Shown piece after piece: positions 1-46,977 of a stretch of DNA of 46,977 nt. Source of the DNA: Nesterenkonia alba DSM 19423 (GTDB taxonomy: Bacteria; Actinomycetota; Actinomycetes; Actinomycetales; Micrococcaceae); the NCBI RefSeq assembly GCF_000421745.1, contig NZ_ATXP01000017.1, positions 1 to 46,977 of the forward strand, in the 5' to 3' direction. How positions within the stretch are numbered: the stretch's first letter is position 1; each line of letters begins with the position of its first letter. The notes beneath the pieces were generated by a model. The model saw only the letters and a program-made list of their open reading frames with translations, ran no database searches and was not told the origin of the DNA. The position numbers and the translations under genes are program-made.

Positions 1-1
1 C

Positions 2-277
2 CCCGAGCTACACCACGTGCGCACCCGAGTGAAGACCCCGGGGCAGAACGGGTCCCGTGAACGCGGCTTCGGCACGCTGAAGTACGAACGGCTCTACCTG
101 GACGAGATCGACGACGCGATCGTGCTCGCCGAGCGGGCCGAGGACTACCGGATCGAGTACAACGAGCTCCGGCCCCACGAGGCCATCTCATGGAACCGGC
201 CCAAGGAGGTGCACCTGGGCCTGGCCGACCCCACCACCCCGACATTCAAAACCAAGGAAATCCTGCCAACTACTTGA
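2..277 (+). mobile_element. IS3-type transposase, C-terminal fragment cut by the window edge
   Basis: The reading frame is open from the first base of the window and stops at 277. It encodes the end of an rve (DDE) integrase-type transposase catalytic domain. The diagnostic N-G-x-x-E pattern is visible (PGQNGSRERGFGTLKYERL), with the last catalytic Glu followed seven residues later by Lys. A YNELRPHEAI segment typical of IS3-group OrfB follows. The first two acidic residues and any OrfA lie outside the window, so it is unclear whether the element is intact. The terminal inverted repeat probably falls shortly after 277 (around 277-300), but I could not define it without the other end. No host gene in the window appears interrupted by it. 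Confidence 0.8.
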
Positions 278-397
278 CGCGGGACATAAGCTTGTGACGG
301 CGGACACATTACCATGTGCAATGTGCAATTGCATTGCGCGGCCAATGTAACGAAACCACGTAACGCGCATGTTTCGCCTCAGTAGCTTGGCGTCTGC

Positions 398-2119
398 TTA
401 CTGTGTTTGCGCCTCGGCGATGAACCGGCCGATCTCGGTCTCAAGCACGCGCAGTGGCACCGAGCCCAGCGAGAGTACCTTGTCGTGGAAATCACGGATA
501 CTGAACGCCTCCCCCAGCTCAGCTTCGGCCTGGGCGCGCAGCTTCTCGATCGTCAGCTGCCCCAAGTAGTAGGCGCAGGCCTGGCCAGGCCAAGAGATGT
601 AACGGTCAATCTCCGTGACGATCTCGTGTTCGGCAATGGCGGTATTGGAGCGCAGGAAGTCCTGCGCCTGCTCACGGCTCCAGCCCAGGGCGTGCATCCC
701 GGTGTCGACCACCAGCCGCACGGCCCGCCACATCTGGAAGGAGAGCATCCCCATCCGCTCATAAGGGGTCTCATACATTCCCATCTCGTCACCGAGACGC
801 TCACAGTACAACCCCCAGCCTTCCCCAAAGGCGGAGATGTACTGGCGGCGGAACTCCGGTAAGTCCAGTTCCAGGGCCAAGGAGAGCTGGAAGGAGTGCC
901 CCGGTGAGGATTCATGCAGAGTCAGCGCCGGCAGAGAGTACAGCGGCCGAGCCGGCAGGTTATAGGTATTGAGGATGTACTTATCCGGGGCACCACGGCC
1001 GAAGGTGTCAAAAGCAGCGATCTCCCGAGGCGTCTCCATAATGGAGAACCGCTGGTGGGGCAGCTTGCCAAAGTACTGGTGGATCACCCCATCGAAGGCC
1101 TTACACGTGTAGGCGGCGTAGGCCACCAATTCCTTCGGCGTCTTCGCGTAGAACTGCTCATCGGTGCGCATGAACTCAATCAACGCATCGACGTCGTCGC
1201 CAAACCCGGTCTCTTGGGCAATCTCCACCATCTCCGCTTTGATCTTGGCGACGTGCTCAACACCGATCGCGTGGATCTGGTCAGCGGTGTAGTCCGTGGT
1301 GGTGAACTCCCGCAACTGAGAGGCGTAGAAAGCTTCACCCTCAGGCTGGTCATAAGTGGCGATCGACTCCGGCAGATTCGGCAGGTACTCGGTGGTGAGG
1401 AACTCGTAGAGCTTTCCGTAGGCGGGAATGATCTGCTCACCGAGAATGTGAACCGCTTCAGCCTGCAGCTTCGCCCGGGTGGCCTCCGGCATCACAGCCG
1501 GTAGTTCAGCAAAGGGCTTGTAGAACGGCAAGGCGGCAGCATCGGTCTCTTGGGCCACTGCACGCACTGGCTCTTCCCGGCCGGTCATACACACCTTCGC
1601 CGGACCGAATCCCCGCGTCACACCGGTGCGCATGTTCTCGATCTGCTGGTCAATATAGCGGGGCACCTGGCTGAGTTTGCGCAGGTAGGCCTCAGCGGCA
1701 TCAGCGGTCTCGAAGTGTTGACGCGCCGCACCGAACGCGAGATTGCGCCAGAAGGCATTATCGGCGGTCACCGGACGCTCCCAGGTGCGGAACTGCTGAG
1801 ATTCGATGAAGGTCTGCAGCTGGTTCTCGTAGACGTCGTAGGTGGTCTGCTCTTCAGCAGACAGCTCATCCCGGTCGATGGCGCGCAACTGCTCCAAGGT
1901 GCTCTGCCACTTCTGAAGGCGGCGCAGCTGGGCCTCTTCGGAGACATCGGGCATGAAGTCATCGGGCTTCTCATCCGGCTTGGCCCGGCCGGAGCCGAGC
2001 TCAGCTTCACGCCACTGCCATTCAGCGGTGTAGAGCGCCTCCAGGGCCGCCCCCGCCTCGGTAGTAGCAGCTGCCTGGTCTGCGCTGGTCTGGTCGGTGG
2101 TGTTCTCTGCTGCGGTCAT
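398..2119 (-). CDS. DUF885 family protein, predicted metallopeptidase-like hydrolase
   Basis: This 573-residue protein has the length and features of the DUF885 family, which is built like a zinc peptidase and is common in actinobacteria. The motif HESSPGH (H402, E403, H408) is the expected metal-binding site and follows the family's LHE-PGH context. Downstream is the family's FGEGWGLYCERLGDEMG segment, which would supply a further acidic ligand. There is no signal peptide, so it is probably cytoplasmic. The first 25 residues are Thr/Ala-rich and low complexity. A GGA-containing Shine-Dalgarno lies about 9 nt before the ATG. It is transcribed the same way as the S10 peptidase gene upstream (85-bp gap), so the two may be co-expressed. 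The substrate is unknown; peptide hydrolysis is inferred from the family. Confidence 0.82.
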   Translation of the reverse strand: MTAAENTTDQTSADQAAATTEAGAALEALYTAEWQWREAELGSGRAKPDEKPDDFMPDVSEEAQLRRLQKWQSTLEQLRAIDRDELSAEEQTTYDVYENQLQTFIESQQFRTWERPVTADNAFWRNLAFGAARQHFETADAAEAYLRKLSQVPRYIDQQIENMRTGVTRGFGPAKVCMTGREEPVRAVAQETDAAALPFYKPFAELPAVMPEATRAKLQAEAVHILGEQIIPAYGKLYEFLTTEYLPNLPESIATYDQPEGEAFYASQLREFTTTDYTADQIHAIGVEHVAKIKAEMVEIAQETGFGDDVDALIEFMRTDEQFYAKTPKELVAYAAYTCKAFDGVIHQYFGKLPHQRFSIMETPREIAAFDTFGRGAPDKYILNTYNLPARPLYSLPALTLHESSPGHSFQLSLALELDLPEFRRQYISAFGEGWGLYCERLGDEMGMYETPYERMGMLSFQMWRAVRLVVDTGMHALGWSREQAQDFLRSNTAIAEHEIVTEIDRYISWPGQACAYYLGQLTIEKLRAQAEAELGEAFSIRDFHDKVLSLGSVPLRVLETEIGRFIAEAQTQ

Positions 2120-2204
2120 GAGGGAATCCTGTTCTGTAGGTCAACGTCAGTGCGCATCGCGGGGGCTGCCGCGGGGTCTGGTGGCCCGCCGAAGCTCAGG
2201 GACT

Positions 2205-3734
2205 TCAGGCCGAGGCCGGATCGTTCGACGCCGGCTTCTCACCAGATCCGGTACTCCAGGCCACAAAGGCGGCCAGGTCTTCGCTTTGTTCGACCCGGCT
2301 GGGCTGGTGGACGTACATCATGTGGCCGGCTTCGTAGTACTTGCGCACGAAGTTCTCCCGGGCGGACTCGGGGATGCGCAGGTGGTCCAGAACGTACTCG
2401 CTGGCGGCAAACGGGGTGGCCGAGTCGTGGAACCCGAAACCGACGTAGACCTTCAGATCCGGGTTGGCGCGCATGGCGAAGGCGAGATCCTCGGCCGTGG
2501 TGATGGAACGGCCTTCGAACTCCTTATAGGACCACGGGTGGACCCGGCGGGAGATGATCTCGTAGACCAGATCATTGCTGTACTGCAGCTCAGCACCGAG
2601 CAGGTGGTTGATCGCCGCCGTGTAGGGGTACTGAATGATGGGGTAAGAAGGGTCATCCCCCAGACCATCACCGGTGGGGTGACCCACCGGACCGGTGAAC
2701 CGGGAGTCGAGGCGGCCGACTTTCAGCCGGTCGCGGCGCAGCAGCTCAGAGAAGAACGCGAAAGCGTCCACTCGCAGGTCATTCAGCTCCACGTACTCCT
2801 GGTCCAGCCCCGTCAGCTCGGCGTATTTCGCGGCGATGGTGGAGAACTCCTCGCTCGTGGCGCGGCTGCCCTTCATCAGCGCCAAGGTGTAGTCAGAGTA
2901 GGCGAATTCGGTGGCCTCGGCGACCACCTCACGTAGCTGACGGCCCGGATGTTTACCGTGGTAGTGGGCGATGGCGGCATAGGTGGGCAAAAAGTGGATA
3001 AAGGGCTGCTCATTGCCCTGGTCGAACCGGATGGTTCCCATATCCAGCACCGCGGAAATCAGCATCACCCCGTTGAGAGCGATGCCGTAGCGCTGGGCGA
3101 GGTAACCAGCCAAGGCGGCAGCCCGCGTGGTGCCGTAGGACTCTCCGGCCAGGAACTTGGGGCTCAACCACCGGTTGTTCTTACTCAACCACAGGCGAAT
3201 CGCCTCACCGACCAGGTCCCGGTCACCGGTGAACCCGTGGTGCTCAGCGGGTTTGGTGCCCTCAGCCGCCCGGGTGAACCCAGTGGTCATGGGGTCGATG
3301 AACACCAGGTCGGCGTCTTTGAGCAGTGTCTCGTGGTTATCGGTGAGCCCGTAGGGCGGTGGAGTGCGGTCGTCAACGTCGTTGACCACCACCCGCCGGG
3401 GGCCGAAGAGACCGATGTGCAGCCACACCGAGGACGATCCCGGCCCCCCATTGAAGGCGAAGACGACCGGACGTGAGGGGTCGGGGTTGCCGGCGTCGTC
3501 GGTCTTGACATAGGTGGTGATGAACACCTGAGCCTTGGGTTTGACTCCCTGGAAGACGCCGTCGTCGAGCTTCTCCTCAGCGACGACCATGCGACCGGCC
3601 ACCGCCCGGTACTTCAATTCCCCGTCTGGCAGTGAGAGGCTGTGTTCAGTGGTGACGAACTCGTCGACTGGCTCCGCGGACTGCGGCGACGTCGTCTCGG
3701 TGGTCGTCTCGGGCTGCACGGCGTCGTCGGCCAT
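2205..3734 (-). CDS. Serine carboxypeptidase-like protein, peptidase family S10
   Basis: A 509-residue alpha/beta hydrolase of the S10 type. It has the oxyanion motif FNGGPGSSSVWLH, the nucleophile motif GESYG (Ser199 from the start chosen here), a candidate Asp in FGFHDSATP, and the His in YEAGHMMYVH near the C-terminus. The order matches the Ser-Asp-His triad of carboxypeptidases. No signal peptide is visible and the N-terminus is Thr/Glu-rich and disordered, so a cytoplasmic or unconventional location is possible. An in-frame ATG lies ten codons upstream, but the internal ATG at 3734 is preceded by GAGGAG with a 6-nt spacer and is preferred. It likely acts in peptide turnover with the adjacent DUF885 protein. 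Confidence 0.85.
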   Translation of the reverse strand: MADDAVQPETTTETTSPQSAEPVDEFVTTEHSLSLPDGELKYRAVAGRMVVAEEKLDDGVFQGVKPKAQVFITTYVKTDDAGNPDPSRPVVFAFNGGPGSSSVWLHIGLFGPRRVVVNDVDDRTPPPYGLTDNHETLLKDADLVFIDPMTTGFTRAAEGTKPAEHHGFTGDRDLVGEAIRLWLSKNNRWLSPKFLAGESYGTTRAAALAGYLAQRYGIALNGVMLISAVLDMGTIRFDQGNEQPFIHFLPTYAAIAHYHGKHPGRQLREVVAEATEFAYSDYTLALMKGSRATSEEFSTIAAKYAELTGLDQEYVELNDLRVDAFAFFSELLRRDRLKVGRLDSRFTGPVGHPTGDGLGDDPSYPIIQYPYTAAINHLLGAELQYSNDLVYEIISRRVHPWSYKEFEGRSITTAEDLAFAMRANPDLKVYVGFGFHDSATPFAASEYVLDHLRIPESARENFVRKYYEAGHMMYVHQPSRVEQSEDLAAFVAWSTGSGEKPASNDPASA

Positions 3735-3870
3735 GGGTGTCTCCTCACCATGTGCGGCGCACATTAGTTTCTCATGCGAACGATATCCAAGGTACCATGT
3801 GAAATATCACTCGGCACGGATAGGGTTGAGAACGGAACCGCCACTGATGTGAAAGGGGCACCTACCACCC

Positions 3871-5472
3871 ATGACCACGCTGACTGAAGCCACCTACCAC
3901 TCCCTCATCGCCGGGGAAGCAGTCCCCGGTACCGACGGAACCCTGCGGGCCATCGACCCCGCCCGCGGCACCGAGACCGGTCCGGAGTTCACCACCCTGG
4001 CGGAATCCCAGGCTGATGCGGCCGCCCAGGCCGCTGCGGAAGCCTTCGGAACGTACCGGAAGCTGCCCGACGCCGACCGTGCGGCTTTCCTCACCACCAT
4101 CGCCGAGAACATCAACGCCGCCGGGGATGACATCATCGCCACCGCGATGACCGAGACCGGCCTGCCCCAGCAGCGGCTCACCGGAGAGCTGGCCCGCACG
4201 GTGAATCAACTCAAGATGTTCGCCAAGCTGGTCGCCAGCGGCGACCACCACAGTGTGCGGGTCGAACCCGCCCTTCCGGATCGGAAGCCACTGCCCCGCC
4301 CAGACCTCCGCCAACGGAAACTCCCCCTGGGCCCAGTGCTGGTCTTCGGGGCCTCAAACTTCCCGCTGGCCTTCTCCACCGCCGGTGGAGACACCGCCTC
4401 CGCACTGGCCGCCGGGTGCCCGGTGATCTTCAAAGCCCACTTGGCCCACCCGGGTACCGGACTGCTCGTGGCCCGCGCGGTCACCGAGGCCGTGACCGCT
4501 CACAACCTGCCCGCCGGGGTGTTCTCCTTCGTCTACGGGCGCGGAACCACTGTGGGCCAGGCACTGGTGAAACACCCTGCGGTCAAAGCCGTGGGCTTCA
4601 CCGGCTCACGCTCCGGCGGCACCGCCATTATGGCCACCGCCGCCGCCCGCCCCGAACCCATCCCGGTCTACGCGGAGATGAGTTCCATCAACCCGGTGGT
4701 GGTCCTCGGCTCGGCCATCAGCGGGGACTCCACCGCTCTGGCGGAAGGCTTCATCACCTCACTCAACGGCTCGGCGGGACAACTGTGTACCGCACCCGGG
4801 CTGATCTTCGTGCCCGCAGGCGAAGCCGGGGACACCTTCTTAAGCCAGGTGAAGACCGCCCTGAGTCAGGCTGCAGGGGTCACTATGCTCACCCCCGGAA
4901 TCTGCTCCTCCCGCGTGGAAGGGGAGAAGAAGCTCGCCTCGGTGCCCGGAGTCACCGAAGTCGGCCGCGGCACCGAGGGGCAGACGCAGAACGCCCCGGC
5001 ACCAGCGGTGTTCTCCACCGACGTGGAGACCTTCCTCACCCGGGAGGAACTCTCCGAAGAGATCTTCGGAGCCACCTGCCTGGCGGTGCGCTACTCCTCC
5101 ACTGAGGAGCTGAAGAAACTCGCGGTGGGCATCGAGGGACAGCTCACCGCGACCCTGCACCTGGACACCGAGGACTCCACCGACGTGGCCCTGGCCACTG
5201 AACTGGTGGAACTGCTGGAACTGAAGGCCGGCCGAGTGCTCGTCAACGGCTGGCCCACCGGGGTCGACGTCGGCGACGCCATCGTCCACGGCGGCCCCTT
5301 CCCGGCGACCTCCGATGGCCGCTCCACCTCCGTGGGCACCGCAGCCATCGACCGATTCCAGCGCCTGGTGGCCTACCAGAACCTGCCGGCTGCCCTGCAC
5401 CCGGCACCGGTGCGTGAGGACAACCCGTGGAATGTCCCACAGCGCACCGATTTCCTGTCCCAGCTGAGCTGA
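3871..5472 (+). CDS. Aldehyde dehydrogenase, 2-oxoglutarate semialdehyde (2,5-dioxovalerate) type
   Basis: This 533-residue protein is a full-length NAD(P)-dependent aldehyde dehydrogenase. The cofactor region has VFGASNFPLAFS and KAHLAHPGTG, the general base Glu269 sits in YAEMSSINP, and the nucleophile Cys306 sits in GQLCTAPGL. The YAEMSSINPVV and GQxCTxPGL patterns are characteristic of the ketoglutarate-semialdehyde dehydrogenase subgroup. That subgroup oxidises 2,5-dioxopentanoate to 2-oxoglutarate at the end of pentose, hexarate or hydroxyproline degradation. None of those upstream enzymes is encoded here, so the physiological substrate is uncertain. It is divergent from the S10 peptidase gene with a 136-bp shared intergenic region. 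A GAAAGG element 12-14 nt before the ATG is the only candidate ribosome site. Confidence 0.82.
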   Translation: MTTLTEATYHSLIAGEAVPGTDGTLRAIDPARGTETGPEFTTLAESQADAAAQAAAEAFGTYRKLPDADRAAFLTTIAENINAAGDDIIATAMTETGLPQQRLTGELARTVNQLKMFAKLVASGDHHSVRVEPALPDRKPLPRPDLRQRKLPLGPVLVFGASNFPLAFSTAGGDTASALAAGCPVIFKAHLAHPGTGLLVARAVTEAVTAHNLPAGVFSFVYGRGTTVGQALVKHPAVKAVGFTGSRSGGTAIMATAAARPEPIPVYAEMSSINPVVVLGSAISGDSTALAEGFITSLNGSAGQLCTAPGLIFVPAGEAGDTFLSQVKTALSQAAGVTMLTPGICSSRVEGEKKLASVPGVTEVGRGTEGQTQNAPAPAVFSTDVETFLTREELSEEIFGATCLAVRYSSTEELKKLAVGIEGQLTATLHLDTEDSTDVALATELVELLELKAGRVLVNGWPTGVDVGDAIVHGGPFPATSDGRSTSVGTAAIDRFQRLVAYQNLPAALHPAPVREDNPWNVPQRTDFLSQLS

Positions 5473-5522
5473 ACCGCTCCCCCTCACCGGCAGACGGCCG
5501 CAGTGTGACCACCGGTCACGCG

Positions 5523-5587
5523 GCCGCCAGCCGGTTGAAGTGCGGCACCCTCTGGGGTCCGTGACGGCACGGACCCCAGCTGGCGGC
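5523..5587. terminator. Two nested inverted repeats (long hairpin) between ALDH and prolyl oligopeptidase genes
   Basis: An outer 8-bp stem (GCCGCCAG at 5523-5530 pairing with CTGGCGGC at 5580-5587) encloses a perfect 12-bp inner stem (CTGGGGTCCGTG at 5552-5563 with CACGGACCCCAG at 5568-5579, loop ACGG). There is no T-run after it. It lies 51 bp after the aldehyde dehydrogenase stop and 54 bp before the next start. It may be a U-tract-less terminator or a leader structure of the downstream gene; both are inference. Confidence 0.45.
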
Positions 5588-5641
5588 GTCGTGCTCTTGT
5601 GCGGCTGAGCTGACCCAACCCGTCCACTGATATGGAGAGGC

Positions 5642-7783
5642 ATGATGACCACGCCGAAAAACCCGGTGATCCCGTCCGAAACCGAGGATCCGCACCTGTG
5701 GCTGGAGGAGGTGACCGGACAGGCCGCTTTGGGGTGGGTCGCCGAGCAGAACGAGCGCACCGAACGCGAGCTGCAGGACGGACTCTTCGATGAGATCAAG
5801 TCCGAACTGCAGACCGTCTTGGAAGCCACCGACCGGATCCCCATGGTCACCAAGAAAGGTGACTACCTCTACAACCTGTGGACTGACGCCGAGCACCCCC
5901 AGGGCCTATGGCGGCGCACCACTTTCGACTCCTACCGCAGCGAGGAACCGGAGTGGGACGTGCTGCTGGACCTTGATGCGCTCTCCGAGCAGGAGGGCAT
6001 CACCTGGGTGTGGCACGGGGCTGACTTCCTGCGTCCACCCGAGGGCGAGCCGCACACCCGAGTGCTGGTCAACCTGTCCCCCGGCGGCTCGGACGCCGAT
6101 GTGACCCGTGAGTTCGACCTCACCACCCGGCAGTTCATCCCGGAGGAGGACGGCGGGTTCTACAAGCCAGAAGGGAAAGGGGGGCTGAACTGGATCGACG
6201 CCGACACCGTCACCCTCTCCCACGACTTCGGCGAGGATGAGGTCACCACCTCCGGGTACTCGCGGGTGGGGTACATCTGGAAACGCGGTACCCCGCTGAC
6301 GGAGGCGACCCCAGTGGTCTCGGTGGGCGCCGATGACATGGCCGCCCGGCTGCGGTTCGACGACACCCCCGGCTATGAGCGACTGGTGGCGGTGAAATCG
6401 ACTGGGTTCTACAGTCACGAGGTCTACGTGGTGAACCCAGAGGCCGCCGAGGGCGCTGCCCCGCAGCTGACCCCGGTTCCGGTGCCGGATGATGCCCGCC
6501 CCGGCTTCCACCAGGACCTGATCCTCATCAACCCGCGCACCGACTTTGAACTCGGTGGGACCACCTACACGGCCGGGTCCCTGCTGGTCGCGGATGCGCA
6601 GAAACTGCTGGCCGGGGCCACCGGGGATGAGGCCGGAGTCGAGGTGCTCTTCGAGCCGACCTCGACCACCTCACTGCAGGGAATCACCACCACCCAGAAC
6701 ACCCTGGTACTCACAGTGATGGAAGACGTGCAGTACAAGGTCCAGGCCCACTGGCGTGCTGACGGTACCTGGAAAAGCGCCCCGGTGTTCACCGAGATCA
6801 CCGGGACCATCAGTGTGGCCGGGGTGGACGATGAGGACAGCGACCAGGTGTGGATCACCGCCCACGACTTCCTCAACCCCACCACCCTCTACCTGGGGGA
6901 TGTCTCCGGGGTGCTCACCGGCGGTGCAGCCACCACCGAAGCGTTGAAGTCCCTGCCGGAGCGGTTTGACGCCTCCGGTCTGGTGGCTGCACAGCGGTTC
7001 ACCACCAGCGACGATGGCACCCGGGTTCCGTACTTCATTGTGGGGCCTGCCGACGTCGTCGACCCCTCTCCTGGCGCGGAGGTCACCCCCCGGCCCACGC
7101 TGCTCTACGGCTACGGCGGCTTTCAGATCTCCCAGACCCCGGCCTACAGTGCGGTCATCGGCAAGGCGTGGCTTCAGCGCGGCGGAGTGTACGTGGTGGC
7201 CAATATTCGCGGCGGCGGTGAGTACGGACCCCAGTGGCACTACTCCGCGCTGCGGGACAACCGGCACCGGGCCTACGAGGACTTCTCCTCAGTGGCCAAG
7301 GACCTGGTGAAAACCGGGGTGACCACCGTGGGCCAGCTGGCCTGCCGGGGTGGTTCCAATGGGGGTCTGCTCACCGGGAACATGCTCACCCAGTACCCGG
7401 ATGTCTTCGGCGCGGTGGTCATCCAGGTGCCGCTGCTGGATATGTACCGGTTCCACAAGCTGCTGGCCGGGGCGTCCTGGCGGGCGGAGTTCGGCGATCC
7501 GGACACCGAGGACTGGGAGTACATGAAGTCTTTCTCCCCGTACCACCTGCTGGATCGGGACACCGAGTACCCCTCAGTACTGCTGACCACCTCCACACGG
7601 GATGACCGGGTGCACCCGGGGCATGCCCGGAAGATGACCGCCGCGTTGGAGTCCATCCGCGCAGATGTGCGCTACTGGGAGAACACCGAAGGCGGTCACG
7701 GCGGTGCCGCGAACCCGGAGCAACAGGCGATCATGAACGGGCTGATCTACCGGTACCTGTGGAAGACACTGGCGGGGAAGTAA
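5642..7783 (+). CDS. Prolyl oligopeptidase family protein (peptidase S9A)
   Basis: A 713-residue cytoplasmic serine peptidase with the two-part layout of prolyl oligopeptidases: an N-terminal seven-bladed propeller region (about residues 1-430) and a C-terminal alpha/beta-hydrolase domain. The catalytic domain shows ANIRGGGEYG, the nucleophile motif GGSNGG (Ser572), the Asp region TSTRDDRVHPGH and the His region EGGHGGAAN. It would cleave short peptides, usually after proline. Two ATG codons are adjacent at 5642 and 5645. The GGAG at 5634-5637 fits either, with slightly better spacing for 5645. It is the third peptidase gene in this stretch. Confidence 0.9.
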   Translation: MMTTPKNPVIPSETEDPHLWLEEVTGQAALGWVAEQNERTERELQDGLFDEIKSELQTVLEATDRIPMVTKKGDYLYNLWTDAEHPQGLWRRTTFDSYRSEEPEWDVLLDLDALSEQEGITWVWHGADFLRPPEGEPHTRVLVNLSPGGSDADVTREFDLTTRQFIPEEDGGFYKPEGKGGLNWIDADTVTLSHDFGEDEVTTSGYSRVGYIWKRGTPLTEATPVVSVGADDMAARLRFDDTPGYERLVAVKSTGFYSHEVYVVNPEAAEGAAPQLTPVPVPDDARPGFHQDLILINPRTDFELGGTTYTAGSLLVADAQKLLAGATGDEAGVEVLFEPTSTTSLQGITTTQNTLVLTVMEDVQYKVQAHWRADGTWKSAPVFTEITGTISVAGVDDEDSDQVWITAHDFLNPTTLYLGDVSGVLTGGAATTEALKSLPERFDASGLVAAQRFTTSDDGTRVPYFIVGPADVVDPSPGAEVTPRPTLLYGYGGFQISQTPAYSAVIGKAWLQRGGVYVVANIRGGGEYGPQWHYSALRDNRHRAYEDFSSVAKDLVKTGVTTVGQLACRGGSNGGLLTGNMLTQYPDVFGAVVIQVPLLDMYRFHKLLAGASWRAEFGDPDTEDWEYMKSFSPYHLLDRDTEYPSVLLTTSTRDDRVHPGHARKMTAALESIRADVRYWENTEGGHGGAANPEQQAIMNGLIYRYLWKTLAGK

Positions 7784-7786
7784 AGT

Positions 7787-7865
7787 TGCGTGGTCTCCGG
7801 TTGCGAGGCCTCAGCGTGCGCGGTTTCGGGTGCCAGGATCTTCGGGTACGTGGTCTCCGGTTGCG
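7787..7865. repeat. Pair of 17-bp direct repeats
   Basis: CGTGGTCTCCGGTTGCG occurs at about 7790-7806 and again at about 7850-7866, 60 bp apart, in the 244-bp gap after the prolyl oligopeptidase gene. No gene is visible in this gap. The repeats could be regulatory or a relic of a local duplication; function unknown. Confidence 0.5.
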
Positions 7866-7969
7866 GGATGGTTTTCCACGACGACGTCGGCACCTGAGCT
7901 AACACGCCGATCTCTCCACAGCAGTGGGGCAAGTGAGGTGATCCCGCCGCAGTCTGCAGTGACGCTAGA

Positions 7970-7999
7970 AGAGCCCCTTGGCACATGCCAGGGGGCTCT
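7970..7999. terminator. Strong 14-bp hairpin just upstream of the DUF4244 pilin-like gene
   Basis: AGAGCCCCTTGGCA (7970-7983) pairs with TGCCAGGGGGCTCT (7986-7999), with one G-T pair and a very short loop. It is followed by TCCC and no U-run, then by the GGAAGGAG ribosome site and the start at 8028. It could terminate transcription from the prolyl oligopeptidase gene or attenuate expression of the pilus genes. Its position 28 nt before the start codon makes a leader role possible. Confidence 0.55.
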
Positions 8000-8027
8000 T
8001 CCCGTCGTTAAGAGGAAGGAGACTGCT

Positions 8028-8246
8028 ATGGGGAAGAAGACCTGGCCCGAACCGTTGACCGGTGAGGAGGCCGCCGACGTCGTCCGTCGCCTCCATCAGG
8101 AGGAGGACGGTCTCGCTACCGCGGAATACGGCATTGTCATGCTCGCGGCGGTGGGGTTCGCCGGGCTGCTGACCGCAGTGCTGACCTCTGACACCGTCCA
8201 GGGGTGGCTGGAGGCGCTCGTGGAACGGGCACTCAGCGCCGCCTGA
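8028..8246 (+). CDS. DUF4244 small pilin-like protein of Tad loci
   Basis: A 72-residue protein with a basic and acidic N-terminus, the processing-site-like motif GLATAEYGI, and one hydrophobic segment (about residues 34-55). This arrangement matches DUF4244 proteins, which sit between tadC and tadE in actinobacterial Tad loci and resemble Flp pilins (Rv3656c-like in M. tuberculosis). The open frame extends further upstream, but the ATG at 8028 has GGAAGGAG 6-7 nt before it. It starts a three-gene plus-strand group with the TadE and TadG-like genes. Unlike the usual layout, this group is not on the same strand as the ATPase and platform genes. Confidence 0.85.
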   Translation: MGKKTWPEPLTGEEAADVVRRLHQEEDGLATAEYGIVMLAAVGFAGLLTAVLTSDTVQGWLEALVERALSAA

Positions 8247-8289
8247 GGGTGAACTCTGAGGTCTTCACGCGCAAGGATCGGAGCATGCG

Positions 8290-8808
8290 ATGATCCCCCG
8301 CGTTCGGTGTACTGAGTGCGCTACTGGGTGCGGCGACCGGAGGTGTTCCTGCGGTCGCCGCACACCCCGCACGGGGTATGGCACCCAGGGAACAGATTCC
8401 GGGTCGGTGACGGCTGAGTTTGCCGTGGCTCTACCCTCCGTGGTGCTGGTCCTGCTGCTGGTGGTGGGCTTCGCGGTCCACGGGGCGGCCCAGGTCAGCC
8501 TGGAAGATGGCGCCCGCGCAGCGGCCCGGGAACTTGCCCGCGGCGAGAGCGAAGAGGTTGCGGTGCAAACCGCGCGGCGCACCGTCGGAGCCGACGTCGA
8601 GGTCTCGGTGTCCTCCGAGGGTGGCTACGCTCGGGTGCAGCTGAGCCGTCCGGTACGGCTCCTGGGAGTGGTAGAGCTGGATGCCTCGCACTCCGCCGAG
8701 GCCTCCGCCCGTGTGGAACACATCCGCGGCGACCGTCTGCCACGCGGCCGTGTGTCGCGCGGCCGTGTGCCCACCCTGCCCACCCACCGTGTCCGGAGGA
8801 AGGCATGA
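8290..8808 (+). CDS. TadE-like minor pseudopilin
   Basis: A 172-residue protein with a Cys-rich N-terminal stretch of about 35 residues, then the TadE hallmark GSVTAEFAVALP followed by a transmembrane helix (about residues 48-62), and a short extracytoplasmic domain. TadE proteins are prepilin-like and are cleaved by a TadV-type peptidase before the conserved Glu (in TAEF). No such peptidase gene is in the window. The C-terminus is rich in Arg and Gly. It ends in a 4-bp ATGA overlap with the next gene, indicating translational coupling. Corresponds in position to Rv3655c of M. tuberculosis. Confidence 0.85.
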   Translation: MIPRVRCTECATGCGDRRCSCGRRTPRTGYGTQGTDSGSVTAEFAVALPSVVLVLLLVVGFAVHGAAQVSLEDGARAAARELARGESEEVAVQTARRTVGADVEVSVSSEGGYARVQLSRPVRLLGVVELDASHSAEASARVEHIRGDRLPRGRVSRGRVPTLPTHRVRRKA

Positions 8809-9200
8809 GTGAGGAGCGCGGTTCCGGGACGGTGTTGGCCTTGGGGATCATCGCCGCGCTGGTCATGCTCTTAGCGGTGATTCACGTGGTCACCGCTGCG
8901 GCGACGGCCAGGGCCCAGGCTGCCTCGGCGGCGGACCTGGCGGCCCTGGCCGCTGCCGACACCGCACGCGGCCTGGCGGTGGGTGATCCGTGCACCGTGG
9001 CCGAGCAGACCGCGCAGCGCAACGGTGCCGAGGTCCTCGACTGCCGGGTGGGCGGAGAGTGGGAGACCGAAGTGTGGGTGACCGCCCACGTGGAACTCCC
9101 CTTGGATCCGGGACTCACCGGGGAGTGGACACTGGGACCCCTGCGGGCCGAACACACCTCCCGTGCCGGGCCGCCGGAGGCACTACCGAGACCGGGCTAA
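8805..9200 (+). CDS. Rv3654c/TadG-type pilus locus protein
   Basis: A 131-residue protein starting with MSEERGSGTVLALG, then one hydrophobic helix (about residues 10-32) and an Ala-rich segment (ARAQAASAADLAALAAADTA) typical of the Rv3654c family, which is related to the TadE/TadG N-terminal region. The short remainder is probably outside the membrane. Translation is coupled to the TadE-like gene by an ATGA overlap. It ends only 6 bp before the convergent hypothetical gene, so there is no room for a terminator. Confidence 0.82.
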   Translation: MSEERGSGTVLALGIIAALVMLLAVIHVVTAAATARAQAASAADLAALAAADTARGLAVGDPCTVAEQTAQRNGAEVLDCRVGGEWETEVWVTAHVELPLDPGLTGEWTLGPLRAEHTSRAGPPEALPRPG

Positions 9201-9206
9201 CCGTCC

Positions 9207-9989
9207 TTAGTCGAAACCGAGGTCGCCGAAGTCTTCGCCGCCGTCGAGCAGCCAGTTGTACCGGACGGTGAGGACTCGTTCGAAGGCAGCCAGCGCCCCG
9301 GCGATGGCCACCACCGTGTTGAGCCAAGCGGGTAAGTTCACCGGGGAGGTCCAGGTCCCGACATACTGCTGCACCACATCCCACCGGGTCACCAGCTCGA
9401 CCATCTGCGGAATGCTCAGCACAAGCGCGATGATAAGCACCACGATGGCCCCGCGGCTTAGCCATGCGCCCAGCCGCGGCCACTTCTCCCCAAGCTGGGC
9501 CCGCAGCCCTTCGGCTGACCGCGGCTCCGGGGTGAGTAACTGGCCTTCCTGGCGGGTGTCGCCGTCGTCGTCGGGAACGTAATGCACCCGTTTGAGCCCC
9601 ACCATGCTGGCAGCGACCTCGATGACCCCACCGGGAACAGGGAACGCTGCGGGCAGTTCCGCGTAGGCGTGGTGCTTCCCATTGCGGTACAGCTGCGCCA
9701 CATACCCGCCATTGGTCCCGAAACTGAGGTAATCGACGACGACGGCGTAACTCACCTCAGACGGTTCCGCCGCCGTGGCGTGTCCCCCGGTGCCGGCGGC
9801 GGTGCGGGCTGCAGGCTGCGGGGGTGACGCTGTGGACGGGGAGCTGGCACGGTCTGTGTGTTCAGCCGGGTGGAACCAGAAGATGGATCGCCAGAGCATC
9901 TGCCACCAGTGAAACCGAGGCATCCGATGCCCGTGACCTGGTTGGACTTTGCTCATCCGACGACGGCGCCTGCTTCTGCGGGAGAACAT
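9207..9989 (-). CDS. Unrecognised membrane protein inside the Tad locus
   Basis: A 260-residue protein I do not recognise. It has a very basic N-terminus (FSRRSRRRRRM), a Ser/Pro/Ala-rich linker (about residues 50-85), a soluble stretch containing YVAQLYRNGKHHAYAE, and two hydrophobic segments near the C-terminus (around residues 185-203 and 225-240), ending in an acidic tail. An ATG nine codons upstream (10016) is possible. The ATG at 9989 is preferred because TACAGT lies 6 nt before it, fitting the TANNNT leaderless pattern seen elsewhere here. It follows tadC on the same strand and converges on the TadG-like gene, sitting at the junction of the two half-loci. Function unknown. Confidence 0.6.
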   Translation of the reverse strand: MFSRRSRRRRRMSKVQPGHGHRMPRFHWWQMLWRSIFWFHPAEHTDRASSPSTASPPQPAARTAAGTGGHATAAEPSEVSYAVVVDYLSFGTNGGYVAQLYRNGKHHAYAELPAAFPVPGGVIEVAASMVGLKRVHYVPDDDGDTRQEGQLLTPEPRSAEGLRAQLGEKWPRLGAWLSRGAIVVLIIALVLSIPQMVELVTRWDVVQQYVGTWTSPVNLPAWLNTVVAIAGALAAFERVLTVRYNWLLDGGEDFGDLGFD

Positions 9990-9995
9990 AGCTCC

Positions 9996-10001
9996 ACTGT
10001 A
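9996..10001 (-). promoter_or_regulatory. TANNNT -10 element (TACAGT) for the unrecognised membrane protein gene
   Basis: TACAGT ends 6 nt before the ATG at 9989, as expected for a leaderless transcript. No clear -35 box is seen. This is the reason for choosing the inner start. Confidence 0.45.
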
Positions 10002-10055
10002 TGCACCTGGATACATCTGTCTGCATCCGGGCGGCAGATGCCCTGGTGGTGGTCA

Positions 10056-10619
10056 TCACAGGGCGAAGGCCTCCGGGACCATGGAGAGGATCACCGGCAC
10101 CACCCCCAGCAGGATGAAGGCCGGCAGAAAACAGGCACCCAAAGGCAGCATCATCTTCACCCCGAGTTCAGCGGCGGCACGTTCGGCCTCGTGGCGTCGC
10201 TCAGCCCGGGCCTGGGCAGCAGCGGCTTCGAGCATGTCCGCACTCGGGGCACCGGTGGCGTACGCGAACCGTAGGTGGGCACAGTATCGACTCAGCTCGG
10301 CGTCTTCGCCCACCAGGCCGGCCGCCTGATCCCAGGGAGTACCCGCCGCCAAAGCCCGGTGGACTCGACTCAGCTCCTCCGCCCCCGACACCGAACGGGC
10401 CAACCGGTCCAGAGCGGCTTCGATCCCGACCCCTGCGGTGAGCAGCGCAGCGGTGAGATCCAACAGGGTCGCAGCATCCACCACGGCACAGGATTCCTGC
10501 CGGGACCCGCGGGCGTGACTCCACCAGCCGGTGGCCTGCCATCGGCTGGGACGGCTGGGACGCAGCAGAAGCAACACCGCCGCCATGGTGAACGCCGCAG
10601 CAGCCAGGGCGCCGATCAT
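10056..10619 (-). CDS. tadC: TadC-like type II/IV secretion platform protein (GspF domain)
   Basis: A 187-residue inner-membrane platform protein of the T2SSF/TadC type. It has an N-terminal helix (about residues 2-20), a cytoplasmic helical domain with the alternating Ala/Glu/Arg pattern of this fold (about 45-145), and hydrophobic C-terminal helices (PLGACFLPAFILLGVVPVIL). The start at 10619 has GGAGGT with a 6-nt spacer and overlaps the tadB stop by 4 bp, so the longer upstream frame is not needed. With TadB it would form the membrane base driven by the CpaF ATPase. Corresponds in position to Rv3657c. Confidence 0.85.
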   Translation of the reverse strand: MIGALAAAAFTMAAVLLLLRPSRPSRWQATGWWSHARGSRQESCAVVDAATLLDLTAALLTAGVGIEAALDRLARSVSGAEELSRVHRALAAGTPWDQAAGLVGEDAELSRYCAHLRFAYATGAPSADMLEAAAAQARAERRHEAERAAAELGVKMMLPLGACFLPAFILLGVVPVILSMVPEAFAL

Positions 10620-11341
10620 GGACGCACCTCCACGCCTCGGATCATTCGTCCGCTCCACACCCTCCCCAGGAAGAGGAAACCCACCCCGGTGGCCAGGCAC
10701 ACCAGTCCCAGTCCAGAACCCAGCAGCATGGCCACCGGATCGGCGCCCATGAGCTGTCCGAGCACCACCCCACCCAAGGGCAGCAGGCTGAGGATCAACT
10801 GGGTGAGCTTGGGGCCAGCAGATTCCTTCTCCACCGCGGCCTGGAGTTCGGCGGCTTCATCCAGGGATGCGGCAATCCGGTCCACCAGGCGGGCCAGTGG
10901 GGCTCCGGTCTGTTCGGACAGGGCGCTGACGGCCAATAATCGGTGCAGCACCTCGGCCACCTCCTGCGGTGGCTGCTGGGCCAGACTGCGGCGTAACCCC
11001 TCGGCCACACCTGCACCCGAGGCCTCTGCGGAAACGACCTGGTGAGCAGCCTCCGCCAAAGGGTGGTGGGGATCCCGGTCTCGCCAATGGTCCCGCAGAT
11101 CAGTCCAGGCGTGGCCCTCGGCACGACCGGACTGCAGCAGGGCCGAGAGCTGGCGTAGCAGCACCGCGGCGTCCTGGCGCAGGTGGGCATGCTGCTTCCT
11201 GCCGGTCCCCAGGCGCACCCCGGTGAGACGATCGGACAGGCGAGGAGACGACGTCGTACGCGTTCGCTGCGTGCCGGGCATCAGCAACAGCACGGCAGCG
11301 ACCACCGCCGCGAAGACACTTACCGGCAGGATGAGGTTCAT
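10616..11341 (-). CDS. tadB: TadB-like platform protein (GspF domain)
   Basis: A 241-residue membrane protein with an N-terminal helix (ILPVSVFAAVVAAVLLLM), a T2SSF-like cytoplasmic domain (about residues 50-170), and two or three C-terminal helices (LILSLLPLGGVVLGQLMG and VAMLLGSGLGLVCLATGVGFLFL). It pairs with TadC to anchor pilus or secretion assembly. The ATG at 11341 overlaps the cpaF stop (ATGA), which supports this start over the one six codons upstream. Corresponds in position to Rv3658c. Confidence 0.85.
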   Translation of the reverse strand: MNLILPVSVFAAVVAAVLLLMPGTQRTRTTSSPRLSDRLTGVRLGTGRKQHAHLRQDAAVLLRQLSALLQSGRAEGHAWTDLRDHWRDRDPHHPLAEAAHQVVSAEASGAGVAEGLRRSLAQQPPQEVAEVLHRLLAVSALSEQTGAPLARLVDRIAASLDEAAELQAAVEKESAGPKLTQLILSLLPLGGVVLGQLMGADPVAMLLGSGLGLVCLATGVGFLFLGRVWSGRMIRGVEVRP

Positions 11342-12459
11342 CCGAAGAAACCCTCCCACCCGGGTCCACGCCTGACCCGGTCGCTTTCAGTGGTGAGCAC
11401 CGGGGTCATGACCAGGCGACCGTCGTCGTAGTGCAGTGTGGACAGCGCAGTGGGTAGCCGTCGGCCGTGGCGGCGTTCCATGTGGATCACCGCATGCAGG
11501 GCAGCAGCCGCCTGAAGTCGGACAGTCTCCGGGGTCAGACCAGCCAGCGCACCCATGGCCACCAACCGCGCGGGGACAGCCTCCGGGGAGTTGGCGTGGA
11601 CTGTGCCGCCGGCCCCCGAATGCCCGGTGTTCATCGCGGTGAGGAAATCCCGCAGTTCCGCGCCGCGGCATTCCCCCACGATGAGCCGATCCGGACGCAT
11701 CCGGAGGGTTTCCCGGACCAACTGGCCCATGTCCACCCGGCCTGCGCCTTCGACATTGCCACCGCGACCCTGCAGGTGCACCACATGGGGGTGGCTGGGA
11801 AGCATCTCAGTGGTGTCCTCGACGATGATGATCCGCTCGGTCGCTGGAACCTCGGCAAGCATCGCCGCCAGCAGAGAGGTTTTCCCCGAGCCCGTGGCCC
11901 CGGAGACCAGACAGTTCAACCGTGCCGAGACAATGTGCCTGACGGCGGTGAGCCACTCGTTAGCGCCGGTCCACTGGGCCGCGAGAGTCTCGAGCCCGGC
12001 GGTGGAGCTGCGCGCCACCCGGACTGAGATCATGGTTCCCTCCACTGCAATGGGCGGAATGACCGCGTGGATACGGCAGTTGCCGATCCGGCCGTCAGCG
12101 CAGGGGTGGCCTTCATCGAGACGGCCACCGGCCACGCTGATGAGTCGACGCGCCAAAGCCCGGGCTTGTTCTTCGGATTCCAGGCGTACACCGGTGTGTT
12201 GGAGACCCTGGGCGCCATCGGTCCAGATGCTGCGGTGCTGGTCGAGCACCACATCAGTGACCCCGGGAGTGTCCACGAACTGCTGGAGGGGACCGAGCCC
12301 GACCAGCTCGTCACGCAGGGTGCGGACCAGTTGTTGGGTGGCGCCTGAGCTCAGTGCCAGGCCTTCAGCCCGGATGGCCTCGGCGATGCGGGCAGCGGTC
12401 ACCGGTTCCCCGGAGGAGGTCAGTTTCTCCCGGAGTGCTTCGAGACGCTGGTCATCCAT
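11338..12459 (-). CDS. cpaF: CpaF/TadA family secretion ATPase
   Basis: A 373-residue VirB11/GspE-type ATPase that would power Tad pilus or secretion assembly at the membrane. The N-terminal domain contains the segment DELVGLGPLQQFVDTPGVTD. The Walker A motif is GATGSGKTS with Lys193, followed by an IIIVEDTTE acidic box, the MRPDRLIVGECRG Walker B region, and a His box with TGHSGAGGTVHANSP. Many similar frames continue upstream, but the ATG at 12459 overlaps the upstream gene by 8 bp (ATGGATGA) and has GGAG 6 nt before it. It is the third of four coupled minus-strand genes. Confidence 0.92.
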   Translation of the reverse strand: MDDQRLEALREKLTSSGEPVTAARIAEAIRAEGLALSSGATQQLVRTLRDELVGLGPLQQFVDTPGVTDVVLDQHRSIWTDGAQGLQHTGVRLESEEQARALARRLISVAGGRLDEGHPCADGRIGNCRIHAVIPPIAVEGTMISVRVARSSTAGLETLAAQWTGANEWLTAVRHIVSARLNCLVSGATGSGKTSLLAAMLAEVPATERIIIVEDTTEMLPSHPHVVHLQGRGGNVEGAGRVDMGQLVRETLRMRPDRLIVGECRGAELRDFLTAMNTGHSGAGGTVHANSPEAVPARLVAMGALAGLTPETVRLQAAAALHAVIHMERRHGRRLPTALSTLHYDDGRLVMTPVLTTESDRVRRGPGWEGFFG

Positions 12460-13555
12460 GGTGGACTCCGAGGTGTTCCAGCAGAGAGTGGACCAAGCGG
12501 GTACCCCGGGTGGTGCGGAGCATCTCGTAAGCTTCAGCGGGGTCATCGCTGCGGGCCAGCCACCGCTGCTCGGCGAGGTCTGCGACCACCCTCGCGCCGA
12601 GTGCTTCCTCCATCTCCGCGACACCCCACCCCGGTGAGGCGCGGCCATTGAGAACCACTGCCGTGTCCCCACCTGAGGTCCGCTGAAGCAGTTGCGCAGC
12701 GGCATCGGCCCCACGCAGAGACGGCCGGGTCACCACCAGCACCGTGTCGAGGTGTTCAGCCAGTGGTGCGGCCGCATCCCCACGGCTGAGATCGACCACC
12801 ACCGGGTCGAAAGCCCGAGCGGCGGCTCGGAGCACAGCGCCCAAACCCGCGACGGCCCCTGCGCCGCCAGAGGTCTTGGTACTGTCGCCATCTTCGGCAG
12901 GGGGAACCCCCGCTCCGGTGAGTACATGGACCCCGTCCACCACGGGTGCGGCGGTGTGCAGATGACTGGAGGAGATCTCCCCTTCAGCGCCCAACAGCTG
13001 CGGCAGGGTCAGTCCGCCACCGGCCAGTGTCCCGGCAGCACGGGCTTGTTCTACCAGGTGGGACGCGCCGCTGCCGGGCCTGAAGTCCGCGTCAATGAGC
13101 ATAGGCCGGTGCCCCAGCACTGCGGCCTCGGCACTGAGCAGGTAGGCAAACGTCGTCACCCCCACACCTCCGAGCGCCCCCACCAGCCCGAGTACTCGCC
13201 CCGCGGACCGCTCCAGGACCCGGGCGGACAGGTGCTCGGAGAGCCACCGCTCAGCTCGGGGAAGCGGGACCGGCACAGTAGCCGGGCATTGGCTCGCCGC
13301 ACGGAAGAGGGCGTCGTCGTCGGTTCCGACCATGAGCACCTCAGCGGGAACCCGGACCGAGGGCGGAGGCATCTCCGGGGTGCACAGCACAGCTGAAGAC
13401 GCCGCACCAAGGCTGGTGCCGGCGTCGTGCCAGTTCTGACGTACTTCGAGGCGGGCACCCACCACAGCGGCGATAAGAGCCAGGTCATCACGGATCTGCG
13501 GATCACCGGTGACTAACAGCACTGTGGGTTCGGTGGTCTCAGCAACTCGGGGCAT
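12452..13555 (-). CDS. Ssd/CpaE-like septum-site-determining protein with degenerate P-loop
   Basis: A 367-residue protein matching the Rv3660c (Ssd) family, MinD/ParA-fold proteins found at the head of actinobacterial Tad loci. The N-terminal 110 residues resemble a receiver-like domain. The P-loop region reads GALGGVGVTTFAYLLS: it keeps the Gly/Thr frame of a deviant Walker A but lacks both signature lysines, so ATP hydrolysis is doubtful. MLIDADFRPGSGASHL follows as the switch region. It is first in the minus-strand operon and overlaps cpaF by 8 bp. By analogy with CpaE it may localise the pilus machine, or by analogy with Ssd affect septation; both are inference. Confidence 0.8.
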   Translation of the reverse strand: MPRVAETTEPTVLLVTGDPQIRDDLALIAAVVGARLEVRQNWHDAGTSLGAASSAVLCTPEMPPPSVRVPAEVLMVGTDDDALFRAASQCPATVPVPLPRAERWLSEHLSARVLERSAGRVLGLVGALGGVGVTTFAYLLSAEAAVLGHRPMLIDADFRPGSGASHLVEQARAAGTLAGGGLTLPQLLGAEGEISSSHLHTAAPVVDGVHVLTGAGVPPAEDGDSTKTSGGAGAVAGLGAVLRAAARAFDPVVVDLSRGDAAAPLAEHLDTVLVVTRPSLRGADAAAQLLQRTSGGDTAVVLNGRASPGWGVAEMEEALGARVVADLAEQRWLARSDDPAEAYEMLRTTRGTRLVHSLLEHLGVHHG

Positions 13556-13675
13556 GCCCCCAGGCTGGGCCGAAACCTGCCACCTGAGTGCGCCTCACCG
13601 CGCCGGATGTGGATATTCCCGGCGCGTCATCTCGCCGCATACGTGACTGTGGAAAACTCAGTGCACCCACCGGTT

Positions 13676-14458
13676 TCAGGGTGTGAGGGTGTAGCCCTCT
13701 TCGCGCAGTTGGCGTCGGGTGTATCCGGCCATCATCTTCTCCCGCAGCTCTTCACGCCCCGGTTTCAACTCATAGGCCAGCAGCTGCCGTGCGGCCTCCG
13801 GTTCGGTCTCCCCGATGCCGAACGAGGGGCACCACTGGCTGACCGGACAGGCCCCACACGCCGGGCGACGGGAGTGGCAGATCCGCCGGCCGTGGTAGAT
13901 CAACCGGTGACTCAACGGCGTCCAATCCTTGGGCTCGAAGAGCTCGGCGACGTCCCGTTCCACTTTCACCGGGTCAGTCTGCTCCGTCATGCCCAACCGG
14001 CGGGCTAACCGACCGAAGTGCGTATCCACGGTGAGCCCCGGCTGGCCAAAAGCATTACCCAGCACCACAAACGCGGTCTTCCGCCCCACCCCAGGCAACC
14101 GCACCAGCTCGTCCATGGTCTCGGGCACCTCGCCGTCGTGCTCGGTGACCAGCGCGTTCGCCAAGCCCAGCAGTGCCTTGGTCTTGGAGTTGTAGAACCC
14201 GGTGGGTTTAATGATCTCCGCTAGCTCTGTCTCCTGAGCCGCGGCCATGGCATAGGCGTCAGGGTAGCGGGCGAACAACCGCGGGGTGACCTGGTTGACC
14301 CGAACATCGGTGGTCTGAGCGGAAAGCACCGTGGCGACCAGCAGCTCGAAGGGGTTCTCAAAGTCCAGCTCCGCGACCGCATAGGGGTAGATCTCCCCCA
14401 GCACGCGGTTGATCTTGCGCACGCGGCGCTTCTTCGCCAGCAGCGTCTCCTCAGGCAC
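13676..14458 (-). CDS. nth: Endonuclease III, DNA glycosylase/AP lyase
   Basis: A base-excision repair enzyme removing oxidised pyrimidines. The helix-hairpin-helix LPGVGRKTA carries catalytic Lys127, and Asp145 sits in [13 protein letters not shown], the expected 18 residues later. The C-terminal iron-sulfur loop has the Cys-x6-Cys-x2-Cys-x5-Cys spacing ([17 protein letters not shown]). The frame is open upstream to a GTG at 14515 (279 residues). I prefer the GTG at 14458 (260 residues) because TACGAT lies 6 nt before it and the family normally begins shortly before the RINRVL segment. The gene matches Rv3674c in the syntenic M. tuberculosis region. Confidence 0.92.
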
Positions 14459-14464
14459 CGCACC

Positions 14465-14470
14465 ATCGTA
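14465..14470 (-). promoter_or_regulatory. TANNNT -10 element (TACGAT) for nth
   Basis: TACGAT lies 6 nt before the GTG at 14458, which suggests leaderless transcription and decides the chosen start. Confidence 0.45.
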
Positions 14471-14625
14471 TCCGGCCAATTCCCAGCCTCCGACGACGAC
14501 GCCGGCACCCGCCACCAGGGCACATTTCCGTCTGGTATGAGGCCACCTGATCCGCAGACCGCACAGAAGCTACCGCCCGCCGTGATGAATTCTCACCCAC
14601 GTCAGATACGTGCTATACATCACAT

Positions 14626-14641
14626 TGTGACCTGGGTCTCG
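14626..14641. promoter_or_regulatory. Possible Crp/GlxR-type site upstream of acs
   Basis: TGTGACCTGGGTCTCG matches 8 of the 10 half-site bases of TGTGA-N6-TCACA. It lies about 90 bp before acs, just after a TATACAT sequence (14614-14620) that could be a -10 box. A Crp-family gene is encoded at 20357. Control of acs by cAMP regulators is known in mycobacteria and corynebacteria; binding here is inference. Confidence 0.3.
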
Positions 14642-14727
14642 TCATCGTGTGCGGAGCACGCTATCGTGAGAACGAGTCCGCGAACGCCGCTGCCGCCGAG
14701 CAGCTTGAGAAGGAGGACCTGCAGCGC

Positions 14728-16707
14728 ATGACCACTACTGAGAACGCCGAGACCACCACCTTCCCACCGAGTGAAGAATTCGCCGCCAACGCCGTTGCCA
14801 CCGCGGAGAAATACGAGGCGGCCACAGCCGACCGCCTCGGCTACTGGGCAGATCAGGCCCGCTCAACGTTGAGCTGGGACACTGACTTCTCTGAGGTGCT
14901 CGACTGGTCGGAGGCACCCTTCGCCAAGTGGTTCATCGGGGGTGAGCTCAACGCCGCCTACAACGCCGTAGACCGGCACGTCGAGGCCGGCCGCGGTGAC
15001 CGGGTCGCCATCCACTTCGAGGGTGAGCCGGGCGATACCCGCACTCTGACCTATGCGGAGATGAAAGACGAGGTCGCCCGCGCGGCCAATGCGTTCGAAT
15101 CCCTCGGCGTCACCAAGGGCGACCGGGTTGCTGTCTACATGCCGATGATCCCCGAGACCATCGTGACCATGTTGGCCTGCGCGCGCATCGGGGCGGTGCA
15201 CTCGGTGGTCTTCGGCGGGTTCTCCGCCGACGCTCTGCGCTCCCGGGTCGATGACGCCGAGGCCAAGCTCATCGTCACCGCGGACGGCTCCTACCGCCGC
15301 GGTAAGCCCTCGATGCTCAAGCCCAATGTGGATGAAGCCCTCAGCCAGCCCGGCCACACGGTGGAGAAAGTCCTCGTGGTCAAGCGCAACGAGGAGGAGG
15401 TCTCCTTCACCGAGGGGCGTGACCTGTGGTGGCACGACGTCGTCCCCGGCCAGTCCACCGAGCACAGCTATGTGCCCCACGACTCTGAGCACCCGTTGTT
15501 CATCCTCTACACCTCCGGTACCACCGGGAAACCCAAGGGAATCCTGCACACCACCGGCGGGTACCTGACCCAGACCGCGGTGACGCACCGGGACAGCTTC
15601 GATCTCAAGCCTGAGCAGGATGTGTACTGGTGCTCTGCCGACGTCGGATGGATCACCGGCCACAGTTACATCGTCTACGGCCCGATGACCAACGGCGCCA
15701 CTCAGGTGATCTACGAAGGCACCCCGGACACCCCGCACAAGGGCCGGCTGTGGGAGATTGTGCAGAAGTACAAAGTCACCCAGCTGTACACCGCACCCAC
15801 CCTCATCCGCACCTGTATGAAGTGGGGCAGGGAAATCCCTGACCAGTACGACCTCTCCAGCCTGCGCGTGCTCGGCACCGTGGGCGAGGCCATCAACCCG
15901 GAGGCCTGGCTGTGGTTCCGTGAGGTCATCGGGGCCAATAACGGCCCGGGCAAGGAGCCCAAGGAACACCCGGCCCCGATCGTGGACACCTGGTGGCAGA
16001 CCGAGACCGGCGGCCACATGATCGCCCCGCTGCCCGGGGTGACCGCGACCAAGCCCGGTTCCGCCCAAACCCCGGTGCCCGGGATTGAGGTCGGCATCGT
16101 CGATGAGATGGGCGAGGAAGTCGGCCGGGGCGAGTCCGGGCTGCTGGTGGTCAAGGAGCCGTGGCCCGGGATGCTGCGCGGCATCTACAACAACCCTGAG
16201 CGGTACAAGGACACCTACTGGTCGCGGTTTGGCACAGACCTGTACTTCGCCGGCGATGGAGCCCGGTACGACGACGACGGCGACATCTGGCTCATGGGCC
16301 GGGTCGACGACGTCATGAACGTCTCCGGTCACCGACTCTCCACCACAGAGATCGAATCCGCTCTGGTGGCGCACGAATCGGTCGCAGAAGCCGCTGTGGT
16401 CGGGGCGAAGGACGCCACCACCGGTGAAGCCGTCGTCGCGTTCGTCATCCTGCGTGGAGGCTATGAGGACGACGGCAGCTTGGAAGAGACGCTGCGCAAT
16501 CACGTGCGGGCTGAGATCGGGCCAATCGCCAAGCCGCGCAATGTGCTCATTGTGCCGGAGCTGCCGAAGACCCGGTCCGGGAAGATCATGCGCCGCCTGC
16601 TGAAGAACGTCGCCAACGGTGATGAGGTCGGCGACGCCTCGACCTTGGCAGACCCCACCATCATGGAGAAGATCGCTGAGGACATGCGCACCAAGCACGG
16701 CAGCTGA
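14728..16707 (+). CDS. acs: Acetyl-CoA synthetase, AMP-forming
   Basis: A 659-residue cytoplasmic enzyme activating acetate to acetyl-CoA via acetyl-AMP. Visible motifs are the phosphate-binding loop [11 protein letters not shown], the substrate and adenylate motif [11 protein letters not shown], the hinge region [18 protein letters not shown], and the C-terminal TRSGKIMRR with catalytic Lys619, the residue that Pat-type acetyltransferases modify in this family. Length is normal. The frame extends 27 codons upstream, but the ATG at 14728 has AAGGAGG (14710-14716) before it, with a rather long 11-nt spacer. It is divergent from nth. Position matches Rv3667. A strong hairpin follows the stop codon. 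Confidence 0.95.
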
Positions 16708-16725
16708 GCCGAGACACCATTGCTG

Positions 16726-16765
16726 CGGTGGGTCCCCCAGTGCATCGGCACGGAGGGACCCACCG
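16726..16765 (+). terminator. Hairpin terminator after acs
   Basis: A perfect 11-bp stem (CGGTGGGTCCC at 16726-16736 with GGGACCCACCG at 16755-16765) contains an inner GTGC/GCAC stem. It begins 19 bp after the acs stop. There is no U-tract, as is usual in actinobacteria. Confidence 0.7.
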
Positions 16766-17077
16766 GCGTGTGCACCACCTTGCCCCTGGCCGTCTCACGG
16801 CTGTTACCGCAGCGCTCTCACCCGGCAGCAGCCGCCCACCCGGCGGCGGCCGCCTGAGGGCTCCCGTAGCCCCAGCCTGTAGAACCGGCTGAGGCCACCT
16901 CCGTGGCCTCGCCCTATGGGCCACACGGGCCTGGCCCCGGGGCCTGGGCTGTAGGGGCTGGGCATCAATGCACCGGACCGCAGCTGCGGCTTCCAGAGCG
17001 CACAGCGGCCGGAGGCCGGCGGTGTTATCACCAGAGTGCCCCGTTACCGGCGGTAGCTGCCCCGGTATGGTGAGGAC
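16766..17077. other. 312-bp non-coding GC-rich gap with hairpins between acs and aroQ
   Basis: No gene is supported here. A perfect 8-bp hairpin, GAGGCCAC-CTCC-GTGGCCTC, lies at 16891-16910, followed by self-complementary GGCC/CCGG runs around 16925-16950. The end of the gap holds the aroQ promoter (TATGGT, 17066-17071). The rest shows nothing I can interpret. Confidence 0.5.
17066..17071 (+). promoter_or_regulatory. TANNNT -10 element (TATGGT) for aroQ
   Basis: TATGGT lies 6 nt before the ATG at 17078, so the transcript would be leaderless. The same bases overlap a GTGAGGA Shine-Dalgarno-like run. A very similar start region precedes the asparaginase gene at 32961. Confidence 0.5.
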
Positions 17078-17527
17078 ATGACTGAGACCGCACGACTGCT
17101 GATCCTGCACGGGCCGAACTTGAACTTACTCGGAACCCGCGAACCAGGCATCTACGGCACCTCCACTCTGGATGACATCAACGCCCAGTGCCGCACTACA
17201 GCAGCAGAACACGGCGTCGAGGTGGACATTGTGCAGTCCAACCACGAAGGCGAGCTGGTCGAGGCGATCCAGGCGGCAGCCGGGCGCGCTGACGGCGTCG
17301 TCATCAATCCAGCGGCCTACACCCACACTTCGGTGGCGATCGCCGATGCCTTGGCGGCCGTGGGCCTGCCGCTGGTGGAGGTGCACCTGTCCAATGTGCA
17401 CGCCCGGGAGGACTTCCGCCGGCACTCCTACGTCTCTCCGCTCGCCAGTGCGGTGATTGCCGGAGCCGGTCCGGCCGGCTACCGCTACGCCATCGACCAC
17501 CTCGCACACCTGCTCCGCACCACCTAA
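17078..17527 (+). CDS. aroQ: 3-dehydroquinate dehydratase, type II
   Basis: A 149-residue type II dehydroquinase, catalysing the third step of the shikimate pathway (3-dehydroquinate to 3-dehydroshikimate). The N-terminal motif [16 protein letters not shown] carries the catalytic Tyr and the Arg of the mobile lid. [12 protein letters not shown] forms the active-site floor and VEVHLSN supplies the catalytic His. Length is typical and the enzyme normally forms a dodecamer. No other shikimate gene is adjacent, so it stands alone between acs and the palindrome-flanked nuclease gene. Confidence 0.95.
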
Positions 17528-17542
17528 CCCTCCCCCGCTACC

Positions 17543-17576
17543 CCCACCCCGTCCCACCCCGTCCCACCCCGTCCCG
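17543..17576. repeat. Short tandem repeat of a 10-bp CCCCGTCCCA unit
   Basis: About three copies of CCCCGTCCCA lie directly after aroQ and just before the first palindrome of the 17.6-18.9 kb cassette. A slippage-prone homopyrimidine tract; no function is assigned. Confidence 0.6.
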
Positions 17577-17592
17577 GCCCTTCTTCCCAGCT

Positions 17593-17654
17593 TTCCCACG
17601 CAAAATGCCCCTTCCCACGGGAATTCCGGTGGGAAACGGCACTTTGGGTGGGAA
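17593..17654. repeat. 62-bp imperfect palindrome, copy A (3' side of nuclease gene)
   Basis: The element opens with TTCCCACGCAAAATGC and closes with GGCACTTTGGGTGGGAA, which pair as outer arms. An inner TTCCCAC/GTGGGAA pair surrounds a GGAATTCC core. By hand count 57 of 62 bases are identical to copy B at 18784-18845, in the same orientation. After the arm both copies continue with similar tails containing CTAGAGG or CCAGAGG. Copy A ends 25 bp before the stop codon of the minus-strand nuclease gene. It could fold as a long hairpin in RNA or as a cruciform. Confidence 0.85.
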
Positions 17655-17679
17655 GAACTAGAGGTCCGATGGGTACACC

Positions 17680-18705
17680 TCACTCGGTGAGCGGCTGCAC
17701 CCCAGCTCGCCGCAGCCGCTGCAGGAGAGCCTGAGGCTGCCGCAGCTCTTGCCAACCCCAGCGCACCACGGTCCATCCAGATCGGCGCAGCGCGTCCTCT
17801 CGCCTCTTCTCCTGGTAGAGCACCTCTCGCGGGTCCCTCCCGTTGAGCATCTCGTCGTCGAAATACTTGGTACGCCCGTCGAACTCCCCGATCACGCGAG
17901 GTTTCTCCCAGCAAAAGTCCACCCGAAACTCACCCTCATCAGTACACAGCACTGATTGCAGCTGGGGTGCTGGAAAGCCTCGAACGTGAATGATGACCCG
18001 CGACCAGGACTCACCGGCCGATTCCGCGCGGGGATCGGCAAAGTCCCAGGCCGAGGACCAGTGTGCCCGACCACGGCGCGACCTGAGGTACGGCAACCAC
18101 GGCTCCACATCCAGCGTCTTCTCCCGGAGTGCCGCATCCAAGACGACCACGGCCGCGGCGAATGGCATTCGACTCACCGTGTCCACCAGCGCCAGTTCCA
18201 AGGGATCTACCCAGAAGTGGTCCGGCCCAACTATTTCCTCCAGCACAGCGGCAGGCAATTCCATGCGGGGAATGCGGTGCTCACCGGCACGCAGTTGCTG
18301 GCGCAACTGATGACGCGTCACGTTGGGCGGCAGAGCTGGCTCCACGTACTTTGCCGGGATGTTCTGCCCACCAGGCAGCTGTGGTGCCCGCCTCAGACCT
18401 GCCCGACCGTACGCGGAAGTCCTGGCGACCACGACAGGTGGCACGTGCAGGAGGGGAAGCCCGTAGAGAAGAAGGGCCGATTCACGGCAGAAAATTGCCG
18501 AAGGATTGTGCATCGCCTCAGCCGCAAGAGCCATGCGGTAGCGCGCCCAGGGAGGAGCCTGCTGCCAGGTGGCCGTCTCCACGTAGATGCCGTGCCGCAC
18601 CCGCAGCTTTTCCCTGCGCCCCACTTGCTGGCAGAGCAGCTTGCTGCCCTCAGCGTTGGCGCGGACTAGGGTAACGGCCTTGCTGTGCCGCGAGACAGTG
18701 GACAT
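17680..18705 (-). CDS. AbiEi-type winged helix plus DUF559/Vsr-like nuclease domain protein
   Basis: A 341-residue protein with two parts. The N-terminal region (about 1-90) resembles AbiEi antitoxin-type winged-helix domains, with a RHGIYVETATW segment and an ESALLLYGLP segment. The C-terminal region (about 250-320) carries a PD-(D/E)xK pattern of the DUF559/Vsr-like type: VDFCWEKPRVIGEFDGRTKY followed by YQEKRREDALRRSGWTVVRW, giving candidate catalytic Asp, Glu-x-Asp, Lys and Glu-Lys residues. Such proteins are common and scattered in actinobacteria; their activity is unproven. The ATG at 18705 has a GAAGCTGGGA run before it and is preferred to the GTG at 18732. The gene is flanked within 25-80 bp on both sides by near-identical palindromes and has no toxin partner gene next to it. 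Confidence 0.7.
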   Translation of the reverse strand: MSTVSRHSKAVTLVRANAEGSKLLCQQVGRREKLRVRHGIYVETATWQQAPPWARYRMALAAEAMHNPSAIFCRESALLLYGLPLLHVPPVVVARTSAYGRAGLRRAPQLPGGQNIPAKYVEPALPPNVTRHQLRQQLRAGEHRIPRMELPAAVLEEIVGPDHFWVDPLELALVDTVSRMPFAAAVVVLDAALREKTLDVEPWLPYLRSRRGRAHWSSAWDFADPRAESAGESWSRVIIHVRGFPAPQLQSVLCTDEGEFRVDFCWEKPRVIGEFDGRTKYFDDEMLNGRDPREVLYQEKRREDALRRSGWTVVRWGWQELRQPQALLQRLRRAGVQPLTE

Positions 18706-18783
18706 ATTCCCAGCTTCACCGGTTCGCACCACACAGCGCTACCTCCGCCCCGCCACCTGTGGAAAACGCCTAACCTCACGTTC

Positions 18784-18845
18784 TTCCCACGCAAAATGCT
18801 CCTTCCCACCGGAATTTCCGTGGGAAACGGCACTTTGCGTGGGAA
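18784..18845. repeat. 62-bp imperfect palindrome, copy B (5' side of nuclease gene)
   Basis: Same element as copy A at 17593-17654, in the same orientation, and a better palindrome: the outer arms TTCCCACGCAAA and TTTGCGTGGGAA match perfectly, and TTCCCAC pairs with GTGGGAA inside. It starts 78 bp upstream of the nuclease start codon. Confidence 0.85.
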
Positions 18846-18929
18846 GGACCAGAGGCCGGGGGCACTTTGCGTGGGAAGGACCAGAGGTCCGGTCCGAAAC
18901 GGCACTGGGAAACGGCACTTTGGGTGGGA
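18829..18929. repeat. Tandem partial copies of the palindrome's right arm
   Basis: A 27-bp stretch beginning GGCACTTTGCGTGGGAA and ending AGAGG occurs at 18829-18855 and again, identically, at 18861-18887. A third variant (GGCACTTTGGGTGGGA) follows at 18914-18929. Only right half-arms are duplicated. This looks like repeated partial copying or slippage at the edge of the cassette. Confidence 0.8.
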
Positions 18930-18945
18930 CAGCTGACGGAAAAGT

Positions 18946-18977
18946 TCGAGCTCAGCGGTCAATCGAGCTCAGCGGTC
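18946..18977. repeat. 15-bp direct repeat spanning the marP stop codon
   Basis: TCGAGCTCAGCGGTC occurs at 18946-18960 and 18963-18977, separated by 2 bp. The second copy contains the marP stop. It abuts the palindrome array and could be a small duplication made when the array was inserted; inference. Confidence 0.65.
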
Positions 18978-20147
18978 GATGCACTGGCCCGTACTGACCG
19001 TCTCAGTAAACACCTCCGGGGCAGTCAGCACCTCACCAATCTCCTCGGCGGTCACCGCAAAACCCACATTGGTGCCCTCCATCGCCCGGGCAAAGACAAT
19101 CCCCACCACGTGCCCCTCGGCGTCCACCAGCGGACCACCGGAGTTGCCTTGCCGCACATCGGCATTGACCTGGTAGACCTCCACGTCGCTGGGCGAACTG
19201 CCGTAGATGTTGTTGATCTGAGAGGTGTCCCGCGCCTGCACCACCGCCGGCCCGGCCATAAACGGCCCACCGGAGGGGAACCCCATCACGTAGCCGGACT
19301 CCCCCGGGTCCATCGGCCCACCCACCGGAGCAGCTCCTGCGTTCACCGGATCCACCGCCAGCAGGGCAATGTCCCGGGCGGTGTCAAAGTGCACCACCCG
19401 CGCGGCCAGCACCTGCCCATCGGGCATCTCCACCGTCGGCTCACTCACCCCGGCCACCACGTGCGCATTGGTCACCACCCGCGTGGAGGAGACCGCCACC
19501 CCGGAGCCGGTCTGCGACTGGCCGCACTGATGCGCCACCCCACTGATCCGCGCCACAGAGGCCGCTGTCTCCGCCGCCGACGCCGTCAGCTCACCATCTT
19601 CGGGAAGCTCGGCCGGCTCCTCCACCAACAGTTGGGCGATCTCCGGGATGTCTGAATCCATCACCACCCCGCGGACCTGCGCGAACATCCGCTCTGCTTG
19701 GTCAGGCACCACTGTGTCGATCGCCCGCAGCACCATCGACTGCTTCATGTGGTGGTTCACCGCCGGGAAACCCATCGCCTGGAGCGAGAAACTCAGCGCC
19801 GCGATAACGACGACGGCGACCACTGCGTTGAGCACCCCACCCACCACAGAGCCCAGGGTCCGCAGGGCAGAGGACCGGAACATCTTCTGCACTTCACGAC
19901 CCGCCGTCGAACCCACAGCGTGCCCGGCCACCATCAGCACGATCGCCGCACCGATGACGGCCACAACCCGCCAGGTGGGATCCGGCACCCAGCCGGCCAC
20001 AACCGGAATGGCGAAGAAGGCGGCCGTGGCCCCCACCAGGAAACCAGCCGCACCACCGAGCGTGACCCACAGCCCTCGCATCAAACCGGCCAGAAAAAAC
20101 CCGATCACCACGAGCACCAGCACGACGTCGAGCAGCGTGACCTCCAC
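18969..20147 (-). CDS. marP: MarP-like membrane serine protease (CvpA plus trypsin domains)
   Basis: A 392-residue protein with a four-helix CvpA-like membrane domain (about residues 1-125) and a periplasmic chymotrypsin-like domain. The triad is His229 (TNAHVVAG), Asp259 (RDIALLAVD) and Ser336 (RQGNSGGPLVD). In M. tuberculosis the orthologue Rv3671c protects against acid and oxidative stress by processing cell-wall enzymes. A GTG start at 20147 has GAGGAGG with a 6-nt spacer and is preferred over the ATG five codons upstream. The C-terminus ends in CIDR. The gene is divergent from crp, as expected for this neighbourhood. Confidence 0.92.
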   Translation of the reverse strand: MEVTLLDVVLVLVVIGFFLAGLMRGLWVTLGGAAGFLVGATAAFFAIPVVAGWVPDPTWRVVAVIGAAIVLMVAGHAVGSTAGREVQKMFRSSALRTLGSVVGGVLNAVVAVVVIAALSFSLQAMGFPAVNHHMKQSMVLRAIDTVVPDQAERMFAQVRGVVMDSDIPEIAQLLVEEPAELPEDGELTASAAETAASVARISGVAHQCGQSQTGSGVAVSSTRVVTNAHVVAGVSEPTVEMPDGQVLAARVVHFDTARDIALLAVDPVNAGAAPVGGPMDPGESGYVMGFPSGGPFMAGPAVVQARDTSQINNIYGSSPSDVEVYQVNADVRQGNSGGPLVDAEGHVVGIVFARAMEGTNVGFAVTAEEIGEVLTAPEVFTETVSTGQCIDR

Positions 20148-20356
20148 TGCCGACCTCCTCACTTCACACTGTCCGGGACCCGAGGACCGGCCAACCTGTG
20201 CACAGCCCGAACCCTAGGATGTCATAGCCTCCACACACACGTCCTCGGCGCAACACCTGGGAACACAACGGCCCTGACACTGCCGAGTCGGCCGACGACC
20301 TGGTAACTTCATAGGCAGTCCTGTCATACTGCTCACTTTTGAAGAACGGACCAGCC

Positions 20357-21034
20357 ATGGATCTTGATGTGTTGCGCCGAGCACCACTGTTCGCCACCGT
20401 CGACGACGACGTCTTCGAGATGCTCACCTCTGAGCTGACCGAAGTCGAGCTCTCCCGGGGGAAATCCATCTTCCATGAGGGCGACGCCGGCGATGAGCTC
20501 TACTTCATCGTCTCCGGCAAGATCAAGCTGGGCCGCTCCACCCCCGACGGCCGGGAGAACCTGCTGGCCGTACTCGGTCCCGGGGAGATCTTCGGTGAGA
20601 TGGCACTGTTCAACCCCGCACCCCGGACCGCCACCGCCACCGCGGTCTCCGAGACCAAACTCGCTGGGCTGAAACACGAGAACCTCCGCGAGGTCATCAC
20701 CCGCGCCCCCGAGGTCTCCATCCAACTACTGCAGGCCCTGGCCAAGCGCCTGACCCGCACCAACGAATCCCTGGCCGACCTGGTCTTCTCCGATGTGCCC
20801 GGTCGTGTCGCCAAAGCACTGCTGGACCTCGCCGACCGCTTCGGCCGCCCCGCCCCCGACGGCATCCTGGTGGCCCACGAACTCACCCAGGAGGAACTGG
20901 CCCAACTGGTCGGCGCCTCCCGCGAGACGGTCAACAAGGCACTCGCTGAGTTCGTCCAGCGCGGCTGGTTGCGGCTTGAAGCCCGCGCCGTGGTCATCCT
21001 GGATATTCAGCGCATCCGCCAGCGCTCCCGCTGA
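20357..21034 (+). CDS. crp: Crp/Fnr family transcription regulator (GlxR-like cAMP receptor)
   Basis: A 225-residue regulator with an N-terminal cyclic-nucleotide-binding jelly roll (phosphate-binding cassette FGEMALFNPAPRTATATA, about residues 78-95), a dimerisation helix, and a C-terminal winged helix with ELTQEELAQLVGASRETVNKAL as the recognition region. These features match actinobacterial GlxR and M. tuberculosis Crp (Rv3676), global regulators of carbon and energy metabolism. The ATG at 20357 replaces the upstream TTG. The Shine-Dalgarno is weak (GGA, 6 nt away). The 209-bp gap to marP holds promoters for both genes. Two hairpins follow the gene. Confidence 0.93.
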   Translation: MDLDVLRRAPLFATVDDDVFEMLTSELTEVELSRGKSIFHEGDAGDELYFIVSGKIKLGRSTPDGRENLLAVLGPGEIFGEMALFNPAPRTATATAVSETKLAGLKHENLREVITRAPEVSIQLLQALAKRLTRTNESLADLVFSDVPGRVAKALLDLADRFGRPAPDGILVAHELTQEELAQLVGASRETVNKALAEFVQRGWLRLEARAVVILDIQRIRQRSR

Positions 21035-21166
21035 GGCGATCCGAGGGCGGGCGCCTGGACGGCGCTCGGCTCAGTCACTCGCCTGCCTGGCTCGCTTCCT
21101 TCGCCTCCCTTGCCAGGCACTCCGCCTCGAACCGCTCAGTAGCAAAGCGAACCTCATTTGCGCCTC

Positions 21167-21235
21167 GGTCGGCTCCGCCGACCTTCACGCCTGAAGCCGA
21201 CGCAGGTGTCTGGACGGCGGTCGGCTCCGCCGACC
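21167..21235. terminator. Two copies of a GGTCGGC-TCC-GCCGACC hairpin
   Basis: The same 7-bp stem and 3-nt loop, followed each time by TTCACGCC, occurs at 21167-21183 and 21219-21235. They lie between the convergent crp and ATP-grasp genes; the second is next to the ATP-grasp stop codon. A bidirectional terminator is likely. The rest of this 200-bp gap shows no gene. Confidence 0.6.
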
Positions 21236-21236
21236 T

Positions 21237-22469
21237 TCACGCCGTCTCTCGCCAGGTGGAGTTCGCGTAGATCTTCCGGTACCGCAGGTCGCGGCGGGCT
21301 AAAAACGCCGTACGTTTCCACGACCGGTCCGCCCGGTAACGCAGCGGGTTCCCCCACCGGCCGGCCTTCAGCAGCCGCCGCACATCGGCCTGTGCCTCCG
21401 GTTCAGTCACGTACTTGCGCAGAATCGCCGGTGGCACCACGGTGAAAAGCGCATCGCCCTGCGCCAAGGTGAGCTGGCGCCGTCGTTGGTGCACGACGTC
21501 GTCCACCAGGTAGCCGAACACATCGTGGCCCAGTTGTGCGGCGAACCAGCTGGACCGCCCCTGGCGCACGTTGACTTCCAGTAGTTTGTGGACGCCGTCC
21601 CGCGGGTCGTATTTGAGGTCCGCATTGGCGATACCGGTGTAGCCGACCGCCTCGTGGAAGGCCTGCAGCCGTCGCATCAGTTCCGGTTCGTACCGGGAAA
21701 TCATCGCGGTGTAGGCCCCGATGTACTGGTCTTCGTGCTCCTGGAGGACCACTTGGGCCAGGGTCACCAGCTCACACCGGCCCTCAGTGTTGAGGTAGAG
21801 GATCGCATCCCAGATGTTGGTGTCGTCGCCGGGGATGTATTCCTGGATGATGAGGCTGTCGGAGTACCCGGAGGCCTCCACCGCGGCGATCGTGTCCCGG
21901 ACCTCGGCCTCCGAGTTCAGCCGGTAGATCTTCTTCTGCCCCGGATAGGGCTTGGCCCAGAACTCGATGACGTTGCTCGGCTTGACGATCACCGGGTAGC
22001 GATCAACCTCCACCTCGAAGGGCTCCCCCACCTGGTGGAACTGGGTGGCGGGGATCTCCAGGCCGTGCTGGGCAGCCAGGGCGTAGAACTGTTCCTTGGT
22101 TTGGAAGGTCTCGAGCAACTCGGGCGAGGGCGTGTTGAACCGGTACAGCTCGTCCAGTGCCGCGGCGTGAGTGACGATGAGCCGCACGTAGGCGTCGTGA
22201 CACCCGACCAACACCCGCGGCACACCGGGGTGGCGAGCCTCGAGCCGTTCGGCCAGCGCAGTCAGCTCAGTGAGGAAGACGTCGTCGTCATTGAGGTCCT
22301 CCACCAACTGGACATCGCAGATCCCGCTGTAGGCGGTGAACCCCATGCGGAACTTCCCGATGACCTGGGACCGCACCCCGAACTGCTCGTGGAAGGACCG
22401 AACCGTGGAATAGGCATTGATATCGGTGCCCACCACCACGGGGATAAAAGGCTGTTCGTGCTGCCTCAC
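21237..22469 (-). CDS. ATP-grasp carboxylate-amine ligase, D-aspartate ligase-like
   Basis: A 410-residue ATP-grasp enzyme. Recognisable segments are FIPVVVGTDINAYSTVRSFH at the N-terminus, YPVIVKPSN, YIPGDDTNIWD, and the ADLKYDPRDG and LLEVNVRQGRSSWF metal and ATP site. This set is shared with enterococcal Asl(fm), which attaches D-aspartate to the lysine side chain of peptidoglycan precursors. Many Micrococcales have a D-Asp or D-Glu containing interpeptide bridge, so a role in cross-bridge synthesis is plausible; substrate inferred. It starts with GTG in a 4-bp GTGA overlap with ridA. A class A PBP gene lies close by on the other strand. Confidence 0.72.
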   Translation of the reverse strand: MRQHEQPFIPVVVGTDINAYSTVRSFHEQFGVRSQVIGKFRMGFTAYSGICDVQLVEDLNDDDVFLTELTALAERLEARHPGVPRVLVGCHDAYVRLIVTHAAALDELYRFNTPSPELLETFQTKEQFYALAAQHGLEIPATQFHQVGEPFEVEVDRYPVIVKPSNVIEFWAKPYPGQKKIYRLNSEAEVRDTIAAVEASGYSDSLIIQEYIPGDDTNIWDAILYLNTEGRCELVTLAQVVLQEHEDQYIGAYTAMISRYEPELMRRLQAFHEAVGYTGIANADLKYDPRDGVHKLLEVNVRQGRSSWFAAQLGHDVFGYLVDDVVHQRRRQLTLAQGDALFTVVPPAILRKYVTEPEAQADVRRLLKAGRWGNPLRYRADRSWKRTAFLARRDLRYRKIYANSTWRETA

Positions 22470-22924
22470 AAGGTCACGATGGCGTCGATTTCCACAGGGG
22501 TGTTAAGCGGCAGGGAGGGGACTCCCACTGCGCTGCGAGCGTGTTCACCAGCTTCGCCGAAGACCTGGCCCAGCAGTTCGGAGGCCCCGTTGACCACCCC
22601 AGGCTGACCGGTGAAGTCCGGGGTGGAGGCGACGAACCCGCCGAGCTTGGCGATCTGGGCCACGCGGTCCAAGTCGCCGAGGGCGTATTTGAGCGCACCG
22701 ATCATATTGATGCCACACTGCCGGGCCAGATCATAGCCCTGCTCTTCGGTCACCTCGGCGCCGAGTTTGCCGGTCAGCGGAAGTTCCCCGTTGACCAGGG
22801 GCAGCTGGCCAGAGATGTAGACGACATCCCCGACGACGACAGCAGGCTTGTACGCCGCCAGTGGCGGGACAACCTCGGGGACAGTGATGCCGAGTTCGGC
22901 GAGGCGCTCTTCGACCTGGGACAC
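22466..22924 (-). CDS. ridA: RidA family protein
   Basis: A 152-residue protein of the RidA/YjgF/UK114 type, with VVYISGQLPLVNG near the N-terminus and the C-terminal VGVPSLPLNTPVEIDAIV signature. RidA enzymes hydrolyse reactive enamine/imine intermediates released by PLP enzymes. Residues needed for deaminase activity should be checked, since the usual Arg context is not obvious. GTG start with AAGGAG and a 5-nt spacer. Corresponds to Rv3678c. It sits between the DUF4177 gene and the ATP-grasp gene and is translationally coupled to the latter. Confidence 0.85.
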   Translation of the reverse strand: MSQVEERLAELGITVPEVVPPLAAYKPAVVVGDVVYISGQLPLVNGELPLTGKLGAEVTEEQGYDLARQCGINMIGALKYALGDLDRVAQIAKLGGFVASTPDFTGQPGVVNGASELLGQVFGEAGEHARSAVGVPSLPLNTPVEIDAIVTL

Positions 22925-22949
22925 AGGGGCTCCTTAACTGCTGAAGACG

Positions 22950-23114
22950 TTACTGCTTGGGACGTTTGAGGTAGGCGACCGGCGCATTGCCGTCCGGGCC
23001 GGGCAGCACGGTGACAAGCTCCCAGCCGTCCTCGCCCCACTGGTCGAGGATGCCTTTGGTGTTGTGGATAATGAGCGGAATCGTGGCGTACTCCCACTGG
23101 GTCATCTCAGCCAT
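22950..23114 (-). CDS. DUF4177 small protein
   Basis: A 54-residue protein found by direct translation. It begins MAEMTQWEYATIPL, contains the DUF4177 core DQWGEDGWELVTVLP and ends YLKRPKQ. DUF4177 proteins are short, usually next to ridA in actinobacteria, and have no known function. It is 25 bp upstream of ridA on the same strand. TAGCCT lies 6 nt before the ATG, so it appears to head the ridA operon with a leaderless start. Confidence 0.85.
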   Translation of the reverse strand: MAEMTQWEYATIPLIIHNTKGILDQWGEDGWELVTVLPGPDGNAPVAYLKRPKQ

Positions 23115-23120
23115 ACCGTC

Positions 23121-23126
23121 AGGCTA
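23121..23126 (-). promoter_or_regulatory. TANNNT -10 element (TAGCCT) for the DUF4177-ridA-ligase operon
   Basis: TAGCCT ends 6 nt before the ATG at 23114. It would give a leaderless mRNA covering the DUF4177, ridA and ATP-grasp genes. Confidence 0.45.
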
Positions 23127-23239
23127 ACCCACACACCGGATTTCCGGCAGCGGTAGAGGGCACGCACCGCAAGATGACGTCGCGGAGATCACATCAACCG
23201 GGCGTTGAAGGAACCGGTGAGGCAGTTTGACCTGCTCGG

Positions 23240-23245
23240 TACGAT
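23240..23245 (+). promoter_or_regulatory. TANNNT -10 element (TACGAT) for the penicillin-binding protein gene
   Basis: TACGAT lies 7 nt before the ATG at 23253. This supports that start over the upstream ATG codons. Confidence 0.45.
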
Positions 23246-23252
23246 GGAATGC

Positions 23253-25517
23253 ATGGCGCCCCGCAAGTCCCCCCTGTTTGACACGGCTACCACCGTGGGC
23301 AAAATCATGTCCTTCCTGGGTGTGAGTGCCCTCTGCGGCATCCTCGCCGCCGGTCTGATCTTCCCCCTGGCTGCTACCGGCGGTGCCGCCGCCTCTACCG
23401 GCAGCGACATCCTCGATGACATCCCCGTGGAGCTGCAGGAAGAGCCGTTGTCGACGCCGGCGCGTATCTACGCCAATGACGGCGAGACGCTCATTGCGAC
23501 CATGTTCATGGAGAACCGCGAGCCGGTCTCCCTCGATGAGATCTCCCAGCCGATGAAGGACGCCATCGTCGCCATTGAGGATGAGCGCTTCTACGAACAC
23601 GGCGGAGTGGACGCCCAGGGTGTGGGCCGTGCTCTGGTGCACAACCTCACCCGGCCCACCCAGCAGGGTGCCTCCACTCTGACGATGCAGTACGTCAACA
23701 ACATCCTCAACAATGCCGCGATTGTCCGCGGTGAGGGCCGTGTGCTCGCCTCCGGGCTGGAGGAGAAGACCTATGCGGACAAGCTGCGGGAGATGAAGCT
23801 CGCCGTCTCCCTCGAACAAGAGATGACTAAGGACGAGATCCTCGAGGGCTACCTCAACATCGTGATGCTCGGTGGACAGAATTACGGGGTCGAGGCTGCC
23901 GCTCAGTACTACTGGGGCGTCTCCGCCGCGGAGCTGGATGTCCAGCAGTCCGCCACGCTGGCCGGGATCGTTCAGGCCCCCAACCAGTACCGCCCGGATG
24001 TCGAGGAGAACCTGGAAGCTTCCGAGTACCGCCGCAACGTGGTGCTGAACACCATGCTGCGCAACGGCTACATCACCCAGGAAGAGTACGACGAAGCCAT
24101 CGCCGTGGACCTGGGGGAGACCTTGGAAAACAACTCCTTGGACCCCGGCTGCATGGCCGCCGGCAATAACGTGGCCGGTTCCTCCTACTTCTGCGACTAC
24201 GTGGTCACCGAGCTCACCGCTGATACCGAATTCGGCCAGCAGTTCGGTGAGGATGAGGACTCCCGTTTCGAGTTCATCGCCCGCGGTGGGTTCGATATTG
24301 TCACCACCTTGGACCCGGAGCTCCAAGAAGCCGCCCATGAGGAAGTCATGGAGACCACCCCGATCGGCACCACCGTGACCAACAGCAGCGGAGAGGAGGA
24401 AGCCGTCGTCTCCGTGCTCAACACCCAGGAACCCGGCACCGGCAACATCCTCTCTATGGCACAGTCCACCGACTGGGTCCCCGAGACCGACGACCCGAGT
24501 GAGACGACCCAGAACCTCAATGTCGGGTTCAACCACCGCGGAGGTGAGGGGTTCAACACCGGATCGTTGCTGAAGCCCTTCGTCGCCGCCGCCTGGATCG
24601 AAGAGGGCGGCTCAATGGATGACCTCGTCGACGCTTCCCGGGACCACTACCCGGATGGCTCCACCTGGGAGGCCAGCTGCGTGGACGGTGGACAGATCCG
24701 GCTCAACGAGCCCGGTGGCTGGGATGTCTTCAACGTCGCCGAGGATGCCGAGCGGGACATGAGTGTGGACTTCGGGCTCTACTACTCCATCAACACCGCC
24801 ACAGTGGCCACCGCCTATGACATGGACCTCTGCGCCATTACTGATGTCGCCGACCGTCTGCAGCTGCAGAGCGAAGGCGGCATCACCCTGCAGGATCAGA
24901 TCGGTCAGCCGTCGTTCCTGCTGGGCTCCCTGGAGATGACCCCGCTGACGATGTCCACCGCCTACGCGACCTTCGCCAATGACGGTGAACTCTGCCAGCC
25001 ACGCGTCGTCGAGTCCGTGGTGGACGGCCAGGGCACCGAGTACGAGCCGCAGCCGGTCGACTGCGAGCAGGTCATTGACCCCGACGTCGTCGCTCAGGTC
25101 AATGACACGATGATCAACATTGCCGAGGAGCAGGCGGCCGGCGGCAACCCGCCCTTCCCCATGGCGGGCAAGACCGGTACCCACCACAACGGAGCGCACA
25201 CCTGGTTCCAGGGCTTCACCGAAGGCCTGGCCACCAGCGCTTTCGTGGGTCGCTACCAGAGCAACGAGACCCTCTGGGGTGAGACCTTCGCCGGGGAGTA
25301 CCACGAAGAGTTCTTCGGATCCACACTGGCGATGCCCATGTGGTACGACTACATGAGCCGGGTGGGTGACAACTACGCCACCGGCGACTTCCGCGAAGCC
25401 GATGACTCGCCGTTCGATAACCGCCGCTCCTGGCGCTACAGCTGGTCCGACCTGCCCAGCGCCGGCAGCAATAACAGCGATGACGATGACAATGGCGACG
25501 ACGACGATGACGACTAA
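23253..25517 (+). CDS. Class A penicillin-binding protein (transglycosylase/transpeptidase, PonA2-like)
   Basis: A 754-residue bifunctional peptidoglycan synthase. A short cytoplasmic N-terminus is followed by one membrane helix (about residues 17-40). The GT51 domain has EDERFYEHGG (catalytic Glu109), QGASTLTMQYVNN and a KLREMKLAVSLEQ region. The transpeptidase domain has Ser438 in GSLLKP (SxxK), SIN at 512 and KTGT at 640. The tail is an unusual Asp/Asn/Gly-rich stretch (NNSDDDDNGDDDDDD). No PASTA domain is present. Position matches ponA2 (Rv3682), but the whiB gene usually found just upstream is missing. It is followed 18 bp later by the metallophosphoesterase gene. Confidence 0.93.
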   Translation: MAPRKSPLFDTATTVGKIMSFLGVSALCGILAAGLIFPLAATGGAAASTGSDILDDIPVELQEEPLSTPARIYANDGETLIATMFMENREPVSLDEISQPMKDAIVAIEDERFYEHGGVDAQGVGRALVHNLTRPTQQGASTLTMQYVNNILNNAAIVRGEGRVLASGLEEKTYADKLREMKLAVSLEQEMTKDEILEGYLNIVMLGGQNYGVEAAAQYYWGVSAAELDVQQSATLAGIVQAPNQYRPDVEENLEASEYRRNVVLNTMLRNGYITQEEYDEAIAVDLGETLENNSLDPGCMAAGNNVAGSSYFCDYVVTELTADTEFGQQFGEDEDSRFEFIARGGFDIVTTLDPELQEAAHEEVMETTPIGTTVTNSSGEEEAVVSVLNTQEPGTGNILSMAQSTDWVPETDDPSETTQNLNVGFNHRGGEGFNTGSLLKPFVAAAWIEEGGSMDDLVDASRDHYPDGSTWEASCVDGGQIRLNEPGGWDVFNVAEDAERDMSVDFGLYYSINTATVATAYDMDLCAITDVADRLQLQSEGGITLQDQIGQPSFLLGSLEMTPLTMSTAYATFANDGELCQPRVVESVVDGQGTEYEPQPVDCEQVIDPDVVAQVNDTMINIAEEQAAGGNPPFPMAGKTGTHHNGAHTWFQGFTEGLATSAFVGRYQSNETLWGETFAGEYHEEFFGSTLAMPMWYDYMSRVGDNYATGDFREADDSPFDNRRSWRYSWSDLPSAGSNNSDDDDNGDDDDDD

Positions 25518-25535
25518 CCGACGTCGTCGGCTGCT

Positions 25536-26435
25536 GTGAATCAGCTGCTTCGCCTCGGCGCCGCCGCGGGCCTGACCACTGCTGCACTGGGCGCCGGCAC
25601 CCTCGCCTACGCACACTTTGTGGAGCTGAAGCGTTTCACCGTGCGACACGTGGAACTGCCGGTGCGTGGACTCCGCGCTCCGCTGCGGATTCTGCATATC
25701 TCCGATGTGCACTACGTACCGGGTCAGCGGCAGAAGTTCGAGTGGCTGCAGTCTCTGGCTGAGCTGCGTCCCGACGTGGTGGTCAACACCGGGGATAACC
25801 TCTCCCACCCGGCGGCCGTGCCGGAGGTTCTTCAAGCACTAGCCCCGCTGCGCGCATTCCCCGGAGTATTCGTGCCCGGATCGAACGACTACTACGCCCC
25901 TCAGTTCCGCAACCCGTTGAAGTATTTCCGCGGACCTTCTGAGGTGCGGCACACTGTGGCCGAGCAGTTACCCACCGAGGAGTTGTTCGCCGGGTTCACC
26001 CACTCCGGGTGGATCGACCTGACGAACCGGCACACCGCCGTGCACTACGGGGGCCTGCACCTGCACTTCTCCGGGACCGATGATGCCCATATTGACCGGG
26101 ACACGGTTACCGGGTGGCCCGAGGGTCCCGCGGATCTCCGCCTGGCGGTCACCCACTCCCCGATGCGCCGGGTGCTGGAGGCATTCACCCGCACCGGGGC
26201 CGACCTCATCCTGGCCGGACACACCCACGGCGGGCAGGTGTGCTTGCCGGGCCGGCGCGCCTTGGTGACCAACTGTGACTTACCACCCCGGCAGGCCTCG
26301 GGGCTCAGTGAGGTCACCACTGCCACCCGGAATGCGGCCCTGCATGTCTCGGCCGGCATCGGCACCTCCGCGAAGGCACCCATCCGGCTGTTCTGCCCAC
26401 CGGAAGCGACCCTGCTGACAGTCACCCCCGCCTGA
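25536..26435 (+). CDS. Metallophosphoesterase, calcineurin-like (YkuE type)
   Basis: A 299-residue protein with an N-terminal hydrophobic segment (about residues 7-26) that may anchor it in the membrane. The dimetal phosphoesterase motifs are in order: LHISDVHY, NTGDN, GSNDYYA (a variant of GNHD with Ser for Gly and Asn-Asp kept), THSP and LAGHTHGGQ. It begins with GTG, 18 bp after the penicillin-binding protein stop. Its equivalent in M. tuberculosis is Rv3683. Linkage with a PBP suggests an envelope or lipid-phosphate substrate, but none is established. Confidence 0.88.
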   Translation: MNQLLRLGAAAGLTTAALGAGTLAYAHFVELKRFTVRHVELPVRGLRAPLRILHISDVHYVPGQRQKFEWLQSLAELRPDVVVNTGDNLSHPAAVPEVLQALAPLRAFPGVFVPGSNDYYAPQFRNPLKYFRGPSEVRHTVAEQLPTEELFAGFTHSGWIDLTNRHTAVHYGGLHLHFSGTDDAHIDRDTVTGWPEGPADLRLAVTHSPMRRVLEAFTRTGADLILAGHTHGGQVCLPGRRALVTNCDLPPRQASGLSEVTTATRNAALHVSAGIGTSAKAPIRLFCPPEATLLTVTPA

Positions 26436-26473
26436 GGCGTACGGACCGCCACAGTTCAGCACACAGTTCGGCC

Positions 26474-26523
26474 CCGGGGTGTAGCCCACGGTTCAGCCCG
26501 GGCCGCACCCCGGCGCCTAAGCT
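26474..26523 (+). terminator. Possible terminator after the phosphoesterase gene
   Basis: CCGGGGTG (26474-26481) pairs with CACCCCGG (26516-26523) across a 34-nt loop that itself contains complementary GC runs. No U-tract. Moderate support only. Confidence 0.35.
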
Positions 26524-26594
26524 GCGTTCGAGCCGACGACGCCGACCGCTCATCCGCCCCGCGTGACCTTCCGTGACACCACCCCGAGTAAAAT

Positions 26595-26624
26595 TTCACA
26601 AACACCCAGGGAAGGGCGTAAAGT
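26595..26624 (+). promoter_or_regulatory. Promoter of the ABC exporter operon
   Basis: TTCACA (26595-26600), an 18-nt spacer and TAAAGT (26619-26624) lie 9 nt before the ATG at 26634. The 5' leader would be only 1-3 nt, and no Shine-Dalgarno is present. Confidence 0.55.
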
Positions 26625-26633
26625 AGTTGCGCG

Positions 26634-28541
26634 ATGCAACCATCCGAACGGCGTAACCAGACTCAGACGATCTGGCAGCAGCAATACGAGTCTGGCAATA
26701 AGCGCACCATCTGGGCGGCCATGAAGCGCCTGGGCCCCTATCTCGAAGGCCTGAAGCTGCGGTGGTTCTTCGGCATGCTCGCCGCCGTCGGAGCCGGCAT
26801 TATGGCCCTGTCCATCCCCCAGGCTCTGGGCAGTGTGGTGGACAATATCGAAAGCGACGACGCCACCACCATGGTGGTCTGGATCGGCGGCGGCATCATC
26901 CTCATCCTGGGGATCATCGAGGCGGTCATGGTGTTCCTGCGCCGCTTCCTGGTGCTCCCCCCGGCCTCAGATGCCGAAACCTCCATGCGCACCACGCTGT
27001 TTAACCGGCTGATCTTCCAGCCGGCAGCCTTCCATGCCGCCTGGGACGCCGGACAGCTGCAGTCCCGGGCCATCGCCGACCTGAACATGCTGCGGCGGTT
27101 CTTCGCCTTCGGGTCCATCATGATCGTCACCCAGTCGGTGACCATTGTGGTCGGCTTCACCCTGATGTTCATCAACTCGCCGCTCCTGGCTGCCATCTTC
27201 CTCTGCGCGGCGATCCCCATCATGGTGTTGGGCCCGCGGTTCCGCATGAAGTTCATCCACTTCTCCCGATCCTCCCAGGACAAAGCCGGCGACGTCGCCA
27301 CCAAGGTGGAGGAGTCCGTCCACGGTATTCGTGTGCTGAAGGCCTTTGGACGCGGGGACCACGCCCGCCACGACTTCCGGCGCGAAGCCGGACAGTTGCG
27401 TCACCTGGAAGTGGCTAAGGCCCGCACTCTGGCGTCCTTCCAGTTCTTGATGATCCTGCTGCCGGAAGGCATCCTCGCTTTCTGCCTGCTCACCGGGTTG
27501 TGGCAGGTGGGCCAGGGCACGGTCACCCCCGGAACCCTCACTGCGTTCTTCGCCACGGCTGTGGTGCTCAAGCAGCCCATCGAAGGTATCGGCATGCTGT
27601 TGTCCCAGGTGTTTATGGCCAAGACTTCCCTGGACCGGCACATCGATGTGATGGACATTGAACCGGCGATCGTCTCCCCGGATGAGCCTAAGACCGCCCA
27701 AGAACGGGGGCTGGTTCAGCTGCACGATGTGCACTTCCGTTTCCCGGACCAGAAATCCTCTGACCGGGACCTCATCGACGGGGTGACCCTGCGTATCGAG
27801 CCGGGTGAGACGATGGCCCTGGTGTCCCACACCGGTGGCGGCACCTCCACTCTGCTGAACCTGGTGCCACGGCTCTATGACGTCACCGGCGGCTCCATCA
27901 CTATCGACGGTGTTGACGTGCGCGATTACTCGCTGCCGGATCTGCGTTCCCGGATCACCGTGGCTTTCGAGGACCCCACCCTGTTCTCCGCTTCGGTGCG
28001 AGCCAATGTCCTGCTGGGCACCGGGCACCAGCGCGACGACGACGATCCCAGTCACCCTTACCGTGCGGCCGCCCCCTCTGATGAGCAGCTCGACGAGGTC
28101 TTAACCAGCGCGCTGCATACCGCCGACGCCGAGTTCGTCGAAAACCTCCCTGAGCAGGTCGATACCCGCATCGGTGAGGAGGGGCTGAGCCTCTCCGGTG
28201 GACAGCGACAGCGGCTGGCCCTGGCCCGTGCGATCGCCCCGAATCCCTCGGTGCTATTGCTCGATGATCCGCTCTCCGCTCTCGATGTGCGGACCGAGGA
28301 GCGTGTTACCGAGCGACTGCGCGAGGTGCTGGATGGTACGACCACGCTCATCGTCGCTCACCGCCCCTCCACAGTGGCCTTGGCCGACCGGGTGGCGCTG
28401 CTGCACGAAGGCAAGATCGCCGACGTCGGCACCCACACTGAGTTACTGGAACGCAGCGAGCTCTACCGCAAGGTGATGGCCCCGCCCCGGCCCAGCGGTC
28501 AGGACCTGATGAACAGCGTGGCCGAGGAGGTCCGCCCATGA
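26634..28541 (+). CDS. ABC exporter half-transporter with degenerate ATP site
   Basis: A 635-residue exporter subunit with an N-terminal six-helix membrane domain (about residues 35-330) and an ATPase domain. Walker A reads SHTGGGTST: the essential Lys is Thr and the first Gly is Ser. Walker B ends in LLLDDPLSALD, with Asp where the catalytic Glu should be. The signature LSGGQRQRLALARA and the switch His (VAHRPST) are intact. This is the pattern of the non-catalytic partner in heterodimeric exporters (TM287/288, BmrCD type), but the lost Walker Lys is a stronger degeneration than usual. It is coupled by ATGA overlap to the second subunit. Substrate unknown. Confidence 0.92.
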   Translation: MQPSERRNQTQTIWQQQYESGNKRTIWAAMKRLGPYLEGLKLRWFFGMLAAVGAGIMALSIPQALGSVVDNIESDDATTMVVWIGGGIILILGIIEAVMVFLRRFLVLPPASDAETSMRTTLFNRLIFQPAAFHAAWDAGQLQSRAIADLNMLRRFFAFGSIMIVTQSVTIVVGFTLMFINSPLLAAIFLCAAIPIMVLGPRFRMKFIHFSRSSQDKAGDVATKVEESVHGIRVLKAFGRGDHARHDFRREAGQLRHLEVAKARTLASFQFLMILLPEGILAFCLLTGLWQVGQGTVTPGTLTAFFATAVVLKQPIEGIGMLLSQVFMAKTSLDRHIDVMDIEPAIVSPDEPKTAQERGLVQLHDVHFRFPDQKSSDRDLIDGVTLRIEPGETMALVSHTGGGTSTLLNLVPRLYDVTGGSITIDGVDVRDYSLPDLRSRITVAFEDPTLFSASVRANVLLGTGHQRDDDDPSHPYRAAAPSDEQLDEVLTSALHTADAEFVENLPEQVDTRIGEEGLSLSGGQRQRLALARAIAPNPSVLLLDDPLSALDVRTEERVTERLREVLDGTTTLIVAHRPSTVALADRVALLHEGKIADVGTHTELLERSELYRKVMAPPRPSGQDLMNSVAEEVRP

Positions 28542-30490
28542 CGCAGACAACCCGGAAGAACACCACGGAGAACCCCGCACCGGAGTACTCGGAGGTCCCC
28601 CAGCAGGCCACCCAGCCGCCGAACCCCTCGGATACGGGCGGAGGAACCGGAACCGCCGGGCAGGTCGATCCCTTCGCGCATTTGCGCGGTACCGCCGGTG
28701 AGGAACAGATCGACCTCAATAAAGAGGAACGCAAGTTCATTCGGCGTCGCTCCTGGCGGCTGCTGGTCCGCACCTCCAAGGGAGTGCGGCTGAAACTGCT
28801 GATGACCGCCCTGGCGGTGGTCGTGGCTCAGGCGGCCCAGGCCTCCACCCCGATGATCGTCGGGGCTTTGGCCATTGACTGGGGGATCCCGCGAATCCTC
28901 GAAGGCAACGCGATGGGCATGTGGCTGCCTGCAGTGTTGTACATGTGCGCTGCCCTGACTGCGGCCACGCTGCTGTTCTTCTACACGCGGATGACCGCTG
29001 AGGCCTCCCAGTTCATGCTGTTCAAGCTGCGGGATGAGGTCTTCCGCAAGACCCAGGAGCTCTCCCTGGACTTCCACGAGGACTACACCTCCGGGCGGGT
29101 CATCTCCCGGCAGACCTCGGACCTGGAGTCACTGCGTGAGCTACTCGACGGTGGGGTGAACTCCCTGGTGCAGGGCGTGATGTTCATGTTCTTCACTGTG
29201 GTGACCATTGTGCTGATGGACCCGCCGACCATCCTGGTGCTCTGTGTGGCGGCGATTCCGGTGTTCATCGTGGGCCGCTGGTATCAGCGCAATGCGGAGG
29301 TCGCCTATCGCCGCACCCGGGTCTCCAGTGCCCGGATGATCGTGCACTTCGTGGAGTCGATGACCGGTATCCGTGCGGTCCAGGCTTTCCGCCGCGAGCA
29401 CGCCCGGTCTCGGCAGTACAAGAAGCTGGCCACGATCTACCGCAATGACATGCTGCGCTCCATCAGCCTGCTGGGCATTCTGCAGCCCTCGCTGATGCTC
29501 ATCGGGAACCTCTCGGTGACCGCTGTGCTGCTCTGGGGTGGGTTCCGGGTACTGCAGGGTGATCTCGGCGCAGGTGTGCTGGTGGGTCTGGTGCTGGCCA
29601 CCAAGCGGGCCTTCCAGCCCCTGGATATGATCGCGATGTTCTACAACTCGCTGCAGTCGGCCACCGCTGCACTGGAGAAGGTCTCCGGCCTGTTGGAGGA
29701 GACTCCTAAGGTCCGTGAGGTCCAGAATCCGGTGCGCCTGCCGGAGGCTGACGGTGAGATCGAGTTCCACCAGGCGGAGTTCAAATACAACGACGACGGA
29801 CCTGTGGTTCTGAAGACACTCGACTTACACATCCCCGCGGGTCAGACGGTCGCCGTCGTGGGTCGGACTGGGGCGGGCAAGACGACCCTGGCTAAGTTGC
29901 TCTCCCGGTTCTACGACGTGACCTCCGGGTCGCTGACCCTGGACGGGGTGGATCTGCGTGAGCTCTCCGAGGAGGACCACAAACGCCACGTGGCCATGGT
30001 CACCCAGGAGGCTTTCCTGTTCTCCGGGACGATCCGGGACAATATCGCCCTCGGCCGGCCGGACGCCTCGGAGGAGGAGATCATTGCCGCCGCCCAGGCC
30101 GTGGGGGTCCACGAGTTCATCATGAACCTGCCGGAGGGGTACGACACGGACGTCAATAAGCGCGGTGGGCGGCTCTCGGCGGGGCAGCGCCAGCTGGTCA
30201 GCTTTGCCCGGGCGTTCCTGGCCGACCCGGCGGTGCTCATCCTCGATGAAGCCACTGCCTCTTTGGACCTGCCGAGTGAGCAGCTCGTTCAGCAGGGGTT
30301 GGAACGTCTGCTGGGCAACCGGACAGCGCTTATCATCGCCCACCGGCTCTCCACGGTGGCGATCGCTGATCGGGTGTTGGTGGTGGATGAGGGGCGTATC
30401 GTCGAAGACGGCTCCCCGCAACAGCTCATCGCCCAGGGCGGATACTTCTCCAAGCTGCACGAGGCGTGGGAAGCCACTATGAGCAGCTGA
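28538..30490 (+). CDS. ABC exporter half-transporter with canonical ATP site
   Basis: A 650-residue partner of the upstream subunit. A Pro/Thr-rich disordered N-terminus (about 60 residues) precedes six membrane helices. The ATPase domain has a normal Walker A (GRTGAGKTT), Walker B with catalytic Glu (VLILDEATASLD) and switch His (IAHRLST). Its signature motif is LSAGQ rather than LSGGQ. In the heterodimer this Ala-containing signature would face the degenerate Walker site of the first subunit, while the consensus site pairs this Walker A/B with the partner's LSGGQ. The two genes therefore fit together as one asymmetric exporter of drugs, lipids or peptides. Confidence 0.93.
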   Translation: MTQTTRKNTTENPAPEYSEVPQQATQPPNPSDTGGGTGTAGQVDPFAHLRGTAGEEQIDLNKEERKFIRRRSWRLLVRTSKGVRLKLLMTALAVVVAQAAQASTPMIVGALAIDWGIPRILEGNAMGMWLPAVLYMCAALTAATLLFFYTRMTAEASQFMLFKLRDEVFRKTQELSLDFHEDYTSGRVISRQTSDLESLRELLDGGVNSLVQGVMFMFFTVVTIVLMDPPTILVLCVAAIPVFIVGRWYQRNAEVAYRRTRVSSARMIVHFVESMTGIRAVQAFRREHARSRQYKKLATIYRNDMLRSISLLGILQPSLMLIGNLSVTAVLLWGGFRVLQGDLGAGVLVGLVLATKRAFQPLDMIAMFYNSLQSATAALEKVSGLLEETPKVREVQNPVRLPEADGEIEFHQAEFKYNDDGPVVLKTLDLHIPAGQTVAVVGRTGAGKTTLAKLLSRFYDVTSGSLTLDGVDLRELSEEDHKRHVAMVTQEAFLFSGTIRDNIALGRPDASEEEIIAAAQAVGVHEFIMNLPEGYDTDVNKRGGRLSAGQRQLVSFARAFLADPAVLILDEATASLDLPSEQLVQQGLERLLGNRTALIIAHRLSTVAIADRVLVVDEGRIVEDGSPQQLIAQGGYFSKLHEAWEATMSS

Positions 30491-30601
30491 GGCTGGCGTC
30501 GTCGGCGGTGAGATGGTGCCGGCGCACCCGAAAGAGCCCCGCTGGGAGTCGGGAAGTCCATCTGGGAGTGAAGACTCCTGACGGGTGCTCCGCGAGGAAC
30601 C

Positions 30602-31561
30602 TCAGAGCACCGGTTCGGTGCGGGTGAGCCGCCGGTAGGCGTCGATGTAGCGTTCCCGGGTGGCCGCCACGATGTGCTCGGGCAGCGGGGGCGGGGCCTG
30701 GCCGCTGTCTCGGTCCCAGCCGGATTCCGGGCTGGTGAGCCAGTCGCGGACGAATTGCTTGTCGAAGGACGGCTGCGGGCCGGGTGAGTCCCAGCCTTCT
30801 AACGCCCAGAACCGGGAGGAGTCGGGGGTGAGGACTTCGTCGGCGAGGACGAGCTCGCCGTCGTCGTCGAGTCCGAACTCCAGTTTGGTGTCCGCCACGA
30901 TCATTCCGGCTTCCCGGGCCAGCCGGTCGGCCAGCTGATAGATCCGCAGGGAGGCGTCCCGGATGCGTTCAGCGAGTTCGACGCCGATCCGACCGGTGAG
31001 CTCGTCAAAGCTGATGTTCTCATCGTGGTCACCTTGGGCGGCTTTGGTCGAGGGGGTGAAGATCGGCTCAGGCAGCCGGGAACCGTCGTTGAGCCCACCG
31101 GGCAGCACGATGCCGGTCACCGTGCCGGACTCGCGGTATTCGGCCAGGGCTGAGCCGGTGATGTACCCGCGGACGATGGCTTCGACCTCCACCATGTTCA
31201 GGGTGCGTACCACCAGCCCCCGGCCGGCGACCTGCTCTGGGACCTCCGTGGAGACCACGTGGTTGCGGATGCCTTCGGCTTCGAGTTGGTCAAACCACCA
31301 CAGGCTCAGCTGGGTGAGGATGGTGCCCTTATCCGGGATGCCGGGGGTGAGGATGTGGTCGTAGGCGCTGATCCGGTCGGTGGCGACCATCAGCAGCACC
31401 GGCTGCCCGTCCCATGCGGAGCCGGGGGCCGGGGTGTAGAGTTCGCGGACTTTCCCGGAGGCGCGGTGTTCCCAACCGGACAGAGTTTCGGGCCGCGGGG
31501 GCTGAGGCTCCGGGGGCTTCGATTCCGGGGGCTGGGGTGTCGGCGGCTGGGTGGCGCTCAT
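30602..31561 (-). CDS. purC: Phosphoribosylaminoimidazole-succinocarboxamide (SAICAR) synthase
   Basis: A 319-residue enzyme joining CAIR and aspartate with ATP in purine synthesis. Motifs are SGKVRELY, ATDRISAYDHIL, EAIVRGYITGSA, and the C-terminal IVADTKLEFGLD and DEVLTPDSSRFW signatures. The N-terminus carries an unusual Pro/Glu-rich extension of about 25 residues (PPTPQPPESKPPEPQPPRPE), probably disordered. The start overlaps the purD stop by 4 bp, so the two are co-translated. The 111-bp gap to the convergent ABC operon holds only weak inverted repeats. Confidence 0.95.
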   Translation of the reverse strand: MSATQPPTPQPPESKPPEPQPPRPETLSGWEHRASGKVRELYTPAPGSAWDGQPVLLMVATDRISAYDHILTPGIPDKGTILTQLSLWWFDQLEAEGIRNHVVSTEVPEQVAGRGLVVRTLNMVEVEAIVRGYITGSALAEYRESGTVTGIVLPGGLNDGSRLPEPIFTPSTKAAQGDHDENISFDELTGRIGVELAERIRDASLRIYQLADRLAREAGMIVADTKLEFGLDDDGELVLADEVLTPDSSRFWALEGWDSPGPQPSFDKQFVRDWLTSPESGWDRDSGQAPPPLPEHIVAATRERYIDAYRRLTRTEPVL

Positions 31562-32871
31562 GCTTGGGTCTCCACGGTGATCTCTGCTGCGATGGCTTTG
31601 GCCGCGATATCGGTGCGGTGCTGCACCCCGGGCCAGCTGATCTTCGCGACCCCGGCGTAGGCGCGGTCCCGGGCTGCGGCGAGACTCTGGCCTGTGCCGA
31701 CCACCGCGAGAACTCGCCCACCGGCAGTGCGCAGAGCCCCGGCGTCGTCGGTGCTGGTGCCGGCGTGGAGCACGCTGACCCCCTCAAGGGCCTCAGCGTC
31801 TTCAATCCCAGTGATGAGGTCTCCCTTCCGGGGGGTCTCAGGGTAGTTCTCCGCGGCGAGGACGACGTCGACCGCATAGCCTTCCCGCCACTGCAGCGGG
31901 GTCTGTTCGTCGAGTTCACCCGTGGCGGCCTGCAGCATCAGTCCCCCCAGCCCGGTCTCCAGACGTTCGAGCACCGCCTGGGTCTCCGGGTCGCCGAAGC
32001 GGACGTTGAACTCCACCACACGCACTCCGCGGGAGGTCACGGCCAGCCCGCAGTAGAGCACACCGACGAACGGGGTACCCCGCCGAGCCATTTCCGTCAC
32101 CGTGGGTCGGGCGACCTTTTCCAGCACGACGCCGGTGAAGTCAGCCGGTGCCCCACCGACACTTTCGCGGTAGTCGCTGAGCCAGTCCAGCGGCGTGTAA
32201 GCGCCCATGCCCCCGGTGTTGGGGCCGGCGTCGCCGTCATGGATGCGTTTGAAGTCCTGGGCCGGGCTTAAGGCAACGAGGTTTTGCCCATCGGAGAGGA
32301 CAAAGAGGCTGACCTCCGGGCCGTCGAGGAACTCCTCGATGACCACACTGCCGCCGGCGTCGAAGCAGCTCTGTGCGTGGGCGAGCGCGGTGTGGCGGTC
32401 TTCGGTGACGACCACGCCTTTGCCGGCGGCGAGCCCATCGTCTTTGACCACATAGGGGGGACCGAAGCGGTCCAGGGCCGCAGCAGCCACGGCGGCGTCA
32501 TTGGCGTGAACGGCTTCGGCGGTGGGGACCCCGGCTGCGGCCATGATCTCCTTGGCGAAAGCCTTGGAGGCCTCCAGCTGGGAGGCGGCACGGGAGGGGC
32601 CGAACACGGGCACTCCGGCGGTGCGGACAGCATCGGCCACCCCGGCGGCTAAGGGCGCTTCCGGCCCGATGACGACCAGGTCGAACCCGCGTTCTACGGC
32701 GAGGGCGGCGACTTCTGTTCCGTTGCTGGCGTCAATGCTGTGGCAGGGTACATCCCGGGCGATTCCGGCGTTACCGGGTGCGGCCTCTACCGCCTCCACG
32801 GCCGGGTCGCGCAGACATGCTCGGACAATCGCGTGCTCTCGGCCCCCGGGGCCCACCACCAGGATCTTCAT
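31558..32871 (-). CDS. purD: Phosphoribosylamine-glycine ligase (GAR synthetase)
   Basis: A 437-residue ATP-grasp enzyme for the second step of purine synthesis. It begins MKILVVGPGGREHAIV with the N-terminal nucleotide-fold motif, then VKDDGLAAGKGVVV in the ATP-grasp domain and FNVRFGDPETQAVL as the metal-binding signature. The frame is open 22 codons further, but the ATG at 32871 matches the family start and has TAAGGT 7 nt before it. It is divergent from the asparaginase gene with only 89 bp between them, so their promoters lie back to back. Confidence 0.95.
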   Translation of the reverse strand: MKILVVGPGGREHAIVRACLRDPAVEAVEAAPGNAGIARDVPCHSIDASNGTEVAALAVERGFDLVVIGPEAPLAAGVADAVRTAGVPVFGPSRAASQLEASKAFAKEIMAAAGVPTAEAVHANDAAVAAAALDRFGPPYVVKDDGLAAGKGVVVTEDRHTALAHAQSCFDAGGSVVIEEFLDGPEVSLFVLSDGQNLVALSPAQDFKRIHDGDAGPNTGGMGAYTPLDWLSDYRESVGGAPADFTGVVLEKVARPTVTEMARRGTPFVGVLYCGLAVTSRGVRVVEFNVRFGDPETQAVLERLETGLGGLMLQAATGELDEQTPLQWREGYAVDVVLAAENYPETPRKGDLITGIEDAEALEGVSVLHAGTSTDDAGALRTAGGRVLAVVGTGQSLAAARDRAYAGVAKISWPGVQHRTDIAAKAIAAEITVETQA

Positions 32872-32878
32872 ACCCCCA

Positions 32879-32884
32879 ACCTTA
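32879..32884 (-). promoter_or_regulatory. TANNNT -10 element (TAAGGT) for purD-purC
   Basis: TAAGGT ends 7 nt before the purD ATG. A TTACGG sequence 16 bp further upstream could be the -35 box. Confidence 0.5.
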
Positions 32885-32947
32885 TCGGCCACCGCAGAGA
32901 CCGTAATCCGCCCCGCAGGCAACACAGGCGGCGGCATTCGGCAGCGA

Positions 32948-32953
32948 TATGGT
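32948..32953 (+). promoter_or_regulatory. TANNNT -10 element (TATGGT) for the asparaginase gene
   Basis: TATGGT ends 7 nt before the ATG at 32961, and overlaps a GGTGAGGA run. The start region is nearly the same as that of aroQ. Confidence 0.5.
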
Positions 32954-32960
32954 GAGGAAC

Positions 32961-33986
32961 ATGACTCAGAGTTCAGCCACGCTGCAGACCCCGACCGCTG
33001 AGGATTCCGCCGAGCTGGCCGTGGTGACCCGAGCCGGGGTACCGGAGTCCAGGCACCTGGGCTCGGCGGTGCTCACCGCCCCGGATGGTGAGGTGCTGGA
33101 GTCCCTGGGGACTCCGGATCTGCCGACCTTCCCCCGCTCCAGCCTCAAGCCGCTGCAGGCGGTGGCCTCGTTGCGGGCCGGTGCGCTGATCTCCCCGGAG
33201 GCGGTGGCTCTTGCCTGCGGGTCCCACACCGGCTCCCGGCGGCACCAGGAGTTGACGGCGGCCACTCTGGCCAAAGAGGGGCTGGATGAGTCCCATTTGA
33301 AGTGTCCGGCGGCTCTGCCGTCACGGACGGCGGACGTGAAGATCCATCTGGAGGCCGGCAAGGACGCCACCCGTTTGGCGTTTAACTGTTCGGGCAAGCA
33401 CGCCGCTTTTCTGGCCGCCGCCCGCACCCGCGGAGACCGGTTGGCTACCTACACCGACCCGCAGCACCCGGTGCAGCAGGTGGTCTGGGAGGTCATCGAG
33501 GAGTACTGCGGTCAGGCCCCCGGTGTGGTGGGGGTGGATGGCTGTGGTGCCCCGGCTCCGACGCTGCCCCTGACCGCGCTGGCCCGGGGGACCGGGAGGA
33601 TCGCTGCGGCGCTGACCCGCCGGGAGGCGGAGGTGCACGCCTTCACCGTGGCGCAGGCCATGCTGGACTACCCGTGGGCGGTGCGCGGGGTGGGCGAACC
33701 GGACACTGTGGTGATGGAGGAACTGGGCATCCTGGCCAAAGCCGGGGCGGAGGGTGTGCTGGTTCTGGCTGCCGGTGACGGCACCGCTTGTGCGGTGAAG
33801 TGCCTGGATGGCAGCTCTCGGCCGAACTACCTGGTGGGGCTGAGCTTGTTGGCTGCCCGGGGTGCGGTGGACCTGGACCGGCTGGAGGGTGTGCTGCAGC
33901 GGATCGTCAAGCCGATCACCGGTGGGGCGGATCAGCAGGTGGTAGGCACCCTGCGTCTGGCCGATGCTGTCACTGCCCGGCTGTAG
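32961..33986 (+). CDS. Asparaginase, thermolabile (Rhizobium etli) type
   Basis: A 341-residue protein of the AnsA-like family first described in Rhizobium etli, unrelated to the E. coli enzymes. It has FPRSSLKPLQA, CGSHTGSRRH, FNCSGKHAAFLA and GVDGCGAPAP. The Ser-x-x-Lys (SSLK) and SGKH motifs hold the proposed catalytic residues. It would release aspartate and ammonia, feeding the aspartate used by PurC nearby; this link is inference. An ATG four codons upstream is possible, but the start at 32961 fits the -10 spacing. It is followed after 11 bp by the SCP2-like gene. Confidence 0.9.
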   Translation: MTQSSATLQTPTAEDSAELAVVTRAGVPESRHLGSAVLTAPDGEVLESLGTPDLPTFPRSSLKPLQAVASLRAGALISPEAVALACGSHTGSRRHQELTAATLAKEGLDESHLKCPAALPSRTADVKIHLEAGKDATRLAFNCSGKHAAFLAAARTRGDRLATYTDPQHPVQQVVWEVIEEYCGQAPGVVGVDGCGAPAPTLPLTALARGTGRIAAALTRREAEVHAFTVAQAMLDYPWAVRGVGEPDTVVMEELGILAKAGAEGVLVLAAGDGTACAVKCLDGSSRPNYLVGLSLLAARGAVDLDRLEGVLQRIVKPITGGADQQVVGTLRLADAVTARL

Positions 33987-33997
33987 GGACCTCGGAT

Positions 33998-34366
33998 ATG
34001 GCACGACGCCGGATCTCCCCTGAGGCGGGAACGGAAGCAGTACGCCATTGGGCGGCTGCTCATCAGGCCGGTACACCGACGGACCGGCGTACGCTCGCCA
34101 CGGCAGTGCGCTACCTCTTAGAAGAACTGGCCGAGCGGGCTCCGGGACATGCGGTGGAGGTGCGGGTACCGCCATTCGGGGTCGCCCAGTGCGTTCAGGG
34201 CCCCTCCCACACCCGTGGAACCCCACCGAATGTGGTGGAATTCGGGCCTGAGACCTGGTTGCAGGTGGCCACCGGGCAGGTGAGCTGGCAGCAAGCCCAT
34301 CAGGCCGGGGAGATCACCGCATCCGGTACCCGCGCCGACCTCTCGGCTCACCTGCCGCTGATGTGA
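33998..34366 (+). CDS. SCP2-like (sterol carrier family) small protein
   Basis: A 122-residue protein matching the actinobacterial sterol-carrier-family proteins found near purF. Key segments are TDRRTLATAVRYLLEELAERAPG, VEVRVPPFGVAQCVQGPSHTRGTPPNVVE and the C-terminal ASGTRADLSAHLPLM. The fold resembles SCP2 lipid-binding domains; no ligand is known in bacteria. The open frame extends far upstream into the asparaginase gene, but the ATG at 33998 gives the family start MARRRISPEAG. Co-transcribed with the asparaginase gene (11-bp gap). Confidence 0.85.
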   Translation: MARRRISPEAGTEAVRHWAAAHQAGTPTDRRTLATAVRYLLEELAERAPGHAVEVRVPPFGVAQCVQGPSHTRGTPPNVVEFGPETWLQVATGQVSWQQAHQAGEITASGTRADLSAHLPLM

Positions 34367-34423
34367 GCAGTGCGTCCTGGACTGGTCTGCACAGACCCGC
34401 GTGGTGGACAGACCGCGGAGCGC

Positions 34424-35233
34424 TCACTCTTCAGGGCGGATCGTGACCTGGAACGTGAGGTTAAGCTCATCATTGGGCTGCAGTCTCTCCGTGCCGTAGA
34501 AGTTCACGCATGCACGGAGATACTGACTCCTCGCCATAGGCTGCACATCAACTGTGCTGGGGGAGGAACTCAACGCCTGGCGTTCGATATGAGGATGCCC
34601 TGTAAAGTTAACACTCGTTTGGGTTGTATTGATCTGCCCGTTCCCACCACACCCTGCTCCGCTGTTCTGATCCACTCGAAAATGCACGCTGAATTCGATG
34701 TTCTCGGCGTTCTCACCGCTCAGCTCTACCCCGGTGAATTCCACGGTATAACGGTCAATCGCCGCATTACTCGCAGGGTCCATGCGCATCCAGAAGACGG
34801 CAGCGGCGGCGCTCGTAGGCCCGAAATCACTGTACTCCCCGCGCATTTGGGGCGTGTGCGGCACCTCTGGGTCATACGGCTCATACCCTGCAGTGCCACT
34901 CGTTCCACTGATCTCGAGTTGCCCGTCGACCAGGAAGTTGGCCGTCTCGAGGGTGACACCCACATGGGAGTCGTGGCTCCAGGAGGCCAGGGTGCCGGTG
35001 GCACCGACGCCGATCACCATGCCCGCGGCGAGCATCGCCTTGACCTTGGTGCGGGTGCGCTCGGTCATCCGCCGCCAGCGGCGACCAAGCCAACGGTGCG
35101 GAGATCTTCGGGAGGCTGCCGGCGTCGTCGTATCCTCGCCAGTGCTCACCGGTTCCACACCGCTTACGGCCTCTGCATAACCCACCGTCTCTGCAGAGCG
35201 CATAGGCGCTGTACGCCGGAATTCATCACTCAC
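34424..35233 (-). CDS. SipW-type (alternate) signal-peptide secreted protein
   Basis: A 269-residue protein with an alternate-type signal peptide around residues 58-88 (RTKVKAMLAAGMVIGVGATG, then TLASW), which is the pattern processed by SipW-like peptidases in TasA/CalY-type proteins. The mature part (about 180 residues) is polar and beta-rich with no family I recognise; it has two Cys residues. The GTG start at 35233 overlaps the upstream gene (GTGA) but leaves a 57-residue cytoplasmic leader. An internal ATG at 35068 would put the signal at the N-terminus but lacks a good ribosome site. No SipW gene is in the window. Confidence 0.7.
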   Translation of the reverse strand: MSDEFRRTAPMRSAETVGYAEAVSGVEPVSTGEDTTTPAASRRSPHRWLGRRWRRMTERTRTKVKAMLAAGMVIGVGATGTLASWSHDSHVGVTLETANFLVDGQLEISGTSGTAGYEPYDPEVPHTPQMRGEYSDFGPTSAAAAVFWMRMDPASNAAIDRYTVEFTGVELSGENAENIEFSVHFRVDQNSGAGCGGNGQINTTQTSVNFTGHPHIERQALSSSPSTVDVQPMARSQYLRACVNFYGTERLQPNDELNLTFQVTIRPEE

Positions 35234-35490
35234 CGGGCCGGATCACTCTGCCCACCACCGGAGCTACCCTGCTCGGCGGATTGATCCGTGCTCTGATTCG
35301 GCGCCTCGCTCTGGTTGGGTGCCTCAAAATTGCCCGTGGTGATGGTGGTCCGCACCCCGGAGGTGTGCTCAGACCAAAAAGCTGAAGCGTGTGCTGCACC
35401 CACTCCGAGGACCAGTCCAGCCGCCAACACCGCCGTGAGATAGGCGCGACGACGCCCGGCACCGCTAGAACTAGGGGTTCGTCCGGGCAT
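35230..35490 (-). CDS. Short SipW-type signal-peptide protein
   Basis: An 86-residue protein with a basic N-terminus, a signal segment (AYLTAVLAAGLVLGVGAAHA then SAFWSEHT), and a short low-complexity Gln/Ser/Asn tail with a repeated APNQS unit. The signal region is clearly related to that of the downstream gene, so the two may be a duplicated pair, with this one reduced to its N-terminal part. The ATG at 35490 has GGGGAGC 4 nt before it and is preferred to the upstream start. Translationally coupled to the next gene. Confidence 0.65.
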   Translation of the reverse strand: MPGRTPSSSGAGRRRAYLTAVLAAGLVLGVGAAHASAFWSEHTSGVRTTITTGNFEAPNQSEAPNQSTDQSAEQGSSGGGQSDPAR

Positions 35491-35711
35491 CACAGCTCCC
35501 CGGCTGCTCGCAGGGTTAAGAACATAACGGGGATCCGGCACGATACACGTCCCCCTCAATCTAGACCTTTCTAGCATCCGAAGCGCCTGACATCAAGTTT
35601 TCAGCAGGGGTTTACCGAGCTCCCATTAAGGTGAGTGTGCCGCGTCACTGCCTCTCAAATTCTCTGTATACATTGAAGACATCTCCGGTCGGGGCGCGTG
35701 AAATCACATGC
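35491..35711. other. Divergent intergenic region with small palindromes (SipW-type genes / XRE regulator)
   Basis: A 221-bp relatively AT-rich gap. It holds TCTAGACCTTTCTAG (35560-35574, two CTAGA/TCTAG arms) and the 8-bp palindrome TGTATACA (35665-35672). Either could be an operator for the divergently encoded XRE protein; no gene is seen. Confidence 0.3.
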
Positions 35712-36002
35712 ATGCCCCAACCGCATCCATCCCCTGAACAGGCAGTTGCCTTCGGGGAACGGCTGCGGGCAGCGCGCAGCGAACTCGGGCTCTCACAGGA
35801 GAAAGTTGCCCAGGCCGCCGGCATCTCACTACAGCACCTCAGCCTGCTGGAACGGGGCCTCAGTGACCAGACCAAACGCTCCCCCGCCAACCCGCGGCTC
35901 GGAGTACTACTGGGGCTGGCCACCGCCCTGCGCGTCGACGTCGCCCACCTGGTGGAGCCGCTGCGCACCGAGTACAACCCCCACCAGCACGGCCCCGACT
36001 AA
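35712..36002 (+). CDS. XRE family transcription regulator
   Basis: A 96-residue single-domain DNA-binding protein. The helix-turn-helix covers about residues 15-70 (FGERLRAARSELGLSQEKVA, then QAAGISLQHLSLLERGLS). No sensor domain is present. The frame extends upstream without a plausible start; the ATG at 35712 gives the natural family start. It is divergent from the SipW-type gene pair and probably controls it or itself. Like that pair, it interrupts the usual SCP2-purF neighbourhood and may have arrived with it. Confidence 0.82.
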   Translation: MPQPHPSPEQAVAFGERLRAARSELGLSQEKVAQAAGISLQHLSLLERGLSDQTKRSPANPRLGVLLGLATALRVDVAHLVEPLRTEYNPHQHGPD

Positions 36003-36110
36003 CGACTGCTCTCACCTCAAGCCGGTCTGCCTCCGCAGCCGAGCACCCTCGGGGTCACACCCGGGTGTGCGGCAGCCCACAGCGGCGCCACCGGCCTTGC
36101 ACCCACGGAG

Positions 36111-36116
36111 TAGACT
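36111..36116 (+). promoter_or_regulatory. TANNNT -10 element (TAGACT) for the small membrane protein-purF-purM operon
   Basis: TAGACT ends 7 nt before the ATG at 36124, implying a leaderless transcript that continues through purF and purM. Confidence 0.5.
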
Positions 36117-36123
36117 GACCTCT

Positions 36124-36453
36124 ATGTCGTCTCAGCAGCCGCGCCCTTCTGCGTCGCGCCGGCGGGCGAGAGTTCGCACCACACCCAAACTCGCACCGTT
36201 TTTCGTTGTCGCCCTCGGCCTGGCGTTCACCGCAGCCGTCATCACCGTGTACTCCACCCCACCGGCGGAGAACTACACCGATACCGCGGCCGTGGGCTAT
36301 ATGACCTTCGCCTTCGGTCTGCCCGCCGTGGGCTTAGCCGCCACCGCCTGGCTGCTGACAGAGAAGTACCTGCGCCGCCGCGCCACCACCTATGACATGG
36401 AGCGCCTCAACCGGGGCCGCGATGAGGGAAGTGAGGCGCCGAGTGGCGCATAA
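36124..36453 (+). CDS. Small two-helix membrane protein upstream of purF
   Basis: A 109-residue protein with a basic Ser/Arg-rich N-terminus, two membrane helices (LAPFFVVALGLAFTAAVITV, and GYMTFAFGLPAVGLAATAWL after a short polar loop) and a charged C-terminal tail. I recognise no characterised family, though small membrane proteins are often found just before purF in related genera. Its stop overlaps the purF start by 11 bp, so the two are coupled. Function unknown. Confidence 0.75.
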   Translation: MSSQQPRPSASRRRARVRTTPKLAPFFVVALGLAFTAAVITVYSTPPAENYTDTAAVGYMTFAFGLPAVGLAATAWLLTEKYLRRRATTYDMERLNRGRDEGSEAPSGA

Positions 36454-38089
36454 GTCCGGCCTGTCCCATAACCTCCTGGACGAGGACCCCCGCCCCCAGG
36501 AGGAATGCGGAGTCTTCGGCGTCTGGGCCCCCGGCGAGGAAGTCGCCAAACTCACCTACTACGGGCTCTACGCCCTGCAGCACCGTGGCCAAGAGTCAGC
36601 CGGGATCGCCGCCTCCGACGGCAACAACATCAAGGTCTACAAAGACGTCGGCCTGGTCTCCCAAGTCTTCGATGAGGCAACCCTTTCGGCACTGACCGGG
36701 CATATCGCCGTCGGGCACTGCCGCTACTCCACCACCGGGGCGAACAACTGGGCCAACGCCCAGCCCACTCTGGGCGCCACCCCCCACGGCACCGTGGCTC
36801 TGGGGCACAACGGAAACCTCACCAATTCCGCCGAACTGCGGGACATGGTCATCGCCCGCCACGGAGAGAAGAAGTTCGGCGAACTCGCCCAGGGCAACAC
36901 CACAGACACCGCACTGGTCACCGCGCTGCTGAAGGACGAACCAGGTGACTCCTTAGAAGACCAGGCCTTGGCCCTGCTGCCCAGCCTGACCGGGGCGTTC
37001 TGCCTGGTGTTCATGGATGAAAACACCCTCTACGCCGCCCGTGACGCCCAAGGGGTCCGCCCCCTGGTGCTCGGCCGACTCAACCGGGGCTGGGTGGTGG
37101 CCTCTGAACAGTCCGCACTGGCCACAGTGGGAGCCTCTGTCATCCGGGAGATCGAACCCGGTGAGTTCATCGCCATCGACGCCGACGGGGTCCGCTCTCA
37201 CCGTTTTGCCGAGGCCTCCCCGGCCCGCTGCGTCTTCGAGTACGTGTACTTGGCCCGCCCGGATGCCAATATCAATGGACGCTCCGTCTATGAGTCCCGG
37301 GTGGAGATGGGTCGCCAGCTGGCCCGGGAAGCCGCGCACGACGCCGATATCGTCATCCCCGTGCCGGAATCTGGCACTCCCGCTGCAGTCGGCTACGCCG
37401 AAGCCTCCGGGCTGACCTTCGCCCAGGGGTTCATCAAAAACTCCTACGTGGGGCGGACCTTCATCCAACCCAGCCAAACGCTGCGGCAGTTGGGGATCCG
37501 ACTCAAGCTCAATGTTCAAGAGCATGTGGTGGCGGGCAAGCGAGTCGTCGTCGTCGACGATTCCATCGTCCGGGGCAACACCCAGCGTGCCATCGTGGCG
37601 ATGCTCAAAGAGGCCGGGGCCGCTGAAGTGCATGTGAAGATCTCCTCCCCGCCGATTAAGTGGCCGTGCTTCTACGGGATTGACTTCGCCACCCGGGCCG
37701 AGCTCATCGCCAACGGGGCCACCATTGAGGAGATCACCGCCGCCGTGGGCGCCGACTCACTGGCCTACATCTCCGAGGAGGGGATGATCGCGGCGACGAA
37801 TCAGCCGCGGTCCACCCTCTGCACCGCCTGTTTCTCCGGGCAGTACCCCATTGAGCTGCCACCGGAGGACCGGCGCGGCAAAATGCTCCTGGAGCAACCG
37901 GCCCTACCGGGGATGCCGCACCGCCGAGCGCAGGTGGGGTGTGAGCCCGGACCGGATGCGGAGTTCGACCTCGACCCCACTGAGCCGCCCCTGCGTGAGC
38001 AGTCCGGCCAGGCGCTGACTGAGGATCAACGCAACGGCACCTCGAGGACTGAACCAGCCCGCCAGCACACCACGGAGCCGGCCCGATGA
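36443..38089 (+). CDS. purF: Amidophosphoribosyltransferase
   Basis: A 548-residue enzyme catalysing the first committed step of purine synthesis (PRPP plus glutamine to phosphoribosylamine). The GTG at 36443 gives a propeptide of 21 residues before the nucleophile Cys22 (CGVFGVWAPGEE), as in the Bacillus-type PurF that is self-processed. The PRPP loop is VVVVDDSIVRGNTQRA. Cysteines in KWPCFYGIDF and STLCTACFSGQYP are likely iron-sulfur ligands. A C-terminal extension of about 65 residues, rich in Pro, Glu and Gln, is not part of the catalytic fold. Starts further upstream (36392, 36422) are less consistent with the family. Confidence 0.94.
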   Translation: MAHKSGLSHNLLDEDPRPQEECGVFGVWAPGEEVAKLTYYGLYALQHRGQESAGIAASDGNNIKVYKDVGLVSQVFDEATLSALTGHIAVGHCRYSTTGANNWANAQPTLGATPHGTVALGHNGNLTNSAELRDMVIARHGEKKFGELAQGNTTDTALVTALLKDEPGDSLEDQALALLPSLTGAFCLVFMDENTLYAARDAQGVRPLVLGRLNRGWVVASEQSALATVGASVIREIEPGEFIAIDADGVRSHRFAEASPARCVFEYVYLARPDANINGRSVYESRVEMGRQLAREAAHDADIVIPVPESGTPAAVGYAEASGLTFAQGFIKNSYVGRTFIQPSQTLRQLGIRLKLNVQEHVVAGKRVVVVDDSIVRGNTQRAIVAMLKEAGAAEVHVKISSPPIKWPCFYGIDFATRAELIANGATIEEITAAVGADSLAYISEEGMIAATNQPRSTLCTACFSGQYPIELPPEDRRGKMLLEQPALPGMPHRRAQVGCEPGPDAEFDLDPTEPPLREQSGQALTEDQRNGTSRTEPARQHTTEPAR

Positions 38090-39282
38090 CCGAGACTACT
38101 GCGAACACCACCGGGCAGCCGGGCCCCACCACCTACGCCTCGGCTGGCGTGGACACTGAGGCCGGGGACCGGGCCGTGGAATTGATGAAGTCCCATATTG
38201 AGGCGACCCATGGTCCCCAGGTGCTCGGCGGGGTGGGGGCCTTCGCCGGGCTCTTTGACGCCGCGGAGCTGAAGCGGCTGCCACGTCCGCTGCTGGCGAC
38301 CTCCACTGATGGGGTCGGCACCAAGGTGGCGATTGCCCAGGCGTTGGATCAGCACGAGACCATCGGCTTCGACCTGGTGGGCATGGTGGTCGATGACATT
38401 GTCGTCATGGGGGCTAAGCCGTTGTTCATGACCGACTACATCGCCTGCGGGAAGGTGGAGCCGGCACGCATCGCCTCAATCGTCTCCGGGGTGGCGAAGG
38501 CTGCCGCGGAGGCCGGCACCGCCCTGGTGGGCGGGGAGACCGCTGAGCACCCAGGGCTGCTGGCCGAGGATGAGTACGACGTCGCCGGCGCGGCCACCGG
38601 GGTGGTGGATGCCTCCGCAGTGCTGGGCCCAGAGCGGGTCCAGCCCGGGGATGTGGTGATCGGGATGGCCTCCTCCGGCATCCACTCCAACGGGTATTCA
38701 CTGGTGCGTCGGATCATCGCTGATGCCGGCTGGGCGTTCTCCCGTGAGGTTCCGGAGTTCGGCCGCACCCTGGGTGAGGAACTGCTGGAACCCACCCGCC
38801 TCTACACGATGCCGTGCCTGGACTTGGCCAGAGCGTTCAATGGCGACCCGGCCGAGGGCGAACTTCCTGCCGAGCTGCCAGTGCGTGGTTTCAGCCACGT
38901 CACCGGAGGTGGGCTCGCCGCGAACTTGGCCCGTGTGCTGCCTGCGGGGCTGATCGCCACAGTGGACCGGTCGAGCTGGTCGGTACCGGAGGTGTTCTCC
39001 GTGCTGGGTGATCTGGGCCGTGTGCCACAGGCTGATGCGGAGCGCACCTGGAACCTGGGAGTCGGGATGGTCGCCGTTGTCGCTGCCGAGAAGGCCGACG
39101 ACGCCGTGGCTCACCTCAATGCCGCTGGCCAGTCGGCCTGGATCATGGGTGAGGTCAGCGCCTTTGACCCGCAGACCGTTGACACCTCCAGCGTGGACTT
39201 CACCCAGGGCGCCAAAGGCGTTGACGGCGGCGGAGTCCTCCTCACCGGCCACTACGCTGCCTCAGCACCACCGCGCCGGTGA
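38086..39282 (+). CDS. purM: Phosphoribosylformylglycinamidine cyclo-ligase (AIR synthase)
   Basis: A 398-residue ATP-dependent enzyme closing the imidazole ring in purine synthesis. Motifs include YASAGVDTEAGDRAVELMK, ATSTDGVGTKVAIA, the metal-binding VDDIVVMGAKPLFMTDYIA and SSGIHSNGYSLVR. The N-terminal 15 residues are a Thr-rich extension. ATGA overlap with purF shows translational coupling. The DUF3073 gene that often follows purM in relatives is absent; a convergent tetR gene begins 45 bp later. Confidence 0.95.
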   Translation: MTETTANTTGQPGPTTYASAGVDTEAGDRAVELMKSHIEATHGPQVLGGVGAFAGLFDAAELKRLPRPLLATSTDGVGTKVAIAQALDQHETIGFDLVGMVVDDIVVMGAKPLFMTDYIACGKVEPARIASIVSGVAKAAAEAGTALVGGETAEHPGLLAEDEYDVAGAATGVVDASAVLGPERVQPGDVVIGMASSGIHSNGYSLVRRIIADAGWAFSREVPEFGRTLGEELLEPTRLYTMPCLDLARAFNGDPAEGELPAELPVRGFSHVTGGGLAANLARVLPAGLIATVDRSSWSVPEVFSVLGDLGRVPQADAERTWNLGVGMVAVVAAEKADDAVAHLNAAGQSAWIMGEVSAFDPQTVDTSSVDFTQGAKGVDGGGVLLTGHYAASAPPRR

Positions 39283-39327
39283 CTTCACGGCTGGCTTCAC
39301 CGGTGGCCTGTCGCCCCCTTGTATGAC

Positions 39328-39873
39328 TCAGTGGGGTGAGTCAGTGGCGCCGAGGCGGGTGATGGCGGTGACTACGCGTTCCCGTAGTTGCGGGTCCAGA
39401 GGATCGGTGCCAAGTGCCTCATAGAACCACAGCCCATCAGCGGCGAGCCGGGCGATGAACTGGCGGACCTGTTCCTCCTCCGCCCCAGCCGCGGGCGGCT
39501 GCACCCCCCAGCGCAGAAAGATCTCATCCCAAATGGCGTAGGTTTCGGGGTCCTCACTGGCCTCGAGCATCAACAGCAGCTCGGCCCGGTCCGGGTTCTG
39601 TGAGGCGCGGGTGTAGGCGGCGAACCGAGTGGCGGCGTCGCAGTCTTCGGGCCCACCTCCGGCTTCTTCCACCATGTGTTGTTCCCACTGCCCGGCGACG
39701 TGCTCGTGCAGTCCCCGCAGCAACGCGTCCCGGGAGGGGAAGTGGTAGAGCAGCCCACCCTTGGTCAACCCGGATTCGCTCGCCACGGCCTCATAGGACA
39801 GTGCGGTGACCCCGTCACGCTGCACCACACGTTTGGCCGCCTCGAGGATGTCATTGCGTTTTGATGCCCGCAT
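39328..39873 (-). CDS. TetR family regulator, likely repressor of the MFS exporter
   Basis: A 181-residue regulator with an N-terminal TetR helix-turn-helix (about residues 5-50: ILEAAKRVVQRDGVTALSYE and GLTKGGLLYHFPSRDALL) and a helical ligand domain. The HTH closely fits the subgroup that controls drug-efflux genes. It lies 40 bp downstream of the MFS gene on the same strand and also has its own TAGGGT box 7 nt before the ATG. The palindrome at 41453-41484 in front of the exporter is its likely binding site. Confidence 0.88.
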   Translation of the reverse strand: MRASKRNDILEAAKRVVQRDGVTALSYEAVASESGLTKGGLLYHFPSRDALLRGLHEHVAGQWEQHMVEEAGGGPEDCDAATRFAAYTRASQNPDRAELLLMLEASEDPETYAIWDEIFLRWGVQPPAAGAEEEQVRQFIARLAADGLWFYEALGTDPLDPQLRERVVTAITRLGATDSPH

Positions 39874-39880
39874 CTCTCAC

Positions 39881-39886
39881 ACCCTA
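39881..39886 (-). promoter_or_regulatory. TANNNT -10 element (TAGGGT) for the tetR gene
   Basis: TAGGGT ends 7 nt before the ATG at 39873. The regulator may thus be transcribed independently of the MFS gene. Confidence 0.4.
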
Positions 39887-39913
39887 TTACCTCCATCCCT
39901 CCACAACAGGCCC

Positions 39914-41449
39914 CTAGTGGTTATGGGGGTATTTCTGGGATTCCGTGCCCGGGGTGTAGTGCCGCAACAAGTACGACGACGCCACCGCCCCACACATCAT
40001 CACCACCGCCACTGCGATGAGCACACCCAGATAGGCGGCGTCGAAGGCCTCAGCGGCAGCTGCGGCGACCTGTTCCTCGCCCTGTTGAAGAGCGGCGGCG
40101 GGTGCTTCAGTCTCCCAGGCAGCGTGCTCCGGTGGCAGGGTCAGGGTCCGGGTGTAGATGAAGGTCAACAACGAGCCCATTGTTGCCACACCCACCAGGC
40201 CCCCGAATTCATAGGAGACCTCTTCCAGGGAGGCGGCCATCCCGGCCCGGCGGGGTGGGACATTGCCCATAATCGCAGTGGAGGCCACCGACATAGATGC
40301 CCCCAGCCCGGCACCGGCGACGACCAGCCCGGCGATGAGCAGCCCCATGGAGTCTTGGGCGGCCGCCACGGCGGAGAGAACCGACCCGAGAGCAGCGGCG
40401 GTGATCCCCCCGCCGATGAGCACCAGCAGTCCGACCCGGTGCAACACCGCCCCGCCCAGCAGCGCGAAGGGTAGGGAGGCCGCAGCGACCGCGCTGACGA
40501 GGAGCCCAGCCTGCAGCGGGGTGAACCCTTCCACCAGTTGATACCGCTGGGTGATGACCAGTTGCAGCCCCACAATGGCGAAGATGCTCACCCCGGCGGC
40601 GACCACTCCCCCGCTGAAGCCCCGGTTGCGGAAAATGGCGAAGTCCACCAGGGGCTCGGTGGTACGCATCAGCCGCACCTGCCGGCGGACGAATACGGTG
40701 AGCACGACGACGCCGACCAGGGTGGAGGTGATCGCCACGCTCCAGTTCAGGGGAGCTTCCGCCCACGTTTTGATCGCCAATACGGCCGCAGCCATCCCGA
40801 TGAGCGCCTGAGCTGAGGAGATGGCGTCCCACCGCCGGGCCGGGTTGGTGATGTTCCGGGGTCCGATGGCGATCATGAGGGCACTGGCCAGCAACACGAT
40901 GGGCACATTGATGAGGAACACCGATCCCCACCAGAACTGGGCGAGCAGTGCCCCGGAGACGATCGGCCCCAGCGCCATGCCCACCGTGGCGGTGGCGGCC
41001 CATACACCGATGGCGAGGTTGCGTTCCCGTTCGACGGCGAAACTGATACGGATCAGCGCCAGGGTGGCGGGCATCATGGCCGCGGCTCCGATGCCCAGTA
41101 GCAGCCGACCGGCGATGAGCTGCTGGGGTGTGGGGGAGAATGCAGCGATCACCGAGGCGACCCCGAAGATCACCAGACCGACCTGGAAGACCCGCTTATG
41201 CCCGAACCGGTCCCCCAGTGCGCCAGAGCCCAGGAGCAGTCCCGCCATCATCAGCGGATAGGCGTTGATGATCCACAGTTGCTCCGAGGAGGTGGCACCC
41301 AGCTCGCTGCTCAGGGTGGGCAGCGCCGTGTAGAGGATCGTGTTGTCCAGGGCGATGAGCAGTAGCGCAGAGGAGACGATCGCCAAGACGGTCCACCGCT
41401 GCCACGGGGAGAGCGAGGTGTCCGGGGCGGTGGTGGGAGGTGCAGTCAC
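39914..41449 (-). CDS. MFS multidrug exporter, DHA2 (14-TM, QacA-like) family
   Basis: A 511-residue proton-driven efflux protein with about 14 membrane helices. The first helix carries the D1-type motif ALDNTILYTALP, the loop after helix 2 has GALGDRFGHKRVF (motif A), and helix 5 has GMALGPIVSGALL (the antiporter motif C). The C-terminus is short and cytoplasmic. It starts with GTG at 41449, 7 nt after a TATAGT -10 box that lies inside an operator-like palindrome. Together with the downstream TetR regulator this is a typical inducible drug-resistance pair; the compound is unknown. Confidence 0.92.
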   Translation of the reverse strand: MTAPPTTAPDTSLSPWQRWTVLAIVSSALLLIALDNTILYTALPTLSSELGATSSEQLWIINAYPLMMAGLLLGSGALGDRFGHKRVFQVGLVIFGVASVIAAFSPTPQQLIAGRLLLGIGAAAMMPATLALIRISFAVERERNLAIGVWAATATVGMALGPIVSGALLAQFWWGSVFLINVPIVLLASALMIAIGPRNITNPARRWDAISSAQALIGMAAAVLAIKTWAEAPLNWSVAITSTLVGVVVLTVFVRRQVRLMRTTEPLVDFAIFRNRGFSGGVVAAGVSIFAIVGLQLVITQRYQLVEGFTPLQAGLLVSAVAAASLPFALLGGAVLHRVGLLVLIGGGITAAALGSVLSAVAAAQDSMGLLIAGLVVAGAGLGASMSVASTAIMGNVPPRRAGMAASLEEVSYEFGGLVGVATMGSLLTFIYTRTLTLPPEHAAWETEAPAAALQQGEEQVAAAAAEAFDAAYLGVLIAVAVVMMCGAVASSYLLRHYTPGTESQKYPHNH

Positions 41450-41452
41450 CCG

Positions 41453-41484
41453 CGAAACTATACCGTACGTTTAGTATAGTTTCG
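41453..41484. promoter_or_regulatory. TetR-type operator palindrome overlapping the MFS promoter
   Basis: CGAAACTATAC (41453-41463) and GTATAGTTTCG (41474-41484) are perfect 11-bp inverted arms around CGTACGTTTA. The -10 box TATAGT (41462-41457, minus strand) lies in the arm nearest the gene and is 7 nt before the GTG. A repressor bound here would block RNA polymerase directly. Confidence 0.8.
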
Positions 41485-41538
41485 GGTTCGGGGTCGTACC
41501 CATACCCTCCTCACCACTGAGGGCCCCGGTCTGGTCGC

Positions 41539-42609
41539 TCAGTCGGCGGCGGTTTTCGCCTCCGGTGCGGGTGCTGCTGTCGCTTTCTTCTGCGCCCATC
41601 GTTCCTGGAGCCGTGCCCCTGTGTGGCGCAGGGCACTGTTGACCCGCTCATAGGTGCGCGTGGAGATGAAGATCGCATCGAAGGCGAGCATCGCCAGGGA
41701 GAACCAGGGCAGCCCCATGAGCACGGCGATACTGCCGTGGAAGAGCAGGATTCCGATGAGGGCGAGCCGCCGGCTGACTGGGTGCAGCAGCCCCACGGCG
41801 AAGAACAACTGCACGTAGATGGAGACGTAGGTCGCGATGGTCACGAAGGCGGCATTGGCCACCAGCAGTTCGTTCAACCAGGGGAAGACCCCGTATTCGT
41901 GGAGGCTGAGCGGGTAGTAGAACGCAGTGCCCTGCTGCCAGAGTTCCCCTTGCACTTTAAAGAGCGCAGAGGCGGTGTAGAGAATGAAGATCTGCATCGC
42001 CAGGGTCATCAGCGCAACGTTGTGCAGGGGGTTGGTCAACCAGGTGGGGAGGACGGGCAGCCCGTACCATAGCTTGCGGCCGAGACTGAAGCTGTCGACG
42101 TCGTGCTGTTCACGGGCGCGACGTCGGCGTCGCGCGTCGAGTGACCAGTGTTCGGCGGCACTCATCAGCACCATGAGCGTCAACCCGATGCGGGCGATAT
42201 TGTCCCCCTGGTCCCCGACCATGGGGGCCCGTTCCACGAGGGCGGCCATTCCCACCGCCAGCAGCAGGGTCATCACTCGGGTGCGCCAGCCGAGGATGAC
42301 CGCTACCGTGACCGCCATGAGGGCGAGGTACATGGTGGTGAACAGGGCCGGTGATTCGACGTCGAAGACACCGAGCAGCCAACCGAACCGTGAGTTGTCC
42401 CGTTCGGGTTGCGCCCAGAAGGAAGCCTGCCCCCAGAGGATGTGACGCTGGGGGAAATTGGCCACCAGGATGCCGAGCATGGCGATGCCGACGAAGATCC
42501 GGGAGGCGGAGATCCCGTAGGCGGCATGCTTGTCCAGCAGCATCCAGGCTTGGAGAGCCAGCAGTCGCTCATCGGCGGCGCGGGTGAACTCGCGGAGTAT
42601 CGCCGTCAT
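41539..42609 (-). CDS. HTTM domain membrane protein (SdpB / vitamin K-dependent carboxylase-like)
   Basis: A 356-residue multi-spanning membrane protein of the HTTM type, the fold shared by gamma-glutamyl carboxylases and SdpB. Features include GISASRIFVGIAMLGILVA near the start, ERDNSRFGWLLG, a long basic loop (RRRRRAREQHD), and LYTASALFKVQGELWQQGTA with the following YYPLSLHEYG, typical of HTTM proteins. The C-terminus is Ala/Lys-rich. The ATG at 42609 overlaps the DUF5819 gene by 4 bp. HTTM and DUF5819 pairs resemble the Bacillus SdpB and SdpA pair, which matures a secreted toxin. What this pair acts on is unknown; the adjacent surface protein is a candidate. Confidence 0.82.
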   Translation of the reverse strand: MTAILREFTRAADERLLALQAWMLLDKHAAYGISASRIFVGIAMLGILVANFPQRHILWGQASFWAQPERDNSRFGWLLGVFDVESPALFTTMYLALMAVTVAVILGWRTRVMTLLLAVGMAALVERAPMVGDQGDNIARIGLTLMVLMSAAEHWSLDARRRRRAREQHDVDSFSLGRKLWYGLPVLPTWLTNPLHNVALMTLAMQIFILYTASALFKVQGELWQQGTAFYYPLSLHEYGVFPWLNELLVANAAFVTIATYVSIYVQLFFAVGLLHPVSRRLALIGILLFHGSIAVLMGLPWFSLAMLAFDAIFISTRTYERVNSALRHTGARLQERWAQKKATAAPAPEAKTAAD

Positions 42610-43391
42610 TCGATCACCCCGGCTTGCCGGGCGTAACGTTCGAAGTACTCCAGTTCCTGTTCGCTGAGCTCGGCGGGGGCGCGCCACCCGTAGCGTCGGT
42701 CGTTCTGTGCGGTCTCATCAATGGTCATCTCACCCCGGCGCTCGAAAGGCACGGCGGGACGGGAGGTGGTGCGGTACTGGACGTGGACCACCTCACCGTC
42801 CCAGGCGTGTTCGGCGATCGCGGTGGCCAGACTGGTGGCGGTGGCATCGGCCCGCATGTAGGCGGCCACCTGGGCGGGGGTGGCTCCCCCGTCGACGGCG
42901 TTGAGCCGCTGGCGCAGTTGCTCAATGGGCGTTTCCACGTAGTTGGCTTCGAGCCACTGCAGCTGGTCGTCGTTGAGGCGGGAACGTGCCGTGTGGAGCC
43001 GGTCGGCGGTGCGCCGAGCGATTTTGGAGGTCCGTGCAGGTGCGGGGTTGTGGTGAACATGGGCGTCTTCACCCTCGACCAGGTCGATCCACTCGGTGGT
43101 GATCTCCTCCCCGGTCTCCGGGTCCATCACCTGGGCTCGGATTTCGAAGGTGACGGCCACACGGCGGGGATTGGGCGCGAAGATCGACCAGTTCTGCTCG
43201 AACCAGGGCAGCACATAGGAGCGGATCCGCTCTTCTCCGATGTCTTCACTCAGGGGTGTGCTGGGGGCCACCCACAGTCCGATGAGCATGGTGTGCACCA
43301 GCGCGATGGCGATGAGCGGGAACGGCAGCACACGAGCAAGCACCGGGAGCCCGTTCAGCTCCCGGTGCTGCTCCTCAACAGAGCGGGTCAC
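42606..43391 (-). CDS. DUF5819 family protein, partner of the HTTM protein
   Basis: A 261-residue protein with one N-terminal membrane helix (about residues 21-42) and an extracytoplasmic domain containing SYVLPWFEQNWSIFAPNPRR, the pattern shared by DUF5819 and SdpA-like proteins. It starts with GTG at 43391, with AGGTG 5 nt before it. Its coupling to the HTTM gene (ATGA overlap) argues for a two-component membrane enzyme. The terminator-like hairpin at 43458-43499 separates it from the surface-protein gene upstream, so co-transcription would need readthrough or a separate promoter. Confidence 0.82.
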   Translation of the reverse strand: MTRSVEEQHRELNGLPVLARVLPFPLIAIALVHTMLIGLWVAPSTPLSEDIGEERIRSYVLPWFEQNWSIFAPNPRRVAVTFEIRAQVMDPETGEEITTEWIDLVEGEDAHVHHNPAPARTSKIARRTADRLHTARSRLNDDQLQWLEANYVETPIEQLRQRLNAVDGGATPAQVAAYMRADATATSLATAIAEHAWDGEVVHVQYRTTSRPAVPFERRGEMTIDETAQNDRRYGWRAPAELSEQELEYFERYARQAGVIE

Positions 43392-43457
43392 GAATGCACC
43401 TGCGTCGTCATCTGCCTAGTGCGCTTCCTCTTCTCTGATGAGCTTCATGTGGCATGA

Positions 43458-43499
43458 GCGGGTGGCTGCACGAGTCGGGGGTTCCGCGCAGCCACCCGC
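43458..43499 (-). terminator. Hairpin terminator after the surface-protein gene
   Basis: GCGGGTGGCTGC (43458-43469) pairs perfectly over 12 bp with GCAGCCACCCGC (43488-43499), with an 18-nt loop. It starts 24 bp after the surface-protein stop. There is no U-tract. Confidence 0.65.
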
Positions 43500-43522
43500 A
43501 GTTCATGCCCGGTGCCGGTACT

Positions 43523-46348
43523 CTACTCCGCGGTCTTACGGCGGATGTTGTTCAGTACCAGGGCACCTGCGCCGGTCACCAGGGCCAGTAGTGCGAACAC
43601 CCCCATCAGGCCCATGCCGGCACCGGTCTGGGCGAGTTCACCCTCACCCTTCCCGGTTCCCGTTCCCTCAGTGATGGTCAGAGTGGCCGAGTCGCTCTGG
43701 TCGCTTTCGTCGGTGGCGGTGATGGTGAGGTCACCGGGTTCGGTGTCCTCGGGCACGGTCCACTCGATGCGGAAGCTGCCGTCACTGTCGGTGTCGACCT
43801 CGATCTCATCGACGATGGTGCCTTCGTCGTCGGTGATGATGATGGTCACGGTGCTGTCGGACTCGTAGTCGTCACCTTCGATGATGACGGTCTCGCCCGG
43901 CTGCGCGGTGTCGGGGTCGACCTCGAGGGAGGGGTCCTCAGCGGTGCCGTCGTCGGTGCCGTCGACATCGCCATCTTCGACTCCGTCTTCCACACCGTCC
44001 TCAACGCCGTCTTCGACACCATCCTCCGTGCCGTCCTCGGTCCCGTCCTCGACACCGTCTTCGGTTCCGTCCTCGACACCGTCCTCGGTCCCGTCTTCGA
44101 CACCATCCTCCGTGCCGTCCTCGGTCCCGTCTTCGACGCCGTCTTCAGTGCCGTCGACGTCGCCATCTTCGACTCCGTCTTCCACACCGTCCTCGACACC
44201 ATCTTCGGCCCCGTCTTCGACACCGTCCTCGGTTCCGTCTTCGGCACCATCCTCCGTGCCGTCCTCGGTTCCGTCCTCGACGCCGTCTTCAGTTCCGTCC
44301 TCGACGCCGTCTTCGGTCCCGTCTTCGGTTCCGTCGTCGTCCCCGTCTTCGGTGCCATCTTCAACGCCGTCCTCGACGCCGTCTTCCACACCATCTTCGG
44401 TTCCGTCTTCAGTACCGTCTTCATCCCCGGGGACTTCACCTTCGACCACGGTGACTGTGTCGGTCACGGAGATGTCGTCGTAGGTCTCGTCTGTGGCGAC
44501 GATCTCCAGCTCACCAAGGGCAGTACCCTCGGGGATCTCGAGGACTTCGACGAAGGTGCCGTCCTCGTCCACTTCAACGCCCTCTTCGGTGTGGACGACC
44601 TCGTCGTCGGCGTCGATGTACTCCACCACGACCGTGGACGTCGAGGGCCAGCCGGTGCCGTCAGTGGTGAGGTCATCACCGATGGCGACTTCTTCCGGTG
44701 TGGACTCGATGTCCGGGTCCAGGTCGTGGGTGCTGATGGTGGAGGTCGCCAGCGGCAGGGCGATCAGCCCGTCTTCGAGGGCCGGCAGCACCCGCACGGT
44801 CAGTGCGGACACGGAGAAGGTGTCGTCACCGAAGGTGGTGTTGTCCTCACGCTGCTCATTGACAGTCACCTCAACGAGGTTCGGCAACGCATCCAGAACC
44901 GGGTCCAGGCCGCTCAGCAGGTCATCGAGGATGTCCTGCACGGGGCCAGTGAGGCCGCCTTCGGCCAGTACGACGTCGTTAAGAATCGGGCCGGTGATCT
45001 GCGGCACGACGTCAACCAGAATGGGTTCCACCAAGAAGCCGAGGATGTCATCCAGGGGCAGAATCGTCTGCCCGACCAGGGTCAGACCATCACCATCCAG
45101 GCGAATGTTGTCCTCGGTGATGGGGTCGTCGTCGTGCACACCGAGCAGCTGACCCAGAGTGACATCGAGGTAGACCTCCAGGTCCACGCCCAGCAGTCCC
45201 GAGAGCAGGCTGACGCTCGGGTTCAGGTCCACGGTGACTTCAGAGGTCAGCAGAGCCTCTTCCACCACAGTCGTCACCTGGTTGACCAGTTCGCCCAGCA
45301 GGTCGGTGACTTCATTGGTGATGATCTGGAGCTCATTCTCAGACAGGATCTGAGTGTTGGGGTCCAGGTCGTTGAGGTTTTCGCCGTGGAGCTGCTCCAG
45401 GTCGACATGAATCTGACCGGTGGCCAGGTCGATCGTGGTGATACCGGAGTCGGCAACCAACGGCTCTTCAAGAATGGGGAAGGTCACGGCGTCGAGGTCT
45501 AAGTCGACGCTCAACTCCGGATTACCCAGGCTCAACTCCAGCAGCCAGCTGAGGGCACCCTCCTCGTCGCCGATCTGCAGACCGTCAAGCACGGTGCCGA
45601 GACCACCGAGTACGTCATTGAGCGCACCGTCGGAGCCGAGCAAGCCGGCCAGGGTGTCATCCAGGCCGTCCACTGTGGAATCGACAGTGCCCACGACGTC
45701 CCCAACGAGGGGGCTGTCGATGACCAGATCAGCACCGGCGATCTGGTACTCAGACTCCAGAGCCCCATCCGGAGCCTGGTGGGCCCGCGAACTGAGCGCA
45801 CCGAGCTCCAAGCTCACCTCGTCGATGAGGCCGTCGAGGTTGATACCCAGGCCTTCACGCAGCGCGTTGGTCAAATCGATGGTGGCGTCGTCGTAGCCTT
45901 CACCGGTGCCCAGGTCGATGGCACCTTCGGCATTGACCGCACCGACCGCCGCGGTGGACTCATACGGGTTGGGCGAGTGGGCGTAGCCGTAGAGGACACC
46001 CACCTCATCCATGGGCAGCAGCCCATCCTCACCGAAGATCGGCAGGTTGATGCTGCCCAGGCTCAGGTCGAGAGTGTCGAAGAGCCCCACGTTGATGGGA
46101 GCGTGATGCGGCCCCGGGTCGCTCGGGTAGCCCGAGGACACGTAGTCGACGTCTGCGATGTCGATGCCGAGTAGGTCTACGTCAACGGCAGTCGCCAGTG
46201 CGGCACTGTCGTCAGTCTCCTCGGGAGCAGCGTGCGCCACTCCGGCCTGGCTCATCGTGAATCCGAGAACCAGCGCCCCCGTGGAGAGGGCGGCGAAACC
46301 CCGCTTCGCCGTGCATGGCCGCTTCGCGGCCGATGTGGTCTCCCCCAT
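43523..46348 (-). CDS. Sortase-anchored surface protein, choice-of-anchor G type, with acidic EDG repeats
   Basis: A 941-residue secreted protein. A signal peptide of 40 residues ends at VAHA. Residues about 41-560 are an Asp/Leu-rich domain of the choice-of-anchor G type. Next is an Ig-like module (about 560-640), forty EDG tetrapeptides (642-801), and a second related Ig-like module (about 805-900). The C-terminus has LAQTG (codons at 43622-43636), a hydrophobic helix and RRK, a sorting signal of the LAxTG kind used by class E sortases. No sortase is in the window. The ATG at 46348 has GGAAGGAC 4 nt before it, so the 45-codon upstream frame is not used. Likely an adhesin-like, cation-binding envelope protein; role inferred. 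Confidence 0.88.
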   Translation of the reverse strand: MGETTSAAKRPCTAKRGFAALSTGALVLGFTMSQAGVAHAAPEETDDSAALATAVDVDLLGIDIADVDYVSSGYPSDPGPHHAPINVGLFDTLDLSLGSINLPIFGEDGLLPMDEVGVLYGYAHSPNPYESTAAVGAVNAEGAIDLGTGEGYDDATIDLTNALREGLGINLDGLIDEVSLELGALSSRAHQAPDGALESEYQIAGADLVIDSPLVGDVVGTVDSTVDGLDDTLAGLLGSDGALNDVLGGLGTVLDGLQIGDEEGALSWLLELSLGNPELSVDLDLDAVTFPILEEPLVADSGITTIDLATGQIHVDLEQLHGENLNDLDPNTQILSENELQIITNEVTDLLGELVNQVTTVVEEALLTSEVTVDLNPSVSLLSGLLGVDLEVYLDVTLGQLLGVHDDDPITEDNIRLDGDGLTLVGQTILPLDDILGFLVEPILVDVVPQITGPILNDVVLAEGGLTGPVQDILDDLLSGLDPVLDALPNLVEVTVNEQREDNTTFGDDTFSVSALTVRVLPALEDGLIALPLATSTISTHDLDPDIESTPEEVAIGDDLTTDGTGWPSTSTVVVEYIDADDEVVHTEEGVEVDEDGTFVEVLEIPEGTALGELEIVATDETYDDISVTDTVTVVEGEVPGDEDGTEDGTEDGVEDGVEDGVEDGTEDGDDDGTEDGTEDGVEDGTEDGVEDGTEDGTEDGAEDGTEDGVEDGAEDGVEDGVEDGVEDGDVDGTEDGVEDGTEDGTEDGVEDGTEDGVEDGTEDGVEDGTEDGTEDGVEDGVEDGVEDGVEDGDVDGTDDGTAEDPSLEVDPDTAQPGETVIIEGDDYESDSTVTIIITDDEGTIVDEIEVDTDSDGSFRIEWTVPEDTEPGDLTITATDESDQSDSATLTITEGTGTGKGEGELAQTGAGMGLMGVFALLALVTGAGALVLNNIRRKTAE
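43946..44425 (-). repeat. Forty tandem 12-bp repeats encoding (T/V/A)EDG tetrapeptides
   Basis: The array is exactly 480 bp, 40 units of four residues. Most are TEDG or VEDG, with AEDG, DEDG, DDDG, DVDG and TDDG variants. DVDG marks units 23 and 39, and the blocks around them match over several units, 192 bp (16 units) apart, which shows higher-order duplication. Reading frame is preserved throughout, so unit gain or loss would change only the stalk length. The segment carries about 78 Glu/Asp residues. Confidence 0.95.
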
Positions 46349-46620
46349 GTGCGTCCTTCCGGTGCAGGTACGTTGTCTTGTTTCCGTTCGTGATGACGGT
46401 GCATCGACACAGCTCCCCTTAAGGCACGGGCCGTCAGAGTTGCGCGAGTGATGCAACGTGAGGGAACTACCGCGTATGAACACGGTGGCTCGCCTCTCAA
46501 CGTAGTAAGCAGATTGAAGGTACGCAAGTCGTTACTTTTGTGTGACACTCAGGCGTTGTCGAGTACTACTTAACACTCGTCACTATACCTACGCATGTAC
46601 GTATTTTGGGTAAAAGTGCT
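46349..46620 (-). promoter_or_regulatory. Long AT-rich upstream region of the surface-protein gene
   Basis: No gene is supported here. The stretch 46484-46620 is clearly richer in A and T than its surroundings (TACTACTTAACACTC, TACGTATTTTGGGTAAAA). It probably contains the promoter and a long 5' leader of the surface-protein gene. I could not fix a transcription start. Confidence 0.35.
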
Positions 46621-46953
46621 GGTCAGAAGCCCCCGTTAGCTTCTAGGGGCACCAGTTTTCCGGCAGGATAAGTGGTGTTGTCCGGTCCGGCTTCTGGGCA
46701 TGATCGTTTGCCCCCAGTCATGTGATGATCCGGGGGGTGTTGTCACCCAGGAGCTGGTCACGGGCGGATCGTGGATCGCTGATAGAGGCACGACAGTCCC
46801 AGTGTTGAGGGCTTGTTTTCTAACGTGGATGCCGAGCATGAACCGCCCACCGACTCCACCCCAGGGCCTGGGGCTGGCAGGGCTGGGCAGCTGGCTGCCC
46901 AGGCGCCCCGTTCTGGGTGGTGACAGGACTCCACAATTGATGAGGAGAAGCTC
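46621..46953. other. 333-bp structured non-coding stretch at the right edge
   Basis: No convincing ORF. Several inverted repeats are present: GCCCC/GGGGC near 46630-46653, GGGCA/TGCCC near 46697-46715, GGTG-TTGT-CACC near 46736-46750, and a perfect 8-bp hairpin CTGGGCAG-CTGG-CTGCCCAG at 46883-46902. It ends directly before a possible gene start at 46954. It might be the non-coding end of a mobile element, but nothing in the window proves this. Confidence 0.3.
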
Positions 46954-46977
46954 GTGGCCTGGAACCTTCAGGACTTC
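46954..46977 (+). CDS. Possible start of a gene cut by the window edge
   Basis: GTG GCC TGG AAC CTT CAG GAC TTC opens a frame (VAWNLQDF) that continues out of the window, with GAGGAGAAG 3-11 nt before it as ribosome site. An in-frame stop precedes it at 46921. Only eight codons are visible, so no family can be named. Confidence 0.3.

Follow-up and report, generated by a model that had tools for sequence, protein, structure and literature searches.

A predicted nuclease gene lying between two near-identical 62-bp palindromes was analysed in a 46,977-nucleotide stretch of the Nesterenkonia alba DSM 19423 genome (the window), and many related genes elsewhere in Actinomycetota are accompanied by palindromes of unrelated sequence. 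The partnership of nuclease gene and own palindromes is real, widespread and apparently undescribed. The explanation that we favour, and hold to be moderately probable, is that the window contains the gene-bearing member of a palindrome family, in a partnership like that of REPINs and RAYTs but with an unrelated enzyme, the nuclease driving the spread. The AbiEi-like part of the protein would recognise a family heptamer, of which each element has four copies arranged in two direct pairs (pitch about 19 bp) that are inverted relative to each other, and the nuclease part would cut or nick at these heptamers. Cutting would lead to copying of the palindrome, and on rare occasions of the complete cassette, to further intergenic positions, many of them between convergent genes, and after loss of the nuclease the palindromes would remain for a time. 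Binding, cutting and a causal role of the nuclease in palindrome spread are what we infer; what is observed is the bracketing of the gene, a common architecture, sharp-edged dispersed copies, families nearly confined to carriers, empty sites and invariant catalytic-type residues. Counting against this explanation are the genes without a long palindrome (59 of 141), the lack of target-site duplication, slow movement, stray single matches, a paralogue for which no solo copy was found and, outside syntenic loci, a palindrome similarity that hardly increases with protein similarity, and a strict pairing of gene and palindrome is contradicted by solo copies away from the gene, which exist as they do for REPs.

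The nuclease gene and palindromes of the window

The initial annotation described two near-identical 62-bp palindromes around one gene, and both are present, element A at 17593-17654 and element B at 18784-18845 (neither assigned to a strand), agreeing at 57 of 62 bases. Each carries the heptamer TTCCCAC at element positions 1 and 20 and GTGGGAA at positions 37 and 56. Compared with their own reverse complements, A is identical at 52 of 62 positions and B at 50 of 62, the symmetry of B extends over 82 bp (18774-18855), and A and B were the sole palindromes of at least 44 nt detected by the palindrome scan of the window. A whole-genome search with A matched B at E = 8.6e-20, so the likeness of the two is not due to chance. 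Single-strand folding gave -22.8 kcal/mol (z = -6.5) for A and -24.4 kcal/mol (z = -8.0) for B. The extra right-half arms described as stacked beyond B are also found, as two more GGCACTTTGxGTGGGA units and a fragment at 18846-18929 (no strand assigned). A search for terminators (GC stem plus T run) gave none in 17500-19000 and no terminator consensus at A or B, no promoter consensus was found at either element, and an Rfam search returned no match. Immediately before A, at 17537-17580, there is a C-rich run with near-copies of CCCCGTCCCA.

The sole gene between A and B (17680-18732, minus strand) encodes a protein of 350 amino acids, and its distances to the palindromes, 25 bases from A to the stop side and 51 bases from B to the listed GTG start, agree with the 25-80 bp given previously. 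Residues 1-12 are of low confidence in the predicted structure, and the ATG at residue 10 is therefore a likely start. The open reading frame, Pfam and PADLOC matches, alignment and predicted structure point to an AbiEi-like DNA-binding module followed by a Vsr-like nuclease. By sequence these assignments are weak, with E = 1.7e-4 for the PADLOC AbiEi match and E = 0.0054, under the family cut-off, for Pfam DUF559. They are better supported by comparison of the predicted structure, in which residues 18-232 have an AbiEi-like fold and the nearest fold to the C-terminal part is the homing endonuclease I-Bth0305I. In an alignment of 87 of 139 usable related proteins, picked for spread, the PD-(D/E)xK-type site is invariant and acidic catalytic-type residues are conserved. 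The short L034 protein, which lies outside the 87-protein alignment, is without the ExDGxxK pattern. No transposase family was among the Pfam matches of the window protein or the 87 relatives, and no NCBIfam family fits the window protein. A structure search of viral proteins matched the nuclease part only, the best match being a phage DUF559 protein (E 2.4e-4, query TM 0.20). A PDB sequence search gave a single match, which was meaningless and was set aside.

Two genes converge on the cassette, the left one (17078-17527, plus strand), which we take to be aroQ-like, and the right one (18969-20162, minus strand), presumably encoding a marP-like protease. No toxin gene was recognised beside the nuclease gene, as had been noted from the sequence. 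Empty sites, proposed as a check on the cassette, were found when the same interval was inspected in 28 relatives' loci (one further match, L179, was left out): the nuclease is absent between the aroQ-like and marP-like genes in 17, and the other 11 are uninformative because the left gene is out of reach. The gap between the two genes in the 17 cassette-free relatives is 6-839 bp, the longest containing other sequence. Palindrome-like sequences of other kinds were seen by eye in this gap at L151, L159, L161 and L169. Comparison of each of four relatives' gaps with nuclease flanks fetched from its own genome gave no more than a hint for G027 (L169; score 29 with L201) and no match for G016, G006 or G017. 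Adjoining the cassette, a 17-bp tandem duplication (TCGAGCTCAGCGGTCRA twice, 18946-18979) lies over the end of the marP-like gene; both copies are on one side of the cassette and it is therefore not a bracketing target duplication.

Solo copies of the 62-bp element are present elsewhere in the 2.59-Mb N. alba genome, at C6:45265, C12:50586, C9:37863 and C5:161031. This palindrome family was found in N. alba alone among the 30 genomes of the genus, and the idea that the palindrome might be widespread without a link to such nucleases is not borne out. N. alba also has two paralogues of the window gene, with 39-41% identity over the matched part. The paralogue on contig C2 lies between copies of another palindrome, 64-68 bp long, whose family includes three solo copies, and the paralogue on C9 has two tandem palindromes of a third kind, about 58 bp each, upstream (seen by eye and unscored by the scans). 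No further copies of the C9 palindrome were found in this genome at E 0.01, in a search insensitive enough to have missed the second tandem copy as well.

Palindromes beside related genes in Actinomycetota

Relatives were collected as the best 80 of 521 from named genomes, together with further genes from the genus, where the nuclease gene is present in 28 of 30 genomes. At 111 loci, a set that still includes one duplicate pair, palindromes of at least 50 nt number 1.75 per kb in the first 100 bp from the gene and fall to 0.6 per kb between 100 and 200 bp, with a total of 5 over about 457 kb of sequence more than 1 kb away. Among 141 genes from Nesterenkonia and other Actinomycetota, counted only if at least 200 bp were available on both sides, 82 have a palindrome of at least 44 nt in the flanking window, compared to 18 of 1,548 control windows of the same loci. 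Palindromes therefore do cluster beside such nuclease genes, as had been suggested for testing, and they do so with unrelated sequences. The figure of 82 is a scan result and not a census, since the ungapped scan overlooks some real cases (e.g. L019, L183); no long palindrome was scored for the other 59 genes. Loci with such palindromes include those of Arthrobacter, Nakamurella, Skermania, Nocardia, Blastococcus, Microbacterium and Pseudonocardia.

A comparison of left and right flanks was carried out with windows extending 90-110 bp into the gene, after removal of four loci as duplicates and five for short flanks. The left flank resembles the right for 42 of 70 genus genes and 56 of 72 others, compared to 37 of 410 shifted pairs, and at a score of at least 40 for 55 of 142 genes, compared to 4 of 410 shifted pairs. 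First tests for a rise of palindrome similarity with protein identity among non-syntenic pairs were confounded by coding sequence at both gene ends. With coding sequence excluded, the pairs at a score of at least 25 numbered, from low to high protein identity, 0 of 433, 4 of 1,017, 5 of 495, 1 of 144 and 1 of 37, and some of the best non-syntenic matches were shared gene fragments and not palindromes. As there is hardly any rise, no correlation between palindrome and protein similarity is claimed outside syntenic loci.

Palindromes of unrelated genes differ in sequence and often have a common plan, a family-specific heptamer repeated at a pitch of about 19 bp in each half. Scored by half-arm, a heptamer recurs at a spacing of 19 bp in 77 of 220, whereas shuffled sequences give 1.9; the corresponding figures are 25 of 218 for 20 bp and 16 of 228 for 18 bp. 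Because the halves of one palindrome depend on each other, a count per palindrome is fairer: the plan is found in 69 of 120 gene-adjacent palindromes (51 of 85 genes), 46 of the 69 at exactly 19 bp, and is absent in the other 51. The 69 palindromes yield 63 different heptamer strings, some of which are shifted or variant forms of one word. Far from the gene the plan is present in 2 of 19 palindromes, one of the two being a copy of the local family. A constant pitch with a changing word would be expected from two readings of the word by a protein whose shape does not change. Five otherwise different Nesterenkonia palindromes (L114, L018, L183, L185 and L215) have a common central CTATA(G)-like core.

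The main rival explanation is that the AbiEi-like part binds the heptamers and represses its own gene, as AbiEi and Rv2827c do, the solo copies being a small regulon or dead copies and the nuclease acting elsewhere, e.g. on phage DNA. Binding of this kind is on record, as AbiEi and Rv2827c bind two and four 23-bp inverted repeats, respectively, in their own promoters (PMC7319586). This is the closest known binding behaviour, and by analogy it supports DNA reading by the AbiEi-like part. Self-repression as the function of the palindromes is nevertheless unlikely, because palindromes are nearly as frequent downstream of the gene (55 of 141 genes), where an operator has no obvious use, as upstream (60, with 33 genes having both), and because copies are dispersed with sharp edges.

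Relation to known systems

The nearest known counterpart is found in REP/REPIN and RAYT systems, where an enzyme gene is flanked by its own palindromes, with dispersed copies (PMC3116915, PMC8049555 and PMC3733652). Our explanation, in which the nuclease drives the spread of its palindromes, has a likely mode of action with a known analogue in REPIN/RAYT. The likeness, which extends to the arrangements termed REPtrons and TIRtrons, comprises an enzyme gene flanked by a dispersed palindrome family, non-autonomous intergenic copies and long persistence. A REP/RAYT-like layout with a nuclease in place of the transposase had been proposed from the window alone, and recurrence beside related genes, limited spread and empty sites support it. 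In contrast to RAYT (TnpA-REP), a Y1 HUH transposase, the enzyme here combines an AbiEi-like module with a PD-(D/E)xK-type nuclease. A further difference is that the element is a single palindrome of roughly 58-84 bp, in which a heptamer often recurs at a pitch of about 19 bp, and that it occupies 5-16 places in each of the carrier genomes searched. In REPs, one end of the palindrome carries a GTAG (or CGTC) tag (PMC3733652). Direct reading of A and B gave no GTAG tag in these two elements, their ends being TTCCCAC and GTGGGAA. The enzyme type and the missing GTAG tag in A and B exclude membership of REP/RAYT.

Type IV AbiE toxin-antitoxin systems share the AbiEi fold with the window protein but differ in that no AbiEii (DUF1814) toxin gene is adjacent here, both neighbours occurring in cassette-free relatives; relative to AbiEi itself, there is an added nuclease domain, and palindromes lie on both sides and are dispersed. 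Vsr, DUF559 proteins and I-Bth0305I have the nuclease fold and the conserved acidic catalytic-type residues in common with it, whereas the window protein has its own AbiEi-like module and the ORFs at 12-24 kb include no recognised methylase. Unlike a homing endonuclease gene, this gene sits between genes and not in an intron, intein or gene. MITEs and insertion sequences are similar in being short inverted-repeat elements dispersed with a gene-bearing copy, but here there is no target-site duplication and no transposase match, and each cassette end is a complete palindrome. The partnership is set apart as new because neither enzyme nor element has the defining features of the known systems tested. 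Among the matches listed in a search of titles and abstract starts of the open-access literature, no description of this nuclease family with palindromes was found; REPs in bacteria were surveyed in 2025 with an Arthrobacter among the entries, and the words RAYT and nuclease are absent from the portion of that text available (PMC12306157).

The broader proposition, that these single-gene nucleases, widespread in Actinomycetota, represent another class of palindrome populations driven by an enzyme, of separate evolutionary origin, in which each nuclease propagates and maintains its own family by way of the heptamer repeated at a pitch of about 19 bp, the word turning over rapidly and the geometry being fixed, is one on which we are evenly divided. 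If true, a dedicated enzyme for small palindromic repeats would have evolved at least twice in bacteria, from unrelated proteins, and a class of intergenic palindromes in high-GC genomes would be explained. A little-described nuclease family, of which the window member falls under the Pfam cut-off, would gain a concrete substrate, and dozens of natural protein-word pairs would be available for learning how an AbiEi-like module reads DNA. Since carriers, an apparent ex-carrier and non-carriers coexist in one genus, it is testable whether the repeats are selfish or useful.

Dispersed copies, carriers and apparent loss

The L206/L207 family was found at 16 places in G004 and 13 in G010 (places per genome were counted by hand, flanking copies included), both genomes having the cognate gene, and elsewhere at one weak place in G016 and none in 27 others. 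An alignment of 21 fetched copies out of these 29 places gave an 82-bp element with the outermost position paired in 20 of 21, whereas eleven columns outside the element pair in 5-10 of 21; a few inner columns also seldom pair. Flanks of the copies differ between places, except for some that are orthologous between G004 and G010. Changes in both arms were found in 35 cells; shuffling the partners gives 18.6, and sliding them gives no more than 17. Of the five covariation measures, two were weak, the number of pairs with two-sided change being reached by 9 of 500 shuffles and that of pair types by 80 of 500. No target-site duplication of 4-9 bp was found in any of the 21 copies of this one family at two assumed edges.

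Rough gene calling at 17 loci, 5 of which were not callable, placed 7 of 12 copies with genes on both sides between convergent genes, 4 between co-directional genes and 1 between divergent genes, an arrangement that counts further against repression of the nuclease gene as the role of the palindromes. The frequent position of solos between convergent genes could also be expected if palindromes were host terminators or chromosome marks and the nuclease a bystander using such intergenic spots. At one site occupied by a copy in G004, G010 is without it (92.0 and 90.4% identity in the flanks) and has another palindrome resembling the flank of a G004 nuclease (score 36), and several other relatives have ordinary-looking hairpins there (by eye), which again would suit host sites. 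Such a role is highly improbable, given that A and B are without terminator consensus, that palindrome families change between species of one genus, and that palindromes are far denser at the nuclease gene than over the remainder of these loci.

The L135 family was found at 10, 5, 9, 8, 10 and 5 places in G018, G019, G022, G023, G024 and G011, respectively, all with the L135-family gene at the same locus, and elsewhere at 5 places in G003, one each in G008 and G026 and none in 21 others. Over three families and 30 genomes, palindromes are nearly confined to carriers and the apparent ex-carrier, with 5-16 places per genome and three stray single matches, these being in G016, G008 and G026, where no gene of that lineage was seen. 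Shared descent would also yield a carrier-only pattern, which therefore supports but does not prove dependence on the nuclease. In the apparent ex-carrier, G003, palindrome, gene and palindrome are all missing from the L135 locus, the sequences to its left and right having 95.5-96.4% identity to those of G022. The scar (by eye) amounts to some ten bases from the left outer end and a smaller number from the right, short of a full palindrome; in G008 and G026 this locus is clean. G003 is read as a deletion because its near relatives G022, G024, G018 and G019 carry the cassette, in which case its five repeats would apparently have outlived the nuclease.

Absence of the cassette as a unit in relatives would also fit a mobile element of which the palindromes are the ends, as in a homing or insertion-sequence-like unit, with solos as scars of deletion between the ends. 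The resemblance of the C-terminal fold to I-Bth0305I accords with this, as do the related cassettes L180 and L183 (65% protein identity), which lie in different neighbourhoods and share a stretch of similarity that starts shortly before the gene and reaches into, but does not pass, the downstream palindrome; L180 has a further copy of the element at a distance of about 1 kb. Movement of the whole cassette in this manner is quite improbable, since solos greatly outnumber genes (14 to 1 in G004), L180/L183 is the only non-syntenic pair among gene pairs of at least 60% identity, there is no target-site duplication, and G003, the sole loss examined closely, left a scar short of a full palindrome. 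Spread of palindromes driven by the nuclease, our preferred reading, would be slow, as cassettes and several solos keep the same place across species.

Three further observations concern particular loci. At the site of the L135 clade, a different nuclease lies beside it in G010. In G004, locus L275 has a decayed relic of a family nuclease gene (reverse strand, 660-1420) where relatives hold an intact cassette. The solo-palindrome loci L253 (G004) and L264 (G010), of 3084 bases each, are 95.6% identical, compared to about 80-89% at other orthologous solo loci, an excess that possibly reflects recent transfer.
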